A stretch of DNA of 64,000 nt from positions 41,700 to 105,699 of the forward strand of contig JADIIX010000078.1 in the NCBI GenBank assembly GCA_027604505.1, given 5' to 3'. This stretch comes from Gonapodya sp. JEL0774. Taxonomy: Eukaryota; Monoblepharomycota; Monoblepharidomycetes; Monoblepharidales; Gonapodyaceae. This document shows positions 1-64,000 of this stretch, piece after piece (the first letter of the stretch is position 1; every line of letters starts with the position of its first letter). The position numbers were made by a program, and so were the translations under genes. The notes under the pieces are model-generated. The model made no database searches and was not told the DNA's origin. It saw nothing but the letters and a program-made list of their open reading frames with translations.

Positions 1-1733
1 CGAGGCAGCGACGCTTGAGCGCAGAATCTTGCCCCCAATGCGGGCGAGCTTCGATTCAGGTTCCTTTAGGTACTCAAGACAATCCTTCAGTACTTCCTTG
101 ATAAACAGAACGAACATCTCTTCCCCTTTGGATGTGGAAGACGATAATCCCGTGGAGAAAGCTTTCGTGATGGAACGAAGGAACTGGAGGATGTCTCGTT
201 CTTCCACGGAATCGTTTTGGGATTTCAAAATCTGAGTAACGAAAGTATGTTGATATGGGCCGTATTTGATAATTAGGGCCATTTGGGGATCGAATGCCGC
301 AACGCACGTCTTCCTTTACAATGCTCCAAATCGTCGAAATATGGGGTTTGAAAGTTCGAGGACCATAAGTCAGGGCGCTTGCTGTTAAAACATCCATGGC
401 ATCTTTCTATGAAGGGCGAGGTACGGTACTTCATGTGTCCAACATTTCAAACTGGAGCTCAGTGGTTTCTGCCCCACCTTCGCCGTCTGGTTAGAGCTCG
501 CAAGTTTCTCTAACAATGCTGGCAAGGCAAACTCGGCGATGGCCGGCGAAGCGATCAGAGCATCTCGCAAACCGGTGCGCAGATCCTCGGTTGTGATACC
601 ATGAGGATCACCTGGAGGTGGTTTGAACGTAATCGGAAAGTACGCGAACAAGACGTTGCAAATATCCTGACGAGTCATTAGATAATTCAAATGTGAACCT
701 TAAATCCTCAGAAGGGGGGTCACAAGCAAGGTCTTACTTCTGCGTTGTCTCCGATGTCAAACTCGGCGAGAATCGTTTGAACGATACGAAATGCGATAAC
801 AAGGTTTCTTGGATCCTTCTCCCCATCCATAGCCTGAATATAAGCGGACACAAACACTGCTCCATCTGCCTGGAGCTCTGGTCAGGAGAAAGTGGGACAC
901 GGTGTCGAGTAATGTGGTCATTGAAATTAAAGTGAGGCCACTCACTATCACGACACTTCTCCATCAGGCCATCAATGATACGATAAATGTTATTCCGAAC
1001 AGACTGTTGATATGTCTGAAGATTAATTTCATCAAAAATCCTGTGTTTTTGAAGGTGACACAGTGAGCGCGCAACATGTTGAATCTGAAAACGATTAACC
1101 GCACTTCATGGCAATGGAGGCAGCCTCAGTCTTTGTCAAGCGATCAGTGTTTAAGAGAGCAAGCAGTCCCTTGGCAAGTTCACCAACGCTTGGCTGGTCA
1201 TGTAATCGCTCCAAGAAGAAATTGAGAAGCACGGATGCTGCCCATCCCCAAGTCACCACAGGAGCTAGAACTAAGTAAAAAAAGGCCACTCCTACCAGAG
1301 CTGATTGGAACACGTGATGAGGGGATTCTGGCTAGCACGTCAGACATCAATTCGATTCCTGTGACAGATCGTCACCTTCAGAAAGACATAACACATTCGA
1401 AAAACCACATATAAAATCACCTTTCGCTCTCTCAAAAGGTTCGTCACTTGTTAACACCCCGCCAAGCGCCTCGACGACGTTCAGAAGTGATGCCTGGTCC
1501 ATCTCTATCTCTGTTCGTACGGATAAGGTGAAGATGTGTTGGAACAAAATTGCAAGGAGATCCAACGCACTTTGCACGATGCTCGCCACAATATCTCCCG
1601 TCGTGTCATCTCGCATCGTATCTCCGCCATCGATGAAGGCATCCACAAGCGTTTGCAGCGGGTTTGGCATGTGATTGTGAAATCGAAACCACCTGACCTG
1701 CTCATGGAGTCTTCTCAACGGAACTGCGGTCAT
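1..1733 (-). CDS. MMS19: MMS19-like cytosolic iron-sulfur targeting HEAT-repeat protein (partial)
   Basis: N-terminal part of a MMS19 homologue; the 3' end lies left of the window. MMS19 works in the CIA targeting complex that delivers Fe-S clusters to DNA-repair and replication enzymes and is linked to TFIIH. Seen on the minus strand in order: an N-terminal helical segment (about 1670-1410), a segment with LLALLNTDRL (about 1100-1250), FIQ/YIQAMDGEKDPRNL-like (about 840-770), the family-typical YFPITFKPPPGDPHGITTEDL (about 655-590), then HEAT-like helices ending ECLEYLKEPESKLARIGGK-like near 30-100. Exons are separated by short introns. The first ATG of the longest frame is at 1733; an internal ATG at about 1670 (MPNPLQT) is an alternative start. 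It is head-to-head with the next gene, 38 nt between start codons if the 1733 start is used. Family call is secure; exact exon edges were not all resolved. Confidence 0.82.
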
Positions 1734-1771
1734 CGTCCAGCGTCGGGCGTTATCGATTTCAATTGGAACTC

Positions 1772-2386
1772 ATGGCATTAAACACGCAAGCGCAGCAGGC
1801 TCAGAAGTATCTGGAGGTTTGTCTCAGTCGATCGTGCCGTCCGTCGGGTGTAAAGTTCACGATGTAATTCCGTGCCGTAATCTCATCTGGGTTGCTCTCA
1901 TCGAATGCAGGAGCACAAGATTTCGGAGCTCTTCCAGCAACTAACTGCGGCCCTTTTATTCTACAAGCCGGATGACCCAAAGGATTTTATTCTCAAACAG
2001 CTTGAAACTCTCAGAACTTCAAGAGTGAGATTTGTCTGCGCTTTCAACACACAACTTATGGCCAACGATTATCGCTTTCGGCTAGAAATCCAATCTTCCA
2101 TTCTTTACACGTGACGACCTACATGCAATATTTCGCACTTTTGATGCAACAGATCGTGGCTACATAACGTTAGCGCAGTTTCGAGAGGGTAGGTGCACAC
2201 CGCTCAACGCGGATATTACACATAGTTTCGCATTTGCTACGCATTCGAATAAGCACGTCTCTCTTAGCGATGCGGATTATTGGCACGGGAGCCGTCGCGA
2301 ATCCCAATCCGAAAGGAGGCACAGAGAATCGAATTGAAGTTGCAGTGTTCATAGAGGAAGCATTGTATGCCCTGCCGAAGGCTTAA
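1772..2386 (+). CDS. EFCAB10-like protein (RIIa dimerisation domain plus EF-hand)
   Basis: Four exons, 1772-1816, 1911-2024, 2086-2188 and 2268-2386, join in frame to a 126-residue protein. Residues about 11-50 form an RIIa-type dimerisation/docking domain (QKYLE...EHKISELFQQLTAALLF...DPKDFILKQLE). It is followed by a degenerate EF-hand with DATDRGYITLAQF and a short C-terminal helix ending EEALYALPKA. Length and order match EFCAB10, a small protein of ciliated organisms; RIIa domains dock to A-kinase-anchoring or radial-spoke type partners. A role in the zoospore flagellum is inference from family distribution. The start codon is the first ATG of exon 1 and gives all exon phases correctly. 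The gene is only 90 nt upstream of PRP40 on the same strand. Confidence 0.75.
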
Positions 2387-2476
2387 TGTAGCAAGAACGA
2401 AGGTGGTGATTTTGTATTCTTCCGTGTGACATGAAAATTGTGTATGCAGTTTTCCATCACGCTCCCAACATCCAAC

Positions 2477-5400
2477 ATGGCGTTCAATTCGGTAGGCTCT
2501 GATGGATTCGAGCCTGCGTTTTGAATGTGCATGAAGCCAATTTGATCGTGTTCTTCCTCCCTCAAACATTCCCAGAATGGTGGTCCGCCGGTGGGTTTGT
2601 CGGTTCAGGTGTGCGCAGCGCGCAGCTTTCCTCATGCTCAAAAGCTGAGCGCTTTTCCCAGGGTCCACCACCAATAGGCGGACCTCTTGCGTGGGGTGTC
2701 GTTCCTAACGGCCCCTCTGGATTCGGAGGACCACCGCGTGGCCCATCCATGCAACAGGTTGGTGGTTGAAACGGCGGTCTTTTCAGCCGGCTTGAATTCC
2801 GAGAGAGCTCGCAGACGAAGGGTTCAAGGAACCGTTTTCTTGTGGATCCAGAAGCTTTTTATCACTGGGCCGATGTTGATTGGGGTACTTACAGTGGACA
2901 GGGTACTAAAAAGAAATCGGTTGAGTTCGATTCGTTGACAGAAGTTGTCATATGCACACATCAAAGTTAACCGTATTTGCTACTTGGCACTGCTCTGGAA
3001 TGGTGGCAAAGAACTGGAGGAGTGGGGTGACGTGTAACGTTGGGCCAGGAGACTTTCGGACACCAACTCATGGACTGGGGTACTGCGGTGACTGCAGATT
3101 CGCTGCGATTTTGCTCTGACACGTGCATTTCGTCACATTCTGCTTTTTCAATTGTCTCGCTTTTCCGGAACGATTGCAAACGCTTTACTGACACCCAAAA
3201 ACTGGCATAGGTTCAATGGACGGCACATCAGACTACAGACGGGCGAACAGTAAGTAGGAGTAAAGCCGAATATACTCGCCATCTTCATGGGCATCGTCTC
3301 CCCGTTTAGTATTACTACAATGCCGCAACCAAAGCTACCACTTGGGATAAACCCGATGAGCTGAAAAACCCCCTCGAGGTAAATTTCTGCTACTCCCCAA
3401 ATGGTACACTCTTTTAAGTAGCGAGCGTTGCCTCTTAGCGAGCGCTCGCGACCCTTCCTTGGAAAGAATATACCGACAAGGGATCGGGTCGAAAGGTGAT
3501 TCATCTTTTCTGCGCGTTGTGTAATTGTTTTGCCTTCACCTCCAGTTGATGATTTTAATCCTTCAATACTAGTATTACTCCAATACTCAAACAAAGCAAA
3601 CCATATGGGAGATGCCACCCGAATGGAAACAAATGGTGGAGCGTTATGAGAGAGGGGAAAGTCCACTGTGAGGGCAAATAGTACTTTAGCTTTTTGAGTG
3701 TTCAGTTTCATCGCTGACACGGTACTGCTTATGCTGCCAGTGACGCAGCCGATGGCGAGGGTCCGCACGGAGCCGGCCAGCAAGTCGTCGTCGACTTCCG
3801 CACGAAAGAGGAGGCGGAAGAGGCATTTATGAAGCTGTTGGCCGAAACGGTACGTCGATAGTATTTTAGCTGTGAAGATAGAGTTGACACTGAGTTTCGC
3901 AGGGTGTTGATGCCAATTGGTCGTGGGAACAAACAATGAGAGCGGTGATCAGTCATCCAATGTATCGGGCCCTCAAATCCCTTTCTGAACGAAAGACGGC
4001 TTATGAGAAATATGTCGCAGAAAAGAGGAGACAGGAAAGGGTGAGCTTCGCTCATCTATTGATTCAGCGGCGTATGGAAGCGTGAGCGCTTGTTGCCCAA
4101 CTACAGGAGGAGCAAAGAAAGAAGTATATGCGTGATCGAGCAGAGTTTTTGAAGATGCTCGGTGATCATGAGGATATAAAGCCATCCACGAAGTGGCGGA
4201 AGGTGGTTGAGATTCTCAAGGATCATCCAGCTTTCACCGTGATTCCTGGGGAAAAGGAAAGAGAACAGCTGTTTGAGGAATGGGTTTTGGAGACAAGAAA
4301 CAAGGAAAAGGCAAGTTTCTCCTGGATTTGTTGCGTTGCGGTTTTTCCTGACTATATCGTGACCGCAGGACGAATTTAGGCAGCGTCGAAAAGTCAACAT
4401 GGGGAAGTTCCGGAATCTTTTAAAATCGATACCACAGATCGATCGATTTACTCGGTGGAAGGATGCACAGCAATTCTACAAGTCAACGCCAGAATATCAG
4501 AACGATGCTGCTCTGCAGGCTATGGATGCGCTTGACTTCTTGTCTGTCTTCGAGGAGCACATCAAGCAGTTGGAAAACGACTACGAAGAAGCCCGTAACC
4601 GTGACCAAAGACTAAAGCGTCGACAGGAACGTAAGAACAGAGAGGCCTTTTGGGCCTTCCTCTCAGAGCTGGTTGAACGGGGCATCCTGACGTCGACCAC
4701 TAAATGGAAGCAAATTTACCCAATTGTGAAGGACGATTCTCGCTACATGGCAATGCTTGGACAACCTGGATCCAGTCCACTCGAGATGTTCTGGGATGTG
4801 CTCACAGACATGGAAGAAAGGTCGCAGGGTGAAAGGAAACTCGTGTCCGAGATCATGCGGGAGCGAAATATTACCGTCACTCCGGAGACTTCTTTTCCGC
4901 TGTTTCTCGCTCAGTTTTCAGACGAACGTGTTACCAGCGTAGATAAAAATACATTGCGGAAGGTCTACGAAGAGGTGAGTTGTCACTGCTCAACTTGATA
5001 ATCCTTGTGGATTTGTAACAATAATCTGCCGTCAGCAACTGGAGCGCGCAATTCATCGGATTAAAGAAGATAAGCGCAAAGAAGAGAGGAGGATCAGGAA
5101 ACGCATGGATTACTTTAAAGCCCTTCTCAAAAAGGTTGATCCTCCCCTCAGTGGTGAATCAGTCTGGGAGGATGTGAGAAAACGTGCACCCGTTTCACTA
5201 AATTGTTTTTCAGTAAGTACTGTTTCTAAATTGTAGGTGCGACCCCTCATCGAAGACAAGCGTGATTTCTTGGACCTAACCGAAGAACAAAGGATTGAGG
5301 TATTCGATTATGTTGTCAAAAAGTTGCGGAAGAAAGAGGGAGGAAGGGGCGGTGGTGGCGACGACAGTGATGAAGAGGAAGATGAACGCGAAGAGGAACG

Positions 5401-5761
5401 AAGGAGACGGGACGGTCGGGACCGGGACCGCAAAGATCGTGACCGGGAGCGTGAGCGCGAAAGAGATCGGGATCGCTCCAGGAGGGACGACGATAGAGAT
5501 CGTGAGAGGGACAGGGACAAAATCGATCGTCGTGACCGGAGCCGAGATCGCGAACGAGAAGCCCGTGAGAAAAAGCTTCGCCATGAGCGCCCCAGGAGAG
5601 ACAGGAGCGCAACTGGAAGTGATGATGATCACGATCGGAAGCGAAGGAAGAAGGTATGGTTGTTAGCGTCATTCACTGCTGATGTTTCTCTTTCTCAACT
5701 TCACCCGTTACATCGCTGGGTGGGTTTCCAGGACGATGAGATGGAGGAGGGAGAGATTTAA
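2477..5761 (+). CDS. PRP40: Pre-mRNA-processing factor Prp40 (two WW, several FF domains, RD/RE tail)
   Basis: U1 snRNP-associated splicing factor. WW domains bind proline-rich SF1/BBP and RNA polymerase II tail; FF domains bind phospho-peptides. I join 14 exons: 2477-2491, 2576-2608, 2662-2757, 3211-3249, 3310-3378, 3439-3495, 3573-3667, 3741-3849, 3903-4040, 4107-4310, 4369-4974, 5036-5173, 5237-5653, 5732-5761, giving 681 residues. A Gly/Pro-rich start leads into WW1 (WTAHQTTDGRT/YYYN...TTWDKP) and WW2 (PWKEYTDKGSGRK/YYSN...TIWEMP), the inter-WW ERALATLPWKEY being typical. FF repeats follow from about residue 190, then a charged RD/RE-repeat C-terminus ending DDEMEEGEI. One intron (4311-4368) has a GC donor. 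Exon 1 is only five codons, and the intron between exons 3 and 4 is unusually long (453 nt), so an extra small exon there cannot be excluded. Confidence 0.88.
4311..4368 (+). other. GC-AG intron in PRP40
   Basis: The exon ends ...AAG and the intron begins GCAAGT, the classic strong non-canonical donor, and ends CCGCAG. Joining exons 4107-4310 and 4369-4974 continues the second FF region in phase 0. Reading through as coding would hit an in-frame TAG just inside the next exon's shifted frame, so splicing is needed. Confidence 0.7.
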
Positions 5762-5767
5762 ATGTAT

Positions 5768-7504
5768 TCACACATCGTTCAACAATGAGGAAGATTTCTG
5801 AATCCCTTTTATATCAGAGGAAGGTCCGTCGGTATCCACCTTGTCAAACTCCTCGATGAGCTTGACCTGTGCAGCTGCTTCCAAGGGAACATCATCGAAA
5901 AACCAATTTTCAACAATAAACCGAATGCACTGTAGTACAGTCGATCTTTCCCGATGTATCTCTTTTCCAAGCAGCTAGTGACCGAATGTAACACCTTAAC
6001 GCATGCATTGTCAAACCTTAAAGAGAATTGAACCCACCATTTGAAGAAGTGTTTTCCGCTTGGCTCCCATGTCTGATGGTTTCCTCAGGGCAGCGGGGTC
6101 CTTGAATTTCCTCGCTGGCGAAGCTGTATCGTTTATACCGTCATCAGTAAGTTTGGACGTGGGCTCACGAATGTGGCTGAACCTGCAGCGTCTGCCCATC
6201 TGACATCGTCCTCGTTGGAAATATTTGCAAAGAGGGCGATCATTGGAAGCACCAGCAAACCTAGTTTCCGACCGCATTTCACCTCCCCCTGCCTGCGCAG
6301 CACGATGGGCTCCTCTGTCTCGACCCCTTCCATCACGAGGCACCAATTCTCCGCGTTTCCGTTTTTCCTCCTCTTCTTCCATCTTGCGCTTTACATTGGA
6401 GTCCGAGGGCCAGTGCTTTTTACGATCAGCTAACCACTTTGCAATGTCCTCCGGTGTATCAAGGCGAATCGAAGGTGGCAACAGGATTGGGAGGCCAATC
6501 CCGTCAGGTTTAGATTTGAGGGCTGACAGTCTGGCCGCCGGGTTAGAGGGTGAAACTGGAGCATGGCGTTTAACAATATTCTCATCATCGTTCTTCTGTA
6601 TGTGATCAGAACTTGCGGCAACGCCAGAGGTTCCCAATAATGGCCGAGAATTGCTGAGATCCACAAACAAATTCGAAGCATTCAGACCCATCATTTGTTG
6701 ATGTAATTCATGAGCTTGGGAGAGTGCCGTCGCTGCATCTATCGGGTTTGGGACAATGTCGCCACCTTGCCAGGAAGATGTCAGCTTTTCGTAAGAAAGC
6801 ACGGCAGAACCTTCGTCCACGTCTGAGTATTCCCCTTCTTCTTTATCTACTTGGCGTTGTTTGCGCATTTGTTCGTTTGGATCATCTTCTTCCCTCTTCC
6901 GCTTGGGTCTGGTTTCCCCGTCGTGGAAGTCTCTCACGTGGGTTTCCACAATAGCCCGGCCAGCCGCAAAGGCACAGAGTGGGCATTGGATATGGGAAGC
7001 AATGTGTGTTTCCAGGGCTTCCGGATAAACAAAATCCTTGTCGCAAGGAGGGCATCGACAGGGGTGTTTTTGCCCAAACGATGCGGCACCCCAGAGCACG
7101 GAAGACTCTTGACTAATGAACGAGCCATTCTGTTGATTTGGTAACTGCCATCCGACAGATGAGAGGTGGGGCGAATTGTGCCATGATTGAGGGATGGAAA
7201 CGGTGCTCAGAGAAGCGGTTTGGGAACCCGAATGCTGCCTCAAACTAGTTACGGTGGAGTTAAAACCGCCACTATAACTTCCGCGATGAGGAGTTCCACG
7301 GTCGCCAGTTCCTCGTCCTCTACCACTATGAGCCCGGCCGGCTCCAGTAGCCCAGCCTTGGTGACCTCTGGGCGTCCTTCCGTCTCCCCTCCATCGTGTA
7401 GGGTTCCCTCGCGATTGTCTCTGAGGTGGCAGAGGCGGTGGGGAAAAGTGTGGGAACATGTTTTGTTTGGACGCATACAAAATGTTGGGGGTTGTGGTAG
7501 GCAA
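5768..7504 (-). CDS. NUFIP1/Rsa1-like box C/D snoRNP assembly factor
   Basis: Two exons, 6038-7504 and 5768-5974 (intron 63 nt, phase 0), encode about 557 residues. From the N-terminus: a Pro/Arg/Gly-rich stretch; a C2H2 finger (CPPCDKDF...LETHIASH) followed by a second Cys/His cluster (CPLCAF...VETHVRDFH); the conserved NUFIP segment with IRLDTPEDIAKWLADRKKHWP, the part that contacts Snu13/15.5K; a CCCH finger (CKYFQRGRC...CRFSH); and a C-terminal helical region. NUFIP1/Rsa1 is a scaffold that brings Snu13, Nop58 and the R2TP/Hsp90 machinery together during snoRNP assembly in the nucleus. An internal Met (MFPHFSPPP) 15 codons in could also be the start. Its stop codon is 6 nt from that of PRP40, so the two 3' UTRs must overlap. 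Confidence 0.82.
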
Positions 7505-7524
7505 TCAAAATCAACAAAATAAAT

Positions 7525-9590
7525 TCACAATTTTAGAACATTTGTGTGGCTGGTGCTACTGCTAACTGCACTCGTAGTTCCCTCTGAGGAACCCGGGGAT
7601 TGTGGTGAAGGGGGGGCGCTGGTTCCAACCCTCCTCGAGTTGCGAGACCCTCTTGCTCCAGATATGGCAGCCACTAGATTTGCAGTTGCAGTTAGACCCT
7701 CGAGAGCATCGACAGCACTGCGAGGTCCTTGATTGCCCACCGCAGGACCACCCCCTGCAACGACACCTCCTCCCACTACGCCTTTGCGGGGAATGTCCAG
7801 AAGTAACAGTATTTGCGCCTGTAGTTGGTGGCACATGGCTCGAAGGCCGTGAATCTCATCCCTGACTTTCACACTCTCGTTCATGATGGCAACGTTGTTG
7901 CGAAGCTCCGTAGTTTCAAGTTGCCCCCGCAGGGCAGCAACCTCGTTCGACAAGCGCTCATTCTCCGCAGCAAGCTCTTGTATAGCAAAGGGCGGTATGC
8001 CGACATCGAGAGGAGGGTACCGTAATACACCCACAGAAAGTTGTGATGTGTCCGGTGGGATTCCTGAAATGAAGCCCTCAGGATGCAAGTTCATATCCGC
8101 AGTGAGAATGTCCTCTACATTCCAAGTACCTTCACTTGCATCAAGGCCTCGAGGCATGTTTCCGTCATCTTGCTGTGAGAGAGATACCCGCGTGCTCCTT
8201 GTTTGTCCTGTTGTCGCAACGTTGAATTGCTGCCGTAATGTAGTCAGTTCCGTCGTCAACAAGAACATCTGCTTCCGAAGCGCTTCATTTTCCCTCGTCA
8301 ACCGCTCATTCACAACACGCTGTTTATCCAGATGCCCCTTGATAGCCTCGTAAGGGCACCGTGGGAGATGCTCGGAAAGCATGAGACGCTGGCCGTTCCA
8401 AGAACACCCAAAACTTGAATGGACACACGACGTGGGAAAGTTTGGGCACATAGTGGATGTGTGAGTGCCAACAAGGCGGCGCTCAAGTTGAACTTCACAG
8501 TGAGGACACGAAACTACCTCGGCAGGACATTGTGATGAATGCGTCTGACGTACATTGGGAATAAGTTCGATTGAGACACCCACCGAAGCAGGTCTTCCAC
8601 AAGGAAACTCACCGACAGTTCGTTCCATCGTAAAGTCTCCTTGCAGTCGTCGCACTCCAACTCCCTCCATTCACACGCCCGCAAATGCCTCTCCCATTCC
8701 ATTTTCGAGACAATTTTGCCGCATCCCGGATTTGGACATTGGTTTGAGGCATATTCGCATTCGGCGCGAACATGTGACTTGAGAAACTGTCGTTGGCACT
8801 GAAAGTCACATCCTCCAGAACGAAATGGGCAGCGAACACGAAGCTCATTGAGCATATTTGCAATTATACGGTCGGCCGGGTGCAGATCGGGAGATCCGAC
8901 AACGGTCGATGAAGAGGATATTGCAGCGGGAGATGTCGTTGTAGCTGTACCGTCTGTGAACGGCTGCGGAGGTCGTAAGGGGGTGCGGTCGACGGGGCAC
9001 TTTCCAGAGGAGTTGATAGCTCTGGAGATGCAGTGCTCACAGAAGGTGTGGCTATACCCGAAGCCCCCAAACTCCTCTTAAGAATCACACTCTCTGAGAA
9101 GGAAAACGGTGCTCCTTACCCGCACACAGTCTTCACGGGTGACAGCATTGGATTATGGCATACGTGACAAATGAGATGTTGACTGATCTTCTCCTCGTCC
9201 ACATAGTCTGTTGTTGACGATTGTGACATTCAGATGGGTTTCAAGCAAAGCTCACAATCCAGGTAACGTACCATATGAGTCGCTTCCAGCAAACATCGCG
9301 TCAACGTCCAACGAAAACTGGACTCCTGGCGATTCGGAAGTAAATCTTCCGGCTCCACTCCTCCCGGAATCAGCAACGGTAGAAGATTGAACTCCGACAT
9401 CAGTCTGATGGTCAAAAATCATCAACTCTGAAGCATCGGACTCTCTCGCTCGTGATCGCTCAAGTTGCCGGTCGGTTTCGACCTGGAGACGGTCACGCGC
9501 TCCTGGGGTGGATGGGCGAGCCTGGGAAGATCGGCGACGACGAGGCGTGCCATCGTTATCACTTGCAGAGATTTCGTAGTTTGAGCTCAT
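7525..9590 (-). CDS. RING plus TRAF-type zinc-finger protein with coiled coil (putative E3 ubiquitin ligase)
   Basis: Four exons, 9272-9590, 9120-9207, 8613-9051 and 7525-8544, join in phase to 621 residues. A disordered Ser/Arg-rich N-terminus of about 105 residues is followed by a C3HC4 RING (CHVCHNPML...CGHTFCEHC...CPVD), an STP-rich spacer, and tandem TRAF-type fingers (CPFRSGGCDFQC...H...C, CPNPGCGK...H...C, CPHC...H...CPN, then a last C...H...C). A coiled coil (NERLTRENEALRKQM onward), a second Leu-rich coil (ENERLSNEVAALRGQL) and a low-complexity tail complete it. No MATH/TRAF-C domain is present. RING domains transfer ubiquitin from an E2; the substrate here is unknown. The start at 9590 (MSSNYEI) is chosen because the in-frame upstream Met at 9686 gives a hydrophobic stretch with no support. 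Confidence 0.75.
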
Positions 9591-9696
9591 GCCGTGATTG
9601 AACTTTTTCGCGCAGAGTGTACTATAGCAGAGAAGTGCGCATGTGACAAACTTTATACAAATATTTACAAGAATGGTGACATACATCTTCCAGTCC

Positions 9697-10538
9697 TCAT
9701 TTGCGTCTCTTCCCTAGGCTACCACCTTTCTTCAGCGATTCCACTTTCCTGAGTGGTTTCTCTACCTCCCTCACAGATTCCCAGAAACCTAGGTTAGCTG
9801 GTAGAGATTCTCGTCTCTCCAGGAACATCGCCTTCACAGGATCTTCAAAGTCGAGGGGATTCTTGGGGAGTGGTTGGCAGAAGTAGTGGGCGGCATCGGC
9901 GAGTGTAACTATGGAGGTCAGGGAAGTTTGGGGAATGTCCACTCGGTTGAATTCGGCCATGGCAGATGACACGACCTGGAAAAAGCACGTAATCAATTCA
10001 AGAAATATAGCATCACAAGGATTCCTCATATGTGTGCGCACCCGGAATTTCAGTGATAAGTCCGAGAGCTCAAACTGCAGCCAATCCGAAGTAGTCTCCT
10101 CCACTGGAATACCATTTTCAGCAGCTATGCGCTTAAATGCAATGTGCGATTCTCCTCGAGTGGGTACAATTGGTGGCAGAAGTCCCCGCGGAGAGCTTGT
10201 TGAGACAAAAAGGCCGATTTCCACGTCGAAGGGCAGTCACAGCTTAGGCGCGAAAACATCTGTCAAAAATACCTTTGCGTGTGCTCCTCATTTTCCATTA
10301 CAATTTGTTCTGGTAGCCGTGGTGGTACTGAGGAAAACTGTCGTCGACCCCAAGGTCGACAGGTTTCTCGATCGTCGGCGGACAGTGTGATTATAGTTCT
10401 ACATTGTGAGTTTTTTGGTGTCATGTGCAGATGGAGACGCAAATTGTCACAGCTGGACTGTCTCAGTGGGGGGTTTGACATAGAAGTTCGCTTCCGATGA
10501 ACCAGGGGCGATGAAAAGAGACGCCTGCAGGCCTGCAT
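9697..10538 (-). CDS. Probable mitochondrial large-subunit ribosomal protein mL50
   Basis: Exons 10273-10538, 10042-10195 and 9697-9975 join in phase to 232 residues. The N-terminus is Arg/Ser-rich with few acidic residues (MQACRRLFSSPLVHRKR), as in a mitochondrial presequence. The core WLQFELSDLSLKFR...VVSSAMAEFNRVDIPQTSL...LADAAHYFCQPL, followed by LPANLGFWES, follows the pattern of mL50 proteins (solvent-exposed component of the mitoribosome large subunit). The tail is Lys-rich. The call rests on pattern memory of this short domain and is less secure than most others here; an unrelated matrix protein with an ACP-like fold is the alternative. Confidence 0.5.
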
Positions 10539-11180
10539 AGTGATTCTGCGATTTGTTGTTTCAACGGTTGCAGTAGAAGTTCGGACGGTAAAGGTTCAAT
10601 CAACAGGTCATAAACAGATCTTGATAGCGAAATCGATTCCGCGCGAAATCCGCAAGTAGGACCTCAGAAAAGTCAATGTAATCTTTGCGACTCCGAGAGT
10701 AAGTGGATGACACCTCGTTGCACCATTTCACCGCCGAAAGAGACACATCTCTTTGGCTGCGAACGTGTGTAGACTACCTCTACAACGCAACAAAGAACAG
10801 AGCCCGTATGCCCTCGTTCAACCACTCCATATGACACCCCAGTCGCATCTGGATCCCAATACGAGACCCGGAGAAACTGAACTGCCAGGTATGAGTAGCA
10901 CGCCACTCGGCGAATGGATTGAACTGATGTCTCATCTCCGGTTCCCTTGGCATCTGCGAGGTGCTGCGTCAACACACCTGGTAAGAATTTAAAACGTGTA
11001 TGACTGTAAACTGGTGTGGGATGGGCAGATTAATGTAAGTTGGAGTTGTCGGAAGAAAACAAAACTGTGGTGTCACATGAGCAGTTTGATGGCGCACGGT
11101 CAACAACTGTTCGTGCAACAGTCCAATCTGGCATTTGAGCAGAGGAATCAAACCATCGAATCCACAATATTCCGAAAAAC
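10539..11180. other. 642-nt divergent intergenic region, no gene recognised
   Basis: Lies between the start codons of the mL50-like gene (-) and the acyltransferase (+). Open frames exist on both strands (for example 10753-10992 + and 10673-10975 -) but neither shows a recognisable domain or exon pattern. Probably a shared promoter plus 5' UTRs. Confidence 0.4.
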
Positions 11181-12768
11181 ATGGGCGTGATAGGTTTCTT
11201 TAGAGTGCTTGTGCTGGGTGGAGGCGTCAGCGTGTGCGTGCCCCATTCGCCTGCTTCCCAGTGAACAAGCATTCGCGGTTGACACTTTGCCCATTGGCGG
11301 GTCTTTGAATCAGTATCATGCTTGTTCTAAACATTTTTCAAGTAAGTGATAATCTACCTTGCGCCTGGCTAATGAAAGTTTGGCGGATGCACAACTCGAA
11401 GCTCCTGCTTGGTTCCTCAGGTTCTTAGTCTACCACTCCAATTCACGCACTCTGGCCGTTTATGGGTCACCAAGTGGTCTAGTTACGCTGCCGGATTTAT
11501 ATGGTATATTATGTCGTCAACGTTCGAGAAGATTCATGGTATGCCCGTGACGTTCAGTGGGGACAAGGTGACTTAGTTTCTTCGCGAACGCGAATGGAAG
11601 GCCAGTGGTAATGTGCTCATGCCAATTACGCTATTTAGCTCCCAGATGGGGAATCGGCGATATTTCTCCCGAATCACCAGGGTTTTGTGGACTTCAGTGA
11701 GTTTCTTGAGGGGTTGAATCCCTCGTGATAGTAAACATGAGACTTTGGTTTCATCGCAGACCTCGTGAACTCTGCTGCAATCCGTCACAAAATGCTTCCT
11801 AATTGCAAATACTTTGTGAAGGATTCAATTAAATGGATGCCCTTCTTTGGCTGGGGTAAGGCTCGTTCTTGTCGATAATAATGCAAATCCTAGTTATGAC
11901 ACCGCGGTGTGATCTCCGTCTGCCTACTAGGAATGTACATGATGGGCATGATCTTCTTGAAACGAAACTGGGACAAGGACCAGGAGAATGTTGAGAAGGC
12001 ATTTGGATACATCAAAGACAACCGCATTCCAGTGTGGCTTATTTCATATCTTGAAGGGACGAGAATGACGCCTCAGAAGCTGATAGAGGTACATATACTT
12101 CTTGAGTTAGCACTGCAATCAACTGGCCAGTATCCGTGACTGTTTGAACGCACCACGTCCCTCCATCAATTGCAGAGCCAAGAATTCGCGAAGAAGCGGA
12201 ACCTGCCATTGCTTAAACATGTACTTCTCCCGAGGACGAAAGGATTCATATCCACGGTCACTGCACTTCGTGGGTCGCACGTCAATGCAGTAGTGAGTCT
12301 TCAAGCCCTTGATTGGTTTGTCAAACGGTTATCATGAATATTCACCCAATCGCTCGTGGTAGTATGATGCAGTATTTGTGAGTTGCAACATGGACCGGAA
12401 GTTCCAACCAACAACACTCACTCAAAACACATCGTTGAGATCCGCAGGTATACCGTCACCGCAGCGGGGCACTAAATAGAATTCCTTCTCTTGTTCGCGT
12501 CTACAGCGGATCTCTTGTGCCCGACTATGAGGTGCACATCCACATTCGTCGATTCCCTCTCGACTCCCTTCCAAACGATGAGGCTGGCCTTAACGCATGG
12601 GTTATGGACCGATGGGTTGAGAAAGACAAAATATTGGAACGTATTAAGGATAAATGGACGGTTGGGCTGGAGGGACTGGGTGATGGAGGGCCATGGAGCT
12701 CTGTGTGGGACAGCGGACTGTGGTCGGACTCTTTAGGTGGGGTAAATAAAAAGCCGAAGACGAACTAA
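11181..12768 (+). CDS. 1-acyl-sn-glycerol-3-phosphate / lysophospholipid acyltransferase (PlsC family)
   Basis: Nine exons (11181-11233, 11314-11341, 11421-11567, 11639-11696, 11760-11855, 11931-12088, 12176-12292, 12363-12377, 12448-12768) give 330 residues. A hydrophobic N-terminal segment (FFRVLVL...IMLVLNIFQVLSLPL) precedes the acyltransferase core: motif I NHQGFVD, motif II around KYFVKDSIKWMPFFGWGMY, motif III EGTR, motif IV VLLPRTKGF. The C-terminal part (SHVNAVYDAVFVYRHR...VHIHIRRFPL) is typical of the LCLAT1/AGPAT3-5/Cst26 branch, ER-membrane enzymes that acylate lysophosphatidate or lysophosphatidylinositol. The exact acceptor cannot be told from sequence. Exon 8 is a 15-nt micro-exon (YDAVF) required to link motif IV to the C-terminal block in frame. 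The start is the first ATG that leads into the membrane segment. Confidence 0.85.
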
Positions 12769-12823
12769 TGACACATAATTGTATTGGCCGCGAAAAAGAA
12801 CACAACCAAACTACAAAGAATGA

Positions 12824-13795
12824 TCAGGCCTTTTTGGCCACACCTAATTATACCCAGAGAAAGTTGTGGCATGAGCCACAAAACGAAATAAATTTGAGCC
12901 TTTCTGTACTCACGCTCCACATCCCTAAGTGCCTGTTTCAAGATCGAATCTTGGGCCTCCGGAGACTCCAACTGGGCGGTGACTCGGTCGATGACGTACT
13001 GCGCGACCTCACGCTGCCGGCGCTCCCGGACAGACGCCTCGTAGCGAACCCAGCCGTCAAGCGTGGAGCGGATTTCATTCTGAAGGGCGACCTGTTGCTT
13101 CAGCTCATAGGCCTCAGCCTCGAGGTGTGCAATTTCCTGATGAGCGTAGAACATTCATACCAGTGAGCGAAACATCAAAACCATTCCAAACGTGTAGGCC
13201 CACACGAATAGACCGGAAGTGGATCTTTTTGTGTGGATTCATGTACTGTTGAACCCACCCTGGAGACCTCGTACAGGTTCTTGGTAACTCCCACAACATC
13301 TCCAAGCTTGCTAACATGGTCAAGCCTCTCCTCCACGACAGCTTTGTGGTCTTCACGGGCCTGCACTAGAATGTCGTTGATTCTCTGGTGCACATGATGT
13401 ACGTGAGAGAAACTCGTGTTAGGTCAAAAGTTTGCTTTACTGGAAGATTGTGCGCGGACCTTCTTCTGATCCTCGAATATTTGGAGGAGCATGTCCTTCA
13501 GATTCAGATAGGCAATGGTGAACGCGCCCACCATGGGAATGGCTTCAAGAGTCTCGACGTCAAAGATGTAAACCTCCTTTGACACAACGTACGCCGCAAC
13601 AGAGGCTGCGACGGAGATGAATCCTGCCTTGTGGGCAAGAGTTTTACCCGGGGCTAAGTTCACAAGGTTGAGAGCCACTTGCTCCGGAGCAGGCTTCGCC
13701 TGTGTTGACTGGAGACGACGAGCGGGGAGGAGAGCTGAAGAGGAGGCAGGCAAGACAGCTCGGATGAAGATTGGGGCAGAAGAGTTCTTCTGCAT
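12824..13795 (-). CDS. ATP4: Mitochondrial ATP synthase subunit b (Atp4)
   Basis: Exons 13460-13795, 13259-13384, 12914-13136 and 12824-12843 give 234 residues. A presequence (MQKNSSAPIFIRAVLPASSS...RRLQS) is followed by the membrane hairpin region (HKAGFISVAASVAAYVVSKEVYIF...MVGAFTIAYLNLKDM), then a long charged helical stalk (QREVAQYVIDRVTAQLESPE...QALRDVERVAKKA). Subunit b forms the peripheral stator stalk of F1Fo-ATP synthase in the inner membrane. The terminal exon is only 20 nt and encodes RVAKKA-stop; reading through the donor instead gives an unrelated hydrophobic tail, so splicing is preferred. Convergent with the acyltransferase (55 nt between stops). Confidence 0.9.
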
Positions 13796-14218
13796 AGCGG
13801 CTGAAGTCCAAAATCCATAAGGATACGTAGTTCAACCGAAGGGTAGTGATTTCATTTTTGGTCGCGACGACCGAGTGGGTTTGCAATGCAAAGTCAGGGA
13901 AAGAAAAAGACAGCAAAAGTTGCATATAGTATGAGTGCCATTCGAAGAACAGCCGCATGGTTGTGGTGAAGTTCGGTGTTCATGGGAAGGAGAAGAAGAA
14001 CCGACAGGAGTGGAATAGTGAGTGAGAGTCTTCCGGTTTCTCAGCGTACGCTTTCGAATCAATCGCGATACGCACCCGCAGCCGTGCGCATTGCGGCCAT
14101 GTTCCTGTATTGCCCGCTGTTCTCGACAGAGACGACGAGGAAAATATGTGGCAAAGCCTCCCACACTCTGAGTCCGCATACCCAAAGTCTTGTCTGCAAA
14201 ACTTGCCATCAAAAGCCA
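13796..14218. promoter_or_regulatory. 423-nt divergent region between ATP4 and the PET117-like gene
   Basis: Separates the start codons of two nuclear genes for oxidative-phosphorylation functions on opposite strands. No domain-bearing ORF is seen. The frame of the PET117-like gene stays open upstream to about 13976, discussed under findings. Confidence 0.35.
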
Positions 14219-14620
14219 ATGTCGCGAACAGCGAAACTAACATTTGGAGCTTCGATTGTTTGGCTGGGAGTTTGTGTGATCGGAGTACATCTCATGAAGG
14301 AGAGGGAACACGTGGTATTTTGATTCCCCGTTCAGTCTGAATCGATTTCTGTTCTGAACCCGTCTCTTTCCATATATCTGGGATTGCTGTTACCATTACG
14401 CTCTATTGCACCGTTTGCTGATGCCCTCGCCGTCATCTCTTGCCCTCCCTCACCAAAATCTAAGGCAATGCGAGCGAATATTTTGAAGTTTGATGCCGAA
14501 CGAGAAGTCCGGCGGCAAATGAACATAATAGAACATGATGAGATGATGCGGAAGCGAGAAGTGTTGCAGGAGGAACAAACGCTGACTAACAGGACAGCAC
14601 GAGTCAATGCTGGACTTTGA
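14219..14620 (+). CDS. PET117: Pet117-like cytochrome c oxidase assembly protein
   Basis: Exons 14219-14314 and 14465-14620 join in phase 0 to 83 residues. The N-terminus MSRTAKLTFGASIVWLGVCVIGVHL matches the Pet117 opening (MSR-x-S/A-K-L-T, then a single membrane-type segment). A charged helix with EREVRRQMNIIEHDEM and an ending TARVNAGL follow. Pet117 couples heme A synthase (Cox15) to COX1 maturation in the mitochondrial inner membrane. The protein is very short, so the call rests on the N-terminal signature, size and topology. A longer in-frame start upstream is possible but less likely. Confidence 0.68.
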
Positions 14621-14770
14621 CTGCTCCAGAACTTCTGATTGTTTTCGGCATCTGAGCATTATTTGAACGATGTACTGTCTGTATAATTGTAAATAGCATC
14701 GCACTCCCAGCTTCCGCTTCTGTTTGTTCTTGGCAGTACAGTATACATACACGTCAATAAAATAGTAATT

Positions 14771-17700
14771 TCAATCTGCATAAACTGTCGCCCCAAAAAT
14801 TATTGCGAGCTTCTCAGCCAGCTTGCTCTTGATCTTTCGGCGATCTGGCCCGTCTGGATCACCGATGTTCATGAATAGACGTTGCTTGGATGCCATGTCC
14901 GGGCACCGAGCAATGGCGGCATGCAAGCTGAAGATATGAGAAAATCAATTGACTGCTTCTCCTTGACACAAATGTGAGTTCCAAGTGAACAGCGCGCATA
15001 CCTGCAAGGTGTCGGATACTCCTTCGCGATTGCTTTCGCCTTTTCTGCACTAACTCCTTTGCAAGTCAGAAGGGTTTTAAGCCATTGGTTGAGGACGTTA
15101 TCTGTGGCTTTGGAATTGACGATGTTAAACGACTTGAATGGTAGGTGGTATCGTTTTCCGTCCTGCTCTTCTCGCTCCGACCGTACACTATGAAAATGGA
15201 GCTTGTCGATCGCTTCCGGAGGCATTACGTAGAGATCTTTACCCTTGAATACCCAAGAAGACCGAGTCTGGTCTGAAACAAATAGTTCCTGTCAGACGAA
15301 GAACAGCTCCAAACTCACTCGATAAATTTCCTCGATCATCTTCGTCATGGACGCTAAATGTTTAATGGTCTCTTCCATTGTGTGCGTATGCTTGATGAAG
15401 AACCCGTGTGACACTATGTTCTCCACCATTGCCGTGAAAGTAGATCGCATCCATTTCCCCTCATCGGTTGTGATTAAACGGTTCTCATAGTCAATTTTAC
15501 CTTCAATAAGATAGTTGACGTTCGCAAGTCCGCAGTTGGAGAGACGGAACTGTGATCGCCGTGAGGGGATATGTCCATAGAAGGCCCACTTGAAATTTGA
15601 TAGTGGTTATTTACCTTCTGCTCCTTGAAACGTCCATCTTTAATACTGGCCACTAAATCCTCGACCGTTTTCCGTTCCAAAATGTAGTCGAGGACAATCT
15701 CCTCTGTGTCATCTCCTGAAGAGAACACACAAAAATGAGTGCATTGTTCCATCCCTCCATCCACCGAACCCACCTGATAACACCCCTTTCTTCTTGGCGA
15801 TCCACATCACATCGCCAACGTGCAACACCTTGGTCTCCACCTTGATTCCAAATCTTGCCAAACCATCCTGGATATATTGCCGCTCTGCCTGTCCATGTCC
15901 TTTGCTCCGCACTTCACGCAAGTCCACTACACAATACACATCGTATGTGCCAGAGCGGATTATGTGAGAGGGTCCCGTCCAGCGCCGCACAGTGGGGGCG
16001 GGCGGGCGGTAAGGAAGAGGAGCTGGGACTCCGTCAAGACTCTTTGCACCCGAGTGCGAGCCCAATGGAAATGTGGTGGTGGTGTGGGAGCCACCGCTTG
16101 AGGGTGGTGCAACAGAGATAATGGGTACAGGTACGCGATTCGACCGTAGGAGCTTTGAGCGGTCTGTACGGAACAGTTTTGCCACCATTCTGAGCCCCAT
16201 GGCTTCATCAACTACTATCGGGAAACGTGCACTCACTCGCCATATTCAGTCCACTCGCCACATCCGGGGCATGCTGGTCGCAGAAGAACCCGTATAACAA
16301 TCCCTCAGCGTCAGGGACGATGCTCCTTCGCTCAATGTTAAGAACCAGAGGGTGAGCGGCATGGGATTGGTGATAGCAAAGCTTGAATAGTAGCGTAGAT
16401 CCTATCAATCGGGTATGAGGACGTTTGGCTAGAGTAAACCGATACTCTGGAAATTTCCTTACCCTTCATCTCAACATCTGCCTCGTCCTTCCTCGACACT
16501 CGCTTAGTCCCATCTTTGACATACGAGAAAGCAAAACTGGCTTCCACGATATCGTGTACTGGAACAACTGTCACCTCACCGGCAAGTCCACGACTGCTAG
16601 ATGCACATCCACTCAATGCAGAAAGACCCCCGCCACCAGATCTCGACTCGGATTGGGACCGTACATTCGATGGTTCATCAATGTTCACTGTCGGTGGCGC
16701 TCCAAACCGATCGTCGTCGGCTTCGGGTTCAAACCGCATTACGGCGTCCCGATCACCCGCGTAATCTTCTTCGTCGGAATCCAAATTAATCACTACGGGT
16801 GCGTCTTTTCTTTCGTTGAGAGGCACTTTGGATACCCCGTGCCACGACGACCATCGAGGACCATCGTTTGTCGCATAATTGGGCTCGATGATTTCTTCAG
16901 TCGTAAGGTCATAAACAACGGACGAGGCAGAGGACGCTGACGATCCGGACCATGACGACGAGATAGCGGTCGGCTGCCGCGATGTGAGTGGCATTCGAGT
17001 GGGAGCGGATGAGAAGGGAAGAGCGGGAGTGGGTAAAGGTGGAGCAAACGTAAACTCAAACGGGGGAGTGCAGGAAGTGGTACGTGACTTTCCCTCTCGA
17101 AGAGATTCATCGGAGAGGCGGTGGAGGCGAATTGCAGCGGACGAAGTGGTAGTGACACTTGTGGTGGGCAGAATGGAAGGGCTAGGGGGTGGAGCCTGGC
17201 GGGAGGAAGAAAATGGGTGACATCGAAGCAAAGAGTATCCCGATAGTCGGTCACCAACCATATCCGCCATCACCCCATCCCTATCAGCTAGTCCCAGCAC
17301 CATTAGTGTGCGTTCTCTTTCGGCTCCCGGCAATTCGAATGGGTTCCTGGTGGGAACCGGGACTTTGCCGCCTGGTCTGCGGATGCTCATCGCCGCCGCA
17401 ATGGCAGCAGCAGACGCTGAGGATGGTTCCCGTCCATGTGCCACACCTGGTACGAGAACGGGCTTGGATGCAGCGAGTCGCGCGGTAGCGGCAGCGGCAG
17501 CGGCAGCAGCAGCTTTGGAGGATGGGTTTCGGGAAGACGCTGATGGCGGTCTTGAGACCGTGGCTCTTCCAGTGGAACTCTGTCGACCATATGATGGTGG
17601 AGCTTCATACCCGTCATCGGAGGATCCGGACGATCCGCAATCGGAGTTGACGTCATCGGGACCGCCGCCCCGTCCATAGAACATGTCCATATCGATTTTA

Positions 17701-19406
17701 TGGCCGCCGCCACCATCACCGCGGTCATCTCCATCACGGAGCTTCCTAGCGTATTCGACTCCGGTGTCGGTCAGGTCGAATTTTTTCGGGTTGCTGGGAG
17801 GGAAGGATGGTCAAGACGGAACGTGGTACCAAATATCCCGCAAAATCCTGGGGGTTCCTCGCGAAAACAACAACAGTGCGGTCCATTTGACGCATCATCA
17901 TCAAGAAAAACGAATATGAGGCAGAGATTTAGAGCAGGTCACTAGTCCTTCCAACAATTGATCTTGATTCTCAAGTCTTTCCAACCGCGGGTCACGATTC
18001 TAAGATGCTTCTGGCAAATGACACAGGGAATTTCCTCCACGATAAACAATGACATGTCCACAGGCACTCTCACAGTACACAATGACCCACCTCCACTCTC
18101 TGATAAGCAGATGTTTTAGCAGCGTCTTCTTGGACGACCATGGCGTATACTCGGACCCCGGGATAACTTTGTCCACCCTTCTGTCACAATATGGTTGCGC
18201 CAACCGGATCAGATCTCCCTTGAGGGTGTACCCCGGCCATCCTGGAGATTCTCGATCGTCGAGAAGGCCCAGAAGAATGGCGTATGCGCCAGAGCGGTAG
18301 GTGGCGACATAATCGCGGTTCGGGGATCGACGTTTCTTTTTAGTTCGGGCAGGGGCCTTGTGATTGCGTGGATTGCGCAGCGGTTGTGAGTGAGAAGGTG
18401 GAAGAAAAGTTCGCCCTTTTCAAGAATACTATCCGATCATGAGGTGCACCATCGTGACTCACCTCGTCCTCGTCAGTTTCATCAAGGAGTCTCATCTCAT
18501 TTGAACGTTTAGGTGGAGCAGAGACCATCCCTCCTGTACCGGCACCACTTCCTGCACTACGACTTCCCGCACCATGCGTGACGGCAGCGTGCGGTGCTGG
18601 AAGAGGTAAGGACGCCAAATTGGCTGTACGTCCACTGCGGCCAGGCCCGGTACCTTTGCCTGATCCGCGTCCGCCACCACGACCACGGGATGCGGATGAG
18701 TCGAGTGCACGTTGAGCGGCGAGCGCGGCAGCGGCCGAGGCGGGGCGTGATTCTTGGGGATGCAGGGGTCGGGATACGGGGTGTTCGGGAGGAAGTTTAG
18801 CCTAGCAATCGATTCACGAGCTGCAAGCTCAGCCAGAAGAATAGAGTTCTAGTCCGAACAAGACATCTCGAACACTTTCAGCGATGAATTTCAAATACCC
18901 CGAGGCCGTCAAGTAGTTCGCAGTTCGTCTCCTCTTTTTGCGCACACGAACGTTCCCTTCCTTCTCTACGTCCTGTATTCAGACCGTGCACACCCAATGG
19001 CCCATGACAACTCACCCGCATCCGGTGGCGGTTCAATTTGACCATTCTCTGCCTCCCACTTGGCGAGCTCCCTCTGAAGCGAAGAAGCGATGTTGGGTCC
19101 AATGCCGGCAACGTTCTTTTGGGCGTCTGTGTGGTCTCTGAGAATAAACTTGTACAGGCCCAGGTTACGGACCGCCTTTTATCCAAAAAGCAGGAGTGAG
19201 AAAGAGTGTGCATCCAGCAATAGAGTTGCGTTGGAACTCGGCACCAACTAGGAATCTCGGCGTGGAATGCAGACCTTCTTGTAGTTTGAAATTATGTGGT
19301 CGGATCTACCCCTCTCCTCTTCACGCTCAAGGAGATTGAGCAGACACTGGTACATGACCGGATTTGGACACGATGTCGGGCATTTTCTGTCTCCGCGGGG
19401 AGCCAT
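14771..19406 (-). CDS. MUS81: MUS81 structure-specific endonuclease catalytic subunit
   Basis: Resolves 3' flaps, replication forks and Holliday junction intermediates with Eme1/Mms4. Seen from the N-terminus (minus strand): HhH region starting [23 protein letters not shown] (19406-19280) and [21 protein letters not shown] (about 19110); a winged-helix domain with [13 protein letters not shown]...[10 protein letters not shown]...[10 protein letters not shown] (18300-18100); a very long Ser/Pro/Ala-rich linker (about 17760-16560); the XPF-type nuclease ([33 protein letters not shown], then [12 protein letters not shown] near 15700-15640, holding the ERKxxxD metal-binding motif); [17 protein letters not shown]; and a C-terminal HhH region ending [17 protein letters not shown]. 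Key acidic residues are present, so the enzyme should be active. Exons are numerous and short-introned; only some edges were fixed. Confidence 0.9.
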
Positions 19407-19633
19407 TATGGTCGGAAGGTAGCACACTGATTCTCAGCGACTAGACAGGAATGACCGATTCCACGTTCAGGTTGAGCTAAAAATTACTTGAAGAGTTGCG
19501 AATCTGTGCCGAAATTTCCAGATCGAAGCGGCGATATCGGTGATTGGGGTTGGTGAGGGGGTTGCTGTGTGTTGATCGATGCACTCTACTGACGGCAAAC
19601 TGCAGAATAAAATATCATTACTTTCCCTCCCAA

Positions 19634-21553
19634 ATGACGTCGATTCTCGGTGCAGCAGCTCCAACTGCAATCGATCCAAATCTTGATTCTTTGTTTGCTC
19701 AACCTCAAAAGAGGAAACTCTCCGTTCTGGACACTCGTGAACCAAAAACAAAGAAAGCAAAGCTCATCTCCGGCGATTCATTGCCGGTGGACACCTCGAA
19801 AAAGGCGGTTCCCGCTGTGAAAGAAAAGAAAGGTGTCTGGGCAAGGAGGAAGGAACGGAGGCGGTTAGAGACGGCGGCTGTAACGCAGGTGGGGGAGGAA
19901 GCTGGTGGTGAAGAACAGGCTGATGCCGTCGGGTCTCCGGAGAAGAGATCTCCAAAAGTCCGGACATTAAGCACCGGTCAAAATGGAGGAAAGAATGATG
20001 TTGCAACGGGTGGTAACTCTGAGACGGTCGATGACAAACACGACAAGAATAACTCAGTGGCCGAGAAGGACGATGAAGATGAAACCCTCAACGACACAGA
20101 AAAACTCTCTCGGACAGTATTTTTGGGAAATGTAGTCGCAGAAGTAGTCACGAAAAAGGTATGCTGGCATGAGCGTTCATCTCGGCGTCCGCTGTTTGGT
20201 GGCGAACATTCCCTGGTTTGACCTTGACAGTCTACCAAGAAGGCCTTTCAAAAGCTTCTGGAGCAGTCAGGGCAGATTGAAAGCATACGATTTAGGTCTA
20301 TCGTGAGTATACCTGGAGGGTGTCACATCTTGGAGATGTAGTTTCCGATTCTCTCAATGGAGTCGCGGGGCAAATAAGTCAAGCAGGCGAAGCCGTGCTC
20401 CACAGCTCCCAATCCCTAAAACCCTGGGGGGCGGTTGCTGCACATAACCCAGTTGTTTTAGAACCTAGTATCGAATTATCCCAGGTCCTTTGTTTTGCGG
20501 CACTCGTGTTCTCCGTGAAACCCCGCCACCAACATGCTCAACTATCCACTCGCAGGCCTTCTCCGCCCCTCTTGCACGCCGCACCGCCTTTGCCGCCAAA
20601 CTCGTCCATCCTGACCGCGACACGTGCCACGCCTACGCAGTTTTTTCAACCCCTGAATCCGCCGCGAAGTGCGTCACCGAACTGAATGGGACGGTTTGGA
20701 TGGAAAAGCATTTGAGGGTGGACATGGCTGGCAGGGATGGGGTGAGCATGGGGTCCGAGCCTAGTGAAGGATGAGGTGTTCGGGGGCTGCGAGATGTGTG
20801 GTATTCTCCCTCCTATCAGTATCAGCCTTCACGCATTCACTGCCTGACACGTTTCGATCCTACCCCACTGTTCCTCCATCGCAGCCACCCGACACCAAAC
20901 GGTCTGTCTTTTTGGGAAACTTGCCCCTTGATTGTAAGGACGAATCCCTGTGGGAGCTGTTCAAGGACATGGAATCAGAGATTGAAGGTGTTAGGGTCGT
21001 TAGAGACGCGAAGACCAATTTAGGGAGGGGCGTGGGGTGAGTTTGCGAATCTCGCTTGTGTTGCGTTGTGCCAAGGACACCGCGAGTACTCTCACCTAAC
21101 CACTCTCACCATCATGCTTCATCGTGAAGCTACGTCACATTCAAATCCCGCGCCACCGCCACCCTTGCCCTGAAACACACAGGCTCCATCACCGGACGAG
21201 AAATTCGCGTTGCGCGATGCAAACCGCCGAGGGACTCGGCTATGACGTCTGGCTCAAAGACGACCAATCTGCCTTTGGGTGCTGTTGCCAAACCGGGTGC
21301 GCACAGATCCGCGCGATCTGCGAGACCTGCTGGTGTAGATGGGGCAGTTAGACGCTTGGTGAAAATGAAGAAAATTGCAAAGCCGTTGTCAGCCGGTGAG
21401 GCGATGGAAGGGGAAAGGGCGAAGAGAGGGGATCGAGTGTCGGTTGGGGGAGTCAAGGCGAAGGCGAGAAAGAGGGCAGGAGGCCCGGCGGGGAAAGTTA
21501 TGGACAGTAGGAAAAGCAAGAAACAATCTTCCAAGGCTTCAAAAAAGAAATGA
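19634..21553 (+). CDS. NOP12: Nop12/RBM34-like nucleolar RNA-binding protein
   Basis: Exons 19634-20158, 20231-20302, 20556-20741, 20885-21036 and 21130-21553 give 452 residues. The Lys-rich N-terminus holds the start MTSILGAAA and a WARRKERRR patch. RRM1 begins RTVFLGNVVAEV and continues through IESIRFRSIAFS and YAVFSTPESAAKCV; RRM2 begins RSVFLGNLPLDCKDESLWELF and contains GYVTFKSRATATLAL. The tail is rich in Lys/Arg/Ser. Nop12 and RBM34 act in the nucleolus on pre-25S/5.8S rRNA folding. The 253-nt intron inside RRM1 (20303-20555) is long for this genome but the join is phase-correct. Divergent from MUS81 with 227 nt between starts. Confidence 0.82.
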
Positions 21554-21684
21554 ATGAGATACGTGATTAACTCGGCTTCATCATACAGTTTACATGTCTA
21601 CAAAACCAAACCTCCAAATATGGTATATGTACCAAACTCGCTACGTTTTCCATGTAGTCTCAGTCTCTTATTGTAACAGGCTTG

Positions 21685-24600
21685 TTATCGATTAACCCTT
21701 GCGAAAGAAGGGCGCGGTGACATGGGTGGCCCCGCGCCAGAGGCCCCTCTCACATCTCCCACTCCACTGACACCCGCTAAATCTCCCAACAGCGCATCAA
21801 TCTTTTGTGTTGTTTGAGCCGAAATCTGCGCGCCACCTAGATCTCCCTGTGGACTCGTGAGACCGGCAGAGGGGGCGCTCTCCCTGTAGCCTTGTCCTTG
21901 GCTGTGGGGTTTCGGCGTGGAGGATAGCGTGGGAACAGGGCCCTCCCGTTCGTCGGCGGCAGCGGCGAGCCGAGGGGTGACGGACCCAAGTGGGGATGGG
22001 GACGAAGGACGGTAAGAGCTGCCGCCCTCGTGTGTCGATCGCGGACGGGTTGTGTTTGAGGATGGGTTCTGTATTTTCGGGATAGTAAGACGAGCGTCAG
22101 ATGTGATTCGCGCACTCCATCTCAATTTTCTTGCAATGTTTGTGCTGATTGAACGCACCTGCCCCGTCCTATCCTGTCCTCGTTGCGGCTGAGATGAGGA
22201 AGCTCTCGCGGAGGTTGCTCCGCCGTTCTGCTTCTGATATAAGTTTACGTAGGTGGAAGGAATCCAGCCTTTGGGTTTCATGTGTGGGGAACAACCATGC
22301 AAGTTAGTTGCTTCCAAGCAAAGAAATCCTCATGGACAGAGATGAACCTTTGACAGAACCCATCACACCCAAATACCACGCTCCATGTTTTCGCACAACA
22401 TCCACCCTATCTCCAATTTTAATACTCAGTTCGTTGTTGGCACGCGCGTTGTAATCGAAGGTGGCTATTGCGTACGTTCCTTTCGGCACCTCGTCGTCAG
22501 TCGAGCGGGAGCTTCCCCCACCAGGTTGCGACGTTGACGAGGAGTTCGAGGAGCCTTGTGCGCTCGTCGCAGAGGGTGAGCTACCAGCAGCGGTAATGAA
22601 TGATCCCTGGCTCACAATTGCGGGGCTTCCAGCTCCAGCGCCAAACACTCCAACTGGTACCCAACCAACACCGATAGTACCTTCCACATACCACCAGCCC
22701 GCTGGATCCTTCGAGAGAACCCGCACTCGCTCATTGGCTCTTACGGCGAGGTCACCGTCTTTCTGTGGAACATAACCGTGTAATACAATAGCATCTGTTG
22801 GCGCCTGCTGTCGTCGGAGGAGAAAGGTTGGAGTTGACTCAGATATTACGGTGGGGGCTGCTGGGATGGGTACAAGACTTAAAGGCCGTTCGTGCAGAAG
22901 AATTGTCCGCTCTATGATTGAGTGCGTTTAGTCACAGAGAGAAACAGAGAGTGACAGGTAGACAATATAATCAGGTGCGTGTGACGCAACGGGAGTCAAG
23001 TGGGATCCGATGCAACAGACAACTTACCCGTCCCCTGAGAAAGAACGCTAAGCACATACTTCTGCCCATCGTCTCTGATTCTGAAACGTTTGAGTATGCG
23101 GTCTACTACACCGGCCGTTGTTTCCGAGGGCAAGCACTTCATATATTTCTGCTGCTCTCCGTCTCTCTGAAGGAAATGTCCTACCACTCGTACGATTACC
23201 GACTCAGATGAAGTGGTGGGGGATGAAGGACCGGGTGACACAAGAGTCGGGTTTCCAGCAACAGCTGACCACATTGCGTTGGAGTTGCTTGACGCAGCAG
23301 CCGCGTTAGCTGAGCCCGCGGTCGGTGTGTTGGGCGACACAGAGGTACCGTTGGTGATCTGTTCTCCTTCATCCCCTTTGACGGACTTCGCGGAGTTCAC
23401 GCCTCCACTATGTGCGGAGTGATTCGAAGAAATACTATTGTAGTCGCCGGATGCGATGGAGAACGGGGCAGGGCCGGATGAATTGGAGTGAATTGAGTAA
23501 GGGGTTGGTAGAGACGGATTGGCAATATGCGCTCGGAGTATCTTTTTTGAGTATTTTCAGCCAACGGTTTTTGAATGTGGTAGATTTCAAGGGAGAAACA
23601 CGAAATGGGTCGTTCGTCAATCGTCTGTTCTGCAGTGTCAACGACTTACCTCCACATCTCGTGCAAGGCTTTGCACCGGCCCTACAGCTTCCCGCAACGC
23701 TGCTAGTTCTCGGTTGATGCGAGATATTTCATTCCATAATTCGATAAGGCCTGGTGCGACCTGATTTGTGCCACCATCGTCTGGCAGGAATGATCAGAAC
23801 TCAGAAAGCTTGGAAGTGAACTGAAAAGTCGACGAAAGTTTGGCACTTTGAACTCACGTCGCGCACTGTAAGTCTGGCCGTGTGGGTACACGATACGCTT
23901 ATCCTTATCCGCGGTCGGTGTGACTGGAGAATTGGAAGCGGATGGGGATACCGGGGGGTGGAAGGGAGGAGCAGGGGAAGAGGCAGGAAGGGCTTGTTGC
24001 AAAACGAAACACAATTGAGTTGGGTGTCAATTGAGCTTGAACGCAACATCTCATCTAGCGTTCCCACTCTGCCAAATAGTCAAAATAAGTGACCAAGCGG
24101 CTGATCGTCCAACCGCAGAATTCCAACGCAAGCCCCCAATAGCTAGCGCGATATTCATTCTATTTGGTCTGGATGCACGGGGCATCTCTCAAAGGAACGG
24201 CGGTTGTGTCTCCATTGTGAGAGTACAGTTCGGCTGCAGAATTGCAACTACCACCACACACACTCTTGTCAGATTTGCACGCTGGACAACACCACGCTAG
24301 AGCGTGTACCTCTTTTCCCTGTCCCTGGAAACAGAGTGATTTCATTGACTGTCACTCTGTGCAGTGCTGCTGCATGTGATTGTCGATGCCCATCTCAATC
24401 GCACTTTCAACGATGAATCGAAAGATTCGTACATGGAATGCTTTTCCAGTATGAGACTTACATGGTGGCACAAAATCGAACTCCTCAAATTGCAGTCCTT
24501 GTCTGATTTTCATGTCATATACTGCCCGTAGAATGGCAAGTCTATGACCAACCGATAGCACGCCAAGCTCCTTGAGCATATCGTGGTCCGCATGTGCAAG

Positions 24601-24789
24601 AACGTCTCCAGAAATTTCATTTTCTGGAAGCAGATGGAAGGGAACAGAGTTTGCTTGAATTGCAGGGGGTGTGCAGAATAGCGCTTCACCTTCGAACGAT
24701 TGCGGGTACGCTCCGTTCAAGTTCATCGTTCGAATCCATGCTCCAACTTGCTCGGGTGTCCAGTCCGGAAGTTGACTATGGGAATCCAT
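21685..24789 (-). CDS. SAM-RA-SH3-SH3 adaptor (Ste50/Ubc2-like) of a MAPK pathway
   Basis: From the start at 24789: a SAM domain (WTPEQVGAWIRTMNLNG...LKELGVLSVGHRLAILRAV); a linker exon with YPHGQTYSARR; a short coiled coil (LIELWNEISRINRELAALRE); a Ras-association domain (SVIVRVVGHFLQRDGEQQKYMK...DRILKRFRIRDDGQKYVL...ILLHERPLSLVPI); SH3-1 (GYVPQKDGDLAVRANERVRV...GWWYVEG...GWVPVGVF); SH3-2 (AIATFDYNARANNELSIKIGDRVDV...AWYLGV...GWIPSTYV); and a Ser/Pro tail. Ste50 links the MAPKKK Ste11 to upstream GTPases. The extra C-terminal SH3 pair is the arrangement known from Ustilago Ubc2. Exon-by-exon phases in 24470-23860 were not all settled. Confidence 0.78.
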
Positions 24790-24892
24790 GAGAAGGGATT
24801 GGGGCGGATTGATATCCCAATAAAATACTCCTTCTTCCCTTCCCGCTCAGGGTTCAGCGCTGCACTATCAAACTGAAATTTACCTAATACAA

Positions 24893-27800
24893 CTAGATTT
24901 GTGGCATGTCCCCAGCTACCTTTACAAGCTTTCCCCACTCCTCTTCGGCATTCTGCGTCGTCCGGTGTCTGTACTCGGCCAAATGCTGATGTGCCAGCGC
25001 AAGTTGCGCTTTCTGCCTATGAAAGAAACGGAGTTCCGCGTAGGTGCAGAGCCGTATAAAGGCAGTTCTGCGCAATTGGAGATCAATTGATTTATCATCC
25101 TGCAATAAGGGAATTCTGGGTCGAGCCGAGCACAAGCTGTTGAGATCTTGTTGGTACAGTATGCAGCCTCACCTGCTCAATCACAGCGTGTACCCTCTCC
25201 AGATCCTTTTGTGGAGCCCCGTCCTGCACCATCTTGTCCATTCTCGCGTGGTTTTGCTGAACTTGCCGTCGAAGCTTGTCCACTGTCATGGCGGAAAGAG
25301 CACGCTCTCGACGTTGAAGAAGGTCCTAGTTACAGGTATCGGGAAAGAGAGTCTCTGTGTCAATGGCAGCACCCATCACTTCCACAAATAGAACGCACAT
25401 CCATGGCCTCAACCAGCTCTTTGTAAGTCCTCAGCTCTTCTGCGACTGTCTCATCCAGCAACCTCCCCGCGTCCGTGGCGATTCTCGATGCTCCCTCCAT
25501 CCCCTCTGCGAATTCATCCAGACCCCGGTTCAAGGAGGGGCATGTGTAGCAGTCAGCGTCAATACAGTCCGAGTGATGAGTGGCCAATCGAACGGTGGAT
25601 GCGTAGAGATTATATGCCGCGTTGGTTTCTAAGAGCACGTGAATTGACCAACACCAGTATTACGCAATTAGACTCTAATGACTGTTGGAATCGTTATTTA
25701 CAGTACCAACCTTCCTCCCTCTTCGCCATTCCCTCCACAACCGCCACCATTCCCGTATATGCTTCGATCAGCGCGGGCATCGCTGCACGCACCTTGGCGG
25801 CAACTTGGTCCACATTCGGCGGGACTGATGACAATTCTTGATCATCGGGGGGATGCAATGCGAATTCATCATCGAGGCCAGTTGCAGGAGGCAGAAATCG
25901 ACGTTTATGTGGAAGTAGGTCCTGGAGGGTGATGAAGCAGAATACGCCAAAGGGTCAACAGGAGTGATAAATTTGCAAACAGCCCTCTCAAAAAAGTAAT
26001 GCCATATCTCGCTAGTCAGTTGCAACTCACTCCAGCCTCGCCCAAAAATACCTGTACAGCTTCTTCCCTCCTCATTGCCGGATGATTTGCGACAAAGTTG
26101 GACCACCGAGCCAGCCCTCTGCGCCTGTGCTCCAAAAAAGCGTCATCGACTAAGTTCAAGATCGCTGGTGTGAGGATTCTGCGGTAAGACGAGGCGCAAG
26201 GTGCAGGTGGTGGGGAAGCTTACCAGCTACTCGTTTGGGTGGGAGCTGGGAGTAAAGGGAATGGTGAGTTGCAAATTCCGCAAACGACAGAAAGCATAAA
26301 AAAAAAGGACACTGACTTGTGTGAGGATTCGCATTGGGTATCTACGTTGTAAGACGTCGTGGAGCCATGTGAAGTCAGAATAACGGCGAATAACGGGAGT
26401 GCGATAGGTCTGGCGACAGTATGAGGGATGATAGTGGAAGTCCGATTGGTGAGTGACCTCAATCACCAACCACCCACTGCCCCAGCCTCCATATTGCGCA
26501 GGATACCTACCGCACTTTGAACCACATAATTGACATGCTTGAACACCACTCCACCCCTTTCGGACGCAACCCTCACGACAACTCGGTCGGCGGGCATTCG
26601 CTCCCCTGCCACGGACGGTGGTATGTCAAATGGCGTGAAGGATGAGGATTTGAAGGCAGCGTTTCCATCAGGTGGGGTGGATGAATTGGAAGAGGACGGA
26701 CGTGGAATGGGAGCAGTGGAAGTTGGAGTAGAGGAGGGAAAGGAGGACGTTGGAGACGATAGAGTGTTGGAGCTTGGTCCGTTAGCGCTGGTAGAAGGCA
26801 GTGTCCAAGGGTCGCCGGCGGGGAGAGTAGAACGGTGAGTGATGGCATTGGGCGATGACGATGGAAGTGAAGAGGATGCGGGGTTCTCGTCAGCTGGGGA
26901 GGGGGCGCGGGAAGTTGATGAGGGTCCGGAAGTACGCCAAGGGGAATCAGAAAACTGCTGCGACGACGGAACCGGTGGGTTGGGGGAGGCAGAGCGAGGA
27001 GGGAGCGAAGTTGCCCCAGAGACAGTGGGCTGGGAGTGTGAAGGAGGCGCGCCCCAAGGGTCTTGACCAGTCGAGAGGCGGGGCGGTGGTGTTGAGAAGG
27101 AAGCTGGACGTGTTAGCGGAGCCAGAGAGGGGTGTAGCAAAGATGGAGTTGGCGGTTGGATGAAAAAAGTCAAGCAGGACGTCGGGTGGAACCCCTTCCC
27201 TGTCTTTCCTCTTTCGGCCTCATTGGGTGACCGTCATAAATCTTCCAATTTCTCCATCCATCTCATGTCCCATTTTGAGTTTTGATTCTGGGATCTCAAG
27301 AACAGCTTGCGCAATCCCACTTACCAGAGTTTAACATCGAGGGTTGGGAGTAAGTTGACGCAAGAGACGACCAAGGGTCATCGGTCGAAGTAGATGGAGC
27401 TGCTGGGCGGGGAGGTGCAGCAGCAGGAGGTGGGGGCGGGGAGCGAGCGCGACGATTGTAAAGTACGGAGACGGTGGGGTCTGGAATAACGAAGCCCGAA
27501 GTAGTTAGGGCAGATTTGTGTGGTGAGAGTACAGGTATGAATGAAAAGTGCGTGAAATTAGCAAGCTCACCTTGTTCCTCCGCATCCCACCTGAGAGATA
27601 AATCGAGTTTCCATGTTGATACAGCGCAGCAACGGTAGTTGGTGACGGCAACAGTAATATGAATGAGACGAAGTGAACCGATTTGCGGTACCATGTGGTT
27701 ACATACGGGTTCTCGACAAGCTGACTCTTCACTCTTGCTTTTTAAGGGGCACACCCACAAAAACGCCGGTTGAGAGCAGCGTCAAGTGGACGACGGGACA

Positions 27801-28094
27801 GATTATGAGACGTGCGCGGGTCCGAGCAGTGGATATAATTGAAGTTCGGAGAACGGTGTGGAGTGTGTTGACGTTTCTCTACAAACTTGACCTCAGATCC
27901 CGCCTTAGCACTCACACGCCGCCATGATCGACGCGGACAGTGACGCGGCGGCCGCTGCATTGCTCAACGGGTCATCGGGCTCTGGGAACCTGTCGTCTTC
28001 GTCCTTAATGACCAGCGTGGAAACGCATTCGCTCAATCGGGACTAATGACCAGCACAAAGCGCACAAAAAACACGGAGTACTTACCGAAGACAT
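24893..28094 (-). CDS. MVP1: Sorting nexin Mvp1/SNX8-like (PX-BAR)
   Basis: N-terminal low-complexity part with DPW motifs (from the proposed start MSS at 28094), then a PX domain: VFKHVNYVV (about 26530) and RRYSDFTWLHDVLQRRYPMRI (about 26390-26330), the RRYSDF/RYP pair being the phosphoinositide pocket. A BAR-type helical region follows (FLEHRRRGLARWSNFVANHP; VPPNVDQVAAKVRAAMPAL; DETVAEELRTYKELVEAMD) to the end IRLCTYAELRFFHRQKAQLALA...PQI. Mvp1 binds endosomal phosphatidylinositol-3-phosphate and drives retromer-linked endosome-to-Golgi sorting. Domain order and the C-terminal signature fit Mvp1. The first coding exons (28094-27300) rest on splice-site logic only. Confidence 0.82.
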
Positions 28095-28411
28095 GGTAAT
28101 TGCGCTCGATCTCCAAAGCGACAAGGCTTGCAGAGGTTTGAGTTCCCTGTTCCCCGATAACGTGGGCACGACTGGTTGATCTACAACAGCTGGTGCTGCC
28201 CCAAACGAAAGACCTGCAACTCTAGTAATTGCACCATTACATTTCCTTCTTCACCAGTATCAAAATCACATTATAATCCCATCCCTATGCACGGCTGTTT
28301 CTTTTCAATTGACGTGTGTGAGCCAGAGGGCACAACTCCACAGTAAAACTCTTGTTGCTCTGCATGGTGTCATGTTGCACTATACACACAGTGCAACAAC
28401 TTCAAACATCT
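28095..28411. promoter_or_regulatory. 317-nt divergent promoter region MVP1 / SUGP1-like
   Basis: No coding potential recognised. It separates the two start codons, and both genes probably take their promoters from it. Confidence 0.3.
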
Positions 28412-29614
28412 ATGTCTGGCTCGCCAGGCGAAAGCTCTTTGAAACGAGGAACGGGGCCCTCCTCGTCCATAGGAGCACTAATCGCGAAGCTTGACAAGAA
28501 GCAGACGCAGACTCAGCCAAAAAACCGGGTGATTCTCGATGACAATCGGGAAGCTGAGGACTTGCCATCGAAGTCAATTGAGGGGACAGTCCAGCACGTG
28601 AGCTCAAGGGCCGTGCCGTCAATCTTTCCGTCGTACGGCTTGCGACACTCGACTAATCCTGCAAATCGAGGTTGATGGGGGCAATCTTTCAGACAGGAAA
28701 CGGAAATCTCGATTCGACATCCCAATTTCTACAGATGCTTCGTCCAACAGCATCTCAGCTGCTGAAGCATTAGCAAAGGCCCAGGCCATCGCTCGAAAGT
28801 TTGCAACTCCAACACCGAAGCTTGGTTCTGTAACCGCAACTGAGCCCAATCCAACTGCCACCAAGGCCGATACTGGAGGTGGAAACCTGAAGCTTTACAC
28901 CCGCTATTCCACAGTCTATCAGCCTGGTATGGTTCGAGTGTATGGTGAGGTATGGTCCTGGCCTGAAGATGAGATTGTTGGTGAAGAGGGCACCGTGGAG
29001 CACAAGAGGAGAAAGGAGGAAATGGAGCGGACGTCGAGTCTCGCGAGATCACTGACTGAGCGTGGCGAAGCTCTTCATGAGCACCGGTCTCACCTCGGTG
29101 GCTACCTACCCCCTGAAGAGCTCGCACGTTTTGAGGCCATGGTCCATGAAGTCAAGGCTCGTCGCGCTAGCAGCACTGAGGCTAACAGGATGAAAGAATA
29201 TATTGGGGATAAGAGTCTCAGCGAGGATAGTGTTGGGCTCAGATTGCCGGGAACTGGATTGGGTTGGGAAGGACAGGGGAATGGATCCGCGAAAGATCTG
29301 TGAGTGGTGTGGTCCCAAACCTTTGGGCCTACTGTATTCTGATATCTTCGCAACCTACTTGCATGCCGTTTATTCCCCTTCACATAACGTTAGAATTGGT
29401 CAATCTCCTCGGGGGAATTCTCGCGGAGAACGGCCCGACGAGGTAACAGAAGAGGATGATGACTTTGATCTGTACAGGAAAAGAATGATGCTGTCGTACA
29501 GATATCGACCAAACCCTTTCAAGTGAGTGTTTAACATGCAATTCACACGTTCTCTCCGGTTTTCCCATAACTAAGGTCTTTTCCGCAAGCAATCCACGCC
29601 GTTCATATTACTGA
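28412..29614 (+). CDS. SUGP1/SF4-like splicing factor, shortened
   Basis: Exons 28412-28597, 28671-29299, 29394-29522 and 29590-29614 join to 322 residues. The first intron contains CTAAT 17-21 nt before its AG. Family marks seen: KRKSRFD followed by EALAKAQAIARKF; the HLGGYLPPEELARFEA block (compare HHMGDYIPPEEL in SUGP1); GTGLGWEGQG; and the C-terminal [30 protein letters not shown], which is the conserved SUGP1 ending as I recall it. SUGP1 acts in branch-site recognition with SF3B1. No SURP domain is visible and the G-patch is degenerate, so the protein is about half the usual length. The last exon is only 25 nt. Confidence 0.65.
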
Positions 29615-29696
29615 TCCCACATTCGTAATGATGATAATGTAGATAGATCAGTTTTCCGTTCCTAATCAAAAAAAAATTCCTCCAGCCCAATCCGCA

Positions 29697-32600
29697 TCAG
29701 CCTCGCGAATCCGCCTGAATTCGGAAGAGACCTTCCCGTATAGCCACATCAGGAATCCTTGCTAGCGACCCGTCGTTCTGTTGGATCACAACCTAGAAAA
29801 AGAAATGTCAGTACACTTCTGTGCACGACAAACATCTGCTTGTCAGAACCTACCCCTGACTCGTTTTGACTCAGAAGCTTACCACTGAACGAATTTCCAG
29901 TGCATATATCATGAACTTGAACCCATTTCTCACCTCCCATTCCAGCCAGTCCTGGGGATCGCGGAGGTGGTGTTCCGCCACTACGAACAGGAACCCCAGG
30001 GCCGTGTGCACTCGCCCCGGATGGCGTGGAAACGCGCGAGTGCGCTTCTTGGGGGATACCGAGGTGCTGAGTACCCATCATATTGTGCATTGGCGCAAGG
30101 TGATGAGGAGAAGGCGCCGGCATGGACAGGGTCATCGGTGGCTGCATAGGATGAGGCAGTGTGTGTGAATGCGGTGCCTGTTGAGATGGGGTGCCATGAT
30201 GGATGATGTTTTGGTGCAGGGAGGGTGGTTGAGAAGGGTGATGTCCCATAAGTGGCAGACCCTGGGCAATCGGAAGAGTGGAAGACTTTGGTCGATGAGT
30301 GGAGGTCTTTTGCATCTGGAGGTGGCAGGAACGGGGAGCATAGTTTCAGTAACACCTCGAAACACAGAATCACTGCCAGCTCACCCTTGGATCCACATCC
30401 ATTGGCATTCCAGGACCAGGATGGCCGACTCCTGGAGGGCCATACTGGGTTCCCCGATGTGAGTCTAACAGTCCCGAAACCTGTTGAGGGGGACCGACGA
30501 GACTGTGCGGGTATCCAGACATTCCCGATTGTGCTTGCTGCACAAGTGACTGTGTTTGAATAGAAGGACCAGATTGTGGGCGTTGTGTTAGCAACTGAGA
30601 AGGGTTTGTAGATCCGGCAGGAAGGGTTGATTGTGCAATTGCTGCGCCAATAGTTCCTTGAGCAGGGATGCCCACAGACGAGGGTTGGAGGGGAGAAGGG
30701 AGAGTGGTGGGTGATACAGCCGTCGGGTATGTAGGCGATGTTTTCGAAGATTTAGAAGGTTTAGAGCCGGCGGGGAGTTTCGCAATCTAGGAGTCAGCGA
30801 AAGCGTTACTGATAAAGAGGTCTTCGTGTGGACGAGGACGGTTAACAAACCCCGAGCTTGTCCCAGTCCTCCATCATCTCATTTTTCGAAAGGCCCATTA
30901 TGAGTGAAGCTGGGAAACCTTGCCTGTCCTTTTGTATCTTCGAGAGATCGGAAGCCTCTGTTCGGTGCAACTTTCTTCGCTTTGCAAGAACAGATCGGTC
31001 AGGGGGATCATGCGAAACTAATGGTCCAAAATGTGAGTACCCAAGTTCGACTATAACGTTCAGTACCCGGATTAAGGGGATTACAAACCTCCCCACAAAG
31101 CCTCGTCCATTCTACGGCTTTCCTCTGCAGCCTTCCATCGCTTGGCCACAGCCTCTTCAGATAAGCGGTCACGGAGATCTCTCCTTAACGCCTGGATCAA
31201 TCATACTCAGCGATAGCTCCGCACAAGCCGACATGAATCCCGAGCATACCTTGTAATGTCCTTGCGCGCGACGTCGTCGATCCTTCCACACGACATCAAC
31301 GTATTTGAGACTGCGTTCCTTCCATGCCGCAAGTCGCGCAAGCTGTTGGTCTCTGCGAGTCTCCATATCGCGAAGTCGTTGAGTGATTTCTGGGTGCGTT
31401 CCTGCAATTGTTTGAGTGAGAATGGGCGTACATTAGGTTGATTGCGGAAGCTTGTGGAACAAACCATCGTGAACCTTAGCCTCTTCGGCCTCAATTGCCT
31501 GCATTTTTTCTTTGTAAAGCCTAGAAGTGAATCGAGGACGGAAAGGTCAATTCGAAGATCTGAGCTGCAGAATCCGCTGCAACCAATAATGTCCGTATCA
31601 ACAGTGTGAATTAAGCACCCACTTTTCCCTCAGTTTCGCAAATACAACTTCAATATCTGTCATCAACTGGAGAGCTCGCTTGCGCTTCCCTTCAAACTCT
31701 TCTCCTGCAACAGAGAAAAATATAATTTCAGATTGATAAAGCGGTGGCATAAAGGATGCAGCAACAGTGTGCATAAGTTAAAGTGTGCTGTAATTGTGCT
31801 GCCCGTTTGAGTTAGGCCATTTGTTCCGGCATCACGCCAAGTACGTAGTCCCTCCAAATGAGCCAACCTTTATTCCTCAAAATGTAATTTATCAAGGGAT
31901 GCAAAATCAAGTTTACAGTACTCACCGAGGGCAACCTCACCAGCAAGGGCGATTTCACCTGCAAGATCGATTTTCCCTCCTAGAACCAAATCTTCCTCTA
32001 TTAAACCCATCTTTTGGACATCTTGGTCTGCATCATCGTCGGGTTCCACGGATGCCATATCAGTGTCTGGTCCGAGGAAGGTGTTATCTTCAGAGTCGTC
32101 GACTCCAAAGCCAGGCGCAACGGAGCCTGTTTCGGGTTCCTCGTCATCATCAGGTTCGCCCTCATCGTGTCCCCTTTGCTCTAGTCTGGAAGGATCGTCC
32201 ATGTCATTGTCTACTTCGCTCTCTTCCTGGTCGGATCCCGATGGCTCAAATGCCTGTTCATCGACTCGCGTCCGCTGCGATGCCGGCCCTCGATGAATTG
32301 AGAGACGACTATCTAGTGTCTGTGACTGTTTGGAAGGGGAAAGTTGTTGACGGGGCATGCGGTGTGAGTGGGACCGTCCGAGCCTGTGTCTACCAGCTCC
32401 AGCAGACGATTCGCCGTCGTCAGAAGCATCGCCCCCATCGCTGCCGTCGATAACACCAGAAGCGTCCAAATTTTCTGGATCAGAGGCCACGTCCTCAGCT
32501 CCGTCAACGTCCGAGGCCTCACTCGCGTCCGAATCCTCCTGGGAAGGCGACAAGTGCCCGTGTGTTCCACCTGTCTCGGGTAATTCCTCCTCCTCATGTC

Positions 32601-32775
32601 CGTCCTCAAGGAAAGACGAATCGCCCTCTCGATCCGAGCCGGCGTCCGATTCCGATTCCTCGTTTTCGTTAGCGGTGGAACCCATGTTTGTGTCCTCCTC
32701 CTCCTCTTCGCCGCTGCTGCTGTTTCCTGTGTCCTCTGTTTCTACAGGAGAGCTTTCTCTCGGCGCTTTCAGCAT
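29697..32775 (-). CDS. Sds3/BRMS1-like subunit of the Sin3-Rpd3 histone deacetylase complex
   Basis: From ATG 32775 (MLKAPRESS): about 280 residues of Asp/Glu/Ser-rich low complexity, then the Sds3 helical core in several exons: FEGKRKRALQLMTDIEVVFAKLREK, LYKEKMQAIEAEEAKV, THPEITQRLRDMETRRDQQLARLAAW, DLRDRLSEEAVAKRWKAAEE, and the VLAKRRKLHRTEASDL segment. A long Pro/Gln/His-rich tail follows and the gene closes with a small block VVIQQNDGSLARIPDVAI. In yeast Sds3 the coiled-coil core mediates dimerisation and Sin3 binding for histone deacetylation at repressed promoters. The acidic N-terminus and the polyproline/histidine tail are longer than in yeast. The stop is 83 nt from that of the convergent SUGP1-like gene. 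Confidence 0.68.
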
Positions 32776-33068
32776 TGGCAAGTTTGCAACTTCCGTCCAA
32801 TGAAGCGTCTAAAGTTCCTATGTCTCACTGGCACTTTCCCAACAAAATGACCTTTTTTTTTTGAAAACTTCACCTCTACACTTCATATCCGAACCACTTA
32901 GAGTTCTTTGCTTCTAATATCCCCTTGTCTTGTCCAGTAAAACTACACCTGCCGACTTAAAGCAGTATTGCTACCGCCCAATAGGGCATGAGAGGATAAC
33001 ATACGAATATTTCATACCGGTGACGCTGTGCTCACACAATACACCAAATATATCTACACATACTGACG

Positions 33069-34026
33069 ATGATACGGACTGTCGTGATTGCCGTTCTAGT
33101 TTTCCTCATCTTGATTTCTCTTCGAATTCTCTACGTTTTACGTTCCATCAAGTCCTCCGTGGCCCGGCGGAAGCGTGCAGTGGGTCAAACTTGTCACGTC
33201 TGTGTTGTCTTGGGCTCAGGTGAGTAACCATCGCATCAAGGAACACACCTTATTGAAGCCTGGTATTTGTGAGGTAACATTGTTTTAAATTACCTTTCTC
33301 CCCCTCCCCCCGCTTCGTCACAGGTGGCCATACTGCAGAAATGATGCGACTCGTTCGTTGTCTTCCGTTCCGACGATACAGCCCGCGGACATACGTTGTC
33401 GCTGAAAACGACGCTATTAGCGAAAGTAAAGCGAGGGAGTTTGAACGGGAAGCGGGCTCCGTGGAAGGGGTTGATGTGAGTAGGGTGAGAGGAAACACAA
33501 CTGCCTGACATTGGTCAAAACACTCCACAGTTCACAGTCACCAAAGTCCCTCGAAGCAGAGAAGTGAGACAGTCATATTTGACGTCGGTTATCACTACCT
33601 TGAATTCCCTTCCGGCATCCCTGAGAGTGGTCACTAGAGGTTCCCCTGACCTGGTGGGTTGAACATTCGAGGTCCCACAGTAATGAGTACATTTTGTTGC
33701 CTCCAGATACTCTGTAATGGGCCAGGGACATGCGTTCCGATATGTGCTTGGGCCTTCTTGCTTCGAGTGAGTGTTTCGGCAAAGCTCCGCCAGCCGTAAG
33801 GCGAGGCAGATCGAACAGCCACCTATGCTCACATTAAGAATCACCTACTATGCAGGTGCTTACTGGACACCATGTAGCCATCATGTTTGTTGAGTCCTAT
33901 GCTCGAGTGGAATCTCTGTCTCTCTCGGGGAAGATTCTGTATCCCATAGTAGATCGATTCGTGGTTCAATGGATGAAACTGAAGGAGAAATACTCTAAAG
34001 CAGAGTTTAGAGGTCGGTTAGTTTGA
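33069..34026 (+). CDS. ALG14: Alg14, membrane anchor of UDP-GlcNAc transferase
   Basis: Exons 33069-33219, 33324-33475, 33531-33653, 33707-33766 and 33856-34026 give 218 residues. A single N-terminal membrane segment (TVVIAVLVFLILISLRILYVL) is followed by VVLGSGGHTAEMMRL, the glycine-rich family motif, then YVVAENDAIS, VTKVPRSREVRQSYLTS, LILCNGPGTCVPICAWAFLL and IMFVESYARVESLSLSGK. Alg14 recruits the catalytic subunit Alg13 to the cytosolic face of the ER, where the pair adds the second GlcNAc to dolichol-PP-GlcNAc. Length and all motifs are normal. Confidence 0.93.
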
Positions 34027-34217
34027 GCACAATAGGATTACACGACAAGTATTTACGACGCTCTTGAGGTTCGCAACGTAATGGACATGTGGATCAAATA
34101 ATCAACTAACAGCAACTCTACGTAATATTGGTATCACTAGTATCCTTAGGTTTTTTGTGGGTGGGTGGAGGGTGCAGATGTGAATCAAATTTGCTTGAGT
34201 CCTGGCTACTTCCCAAA

Positions 34218-36729
34218 ATGTTTTCACGGCGCCTCCACGTCAGCGGTTTGCAGGCAGACATTACGGCCGATGAATTGAGGAATCGCTTCGTGTCATTTGG
34301 GACAGTGGAGGATGTTTACCTACCCGCGGATCGAACCAATGCTGGTGAGTCTTGGAACGCCATACATAAATCTTGGGCAAACAACAGTCGAGGATCTGAC
34401 ATGTTGCTCCACTAAATTGCTGGCTGGATAACAGGGATGTGTCGAGGATTCGGTTTCATCTCTCTCATTGCCACCGATGCTTCCTTTCGCAGATGCAAGT
34501 CTTCGTCTTGTACGGTCATCCTTTGGCCATCGCTAAAATTCCAATCTCGCTTGCGGCAGGTCTGACTACATATAACAACTCGACATGGCGAGGGTCGGTT
34601 TTGAAAATTGAGCCTGCAAAACCGTCGCGAATGGAGCAGCTCACGCGCGAACACTTGGACCTTCCCCAAAACATCGCCAACACTCCCTCTCCCACCCCTC
34701 CTCATACACATGACAGTAGAGGTTTCATCGGGGGAGTACCGAAACTGGCGACATCGGCAAAGGCGGGAAAGAGGAAAAGAAACGCTGTCTTTGTCGAGGA
34801 AGACCCCCGCGTTGACAAGCCCCTCACAGACGATGATATTGACAAACGACCGAACTGGAAACGTTTCCGCAACGGGAAGCCCGTGACTGTTTTGATGCTG
34901 CGGATGCCTGGGTCGAAGAGAGCGCACAAGTTCGACCCAACGACGCTCGGGATCGTCCACAAGTTCTTTCCGGGTGGTGGAATTGGACCCGAGAAACCGA
35001 TTGGCTCTCTATGTTGGCCGCTTTCCCTGGAAGATTCGGAGACGACTGCGGAGGCGAAGGTGGAAAAAAAGGGAACTCGCCCGTCCATACCTGTGCAGGA
35101 AGATGGGAATCCCGGAGTACGTCTGGCTGCGTCATCTTCACTGCCAACATTCTCCACAAATGAGGGCAACAAGAGCGTGCGATCTCTCAAACAATCAAAC
35201 GCAGATTCCACGAAAACAAAGCCACCCACTGAGGACCCAATCAGAGGTGAAAGTACTGAGCTTTCCCTCCAATTGGCAGAGGAGCGTCAGCACACACTGT
35301 CACTCCTTCGTAGTATGTTCGGTACTGACGGCGAAGTCGATTCCGTGGAACCAACAACCAACGACCCCTTCCCAACTGATGGGTTGGGAGACACCAATTC
35401 TGAGACGAGCAATAGCTCCGCACGGTTGAAAAGTAGACTGAGAGCTTTTAGCGAAGATCTTTCGGAGATATCGGACGGAAATTATTCTAACTCAAACGAG
35501 GACTTTGAAGACTCGGTGGTTAAGGCTGACCACTTTGATTTGAACCAGCCCGACGTGACATTCAGGAGTGCTGGGTGGAAAACTGCACACAATACCCAAT
35601 TGATGGAAATAGAGGAAAGTAGTGATAGCGGGGAGGTTCTGGACAGAGAGCAGAGTATTGAAGACCATGAGACCAGTGCCAGTTGCGATTCCGCGAGACA
35701 AGAGAAGATCTACCATGGAGAGTTTCGTCTACATGAGGTGACAAGTGAATATGGAATGCAGGATGAAGATCACGGGGTTGCTTTCACTGAGAGTGAAGAC
35801 AAGGTCGTTACAAATCGTGCAAAAAGTGAACTGCACCAAGAACATCGAATGCGTGCCGTCGCTGAGTTGACTGGGAGTATTACAGAAGAGGAAACCCGCG
35901 ACGAAGACTCTATCGTGTGCACCGGACGTGAGAATCATCATGCACAAACCGAAATGACGGAAGTCTGCAAGGAAGGAACCCTTGTGTTTGAAGGTGAATC
36001 TCGTGCCGCTGATATGATGATATTATCAACATACCAGCATCCGCTCCTAAACTATCCCACAGAAACGCGCCAGCCGGCAGCTGTTGGAGATGGCTACATG
36101 GTGAATACCGATTTGCGGGCTCTCGTGTTGAGTGCAGGCGGTTCCCCGAAGGGCCAGAGTAGTGCTTTGTTTGGATCTTTGTTTGGTGGCCAAACTGACT
36201 CAGTAGACGAAAATATCGAACTGAACGATTTGGAGGATTCCAACAATTACGGATCACTCCCTTCGAGGATATCGAAGGAGGAAGTGAGTTTCCGGGTCGG
36301 TCGCGATGAATGTTCACTCGTGAGACTGTCTGTGCTTAAAATTATCGTGCCACAGGAGGAGGAGCTCGACCGCGACGTGATTGCAAAACTCAAGGAAGAC
36401 AAATTGTTCTTCATTCACAAGGACCGGCCGGATTTACTTCCACGGTATATTGCATGATATGTTATCCGCTCAAATTAATATTGACCTTTCGATGATCCAG
36501 GTCTTTGTATGGGGACGAACTGGAGCTGTTCATTCGGAAAGATTCAGAGTAGGTTGCACTTTCGTAACGATTCAGTTGTTGGTCCTTACACCCTCCGTGC
36601 AGGGAGCAGATCATTGCAAATTGGAAAGCCAATCGACAGCAGCTTACGGAAGAGTATAAACGTAAGCACAAATCGGTAAAACGAACACTAGAGAGAAACA
36701 AGACGAAGAGGAAGGTGTTCAAGCGTTAA
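34218..36729 (+). CDS. NOL8: NOL8-like nucleolar RRM protein
   Basis: Exons 34218-34344, 34435-34509, 34560-36444, 36501-36548 and 36603-36729 give 753 residues in consistent phase. The N-terminal RRM (RRLHVSGLQADITADELRNRF...RGFGFISLIATDASF...NNSTWRGSVLKIEPAKPS) matches NOL8, where LxxCxxxLNxTxWxGxxLxI is typical. A long acidic, Ser/Asp/Glu-rich middle follows, and the conserved C-terminus has FFIHKDRPDLLPRSLYGDELELF and a Lys/Arg-rich end (VKRTLERNKTKRKVFKR). NOL8 is a nucleolar protein implicated in rRNA processing and interaction with Rag GTPases in animals. The donor at 34509/34510 adds five extra residues to the RRM compared with human; an alternative donor would remove them. Confidence 0.7.
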
Positions 36730-36780
36730 GTGTTCGTTTGTAAACTTCGTCTTTCTGTTATTACTAGGCAAAAGATACCT

Positions 36781-37596
36781 CTAAAGAGTAGTAATTATTT
36801 GTTCCTTTTCTGTCATGGTTTCTAATATCTGATCAATCTTCTTCCGCTCCTCCTTTTTTGCTGTGAACATCCCAGCCGCCAAATCTGGGTACGGCGCATG
36901 CGCAAGACAGTGATCCAAAGCGTTACCGAAATTTTCATCCATGGGAACTCGGGGTCCAACCCATGCCGCGTTCTCAATGTGCTGATTGGAATGAAATTTG
37001 AACAATTCGTGATTCAAGAAGAAGGAATCATGACCGAGACAATAACTCACATCCCGCCTTAAATGTTCGAGATCGGCGTAGTCGTGAGAGTATGTGACGG
37101 GATGAAAGAATAATGAGAATGTGCGATGCCGGTTCAACGTGAGCCATGCTGTCAGCTCGCCCCAGATAGCCGGATTGTTGGGGACATTGATCTTGGGGTA
37201 GTAAACGAACATCAGCTTCCTTGTTCAAAGTATTCCCCGTTCATCACAATTACATGCACGCTCACTTGAAACATGGGAACGAGAAACGGTCCGAAGGGTG
37301 GTGAGAGAGGGCTGATCCACAAATGTGGATACCGTTCTACTGCTCGACGACGAAGGGACGCCGCCGCCTCGACTGAAGCGTGAAAAGAGTATTTGGTTTC
37401 GAAACTCAGCTGAATTGTTCAGTGAAAAACTTACCACTCTCTGCGATGTGCGGATAGAACAAAATATGCTGACGGCACAAACGGAACGAAGTGTATATTT
37501 GGATGTGCGGCGAGAAGAATGTTGGGAACAACGTACTGCGTGGAAAAGCTCGATGGGATCGGGAAATTTCTCAGGATTTTCGCTTTGCGCTGTCAT
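36781..37596 (-). CDS. DOPA 4,5-dioxygenase-like protein
   Basis: Exons 37537-37596, 37435-37468, 37266-37372 and 36781-37215 give 211 residues. The opening ELFHAHILFYPHIAESVEAAASLRRR carries the family HxH (F/Y-H-A-H) strand. GPFLVPMFQLMFVYYP corresponds to the family GPHPxxMxE block, and LFFHPVTYSHDYADL to the HPxTxxxxxDH block, though the second histidine position reads Tyr/Asp here. Members are extradiol-type cleavage enzymes (fungal betalamic/muscaflavin pathway), but most homologues have no tested substrate. The C-terminal about 50 residues are Lys/Glu-rich and unlike the core. Function beyond the fold is not claimed. Confidence 0.6.
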
Positions 37597-37803
37597 CTTG
37601 GAAACAGGTCCTGATTCTCTTCAGCTTCCTGTCGATCGCGGTTTAAATTCCCATGCTACGCGGGGAAATACGTCCGGCATGATTCTTGCCGAGATAAAGG
37701 ACACAGGGACAGACCATCTTCCTCACGTCCAAAAAAATTAGCAACACCTGAAACCTCCCCGTTTTACAACTCAGTGCACAATTGTATTGTTTATGACAAG
37801 CAG

Positions 37804-38870
37804 TCACCCCCTTGAAATTCGGTTCAATTCTTGCACGAAAGGGGCGGCAGCACGAAACGTTTCCACTATCTCTGAAGCAAAGGCGGGGGAAACCACTTCC
37901 TCGTCAGTAAACTTTCGGCCAATGGTAAAGCTTTTAAACTTTAAGAGTTCAATATCTGGATGGTCCTTTGCGATGCCCTGTTTCAGAGGTCAATGGACGA
38001 CACCTTATCGTACTCTCCAGGACTTCATGCTTCACCTTCGGGGCGGTTTTCAGTTTCCCTCCTTCATCAGCTGTCCAGAAACTGTCACCAAAAACCTTGT
38101 GAAAATTCTCATCATCAAGAATCCTTTTGAAGGACGTCGAGTCGCGGGCTAGTTCTTGCCGTATCGATGCAAGAGTAGAGGACTCTGGTTGCCATCTGCC
38201 TGCTCCCACAAAAGAACTATTATGACCTAGGTGAAAATAATACTTGGCTGATAGGGGGTAGGTGGTGGGCATCAACAACATTGTTGCCATGTACACCAGC
38301 GAACAATACTCAACCAGATTCCCCCTTCCTCCCAGTGTCTCCAAAGCCGGCAGCGAAGTGAGTTTTATACGGGAGGCCACCGAAGCGAACATCGCGGTAG
38401 ATTCGAAACACCATCTTTGCACCATCCTCGTCTTTCAATGTTGGGTCGAACTCTCTGGTCTTTTGGTAGACGAATCTGGCAAGTCTGTCCATTTCTGCCT
38501 TTGCCTTGTCGTATCGATCCTTGTTCTCCCGAAACCAATCACGATCTAATTTGCATTAGAGAAATCCAATAATATTGAACATTGAAATGCAAAACGGCGA
38601 TTAGATGAGCTCACCATTGTGATCGGAGAGATCACGAAGAAAATCCAGTGTGTTTTCAGACACGAGTACTTCTTCCCCGACCTTTGCTTTTTTGGAAGGT
38701 TTCCCTCCCGTTTTCCCACCCTGTCGCTTCCGTTTTGAACCAGCATCATCTTCACTCTCACTTCCCGCCTCCTGATCTTCAATGTCTTCCTCATCTTCCT
38801 CTTCCATCGACCGTTCTTTTTTTCCCGAAAGTTTTGCAGACTTCATTTTCTTTTCTTTCGTCGATGGCAT
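37804..38870 (-). CDS. DUF2461 (TIGR02453) family protein
   Basis: From ATG 38870: a Lys/Glu/Asp-rich N-terminus of about 65 residues, then the DUF2461 core: TLDFLRDLSDHN / DRDWFRENKDRYDKAK, REFDPTLKDEDGAKMVFRIYRDVRFGGLPYKTHFAAGF, YYFHLGHNSSFVGAGRWQPE, LASIRQELARD, FKRILDD, and a conserved end APKGIAKDHPDIELLKFKSFTIGRKF. The family is widespread in bacteria and fungi and its biochemical role is unknown. The basic/acidic N-terminus looks like a nuclear-type extension seen in fungal members. Same strand as the DOPA-dioxygenase-like gene, 207 nt upstream of it. Confidence 0.8.
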
Positions 38871-39342
38871 TTTGAATTAAACGGTAAAAGATGGGTTAGA
38901 GGGACTTTGTGGTGTAAATCAATGAGGTACAGTGGAACTCTCAATACTAATGTACATGTTCCCATTTCAAGTAAAAGCGCAAGACAAGATAGAAATCTGG
39001 ATAGAAACTCAGGCTTTAGTGTGCCGGCTAAAGGATTGACCGCCAGAGTTGAACGAACGGTCCCATATTATTCTAGATTGACCGAAAAGCCTTTCTTCAG
39101 CGAAAATAGAAGAAGGAAGAGTTGTAAAATGGGAATTCTCTGATGATGACGAAGTGATTGTGAGAATGAGATTTGCCAACCCTCACAGTGGACACCATAG
39201 CCCGAATAACCCGGACCTAGGAGCTGGGGAGACTCATTTGTGTGCTTCCCTCGTTGGCAGCTCTACCCTTGCTCTCGCCTCTCTGGTCAATCTCGCCTGC
39301 TGCGGGATCCCGCTTTCATTCCATTCCGTTGGTGCAGTTACA
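38871..39342. promoter_or_regulatory. 472-nt divergent region DUF2461 gene / STT3
   Basis: No exon with a recognisable domain on either strand. Short frames present (for example 38907-39143 +) look random. Presumed shared promoter and leader sequences. Confidence 0.3.
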
Positions 39343-42300
39343 ATGGCAAGATTCCAGCTGCTGAATCTCACGACGGACTCTCAACTATCATGGCTGAAAG
39401 TAGTCATCCTCGTAAGCTAGCGTCTTTTAAGTTTTTTCATGCGGGTCCAATGTCGCAAACCCCAATGTGTTTCAATGTGTTCAACCTACCCATTTGTTCC
39501 TCGCCTTATGACAACGCTTTGCTTTCACACAACCTTAGTCTGGGATCGGTATCTTAGCGTTCATATCTCGACTCTTTTCCGGTGAGCTTGTTAGCGATCG
39601 GGTGCCAATCGACATGGAGCTCTGTGACCCATGTCCAATCTCTTCTCCGCATAACGTGATCTGTTCGCACAATATCCTCACCAGTCATTCGTTTTGAGTC
39701 CATCATCCATGAATTTGACCCATGGTTCAACTATCGTGCAGTGAGTCTCACTTTCCCGTTTGATTTGTGCCCAGTCGAGCGGTTTCTGGGTCAGACGCAC
39801 TTTGCAATTGTCCAGCGTGGTGAACACTGATTTCCGCTGCTCGTATCACAGACTCAAAAGCTCACTGACGATGGGTATTACGACTTCTGGAACTGGTTCG
39901 ACTCTATGTCATGGTGAGCTTGCGAGTAACGTTGTGGACACTGGGGAGGGACAGCGGATTTTGGATCCCTGTTACTCAAGTACCTGACAGGATATATCCT
40001 CAAAGGTCAGCTGCCATGTGACTACTCATCTTCATTATCCTCCTCATCACAAGGTACCCACTCGGCCGCGTTGTCGGCGGTACTGTATATCCGGGTATCA
40101 TGGTCACTGCTGGCACCATTCACCGGATACTCAACGCTCTCAACTTCCCTGTTCACATCCGTGAAGTTTGTGTTTTCCTTGCACCCGCTTTCTCCGCGCT
40201 TACAGCTGTCGCAGCGTATTTGTTGGCCGGAGAAATGAAGGTGAGAATTGATTCAAAAAGTCATTTCACGTGGATTGTCCAGTGGATAGCGCAGAATAGG
40301 AGCAAATTAGTATTCATATGTGGTGTGCAATGAGAGCGCTTTCCTGCTGACCCCGTAACTGAATCCTGGTCTCGGCCCCAGGACTCCTCTGCCGGTCTTC
40401 TGGCAGCCGCTTTCATTGGAATTGCTCCAGGCTATATCTCTCGCTCAGTCGCCGGATCCTATGACAACGAAGCCATCGCTATATTCCTACTCGTGTTTGT
40501 CTTCTATCTCTGGATCAAAGCTCTCAAACTGGGCTCTGCTCTATGGGGCACTCTCTGCGGCCTCTTTTACTTCTATATGGTTTCCGCATGGGGTGGATAC
40601 GCTTTCATCACGAATTTGATTCCCCTGCATGTGCTGGCACTCATGGCTATGGGAAGGTTCTCGAGTAAGACTTACGTGGCATACACGAGTTGGTATGCCC
40701 TGGGGACGCTTGCAAGCATGCAGATTCCGTTTGTAGGATTTCAACCGGTTCGAACAAGCGAGCATATGGCGGCGCTTGGTGGGTAACTGGAGTGTTTCTA
40801 TCCCTGTTGAGTCTTTCCTCCATTCGTCAAACATATCATTTCATCCAATATATTTATCTCTTCGCAGGAATCTTCGGCCTTTGCCAGATTATGGCGTTCA
40901 CATCTTTCCTTCGGTCCTTCCTGTCCGCTCGCACATTTCAAGTCCTCTTACAAGCTGCTGGTGTCATCGCATTCGTGGGCGGTTTGGCCGCTCTGATTGT
41001 TCTGACCACGTCAGGGGTCATTGCACCCTGGACTGGGCGGTTCTACTCCCTCTGGGACACTGGCTACGCTAAGAAGTACATTCCCATTATTGCCTCAGTT
41101 TCTGAACATCAGCCCACCGCATGGCCATCATTCATTTTCGATCTCGGATTCCTGATCCCAATTTTCCCGGCCGGCATTTTCCTCTGCTTTGAAGAGCTCC
41201 GTGATGAACATGTATTTGTCATCTTGTACGCTGTCACCGCGTCGTACTTCGCAGGTGTTATGGTGCGGCTCATGCTCACTCTCACGCCGATTGTATGTGT
41301 GGCATCTGCAATGGCTGTATCAAAGCTCCTTGATGTTTACCTCAAGAACAGCAGCGAAGATGCCGCGAGGGTTACCCAGGCTTCCAACGGGGAAGCTGCC
41401 GCACCTTCAGCAGATGCGGTTGGAAAGAAAGGCAAGGGAGCAGAAGCGTTGGAAAAGTCCACCACACAGCAGCCCCAATCTCCAGCCAATACGATGTTCG
41501 AGGAGGACCTCATGGGGTCGGTCGCATCAACGCTGGGCATCCCCAAGACTTACCTCACCAATGTTGTCAATATCAGGTGGCTAGTTGTTGCCTGCATCAC
41601 TTGGATTTTGGTTATGTTTGCATGGCACTGCACATGGGTAACTTCGAATGCCTACTCGTCGCCCTCCGTCGTTTTGGCCTCTCGCGGTCCGGACGGTTCA
41701 CAGAATCTCATTGACGATTTCCGAGAGGCATACTACTGGCTCTGGCAGAATACTCCAGAGGACGCTAAAGTTATGAGTTGGTGGGACTATGGATATCAAA
41801 TTGCAGGAATGGCGAACCGCACCACCCTTGTGGACAACAATACGTGGAACAACACACACATTGCAACAGTCGGCAAAGCGATGTCCTCACCCGAGGACAA
41901 ATCTTATGATGTCATGGTGAAGCACGATGTGGATTATGTGCTCATCATATTTGGCGGGCTCATTGGGTACTCCGGAGACGACATCAACAAGTTCTTATGG
42001 ATGATTAGAATTGCAGAGGGTATTTGGCCCAATGAAATTTCTGAACGGAGTTTCTTCACCGAAAAGGGGGAATACCGCGTGGACGATGAGGCACCACAAG
42101 CCATGAAGAACTCGCTCATGTACAAAATGAGCTATTATAGATTCCAGGAGCTCTACGGTGGACAGCAGGCATATGATCGCGTTCGTGGTACGCCAATCCA
42201 GTCCGCAAAGGTGAAACTTACCGTGGTGGAGGAAGCTTTTACTTCAGAGAACTTTATCGTCCGGATATACAAAGTTAAAAAACCAGACGAATTGGGAAGG

Positions 42301-42411
42301 AGTTTAGCATCTGCGCAAACTTTCGACGAGGGGAAGAGAAGGAGAAAGACGACAACCGCGGCAGGTGGCAAGAAGTCCAGAAAGAGCAGAGCCGGGTCGA
42401 AAAAGCAGTAA
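39343..42411 (+). CDS. STT3: Oligosaccharyltransferase catalytic subunit STT3
   Basis: Seven exons, 39343-39411, 39539-39581, 39685-39740, 39852-39913, 40054-40240, 40382-40778 and 40868-42411, give 785 residues. The N-terminal luminal loop has [12 protein letters not shown] (with the catalytic Asp region) and [27 protein letters not shown] and the [13 protein letters not shown] loop are present; the C-terminal domain holds [12 protein letters not shown] (the WWDYG acceptor-sequon pocket). Multi-pass membrane enzyme that transfers the lipid-linked glycan to Asn in the ER lumen. A Ser/Ala/Lys-rich insert near residues 460-510 sits between the membrane part and the luminal domain. The C-terminus is very basic (RRRK...[11 protein letters not shown]). 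Nothing suggests inactivation. Confidence 0.95.
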
Positions 42412-42533
42412 TCCTCAGCATTCTAGAAAGTCACTATAAACTAGCATCACGGTTTTAAGAGATGTTGCGATTGGTTTGGATTGCGATCAAAAAAACAGTG
42501 GTCTAGAAAACAATACTCTTATTGATTCTACAT

Positions 42534-45115
42534 TCAGTTCAACTCAACATAATTGCAAGGGAATAAACCCGTTTGTCCGGTTTGGCTATTCTTTCCACTC
42601 CACCAATCATCACTGACCTTGTCAATGTGTGTGATTTTCGCCCCCTCCGTGAAGGTGAGTTCATTGTCCTCCGCAGCTTCATAGTCATACTGACAAAAGG
42701 AGCAACTGCCCGTAAGTAACTATCATTGAACCAAAGTTTGAAAATTGAGTGACATACCAATGCTGTCGCGGTGAGCCCTTCGGCGGCTGCAGATGAAGCC
42801 GGAGACGGCGGCGGTCTGATAGGTGCGGCAGCTGGTGCAGGTTCGGGCTCAGGCTCAGGTTCGCGTGGAGGGGGAGCAATGCGAGATTCAAAAGCCGGGG
42901 CAGGTGAAGCCTGTGAAGTCAACTACTTGAGAAGGGCACAAAATATAAGGAGCAGGACATCGCTGCACTTGCCTCCTCAGTGAGCTCAACATAGTTCGAA
43001 GGGAACAATCCAGCCTGGCCCGTTTTGCTATTTATGCCACTCCACCAGTCCTCGCTAACCTTTTCAATGCTCACGATCTTGTCGCCTTCTGCGAAGGTCA
43101 ACTCGTTGTCCTCAGCGGCAGTGTACTCATACAACGCATTCGCAGTGAGTCCTGCAGCTGCAGTTGGAGCGTGCTTGGGCGTTGACAGCGCGGCAGCTGC
43201 GGCTTCTGACACACGGAATGTTTGTAGTTTAGCAACATAAGCGCATCTTTGCACCTGGTGTGTTTCTATCCGTACCCGTTTCAACAGCGCGCCGTCGTTC
43301 ATCTTCAACACGACGACGCTCTTCTGCCTCCTTCTGAAGTAAAATCTCAGCCGCACGTGCCCGTTCGGCTTCCTCCTCTTGCTTACGCCTGCAAAAGGCC
43401 TCTTGTCAATGTCGTACACTCCGGGAACGTTTGAAGAAACACAAAAATAGTCACCGGTTCTCGCGCGTAAGTCTCTCTTCTTCTCGCTTCCGGTTCTCCG
43501 TGGCCTCCTTTTCAGCTTGCTCACGCGCTCTCACCTCTCGAGCGTCTCTGCTCCGACGTTCCGCCTCCGCCTCGTCCCTCCTCTTCGCATCGTCCTGCTC
43601 TTCCCTCTTTGCTTTGCTCCTGAGCTCCTCTAGCTCTTTCCGGCGCAAGGCGGCGGCGTCCAATGGCTTCTCCTCACGATCTGGATTGTCCTGACTTGCG
43701 GCGGCGGCTTTTCGCGCAGCTGCGATTTCTTGCTCGGCACGATTGCGCGAGAGGTACTGCGGTTTTTCGTCACGCTGTACATCATCCGCCTGGGCTGCTC
43801 TGCGGGCAGCTGCGATTTCTTCCTCGGCTCGGTTCCGTGAAAGGTACTTTGGTTTATCGTCACGTTCCACATCTTCGGGCTTCGCAGCTTTGCGAGCCGC
43901 CGCAATTTCTTCTTCCGCGCGATTCCTGGAGCCTTGAGGCTTGCTACTGCTGTCGCTTTGATCGCCACCAGACCGCTTCCAATGTTCAGCTTCACGCTCT
44001 CGCTGCTTCCTGTCTTCTTCCTCGCGGCGGGCTCTCTCTTCCTGAATTTTGCGATCCCCGTCAGATTGCTGGCCAAATATGTTGGAAGAGAGCTTCTTCG
44101 GTGGAGGGAGCTGAGGGCGTTGGAAGTTGGTGCCCTGGTGATGTTGTGGGCAGAGGTGATTGTCAGCAAATATGCCGATTACAGTAGGTCACCAAAAGTC
44201 ACCGAGAATACGTACCACAGGAGCCACAGGAGGCTCTGGCTCTGTTCGCTTTGGAATCACGGGAACGACTTTTTGGTAAACAGACCCCTGGCAAATTTGC
44301 AATTCATTAAGTCCTTTGCCTTTGCCGTTGCCATTGAGAAACAACTCACGACTGGCTTCGGCGCTTCCATTTTTTGTGGTGGCTCGTTGTGAATCGAATA
44401 TTTCGCTCCACTCGCGTCATGTACCTTCTTCATGATGGCTTTCGGCTCGACATCATCCGTGTTACGGGCGTTAATCTGGACGTGGAATCCTAGAACATGG
44501 TCAAAGTCGTGAAAAATTTTAGTTTGAATCTCGCCAGCGAGAATCCTGATCTGGAACCAACCTTTAAAGAACCTTTTGCAATCATTCACTTGAGAGGGAA
44601 ACAGTCCCTTCTTACCTACGGGGACTCCATCACCACACCAAGCGACAAAAACGACTTTTGGAAGACTCGAATCGTCGTCCTTCACCCGGCAAATGGCGAA
44701 TTGAATCTTTCCGTCAGCTGGTTTCCATTGGAATCCATACATCTGTCAATAGAAAGGGACAGCATTGCGAGCGACGGGAAACTTAAAACATACAGAATTC
44801 GTCGGCCAATTCTTCCAGCCCGCCATCTGCAGCGCATCGAAACAAATTGTTAAGGTGGGACAATAGTCAAGAACAGTGGGCAAGACGTACCACCACTGGC
44901 CTGAACCTTCAGCTCATTTCTGTCACCCACGAGAGTAAAGCATGCCCAGTTCGTTGCGTCTTTCTCATTGAAAACCTGTTCATCCGGGTGAGGGAAGTAT
45001 GTATAGTTACGCGGTGCACTAATCCGACTCCTTCTGAGAGATACCGGTGTTTCCATCGAACCTTTTTGTAGACATCGTCAAGCTCGCGGGCGTACGTGTT
45101 GAGATTGACGGACAT
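42534..45115 (-). CDS. ABP1: Abp1/drebrin-like actin-binding protein (ADF-H, repeats, two SH3)
   Basis: Start MSVNLNTYARELDDVYKKV at 45115. An ADF-homology domain follows (NWACFTLVGDRNELKV, FQWKPADGKIQFAICRVKD, VFVAWCGDGVPVGKKGLF, DHVLGFHVQINARNTDDVEP). Three tandem 30-residue units NRAEEEIAAARKAA... each ending KPxYLSR (the last diverged) come next, then a charged Glu/Arg coiled coil, SH3-1 (ANALYEYTAAEDNELTFAEGD...DWWSG...GLFPSNYVEL) and a second SH3 at the C-terminus (YDYEAAEDNELTFTEGAK...DWWSG...GLFPCNYVELN). Abp1 binds F-actin and Arp2/3 at endocytic patches; the SH3 domains recruit Ark/Prk kinases and dynamin-linked factors. ARP2 lies 4 kb away. Convergent with STT3, 122 nt between stops. 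Confidence 0.88.
43660..43935 (-). repeat. Three 90-nt tandem repeats in ABP1
   Basis: Units of 30 residues beginning NRAEEEIAAAR and ending KPxYLSR. The AGGTACT strings that mark unit ends on the plus strand sit at 43752 and 43842, 90 nt apart. The unit nearest the SH3 domains has diverged at its end (REEKPLDAAALRR). Confidence 0.7.
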
Positions 45116-45315
45116 GTTGCGCAGTTTTGCCGGGGTAACTGGTGAGACTTGAGGCTGGCTTTTGAGACTTACTGAGGCTCGCTCACAGGTCGCACAAATG
45201 GGTTTACCCGATCATTTTCGTATTTGTCCCCACCCATTATGTCTCCTCGAAGAAGGTACTCATCTCACCATCTCCCTCGCTAAGAAACATTGTTGACGTC
45301 GCCCATTAAATTTCA

Positions 45316-46093
45316 TCACTCCTCTTTTGGTTTGCAGCCACAGTCTTCACCCCAAACTTCCTCCACCCGGGCGCAATCGAAGAGAGGTTTGTTCAGGTGT
45401 TCATTGACCCGGTTATGTACTGAATACGATCATCAAATGAAGTGATGTAGGTGATTAACGAAAGGCGATCACTATCTGAGAGACGAACCAACCATCACAC
45501 GCCCACCGTTGGGCTGATTCTCGGGAGTCGACTTCGGGGGGCAAAGCGTTCAATATCTTCATAAAATGCTGTGCGCACTCCCCACATGGATAAAGCTGAC
45601 CGGAAAGATAAATCCATGATCGAAAAACCTCCTGTAAAAGAGGCAGGAGATGAATGATGGTACTTATCCATACCATTTCATCGTCCAAATGCAAACCTGT
45701 TCAGAGACTGAGGGTTCCATCGGATACTGCGAAGCCATCGTATGCTATGTTATGAGAATATGAAAGTTCGAGCTCGACAATAATAAATTGAATGCGTGCA
45801 TGTTTCCATACTCACAAACAGTCGCCAAAACGCTCTTCCCAAATCGGCTCTTCATTGTTCGACGGATTGTACGTAACAGGTCTCTTCTGGCACAATTGGC
45901 CTCTTCACATGACGCACCTCGCCGTCTGGTTATCCATCTTTCCCATGATAGTAGCTGCTCTCCTTTCGCCCAATTCCAGTTCCGGATTTAGATCGGCCCA
46001 TGAAGAACGGGAATAAAACAATGTTGGTCCTATAGCGGCGAGAATGAAGAAAGCGACTAGAGAAAGTGATTGCCATCTCGAGAGTTTGATCAT
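45316..46093 (-). CDS. ERV2: Erv2-like FAD-dependent sulfhydryl oxidase
   Basis: Exons 45918-46093, 45816-45846, 45697-45744, 45493-45631 and 45316-45419 join in phase to 165 residues. An N-terminal signal-anchor (WQSLSLVAFFILAAIGPTLF) puts the enzyme in the secretory pathway. The Erv/ALR core follows: RLGRAFWRLFHTMASQYP, the active-site YPCGECAQHF (CxxC), SRESAQRWACDVHNRVNEHLNKPLFDC. The C-terminal shuttle pair CGC (EDCGCKPKEE) is the feature that sets Erv2 apart from mitochondrial Erv1. Erv2 passes electrons from protein thiols to oxygen in the ER lumen. Slightly shorter than yeast Erv2. Two of the exons are below 50 nt. Confidence 0.85.
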
Positions 46094-46183
46094 CCCGATC
46101 ACAATACCCGACACATTCAGCAACAAAATGGTGAATAGTCCGCCGTCACAAGCATCAGCAAAAATGTGCAATCTCATGTGTGT

Positions 46184-48350
46184 CTACTCTGCTATTAAGG
46201 TTTTCAGCAAGGAAGTTATTATAGGTGACAATAGACTTTTTTCTGTCGAGTACAGCGCAAACACAGTCCCAACCGACAGAGGAAGAACGGTCAGTTCCCA
46301 TACAGGTGCAAACACGGGATACCCCGCATCTTTTAAAAACCAATACGATGCTTCGATTGCCTATATTTCAGTTAAGTTGGAGTTGGTACATGTTTAGATG
46401 GATGAAGTCCTTGAGCAACCAGATTGGCAGAACTTACTGTTGGAAGTGCAAATACATTCAGTTCTCGAACTCGTCCCGGACTCTCACACAGAACAGACAA
46501 GCCAGCTGGAATTCCGAGTCTAAAAGCGTTATTGGAAACATTACTGATGCGCTTCAGGAAGGAAATGATGATGACCGAACTCACGCCCAATACATCCACA
46601 TTGGTCTCCTGTCCATCAAGCCCCTCTCAATGAGATCTGTCGTGGCACACAAACCAGCCCGATAAATAACATTGAGACTCCCAAAGAAGGCACTGGTTCT
46701 ACTGGCTCCGACAATAGCGGGTAGTGCTGTGCCGATAGGACTGTCAAAACAGTCAGTTCCCAAAACATATTGAAGATAAGTAGTTCAACACCAAAAACGA
46801 CGCACTTTTTAGCGAATTTTGTCGCCCTAAACGCTAATGTCGTCGCGAGATTAAGTCCAGCAGCCAGGGGCAACACCGTGAAAAAGCATCCAAACCAGTT
46901 CTCGAATAGGTCCCTGGCATGAGAGTGTCCTGGGTGTATGAGCGCACAATAGAGGTCAGAAGAGGGCAAGGTACGGGGGATGCCAAATAGTGCCGAGTCC
47001 GATGCGCTCTTTCCCAGTCCCGTGCGAGCCACCCATGATAGAAGGAAACGTTGTCGATCTGACGGGTTCCGAACGCCCCCGCTATACTCTTTGCAGATTG
47101 CCGTAACAGCTTCTTTCAACGTTATCTGTGGGATACCCGACGTCGAATGGGTGTAGGCAGAGTGTGAGATTTGGTCGAGGATTAGATTCGCGTTGGCCAG
47201 ATTGCGGCGGTTAATGTCGAGGAGGACAGGGGAGGTATACGCCTGGTATTCAATGAATGAGCGTGAATGCCAACTGCGAACAGAGTACTAAGACACCCAC
47301 CTGCGACGTCAGCATTCCAAAGAACGCCGGTCTAATTTTCGAAGGATCCAGCATGACCCCGTAAATGATTTGTGCACAAATATACGAGAACAGAATCATG
47401 CCTTAAAGATGATCTCTGGTGGTTGGCAAATGGTGTCTTTGGGCACAAATTTCTACCTCAACTCACTTCCTTGTGGAATTCTGAATATCGCACGAGCGTC
47501 GAGCCAATTGACTATACCTTGCATCGCCCGCATCGAAAATGTTTCCACGAAAACCATTCTTCTCGCAGGGTGTTCGAGATATATTGCTAAAGAGCTCAGT
47601 GTCCCTGCCACAAAAGACCGGGAGAGCTCGGATCCCAGTTTGTAGAACCGAGCAAGATTGATGAGCAACTTGTACGAGAGACTGAATGCTCCGAGACCAG
47701 CGGCGAATGTGAAAGGGTGAGGCTCAAGAACAACTCGAAAGATTTCGGATACGCGAGCCCTTCAAACGAATGATGCACATCCGGTGAGTGAAAATGGATC
47801 GAGTGACGGTGGTGCTGACCTTCGCCTAATCACACGCAAGAACACCCAGAGAGCTGAGATGTGGAATGATGATGATACTCCGTACGACAAGGGGGAACGA
47901 GAAGTGGAAGAGATTCACCTGAAATTCCTGCACGAGCTCCAAATGCCAAGCAGAAAGTCCTAAGTCCCCCAAAAATTGCGAATCTCAAGATTTGAGATCG
48001 TGTCTTCCATTCCGGCAGCAGTTTTTCGGATTCTTGTTCGGAGGCCTTGGTCATTGCTGCTATTGGGGATATGGATTCGAATTCATCTGTTGTCCACCAG
48101 GTGACACTGTGGGAACCCGATCCCCAAAACTGTTTCACCTGTCAGTACAATTTTAAAACTATCAAGGTCTTGTAAAGTAGTAAAAGTCAGAATGTTGACT
48201 CTCTTACTTTCCGCCCGCATACAAACAGGACAGATGCATATGTGAACTCTTTGATTAGGTAGGCGAGGCATTGCTGTGCTTTGAAGAAAAAGTTCCGTCT
48301 AATGATAAGTAGTTATATGTCAGCCTCGACACTGAATCATTCTGCTCGCT
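46184..48350 (-). CDS. TMEM135-like multi-pass membrane protein
   Basis: Exons read in order down the minus strand: RSQILRFAIFGGLRTFCLAFGARAGIS (about 47990-47920), VVLEPHPFTFAAGLGAFSLSYKLLINLARFYK...LSRSFVAGTLSSLAIYLEHPARRMVFVETFSMRAMQGIVNWL (about 47730-47500), KEAVTAICKEYSGG, YCALIHPGHSHARDLFENWFGCFFTVLPLAAGLNLATTLAF (about 47120-46840), TALPAIVGASRTSAFFGSLNVIYRA, LGIPAGLSVLCESPGRVREL, and IEASYWFLKDAGY...PVWELTVLPLSVGTVFALY to a TAG at 46184. This matches the TMEM135 pattern (paired Tim17-like hydrophobic repeats with C..HP..SC). TMEM135 is associated with peroxisomes and mitochondria in animals. The 5' end is uncertain: candidates are ATGs near 48350 and 48270. Confidence 0.6.
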
Positions 48351-48408
48351 CATGTAACGCGATTCGGCTTGTCCGGTCGGAGGAGTGGCTGTGGCTGTGG
48401 TCACACTG

Positions 48409-48870
48409 ATGGTAAGGAACGTGACAATGCAAGAAATTCATAAGTTATCAGTTAATTCCACGACGCTCAACGTAAGCCCTTCCTTGGTCATCGGTCGAAA
48501 AAGTGAGTCCGTTCTTGGATTTCGCGTGCCCCTATTGTCCATCGTGCGTTTCTCTTGCGAGTGTTCGTATCGCAATCCGATGTCGTGCTGGATTGATGCG
48601 ACTAATGGGACGACTCCGTGGGATCTCCCGGAGGAGAAGTATCGAAACGAGTCAAGGAAGCTCGTACAACAGAGAATAAGAAAGGGAAAGAGCGAACTTT
48701 TCAATGAAATGCCATCTATGACGCAGGCACAATGGACGCATCAAGGAAAGTTAGTGCAATCACTTCTAATTTGGTAATTGGAAACTCTGTATGTGACGTT
48801 TTCAAGACAACAACATTCAGACAGTACTTTGCCGTCGAGCCCATTGCACCAGAACAACCTTCCGATTAGC
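48409..48870 (+). CDS. Small orphan protein with a WW-like segment
   Basis: A coding 3' part is supported: a frame from about 48560 runs CWIDATNGTTPWDLPEEKYRNESRKL...QQRIRKGKSELFNEMPSMTQAQW to a GT donor in GGAAA/gttagt (48748), and splicing to ACAGTACTTT (48820) continues KQYFAVEPIAPEQPSD-stop at 48870. The TG-T-WDLP string looks like the second half of a WW domain, but the first tryptophan and strand are not found, so I do not call a WW domain. The start is unknown (an ATG at 48409 is the upstream limit of the open frame). It is divergent from the TMEM135-like gene. No family recognised. Confidence 0.35.
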
Positions 48871-49307
48871 AAGACACATTACGTGATGACGGTTTACGGG
48901 CATTTATGACGCTTCTCTGTGGCTCCCTGCTTCCAATCACCGGAGTCTTCCGTGCAAAGTCAAGACGTTGCAATTGCAGCGTTTCTCAACGAAGTTCCGC
49001 GGAATGTTGTAGCTACAAAATCACTTTCAGATTAATGTTATATGTTTAATGCAATACTTACGAAGTTCGATCTTGTCCTTTTGTATTGTCAGCGCAGATC
49101 ACATTACAATAAGATCTCCAGTGCGGACAAAGACTCTGCAAAGACAATGACGAATTCTAGCACCATGCATTCCTGAGGACGTGGATTGACAATTAGAGGC
49201 GCTCGGGTAGTTGCAGACATTGTTGGGTGGTTCCTGTCACAAAAAGTGGAGCACAGAACATTTGGACAGCGGTCAGTTGTGACCCCTCCACTTTCATTCA
49301 CAGCAAT
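48871..49307. other. 437-nt intergenic region upstream of ARP2
   Basis: No recognisable coding or RNA feature on either strand; presumed terminator of the small upstream gene and promoter of ARP2. Confidence 0.3.
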
Positions 49308-51356
49308 ATGTCTCGAGTGATCGTGGTGGATAATGGAACCGGAGTGAGTTTTCCATCTTTGCTCACTTCTCAAGTTTTTCCAGGGTCGCATTCCGTCGCG
49401 CGAGATGTTGAAAGGTTTGTCGTGAACAACACAATCGCCACGGGGAGCTGTCCAGCCAGCCTCTGGATGATTTCTGGCAAAGCAAAAAGGGAAAGATGCT
49501 TGGCATGATGTCGGCGACCGTCTGATGGTCAGAACCTTTGTGTGAGGGGTTAGCGTTGGTGTCGAAAGTCAGCAGTGGAGGTACCACCGGAGGTGATTGA
49601 GCACTCCTGCCGACCCAGACTGACATGAAGCTTCAGTATTTTTCCTTATCACTCTGATTACGGTCTCGGGTGTCTTGGGTGTGGGTCATGGGGGCAACGC
49701 TGCTTCATGCTATCTTGAGGAATACGAATGACCACCGCTGTCGCCCTCCTGTTTCGACCGAAATGCCATCATCTATCATTCTTCTCATCTGAATCCGTTT
49801 TCATCCATCGACTACTTTTGGCCACCCCTCACAGTTTGTGAAATGCGGCTTCGCCGGCTCAAACTTTCCCGAAGCCATCTTTCCAGCTGTCGTCGGCCGT
49901 CCCATCTTGCGAGCGGAAGAAAAAGTCGGGGATGTTGAAATTAAGGACGTGATGGTCGGCGACGAGGCTTCTGCCGTTCGGTCTATGCTACAAATGACCT
50001 ATCCGATGGAGAACGGAATCGTGCGGAACTGGGAGGACATGCAGATTCTGTGGGACTACACATTTCAAGAGAAGCTCAAAGTTGATCCCACCGACTGCAA
50101 GGTTCTCCTGACGGAACCGGTACTCAACCCGAAACGGAACAGGGAGCGAATGTGCGAAACCATGTTTGAGACGTACGGTTTCCAGGGAGTCCACGTTGCC
50201 ATTCAGGCTGTACTAACGTTATATGCACAGGGTAGGTATCCACTGACTGTCGTATGCTGGCTTTGGAGATACGTTGGAGCGTAGTTTCGACGCCGGGAAG
50301 AGCTGACAGACCGTTAACCCCGTCAGGCCTCCTCACTGGTGTTGTCATTGATTCGGGTGATGGTGTGACGCACATCGTTCCGGTCTACGACGGTTACTCT
50401 CTCCCTCATCTCGTTCGGCGGTTGGATGTCGCTGGGCGGAACATAACAAATTACCTCATCAAATTGCTGCTATTGAGAGGATACGCTTTTAATCGAACTG
50501 CGGATTTCGAGACTGTGCGGCAACTCAAGGAAGCGCTCTGCTACGTTGGGTGAGAGTCTTTGCCTTTCATGGATTCAGGTCCACTGTTGATGGTCGATGT
50601 CGTTGGACTTTCCAGGTACGACCTCCCTCTGGAACAAAAACTTGCGACAGAAACTACCGTCCTCGTTGAGAGCTACACAGTGAGTACCCAGTATTTTCCA
50701 GTGTTCAGTTCACGCAATGCGGTCCCTCACAGAAGATTCCGCCAGCTACCAGACGGTCGGGTCATCAAAGTCGGTTCGGAGCGATTTGAGGCACCGGAAG
50801 CGTTGTTCCAACCTCATCTTGTTGACGTAGAATCGCCTGGCATGGCAGGTGAGCTCGTTGGTGGAAATTGACACTTGTGTAAGTCATCTTACGCACTTTG
50901 TCTTTCCAGAAATGCTTTTCAACGCCATTCAGGCTGCCGATATTGATGTTCGACCTGAGCTGTACAAGCACATTGTGCTGTCGGGTGGATCCTCCATGTA
51001 CCCAGGTCTGCCGAGTCGTCTCGAGAAGGAGATCAAGCAATTGTATCTGCAAAAGGTTCTCAAGGGAGATACGTCGAGGTTGGGGGTAAGTTATCATTCA
51101 GATCCTTACAAGGGTCCTTTTGTCCAATTCGTGCCTCCGATGTGGTGTGCGATGATATTTGGCTTTCGCCCCTCCACAGAAATTCAAGATTAAGGTGGAG
51201 GACCCACCACGTCGCAAACACATGGTGTTCTTGGGTGGTGCTGTGCTTGGAGACATTATGAAGGACAAGGCGAGCTTTTGGATATCCAAGCAAGAGTGGG
51301 AAGAACAAGGAGTACGTATGGTGGACCAGAAATTGGGTGGGCCTGGCAGGAACTGA
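49308..51356 (+). CDS. ARP2: Actin-related protein 2 (Arp2/3 complex)
   Basis: Seven exons, 49308-49343, 49835-50231, 50327-50549, 50616-50679, 50746-50848, 50910-51085 and 51180-51356, give 391 residues, the normal size. Diagnostic: [20 protein letters not shown] (phosphate loop 1), [61 protein letters not shown] (phosphate loop 2), [53 protein letters not shown], and the Arp2-specific C-terminal [19 protein letters not shown]. Arp2 with Arp3 forms the barbed-end mimic that nucleates branched actin. The first intron (491 nt) is several times longer than usual here and splits the first phosphate loop. Confidence 0.96.
49344..49834 (+). other. Long first intron of ARP2
   Basis: GTGAGT donor after codon 12 and CCCTCACAG acceptor. 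It has no exon-like frame joining in phase. I looked for a box C/D snoRNA and found only imperfect ATGATGT/CTGA strings. Its length alone is unusual for this window. Confidence 0.6.
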
Positions 51357-51764
51357 GACTACGGGGTTGTGGAGTCACATAATTTTGTGTAGCATGACTT
51401 CAATACCGATTTATGTCTCTATGGAGTCCCACTACGTATGTGTGAACTTGTAGTTAGTATACCGAACACGGGTCTCTTGTTTGACAGTTGTCAGTGCCAA
51501 TTGCGGGTCAAACGGAGCTTGTCCTGGAATTGATACACGAAATAATGAGAACCCACATAATACAATAATATATACATGGTTGTAAATAAACGAGCCTGAA
51601 TGATGATGTAATCGTGGTGATGATCGTCCACAGTGACTCCTGTTCCCACACAAGTGGTTTCCTTTCACACAAACGCATCACCAGGCCAACTTTTGTGTAC
51701 ACAACTAGAGAGAAAGTTATCCAGGTTCACTCACGCCACAGCGCTCCAGATTGATAACCATCAA
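51357..51764. other. 408-nt intergenic region ARP2 / FAD monooxygenase
   Basis: 3' UTR of ARP2 and promoter of the monooxygenase. AT-rich around 51540-51590 (ATAATACAATAATATATACAT), which could hold polyadenylation or TATA-like signals. No gene seen. Confidence 0.3.
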
Positions 51765-53421
51765 ATGAGTGGGAACATGCCATCACCATCTGATTCATCT
51801 GATTACTTGGTTATCGGGGCAGGACCCGTTGGACTTCTCGCAGCGCTCGGCCTTGCAAAAAGAGGATTCGCGGTTACCGTTTTCGAGGGCAGGGATAGCC
51901 TGGACCAGCGGAGGGAGGAGAGCTATCCAATCGGTGGGTAACTGAGAATCGCCAGACTTCAACAATGCGTACAGCGTACGAAGCTAGTTATACATTCACG
52001 TGTGGTTTTTTCAAAGGTGTAAACCTTCGCGGTATTCGTGCTCTCGGCTCCATCGGTGGACCTGCCTTGGCTTCACAGTTGCAAAACTCTGGTACCATCA
52101 TCGATTCATTCGACATTTACGGTGGAAAACGACGTGTCGCGCAAGCTGTTGGCGGCACAATCTGGTCTCAGACTCGATTCGCCGTGACAAAAGCCATTTA
52201 CGACGCTTGCATCGAATTTGAGAATGCCAAATCCGTGGACACGAAGGGGTCGATCTCCATTCTGTTCGGGAAACTCTTTGTTCGGTTTGAAATACTCGAG
52301 GATGGGAAGCTTAGCGGGCGACTCTACTTTGGAGATGGAACGACGGTGAATGTTCCGGTTGGCACGCGGGTGGTGGGTGCTGACGGGGGCGGGTCTTGCG
52401 TGCGTAAGGCGCTGGTGCAAGTGACCCAGGGCAAGGACAACGAAATCGAGGAGACGTTGGTGCCCTGGAATCTGAGTTTCAGGGTCCTGTTTGCAGACAA
52501 GGCCCCGCTTTCGCACCTGGACGCTAAGATTCATTACATCATGTCGGGAGTGTATGTAGCGGTGAGGTTTTGCTCCTGGTTATCTAATTCCTGTCAAGAA
52601 TGAGACTTGTCTTCCCTCCATGTCCACACACCGAAAGGTCTCAGGCGGTCCAAGCGACCCGTGGACGTTCGCCCTCTCGTGTCGCCCAAACTCCCCTCAC
52701 TACGACCTGTTCCACACTACAACCGACACTCCAACGACAGAGCAGATATCGGCATTACGAGCACACATCCTGAAAGCGTGCCCGATTGCCGCAGATTCTG
52801 AACAAGGCCTCAACGCTGTCATATCGGAGGAAGAGATGAGGGCATTTTTCAGCAGGAGGATATTTTCAGGGAACCTTGTGCATGTATCCAAATGCCAATT
52901 TAATGGCTGGGTGGTATTGTTGGGAGATGCGGCACACGCACTGTTCCCCCCGACTGGTGAAGTGAGTATCGAAGCTGCGCTCAATTGTTCACCGATCAGT
53001 CTCCATCCTCTTTGTGTTTGCACAGGGTGTCAACTCCGGACTTGATGACGTGCACTCCCTCATGAAGTCGTTGGATATGAGTCTGTCTGACTCCTCTGTA
53101 TCCCCATTTCACCACTACGCAGTCATCCGCCAACCGTCGATCGACGCCCTTTTTAGCCTCGCTCGTGATATCTGGACCTCTCAGAGCGGATCTGCAGGGG
53201 ACAAGGTGGTTGCCATGGGCTCAAATATTCTCTTCTCGATGTTTTCCAAGAGCAAAGACCGACCGACTGAATCGGAGTTGCGATACGGACCGCCGGCCAA
53301 AGAGGCGCTCTTGGAGTATCCAGAGGTATGGAAAAGGCATCTGGAGAATGTCGGCGGGTACAGAAAGGTATTGAAGTGGATGGTATGGCCGTGGGCTAAT
53401 GTGAGCAGTGACCTGTTCTAA
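51765..53421 (+). CDS. FAD-dependent monooxygenase, kynurenine 3-monooxygenase-like
   Basis: Exons 51765-51933, 52017-52561, 52638-52961 and 53026-53421 give 477 residues. The Rossmann motif VIGAGPVGLLAALGLAKRGFAVTVFEGRD (GxGxxG...E) binds the FAD ADP moiety; RREESYPIGVNLRGIRAL parallels the arginine/active-site strand of KMO-type enzymes; VVGADGGGSCVRKAL is the DG motif; and LLGDAAHALFPPTGEGVNSGLDD is the GD motif that contacts FAD ribityl. The class hydroxylates aromatic substrates with NAD(P)H and oxygen. Several subfamilies share these motifs and the substrate pocket diverges, so true KMO activity is not claimed. No C-terminal membrane anchor is obvious. Confidence 0.8.
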
Positions 53422-53638
53422 TTACTACTGATTGGAGAAGATACACAAAATTAGACGTGTGCACTGTATAGCAATTCACATAGAATGTATTGTTCAATTT
53501 GAATCAGAATTACTGCAATGAAAATTCTCCTGCCTGGTTTGTGCAGAGCGCTATGGTCAGAGTGGAGGAGCCTCGATCAGGAGTTTCTCTTTTCTAGGTG
53601 AAGCAGCTCCGTGTGTCCCCACTTCCCGACCAGCCACG

Positions 53639-55232
53639 ATGGATCTAATGGACGTGGACAAGAAGTCGACTCCCGCTGAAATCGCAAAGAGGAAGAAGGC
53701 GCAGCCCAGTAGGAAAGGGAAGAAGGCGTGGGCGAAAAATATCGACTTGGAGGACGTCGAGGAGGCGCTCGAGGAGAAGAGAACAGAGGAACGAACTCTT
53801 GGGTGAGTGGGTTGCCTCAGGTTTATCTGGGCTTTCAATTGCTGAAGCTTGGAATCCCCCTCTCGTTGTGGAATGTCTCCGTTGGCTGTATTACCTCAAC
53901 GGTCTGAATCACATTCAGTGCCTCCATCGCGACCCTCCCCAACTCTGCCCTTTTCTCTCTTGACAAATCCGGTGATGCTCTAGTTGTCAAGTCTCTCGCC
54001 AAAACACGGCGGAAACTTCGTATCGACGAGATTCTCACTCCAGACTCCAAGATCCCCGGCGTTTCGTCTCGGGCCAGGGCCAAGGCCGCGACAGACACGG
54101 ATCAGGATCGAGTGAGACTGGCGAAAAAGAAGCGGGAAGCGTCGAAAACATGGACTGAGCTCGTTGAACGCAAGCGGAGGACGCTTGAGAATGGCGAGGT
54201 CGCCCGTGGTCGCGTTGAGCCTCCACGGGCTCGCAGCACACCGGCCGTGACAGAAACCATTTGGAGAGTTAGGGACCTTCCTGTTGCACCTCCTGCTCCT
54301 CCGCCTGGGCTCGAATTCATTCCGCCAATTGTCCCTCCAAAACGCCCTGTCACCCTGTCTCGTCCCCCAATCCAACAACTCCCCGTCTCTGTCCTGCCCC
54401 ACGGAGGGGCTTCTTACAACCCCGCTTTTGACGACCATCAGGACGCACTAAGAGAGGCTGTTTCGTTCGAGGAGGAGAAGGAGCGAAAGCGACGGCTAGC
54501 CGAGGACAAAGTAGCGTTCCTTGCAAACGGCGTTCCAAGCACAGGGATCGCGGGCGAGCCTGGGCTGGAAGAGCTGGACGCTAGCGATGACGAAGCAGAG
54601 GAGGAGGGTGAGGGTGAAGCCGTCGAGGGAGATGTGCCAGGGGGAGAGTCGAAACCACCCCGCCGGAAAACGCGGGCAGAAAGAAACCGCGAAGCGCGTC
54701 GAAAGGAGATCGAGCGCGAGGAAGCTGCACACAGGGAAGCCAAGAAACAAGTGAAACAGCTGAAAAGGTTCGGTCGTCGAGTCATCTTGGTGTACCTTCT
54801 CTTCTCCGAATCCACTATTTTCCCCACAGCCTCCCGTCCATTCTCGCCTCCCTCCCACCCACCGCCTCTTCCACCGTTGCATCCTCAAAACCCACTCAAC
54901 CTCCTCGGTTGGGCCCTCTGCGAGCAGCCCCGCCTACCCCGCAAGTTCTCCTTACTGAAGAACTCCCCGACGCTTTGCGGAAGCTCCAACCGGAGGGTAA
55001 CCTGCTCGAAGATGTGGCCAGCTCGTTATATGCAAAAGGGATTGTGGAGAGAAGAGCAGTGAAGGAGAAAGGTGGGGGTGGCAAGTTTAGGGGCAAGGGT
55101 GGAAGAGCGACGAGGAAAGAGGTGAGTTTGTTGAGGAAGGGGGGTGTACGTGTGTGGTGGTGGTTTAGACTTGGTCTCAATGTGATCTTCCTTCTCCAGT
55201 TCGAGACTCACGCGTACAAGCGATTTGAATAG
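53639..55232 (+). CDS. NOP53: Nop53/GLTSCR2 60S ribosome biogenesis factor
   Basis: Exons 53639-53802, 53919-54767, 54830-55121 and 55200-55232 give 445 residues. The N-terminal block (QPSRKGKKAWAKNIDLEDVEEALEE...ERTLG, LFSLDKSGD) is the Nop53 signature. The long charged middle has RKTRAERNREARRKEIEREEA, and the C-terminal PPRLGPLRAAP...VLLTEELPDALRKLQPEGNLLEDVASSL...THAYKRFE is conserved. Nop53 recruits the Mtr4/exosome to pre-60S particles through an N-terminal AIM-type motif for ITS2 removal. An LFSLD stretch is seen at the expected place but I did not test it as an AIM. The last exon is 33 nt. Confidence 0.85.
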
Positions 55233-55590
55233 TTCCAGTCAGGAGATGATGATCACTATCAACATTGGACAAACTCGGTGGACCGAAACGAACTTTTACC
55301 ACATTGAAAGTACTAATTGTATGTTTTCCCGGCGGTAAATATACATTGCTTTTAGTTGCTGAAAGCGGTTATGTAGCATATGCTGTGGTACTCAGGAAAT
55401 CATGTAATCACGTCCCCATAAACTGAGGTCGGGGATTGAAACCGCAAGTTCGGTTACACTATTGAATGTTGTCAGACTGACGACTGTGACGACTCTGGGT
55501 TGACGTGTTGGTGCAGCTGGAGGGGACGATGATTCACACCGCTTTAGAAAACAGGAACCGCAAATCTACTCGACAAAAAGAACCACAACT
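55233..55590. other. 358-nt convergent intergenic region NOP53 / RNase H2C
   Basis: Holds both 3' UTRs. A minus-strand frame here could supply an alternative last exon for the RNase H2C gene (see findings). Nothing else recognised. Confidence 0.35.
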
Positions 55591-56349
55591 CTACTTGTCA
55601 TGACTCACCTTGCTCGCCACCGCACACCAGTCTCCAACCCTCGCGTATGGATCAGTATACATCCCGGGCGCCTGGTCATGGCCCCACACGACCAATTCCG
55701 GAAACGACCGAAGAGCGAGTCGGTGCATTGCGAGTGACTGGTCATCCGACACATCGGATGGGGACGGACCTCGGCGGCGTCGACGGGCGCGTGGTGATAT
55801 GGGGGATGTAGGTGGGCGAATTGGGGTGTCGTAGAGAACATATCCTGAGGGAACTTGACAGGTCAAAACAATTTGGAAGGACATAGCGCTTCTAAGATTA
55901 TGCCCACCTTTGTAACCAGTAGGCACGGGTATCTTACGTCCCTTAAGCAGCCTGCCCCGGAAAACGGTCTCCAGAACCTCCGTCGATTTGGGCAACTGGA
56001 ACTCTTCGCGATTGCCAATCCCCCTCTCCTGCTGGTCCGATACCTTGAGTTCCTCGACCTCCTCTACTACTAGACCACTCTCCTTTGACACTTTTGTCTG
56101 AACTTCCTTCCCGTGTCCATTCGCAACAGTCTCCTCAGCTGAGTTTCCCGATCCGTCGATTGTGTCCTCTCCGCTCTCCTTTTCAATGACCAGGAATCTC
56201 TTCACTTCAGCAGGCCCATCGTAGTTGATTCGGCAAGGGAGAATGTGCACCGTTGTCGGCTTTGCGCCAACTAGACTCTCGGAGGGGATGTGGATCACGA
56301 CTTTCATATGTTCCAATGATTGATTTGAAAGATGGGGAGAGAAATTCAA
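55591..56349 (-). CDS. Ribonuclease H2 subunit C
   Basis: The N-terminus holds VHILPCRINYDGPAEVKRFL, the subunit-C strand pair, and after an acidic insert VLETVFRGRLLKGRKIPVPTGYK, the conserved FRGRxLxGxxVxxPxGY element. A phase-1 intron joins this to VPSGYVLYDTPIRPP, then a basic/Ser insert, and FPELVVWGHDQAPGMYTDPYARVGDWCAVASK to TAG at 55591. RNase H2 removes ribonucleotides from DNA and RNA:DNA hybrids; subunit C with B scaffolds the catalytic A. The call fits the pattern of fungal Rnh203. Start at 56349 or the internal Met at about 56307. A donor right after ASK (AAG/GTGAGT) leaves open a spliced, longer C-terminus. Confidence 0.75.
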   Translation of the reverse strand: MNFSPHLSNQSLEHMKVVIHIPSESLVGAKPTTVHILPCRINYDGPAEVKRFLVIEKESGEDTIDGSGNSAEETVANGHGKEVQTKVSKESGLVVEEVEELKVSDQQERGIGNREEFQLPKSTEVLETVFRGRLLKGRKIPVPTGYKGGHNLRSAMSFQIVLTCQVPSGYVLYDTPIRPPTSPISPRARRRRRGPSPSDVSDDQSLAMHRLALRSFPELVVWGHDQAPGMYTDPYARVGDWCAVASKVSHDK

Positions 56350-56674
56350 CCGAAAAATTGAACTGTCACAGGTGCGGAGATCGAAGAGCAGGAAACAGAG
56401 TCAAAAAGCGGATATCGGAGGGATTGATGTATGTATGGAGAAGAGGATGGCTGGAGAATTGTGCTTCGCTGTGTGGGTTACAAACTGTCGGCAACATTCA
56501 CCGAGACAAAATTGTTATGTAGCTTGGGCGTCGCATTCAAGTGTAATAAACTAGCGACTACCTGCATTTCGAAGATTCATCCATTCCAATTTTGGAAGTC
56601 AATTGATTAACTCCGAACTTGCCAGGCCTTCCAGGCCACAATACGATTCGCACCGGCACATAACAAATAGAAGC
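56350..56674. promoter_or_regulatory. 325-nt divergent region RNase H2C / kinase-LRR gene
   Basis: No coding feature recognised; presumed promoter of the kinase-LRR gene on the plus strand and of RNase H2C on the minus strand. Confidence 0.3.
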
Positions 56675-59600
56675 ATGCTTTCGACGGCCCAACATGGGGC
56701 TGCCACAACACCCGCAAATTCTATTTCGTTTTCAGGATTGATGCCCGGATCCCGTGATTGGATGTCGAAACGGGAACACGTGACGATTTCGAAAGATGTG
56801 CTCGGAGTGGGTGGGTATGGTATTGTCTATAAAGGGATCTGGAGGTTCGGTCGGGCACCTGTCGCAGTAAAACTCTTGCGAGATTCGGCCGCGTACAGCA
56901 CTGAAGTGCAGGAGGTAGGTGGATTCAGTAGTGGAAATCGCAATAAATTCGATCTCACTTATCCTGTAGAATTTTTTGAACGAAGTCGAAGTCTGGTGGA
57001 AGTTGAAACACCAGAACATCCTACCACTTCTTGGTGGGTCGATTTGGCATGATTCTAAGTGGATGCACATCGGTAATCACCCATTCCTGTCTACAAGGCG
57101 CATGTATCGATGCCCAAGGGGAACCGTACATGATATCTCCGCTTATGGAGAATGGAAGTGTAATGGAGTATCTGTACAAGCACCCTGAAGCAAACACTCC
57201 GAGGAGGAAGCTCGAACTGGTCGGTGTGGCTGCTAAGAACCTAAGAAGACGAATCCGTTTTACCACTTTTGTGTGCCACAAAGCTCTCCGATATTTGCAG
57301 TGGTTTAGATTATCTCCACGAAATGGGAATAATTCATACAGAGTGAGTGAACGCTCGTCTATTGATTTCGGCACCTCTGCCAACCACAAATTTTGAAACT
57401 CAGTCTCAAGCCTAACAACATTTTGGTTGACAAACAAGGTAATGCTGTGGTGACAGACTTCGGATTCGCCAAAGTCAAGGTGAATTGTCGTGATTTGTCC
57501 TTTCGAATTGTCAGATGATGGACAGCATGCGGATTCCACGCTCTTTATAATCAGGATTCAGCGGTGTCAGGTACAAGAGTCGGTACAGGGGCTTACATGC
57601 CTCCGGAGCGTCTTGCTCTCTGGTTTTGGAACTCACCAGTCGCCCGCAACGTCTGCACGAAAGGTTGTACCAAACACACATACTTTTATTTGAGAATGAG
57701 AACTTAAACTACAACGTTTCAATTACAGCGGGTGATATATACGCGTTTGGTATCACTTGCTATGAAGTGGGTCGGCGCTTGTAAAGTCTTGCAGTCTCGC
57801 GACTGCTCATATCATTTTCAATAGATCTGGAGCCGCCAACCTGCCTTCCAGTGGAGCACACGAAGTCCCGAAGAACAGCAGGTCGTCTACTCTGGCATTA
57901 TCACTGGAGATCGTCGCCCTGATATGTCGCTTGTTGATGATATGCCAACGGAACTGCAGGGCTTGATGAAACAGTGCTGGGCTGTGGTGAGTGATGCAAA
58001 ATGAACTCAAACTTTAGCTCCTGTTGATCTGTCGAGTGCTATGACTTGTATTGCAGGACCCGGAAGAGAGGCCTAAGGATTTTGCAATGTTGTTTGACGC
58101 AGTCACCCGCTTGATGTGAGGAGGCTGCATTCATGGTGTTCCACTTGGTGTTCGCGAGATCACACTTCTGTGTTCAGTGATCAACTCCCCGAGACACCTG
58201 CTCCCGTTGCTCCGTCGAGATACGCCCCCCCTCCCTCCAATTCCCTTCCAACAGAAAACTTTGTCGCCGTGAGTTCTCTACAGCTTTTTAGTACAAGACA
58301 GTGTATTGACGGTTTTGAATGCAAGAGCAAATGGAGGGAACTCACAGCTGACGAAATGCGACTGCCTGAGGAGATCCAAAATGCCATCCTCACACTTCAC
58401 AACGGCTCGCCACTGGAACTTGATCTCACCGGTGAGATGCAGCTGATTAATTCTATCATCTCAAGTCTTAATTAAGCATATTACTTCGTGAAGCCAAGTT
58501 CATCCCCGTCGAAACTATTCAAGCAGAACAAAACGCTCAAGCACTATTCGAGCTCTGTGTGTGCGATTCTGATGCGGACTGTTGAAAGATATTTGGTCCT
58601 AATCGCTTTCGTGTAACAACAGGGAATTTGTCAATGCAGCGACGGTTAGCAAATGTCCGGCAAAGTCGGCAAGTTCCACCTCCCCCGGCATTCGAAATAT
58701 TGGCACAAGACAAAGAACGTCGGCGAATTGATCTGGAGAACGCTCAGGCAAAGCGTGAGGTGCGAAGAAGAGAAGAGTTAGATGATGCGACTATTGTCGC
58801 CCGGTTGCGACCCCTTTGCGAGGCTATACGCATCAACAAAACTTTGTTGGATTTGCGTTTTGGTTGTGAGTTTGTTTGATGGCCCTAAAGCAGTGCTGCA
58901 AATTTTGAATGTGTTTTCTAACACAGCGAACAGAGTCACGGATGATGGAGTCCGATGCTTCGCCGAAGTTTTCAAAGCAACTGGAATACTCAACTCTCTT
59001 CAGCTAACAAGTGAGATGCGGAAACATCTCCATAAGGCTGCATGAAAGCTGACAAAGGCAATATTTTTCAGATAACAGAATAACAGGAGGGGGAGCTGCA
59101 GCACTAGCAAATGTATTGAAGACGAATAGGAGTCTGATGATATGTGACATCAGTGGTGAGTATTCTCATCCAATGTTCGTGTTGTTTCAATATGTGTTTA
59201 TGTGCACTCTTCGTTTGCATTTTTACAATTCTTTTGGCAAAATCGAACCATTCGTATCCCATTGCAGAAAACCCCATTGGAGATGACGGAGCTCGTGCAC
59301 TTGCCGAAATGATGAGAGAGAACTCTACACTCTCCGTGCTCAACATTCAAGGTGATGTGATTCTGGACGTGAGAATGTGATCCCAACGCTAAGCCTTTCG
59401 ATTAGGTTGTTCCATTGGATCAGAGGGAGCTACCTTGTTGTGCGCCGCTCTCATACGAAATACCGGGCTGAAAAGCTTGAAGCTTGGCAGTAAGGATTCA
59501 GAGACAGAAAGAAACCATTTGCGCATGAGTTCATACTTAATCTCCAGGAAATGATATCGGTGACGCTGGACTCGTCGCTGCAGCCAAAGCCATCTTGGAA

Positions 59601-60472
59601 AATCATTCATTGGAGAGGTTATCCCTCCACAGCCAGCAAACGGGTGAGCTATTATCTGTGTTAGTAAGATATTCATCTCGTTCATTCTGGACGTGGTAGC
59701 TGCCGCGCCGGATAGTGTGCGACTCTTCGCTGACTCTCTCTCGAGTAATTTGAGCCTTGTGGAATTAGACTTTTCAGGTGAGGATTGAATTTCGTTGTCG
59801 GGTTCAGAACAATACTACAAAGCGGTTTGCACACAACAGGAATGAGCATCGGTGATGCCGGAGCAATGGCCTTTTCAGCCGCGTTGCTGGAGAATTCTTC
59901 TCTGTCAACTCTCCATCTCGACTGTACGTTCAACTTGAGTAGATTCCTGCCGGATTTATTTTCAGAGTTGTTCTGTCTGAAGATAATCGAATCGGACCGG
60001 ATGGAGTGGAAGAGCTCTCCGAAATGCTTCGTTCCAACGAGACACTAAAGGAGCTCTTCCTGAATAGTGAGTAGGGCTTGCATCGTTCACCGGCAATACT
60101 GCAAGATTCCGGCAAAGTCTCATCGCCGTCAACCCAGATAATAATATCGGCTCAGTTGGAACGCATGCTTTGGCCCAAGCGTTGAAAGCGAACAAAAGTT
60201 TGTTGACACTTGATGTGCGAGATTGTTCAGTGGGACGGAGGGACGATGACTCTTCAAACGAACGAACTGGCGTCCATGACCTCGCTGACGCACTGAAAAG
60301 CAACACCACACTGCAGTCTCTTTACTGTTATGGTAAGGATTGCATTTTATGGTTCTGTGACGTCCCCTTTTATTGTTTCTCTTTAGATCACACCATCACC
60401 GAGAAACAATGGGAGTATTTGAAAGAAGCTGCCAGAGTTAAGGGTACATGTGTTGTATCGAATGGCCGTTGA
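56675..60472 (+). CDS. TKL-type protein kinase fused to a C-terminal RI-type leucine-rich-repeat array
   Basis: 22 exons join in phase to 821 residues; the coding sum is 2466 nt. Kinase (about residues 36-310): GVGGYGIVYKG loop, VAVK with Lys66, αC Glu in FLNEVEVWWKLKHQN, GIIHTDLKPNN catalytic loop (HTD at 160-162 instead of HRD), TDFGFAKV (DFG 180-182), GAYMPPERL, GDIYAFG and DPEERP. A Pro-rich linker (310-395) follows. From about 395 to the end come RI-type LRRs (consensus N-x-I-G-x-x-G-A-x-A-L-A-x-x-L-x-x-N-x-S-L-x-x-L-x-L), interrupted by a charged, helical 80-residue exon (58623-58862). The exon end at 58560 is the least certain junction. Function: probably a signalling receptor-like kinase; ligand and target unknown. 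No NACHT/NB-ARC, signal peptide or membrane segment, so likely cytosolic. Confidence 0.82.
58477..60472 (+). repeat. Exon-encoded LRR array, mostly 84-nt phase-1 units
   Basis: Exons 58477-58560, 58927-59010, 59072-59155, 59268-59351, 59406-59489, 59840-59923 and 59983-60066 are each exactly 84 nt (28 codons). 59548-59643 is 96 nt, 59700-59777 is 78 nt, 60138-60332 carries two units plus an insert, and 60387-60472 is the last. Every intron interrupts the codon just before the Asn of the N-x-I motif in phase 1, so units are symmetric and can be added or lost without breaking frame. Confidence 0.8.
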
Positions 60473-60573
60473 TTGAAATCACATAATTATTTTGTCTGGG
60501 GTGCAAGTGACTGTATTGAATGGTGTGGAAGCTGTTTCAGTAAAAGTCACAACCCCTCTCCTCAAGCTCTGCC

Positions 60574-61236
60574 ATGCTCCGAAAAGCATTACGCTTCTCA
60601 GCTGTTGTTGCCTTGCGATCGGTTGCTTCAACGGCTGCAAACACCGCCCGACGTTCTTTTCCTCTGAGAGTGCCGAATCAGACGTCATTTCAACTCCGTC
60701 AACACTCCCATCCTTCCCCCCTGTTTTTCCCACTCTCTTCACAATCTACGCGTCCCTTTTCCTCCTCACCCGCCACGTGCTCTGTCGATGAGCTGCTTCC
60801 GCATCGATCATCTCCCCTGCAGTCACCAGAATCCTCCGAACCCCCCAGTACATCCCGTCTGTCGGAATCTGAAACCGCCGCTTCCCTGAAGCTTCTCTCT
60901 AGTGACTCCAATCTCTACGCCATCGTGGAGATCCGGGGACGCCCGTACCACATTCACAAAAACGATGTGATTGTGCTCGACCGAGCACGGGACTTAGAGG
61001 TCGGGGATGTCGTTGTTCTGGACACTGTCACAGAAGTTGGAGGAGATAACTACGTTTTGCAGGGTCGGCCGTTCGTCAGTAACGAGTGGGTGGACATTCA
61101 CGGTGTGTGCATTGAGCACACCACTGGACAACCAATGGTTATCAAAAAGCAGAGGCGAAGAGGGCACAGGAAGGTTGTGGTGAATGAACAGCATGTAACA
61201 CTCCTTAGGGTGAGCGAGTTGGCTGTAAAAGTATAG
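60574..61236 (+). CDS. Mitochondrial large-subunit ribosomal protein bL21m
   Basis: Single exon, 220 residues. An Arg/Ala-rich presequence (MLRKALRFSAVVALRSVAST) and a Ser/Pro-rich stretch to about residue 100 precede the L21 domain: LYAIVEIRGRPYHIHKNDVIVLDRARDLEVGDVVVLDTV and the end VIKKQRRRGHRKVVVNEQHVTLLRV. The Lys/Arg cluster with a GHR motif contacts rRNA in bacterial L21. It assembles in the mitoribosome. Starts 101 nt after the kinase-LRR stop on the same strand. It is the only clearly intronless gene of any size in the window. Confidence 0.9.
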   Translation: MLRKALRFSAVVALRSVASTAANTARRSFPLRVPNQTSFQLRQHSHPSPLFFPLSSQSTRPFSSSPATCSVDELLPHRSSPLQSPESSEPPSTSRLSESETAASLKLLSSDSNLYAIVEIRGRPYHIHKNDVIVLDRARDLEVGDVVVLDTVTEVGGDNYVLQGRPFVSNEWVDIHGVCIEHTTGQPMVIKKQRRRGHRKVVVNEQHVTLLRVSELAVKV

Positions 61237-61422
61237 GATATTACAGACTGAAGGAACCAGCTGTTATCCATGTTCAACATTCGCATGAAAGGAGAAATGT
61301 AAGCGTAACAGCAAATCAATAGCATATTACAAGAAAACGTCTATCGTGAACTTTTGGCTACAAAACTTGGGATGCAGATGTTCTTGCGAACACAAGTGGT
61401 GGGTGAGTCGGGTGGGGGCTGC

Positions 61423-63280
61423 CTACAAGTCCCCAACAAACGCAAGGCTGACGGCCTTGCCGAGCTTGCTCGACACCACCGCGTGGTCGCTACCGACCAC
61501 CAAAGTGCCGTTCACAAGCTCTCCCCTCATACCGGATAGTTCAAAAGGCTTGAGACTCGGTGTGATGATAATTTTACTCTCTGCGTCCGTCACGGTGGGC
61601 AGCCCTTTAAAGCCAGCACTCAAGTTGAAAACGCCACTAAAAGGATTCAAAATCTCCACAGAGGCAGCCTGGAAGACGGACTTGACGGTGATATTCACGC
61701 CCTGGCTGTTTGTGGGGTTTGAGTTGTAAACGTTTTTCACAGTGACTCCACCAAAGACGGACGACGCGTTGAACTCCTCGCCAAAGCCAACAATAGAACC
61801 GGAGACGGTGCCAAAGACGGATTCCAGAGAAACGGGTCCATTGACTGCCGAGTTGGACACGGCAACAGAACCTTTTGGGGAGATTTTGTTACCGTGGCGC
61901 ACGTCGTGCAGTAGGACCGTCAATGCACACACCTCGTACTGAAAATGTGGAAAGGTTCACACCAGCGACCAGTCCATCGACAAAAACGCCACCGAAGACG
62001 GATTTTACGAGGACCGTGGTGTTAACAACGACATCGGTGATGGTGATAGGAGCCAACACTGACGCTACATTGAGGGAAGAGAAATCAAAGGATTGTGCAT
62101 CCTGGGCAATTTTCTGCTCGTCTGAGAATACAGCCTGAAAATTTGAGGATTTCATCTTGAGAAATGGTCGTGGAATGTGCAAAGTAACACATTCAATCCA
62201 TACCACACCCATATTGGTGCTTGTGACATTGACGCCGACGCCTGTACCATTGAGCGAGCGAGGTACACGAACAGTGAGATTGAAAGAGATGCAACCCTGC
62301 AAGTGGAAATTATGTTGTCGTTGTCCAGCAGAACGTTCGTGACTGTGACGACGCAAATAACAGACACGTACCGGAGCAACCAGGGCAGGGGGCGGGTTGA
62401 ACTCAATGGAGAGCGTTCCGTCTGCACGAAGGGTTACGTTAGGCGGAGGGATGAGAGATGTGTTGAAGCCCGGAGGTGCCGTGATGTTTCCACTAATGGT
62501 AACGTTGGGGAACACAAAAATGGGCTCTGGGGTGGGCTTTGGCTCTGTAGGCGGCGCCGGTGTCGGCGAGGGCTTTGGTTTCTTGGGTTTCGGAGAAGGC
62601 AGCGGTGCGGGCTCCGATGGCGGTGTGGGCACAGGAGGACGTTCGGGTGTAGGCTCGGGCATTGGAGATGGCTCTGGTTCAGGACTGGGCTCCGCGGGGG
62701 GTGCAGGCTCGGGTGCAGGAGAGGGCTTTGGTTTCTTGGGCTTCGGAGAAGGCAGCGGAGCGGGCTCCGATGGCGGTGTGGGCACAGGAGAAGGTTCTGG
62801 GGTAGGTTCCGGTTCAGAAGACGGTTCTGGTTCAAGAATGGGGTCTACGGGAGTGGGTTCTGGAGATGCCGCCTCATTGAGAAACGACTGAAGAATAAAG
62901 TCGTACGACACAACCGTGATTGTGCCAAAAATGCCATTGGGGGCGGTCACGTTTACATCCACAATGGTAATGTTTTCAACGGAAACGTCCACATCTGGGA
63001 ATGCAACGATCGTGTTGGCTGGCTCAGAGCAGCTTTCCAGGAGATTAACAAGCTCCGATGTGAGCTCCGACGCTGATGCGGAAACGATGAGATCGAGGTT
63101 TGACTCCACAGAAGAGACCAATTCGTTTACAGCGCTTTCGAATGAAATCTTTTGCGACAACGCGCCAAGTGGAGCGACGTCGAGGACGATCGGATGCTGA
63201 TTATTGCTGTGAGGAATGGGTGACGCAAAGCTGACTGCAGCGAGCAACGCGATGCTCGCAAGCGCTTCAAAAAACAACAT
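61423..63280 (-). CDS. Secreted proline-rich, N-glycosylated surface protein (unknown family)
   Basis: Start at 63280 gives a clear signal peptide (MLFFEALASIALLAAVSFAS / PIPHS). Then come an Asn-glycosylation-rich domain (NITIVDVNVTAPNG), a hinge of about 120 residues made of Pro-Glu/Pro-Ser/Pro-Lys, and a β-rich C-terminal region with repeated N-x-T/S and SVFGG/SVFGT/SVFQA motifs (VLVKSVFGGVFVDG, VSLESVFGTVSG, SSVFGGVTVKN, ITVKSVFQAAS). At least three introns: after ALVAP (donor at about 62371), before VFSDEQ, and FSVRG to SVAVSN. The C-terminus is SLAFVGDL with no obvious GPI signal. Architecture suggests a wall-associated or adhesin-like protein; I do not recognise the family (DUF3712-like fungal proteins are a possible relation). 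Confidence 0.6.
62565..62795 (-). repeat. Direct repeat inside the Pro-rich hinge
   Basis: Two copies about 70 nt long and nearly identical at DNA level, at about 62569-62637 and 62721-62791, each encoding VPTPPSEPAPLPSPKPKKPK plus flanking PSP. The first copy reads GGGTTTCGG where the second reads GGCTTCGG. They are about 152 nt apart, consistent with a recent internal duplication. Confidence 0.75.
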
Positions 63281-64000
63281 GGATGTGGTGGGATGAGAAT
63301 TTTGGCGCCAGATAAGTGTACCAGCTCCAGAACGAAGTTGCTTCCGCATTGTGACAGGACAGGTATTCACGCATATATTACATTCCATTGCATAAAACGA
63401 AAATCGATTTACAAAATTCATATTCAGGAAAAACAAGAAATAGAACCCAAATATTCCAATATAGCACGAGTGATGATCTCTCCCTGCACGCCCGTGATGA
63501 AAGTCATGAGAGCAGGCGACAAGTGTGGGAAACACAGTGAACCTAGATGTGAAGTCGACGTGAAAGCGGCCGAGTAGGCCGAGTCTAGGGGGTGTTCATG
63601 ACCCACCTAAGTGGGAGGGAGAAGGGAAGAGCGGGCAGCCGCCAAACGAGGTGCACCGCACTGTAGGGAAACTTGACTGCCTTGTTTGCCCATTCCCGGC
63701 CTGTCAGCCATGGCATATACCAAATGCTCATATTTCATTTGAATTCGTGGGCTGGTCAGAAGTATGGGGGATGAACGATGATTTTGGTGTTTGGTTTTGA
63801 TACACCAGGTGACTCTCACAAATTCAGGCTCTGGTCCTATATGCATTATTGAATTTACTGTCTGAAGTACTGTACCAAACCACAATGAATGAATGTGTGG
63901 GGACTGAGTCGGGTCAAAGCATATCGTTGCACAAATTTTTACTTGTCCAGTCCAAATGGCAAATGCAATTTGGAAGGTATTCTCAGCATAACCTCAAACT
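63281..64000. other. 720 nt with no recognised gene (right edge)
   Basis: Upstream region of the secreted-protein gene. A TATATTA-like string lies at about 63370-63376, roughly 95 nt upstream of that gene's ATG on the minus strand, a possible TATA element. A minus-strand frame (63607-63885) has no recognisable domain or exon context. Nothing else seen. Confidence 0.35.

What the first reader, a model, noticed from the sequence alone, without database searches (positions are those of the whole stretch)
56675..60472. Kinase-LRR fusion gene: a candidate undescribed fungal receptor-like kinase
One continuous, phase-consistent 22-exon model puts a TKL/RIPK-like kinase in front of an NLRC3-like ribonuclease-inhibitor LRR array, with no NACHT, NB-ARC or membrane segment. 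Plant receptor kinases have the reverse order (plant-specific LRRs outside, kinase C-terminal), and animal NLRs lack a kinase. Kinase first with RI-type LRRs last would be a distinct sensor layout: the LRR array could sense a ligand and the kinase signal directly. Motifs are seen in the sequence; the sensing role is inference.
Basis: partly seen in the sequence, partly recalled or inferred. Interest (0 to 1): 0.85.

Follow-up and report, generated by a model that had tools for sequence, protein, structure and literature searches.

The report
Fungal kinase fused to leucine-rich repeats
A zoospore-type fungus carries a gene whose protein joins a protein kinase to a horseshoe-shaped leucine-rich-repeat array, and at least seven sister genes plus related NLR-like genes in the same genome share these parts, which hints at an LRR-based sensing system of a kind reported to be missing from fungi.

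Summary
A 23-exon (not 22) phase-consistent GT-AG model at 56675-60472 encodes 796 aa: a non-RD TKL-type kinase (Pfam E 3.6e-47) followed by an RI-type LRR array (LRR_6 E 9e-28; ribonuclease inhibitor E 4e-38). No NB-ARC, NACHT, signal peptide or membrane segment is apparent. The fusion is not a lone oddity. At least seven other kinase loci in the same 25-Mb genome are followed on the same strand by the same kind of LRR; the closest (C45, 58% kinase identity) shares the phase-2 intron just after the kinase. The genome has fungus-specific and flagellar genes. It also holds kinase-Sel1 genes, kinase-PNP-PNP-NB-ARC-TPR loci and five NB-ARC-TPR-LRR loci. Two kinases about 96% identical in DNA carry LRRs in one gene and PNP/TPR modules in the other, so C-terminal modules are swapped. 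I read the gene as a cytosolic sensor or docking kinase, one member of a shuffled NLR-like family. "Undescribed" is too strong: four LRR+kinase genes of Batrachochytrium were listed in 2010. "Receptor-like kinase" is wrong: no membrane segment. NLRs with LRRs, however, contradict published statements about fungi. Single-transcript proof, ligand and function are untested.

The parts
56675..60472 (+). Kinase-LRR gene, coding region, 23 exons, 796 aa (ATG 56675, TGA 60470-60472)
   Evidence: all introns GT-AG, phase-consistent; bounded by a divergent RNase H2 subunit C gene and the L21 gene
56792..58077 (+). Protein kinase domain (aa 40-297, exons 1-9); G-loop GVGGYG, K66, E85, H160-T161-D162 (non-RD), N167, D180-F-G
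   Evidence: PF07714 E 3.6e-47; residues read from the translation
58116..58177 (+). Intron 9, phase 2, just after the kinase domain; retention would stop the protein at a TGA immediately after the kinase. Same position and phase in paralog C45
58178..58777 (+). Linker (exons 10-13): proline-rich stretch, a degenerate first LRR and a charged helical stretch
   Evidence: translation; C45 has a similar linker that runs straight into an LRR
58778..60418 (+). RI-type LRR array, about 10-11 repeats; exons 14-17, 20 and 21 are 84 nt and phase 1-1
   Evidence: ribonuclease inhibitor 4per E 4.1e-38, aa 499-735
60387..60472 (+). Last exon (23), C-terminal cap
55591..56400 (-). Divergent neighbour, RNase H2 subunit C (flanking, not part of the system)
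   Evidence: PF08615 E 6.8e-17
60544..61236 (+). Downstream neighbour, mitochondrial-type ribosomal protein L21 (flanking, not part of the system)
   Evidence: PF00829 E 3.2e-16

Best explanation
The gene encodes one cytosolic protein: an N-terminal, catalytically complete non-RD TKL-type kinase, a flexible linker and a C-terminal RI-type LRR horseshoe. It belongs to a family in this zoosporic fungus in which a kinase module is joined to exchangeable C-terminal modules: LRR, Sel1, or PNP-PNP-NB-ARC-TPR. Proposed mechanism (inference): the concave LRR face binds a protein ligand, probably non-self or modified self; binding clusters or releases the kinase, which phosphorylates itself or a substrate and so starts the response, without an NB-ARC switch. 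Shown: gene structure, domains, recurrence of the architecture, module exchange, and between-repeat variation concentrated on the concave face in a paralog. Inferred: ligand binding, kinase activation, defence-like role.
For: Spliced model and domains. Seven more kinase loci with same-strand LRRs. The junction intron is conserved in C45. In C119 kinase and LRR are separated by one in-phase intron of about 60 nt, leaving little room for a second promoter. In C274 the kinase ORF runs on for about 260 aa, right up to the LRR exons. Nearly all paralogs have HAD/HTD/HCD/HSD catalytic loops. C232 (kinase-LRR) and C247 (kinase-PNP-PNP-TPR) are 95.8% identical through the kinase plus about 120 nt, then unrelated. 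LRR exon+intron units are tandemly amplified in C274 (13.8 copies of about 201 nt). In C274, variation between repeats sits at positions 3, 24, 26 and 28 of the repeat; only 3 of 17,550 position sets are as variable. NB-ARC-TPR-LRR loci in the same genome.
Against: There are no transcripts, no ligand and no assay. The pN/pS ratio at the concave positions is 0.75, so positive selection is not shown. That test is on a paralog; the window's own repeats are too diverged. An in-frame ATG at 58356 leaves a separate LRR gene formally possible at this one locus. RI-type LRRs also occur in other proteins of large assemblies (LRRC34, MOP84A).
Confidence: 0.5

Rival explanations
1. A docking or scaffold kinase: the LRR array holds a fixed internal partner (for example a cytoskeletal or flagellar protein) and gives the kinase substrate specificity. 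It does not sense non-self.
For: PDB matches of the LRR part include LRRC34 (9fqr), MOP84A (9e5c) and a ribonuclease inhibitor-like protein (9y6s), which by their chain names look like parts of large assemblies; the organism has flagellar genes; the window's own repeats are diverged and not recently amplified.
Against: The paralogs show tandem repeat amplification, module swapping and concave-face variation, unusual for a conserved scaffold; many copies in one genome.
Confidence: 0.27
2. Two adjacent genes, a kinase and an LRR protein, or an intron-retained kinase-only product with a separate LRR gene.
For: A TGA lies directly after the kinase if intron 9 is retained; an in-frame ATG at 58356 could start an LRR gene.
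Against: The same junction intron in C45; a single in-phase intron of about 60 nt in C119 and a continuous kinase-plus-linker ORF in C274; same order and strand at eight loci; phase-consistent splice.
Confidence: 0.06
3. The kinase is a decoy or bait module, with signalling done by partner proteins.
For: Kinase domains are rare additions to fungal NLRs and have been proposed as integrated decoys in Sordariales (PMC12258605).
Against: All catalytic residues are present and the kinase is N-terminal, where effectors sit in NLRs; most of the family keeps the catalytic Asp, Asn and DFG.
Confidence: 0.08

Closest known systems
LRR + protein kinase proteins of Batrachochytrium dendrobatidis listed in Soanes & Talbot 2010 (PMC2939053, Table S8)
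   Same: Chytrid fungus; LRR and protein kinase in one protein; no membrane helix.
   Different: Not described beyond the table; domain order, LRR type and family structure are not given in the text I could read.
Plant LRR receptor-like kinases
   Same: LRR and a TKL-related kinase in one chain; many immune members are non-RD (own knowledge).
   Different: Reverse order, extracellular plant-type LRRs and a membrane helix; here RI-type LRRs are C-terminal, with no membrane segment.
NLRs of animals (RI-type LRR: NOD, NLRC3)
   Same: C-terminal RI-type LRR; one repeat per 84-nt exon as I recall it for NLRC3/NOD genes (own knowledge, not tested).
   Different: No NACHT; a kinase sits where the N-terminal adaptor and NACHT would be.
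Fungal NLR-like (STAND) proteins
   Same: Combinatorial N-terminal effector and C-terminal repeats; PKinase and PNP_UDP effectors and TPR repeats are known there (PMC4986451).
   Different: Published fungal NLRs carry ANK, TPR or WD repeats and no LRR; the window gene has no NB domain.
FslK, fungi-specific TK-related kinases (PMC3937382)
   Same: TK/TKL-like kinases expanded in some fungi, a few in chytrids.
   Different: Most have no additional domains; membership of the window kinase was not tested.
LRRK/Roco kinases
   Same: LRR plus TKL kinase (own knowledge).
   Different: LRR-Roc-COR-kinase order; no Roc or COR here.

Membership tests
Tyrosine kinase-like (TKL) Ser/Thr kinases | PK_Tyr_Ser-Thr-type domain with all catalytic motifs and a Ser/Thr-type DLKxxN loop | tested here: met
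   PF07714 E 3.6e-47 over aa 40-297; K66, E85, D162, N167, D180; loop HTDLKPNN (read)
Tyrosine kinase-like (TKL) Ser/Thr kinases | Placement in the TKL group by a tree with reference kinases | not tested
   Only paralogs were in the tree; PDB hits mix TK and TKL
Receptor-like kinase (plant type) | Signal peptide, extracellular LRR, single membrane helix, C-terminal kinase | tested here: not met
   Kinase N-terminal, LRR C-terminal; no hydrophobic segment
NLR (NOD-like receptor) | Central NACHT or NB-ARC domain | tested here: not met
   No match in the protein; NB-ARC exists elsewhere in the genome
RI-type LRR superfamily | 28-29-aa repeats LxxLxLxxNxIgxxGaxxLaxaLxxN | tested here: met
   LRR_6 E 9.2e-28; ribonuclease inhibitor 4per E 4.1e-38; 84-nt exons
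Kinase-LRR family of this genome | Kinase followed on the same strand by RI-type LRR, with paralogs | tested here: met
   8 loci including the window; C45 shares the junction intron
FslK (fungi-specific TK-related) | Groups with the FslK clade | not testable with these tools
   Reference sequences not available here
B. dendrobatidis LRR-kinase genes (Soanes & Talbot 2010) | Sequence homology to the four listed genes | not testable with these tools
   Eukaryotic genomes other than G000 are not held; supplementary tables were not readable
LRRK/Roco | Roc-COR between LRR and kinase | tested here: not met
   No such domain in the Pfam scan

The most novel reading that the evidence does not exclude
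A zoosporic fungus runs a cytosolic LRR-based recognition system, made of kinase-LRR proteins without an NB switch and NB-ARC-TPR-LRR NLRs, in which kinase, LRR, Sel1, PNP and NB-ARC modules are exchanged at a joint after the kinase. This would overturn the view that fungi lack LRR receptors and that the NB-LRR architecture is absent from fungi.
Probability: 0.35. Interest if true: 0.85.

Novelty: new variant of a known kind. Interest (0 to 1): 0.62.

Why it matters
[quoted passage not shown] A genome with at least eight kinase-LRR loci and five NB-ARC-TPR-LRR loci, with visible module swapping and repeat amplification, gives a testable fungal case for how LRR sensors are assembled, and for whether a kinase can stand in for the NB switch.

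Tried and rejected
Two separate genes: judged unlikely from the conserved junction intron in C45, the single short in-phase intron in C119 and the continuous kinase-plus-linker ORF in C274. A hidden NB-ARC or NACHT between kinase and LRR: not found in the window gene or in the linkers scanned at paralogs. Positive selection on the LRR face: not shown, pN/pS 0.75; a first pass used wrongly indexed positions and was discarded. The script stopped at the fifth array (C232b) on a division by zero (no synonymous changes in the denominator group); the first four arrays were computed. Literature searches for chytrid LRR kinases by other wordings found nothing further.

Full report
What was checked. 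I rebuilt the gene from splice sites and reading frames. Retention of 17 of the introns would shift the frame, and 14 contain an in-frame stop. The flanks are ordinary: a divergent RNase H2 subunit C gene and a downstream ribosomal protein L21 gene.

Domains. Pfam finds a protein kinase at aa 40-297 (PF07714, E 3.6e-47; PF00069, E 2.4e-46) and LRR_6 (E 9.2e-28). Against the PDB, the LRR part aligns to ribonuclease inhibitor (4per, E 4.1e-38, aa 499-735); the kinase aligns to EGFR, Src-Abl, Eph, B-Raf and plant CTR1. No NB-ARC or NACHT is matched. No stretch is hydrophobic enough for a membrane helix (best 19-residue mean 1.3, inside an LRR), and the N-terminus does not look like a signal peptide (read from the sequence). 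The catalytic set is complete: G-loop GVGGYG, K66, E85, D162, N167, D180 (read). The loop is HTDLKPNN, so the kinase is non-RD; nearly all its relatives in this genome have HAD, HCD, HSD or HTD as well. In plants and animals, non-RD kinases are common in innate immunity (own knowledge); this is a hint, not a test. Six of the ten exons 13-22 that carry the array are exactly 84 nt, phase 1 in and out, one repeat per exon.

Is it one gene? No transcript data were available. The sequence evidence comes from relatives. The closest paralog, on contig C45, has a kinase 58% identical and the same phase-2 intron at the same place after the kinase, followed by a linker and about ten LRRs. In C119, kinase and LRR are joined by one in-phase intron of about 60 nt. 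In C274 the kinase ORF runs on for about 260 aa up to the LRR exons. An in-frame ATG at 58356 means a separate LRR gene at the window locus cannot be excluded by sequence alone, but I consider it unlikely.

Recurrence. I fetched 38 other loci of this genome holding 40 related kinase domains. They were chosen from the best kinase matches, and four of them (C45, C274, C139, C119) because LRR hits had been seen nearby, so the fraction is not an unbiased rate. Seven have RI-type LRRs downstream on the same strand (C45, C274, C139, C119, C51 and two on C232), none on the opposite strand; the LRR profile gave 69 hits of 8 bits or more in real ORFs and none in shuffled ORFs. By my own arithmetic, with about 30 LRR places in 25 Mb, fewer than 0.1 such same-strand neighbours within 1.6 kb would be expected by chance. 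The LRR-bearing kinases lie in several separate parts of the kinase tree.

Other architectures in the same genome. Related kinases are followed by Sel1 repeats (C247, C159, C167, C134, C291), or by two PNP_UDP_1 domains and TPRs (C380, C247), with an NB-ARC recognised by Pfam in C380. Whether the PNP-NB-ARC-TPR stretches form one gene with the kinase was not resolved. Five loci (C180, C171, C374, C338, C112) have NB-ARC, then TPR, then the same kind of LRR; C171 has one in-frame TGA in its NB-ARC match and was not examined further.

Module exchange. The kinases on C232 (LRR type) and C247 (PNP type) are 95.8% identical in DNA over 1110 bases, which ends about 120 bases beyond the kinase domain; downstream nothing aligns. 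Upstream the similarity continues in pieces into the 5' region. The downstream part of C247 is in turn 79-86% identical to that of C380, whose kinase belongs to another part of the tree. This is direct evidence for swapping of C-terminal modules at a joint just after the kinase, unless the assembly is chimeric at these short contigs. The LRR exon+intron unit is tandemly amplified: about 13.8 copies of 201 nt in C274, about 93% identity between units in one C232 gene, and also in the NB-ARC loci. C119 and C274 share LRR cassettes including introns although their kinases lie apart in the tree.

Concave-face variation. In the C274 array, differences between repeats concentrate at repeat positions 3, 24, 26 and 28, which by the LxxLxLxxN pattern are exposed positions of the concave beta-sheet: pN 0.47 against 0.08 elsewhere, and only 3 of 17,550 sets of four positions are as variable. 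C180 (50 sets) and C374 (95 sets) behave alike; C171 does not (1922 sets). The pN/pS ratio stays below 1, so positive selection is not shown, and structural constraint on the other positions contributes. This supports a binding face that diversifies, in paralogs; the window's own repeats are too diverged for the test.

Which organism? Unnamed. It has 34 Fungal_trans matches, chitin synthase N-terminal matches and radial spoke protein 3, so a zoosporic (chytrid-like) fungus is the best reading. I did not determine the species.

How it probably works. An intracellular protein in which the LRR horseshoe binds a partner or ligand and the kinase gives the output; without an NB switch, clustering or release of the kinase would be the trigger. 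The recognition role is inferred from the anatomy and from how the family evolves. The main rival is a docking or scaffold kinase, since RI-type LRRs also occur in LRRC34 and MOP84A.

What is known. Soanes & Talbot 2010 (PMC2939053) conclude that LRR receptors are almost entirely absent from fungi, but list four B. dendrobatidis genes with LRR and protein kinase and no membrane helix. Kinase plus LRR in a chytrid is therefore not entirely new; whether those genes are homologs could not be tested. They searched only three LRR Pfam models (PF00560, PF07723, PF07725), not LRR_6. Dyrka et al. 2014 found no LRR in 5,616 fungal NLR candidates and no NLRs in chytrids. A 2025 review repeats that the NB-LRR architecture appeared absent. 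A 2025 survey that did include LRR models found few NLRs in Chytridiomycota; the passages I read do not report LRR ones. FslK kinases are a known fungal TK-related expansion, mostly without extra domains.

Verdict. 'Receptor-like kinase' and 'undescribed' should be dropped. The more interesting finding is the family around it and the NB-ARC-TPR-LRR loci.

Noticed in passing
G000 C180:7580-11110 (L025), C171:28326-31215 (L026), C374:159-3445 (L063), C338:1001-3382 (L064), C112:69194-71600 (L065): NB-ARC followed by TPR and RI-type LRR repeats on the same strand: NLR-like loci with LRRs in a fungal genome, against published statements that fungal NLRs lack LRRs.
   Followed up: partly
L030 (C247) and L032 (C232): Kinases 95.8% identical in DNA over 1.1 kb, one followed by LRRs, the other by two PNP_UDP_1 domains and TPRs; identity ends about 120 bases after the kinase domain.
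   Followed up: partly
L028/L069 (C380:1-5300) and L030/L068 (C247): Kinase, PNP_UDP_1, PNP_UDP_1, NB-ARC (C380) and TPR in a row on one strand; possibly one very large NLR-like gene.
   Followed up: partly
L031, L038, L040, L058, L060: Kinases followed by long Sel1 repeat arrays in open frames (9-19 repeats).
   Followed up: no
L022 minus strand 2994-5786 (C274); L024; L045: LRR exon plus intron amplified in tandem as one unit of about 143-201 bases, introns included; C119 and C274 share the unit although their kinases lie apart in the tree.
   Followed up: partly
L033:2552-3346 (-), C100: A VIT domain (vault/inter-alpha-trypsin) lies just downstream of a kinase on the same strand.
   Followed up: no
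L049:1644-2966 (+), C113: A PI-PLC-X domain lies downstream of a kinase on the same strand; may be a separate gene.
   Followed up: no
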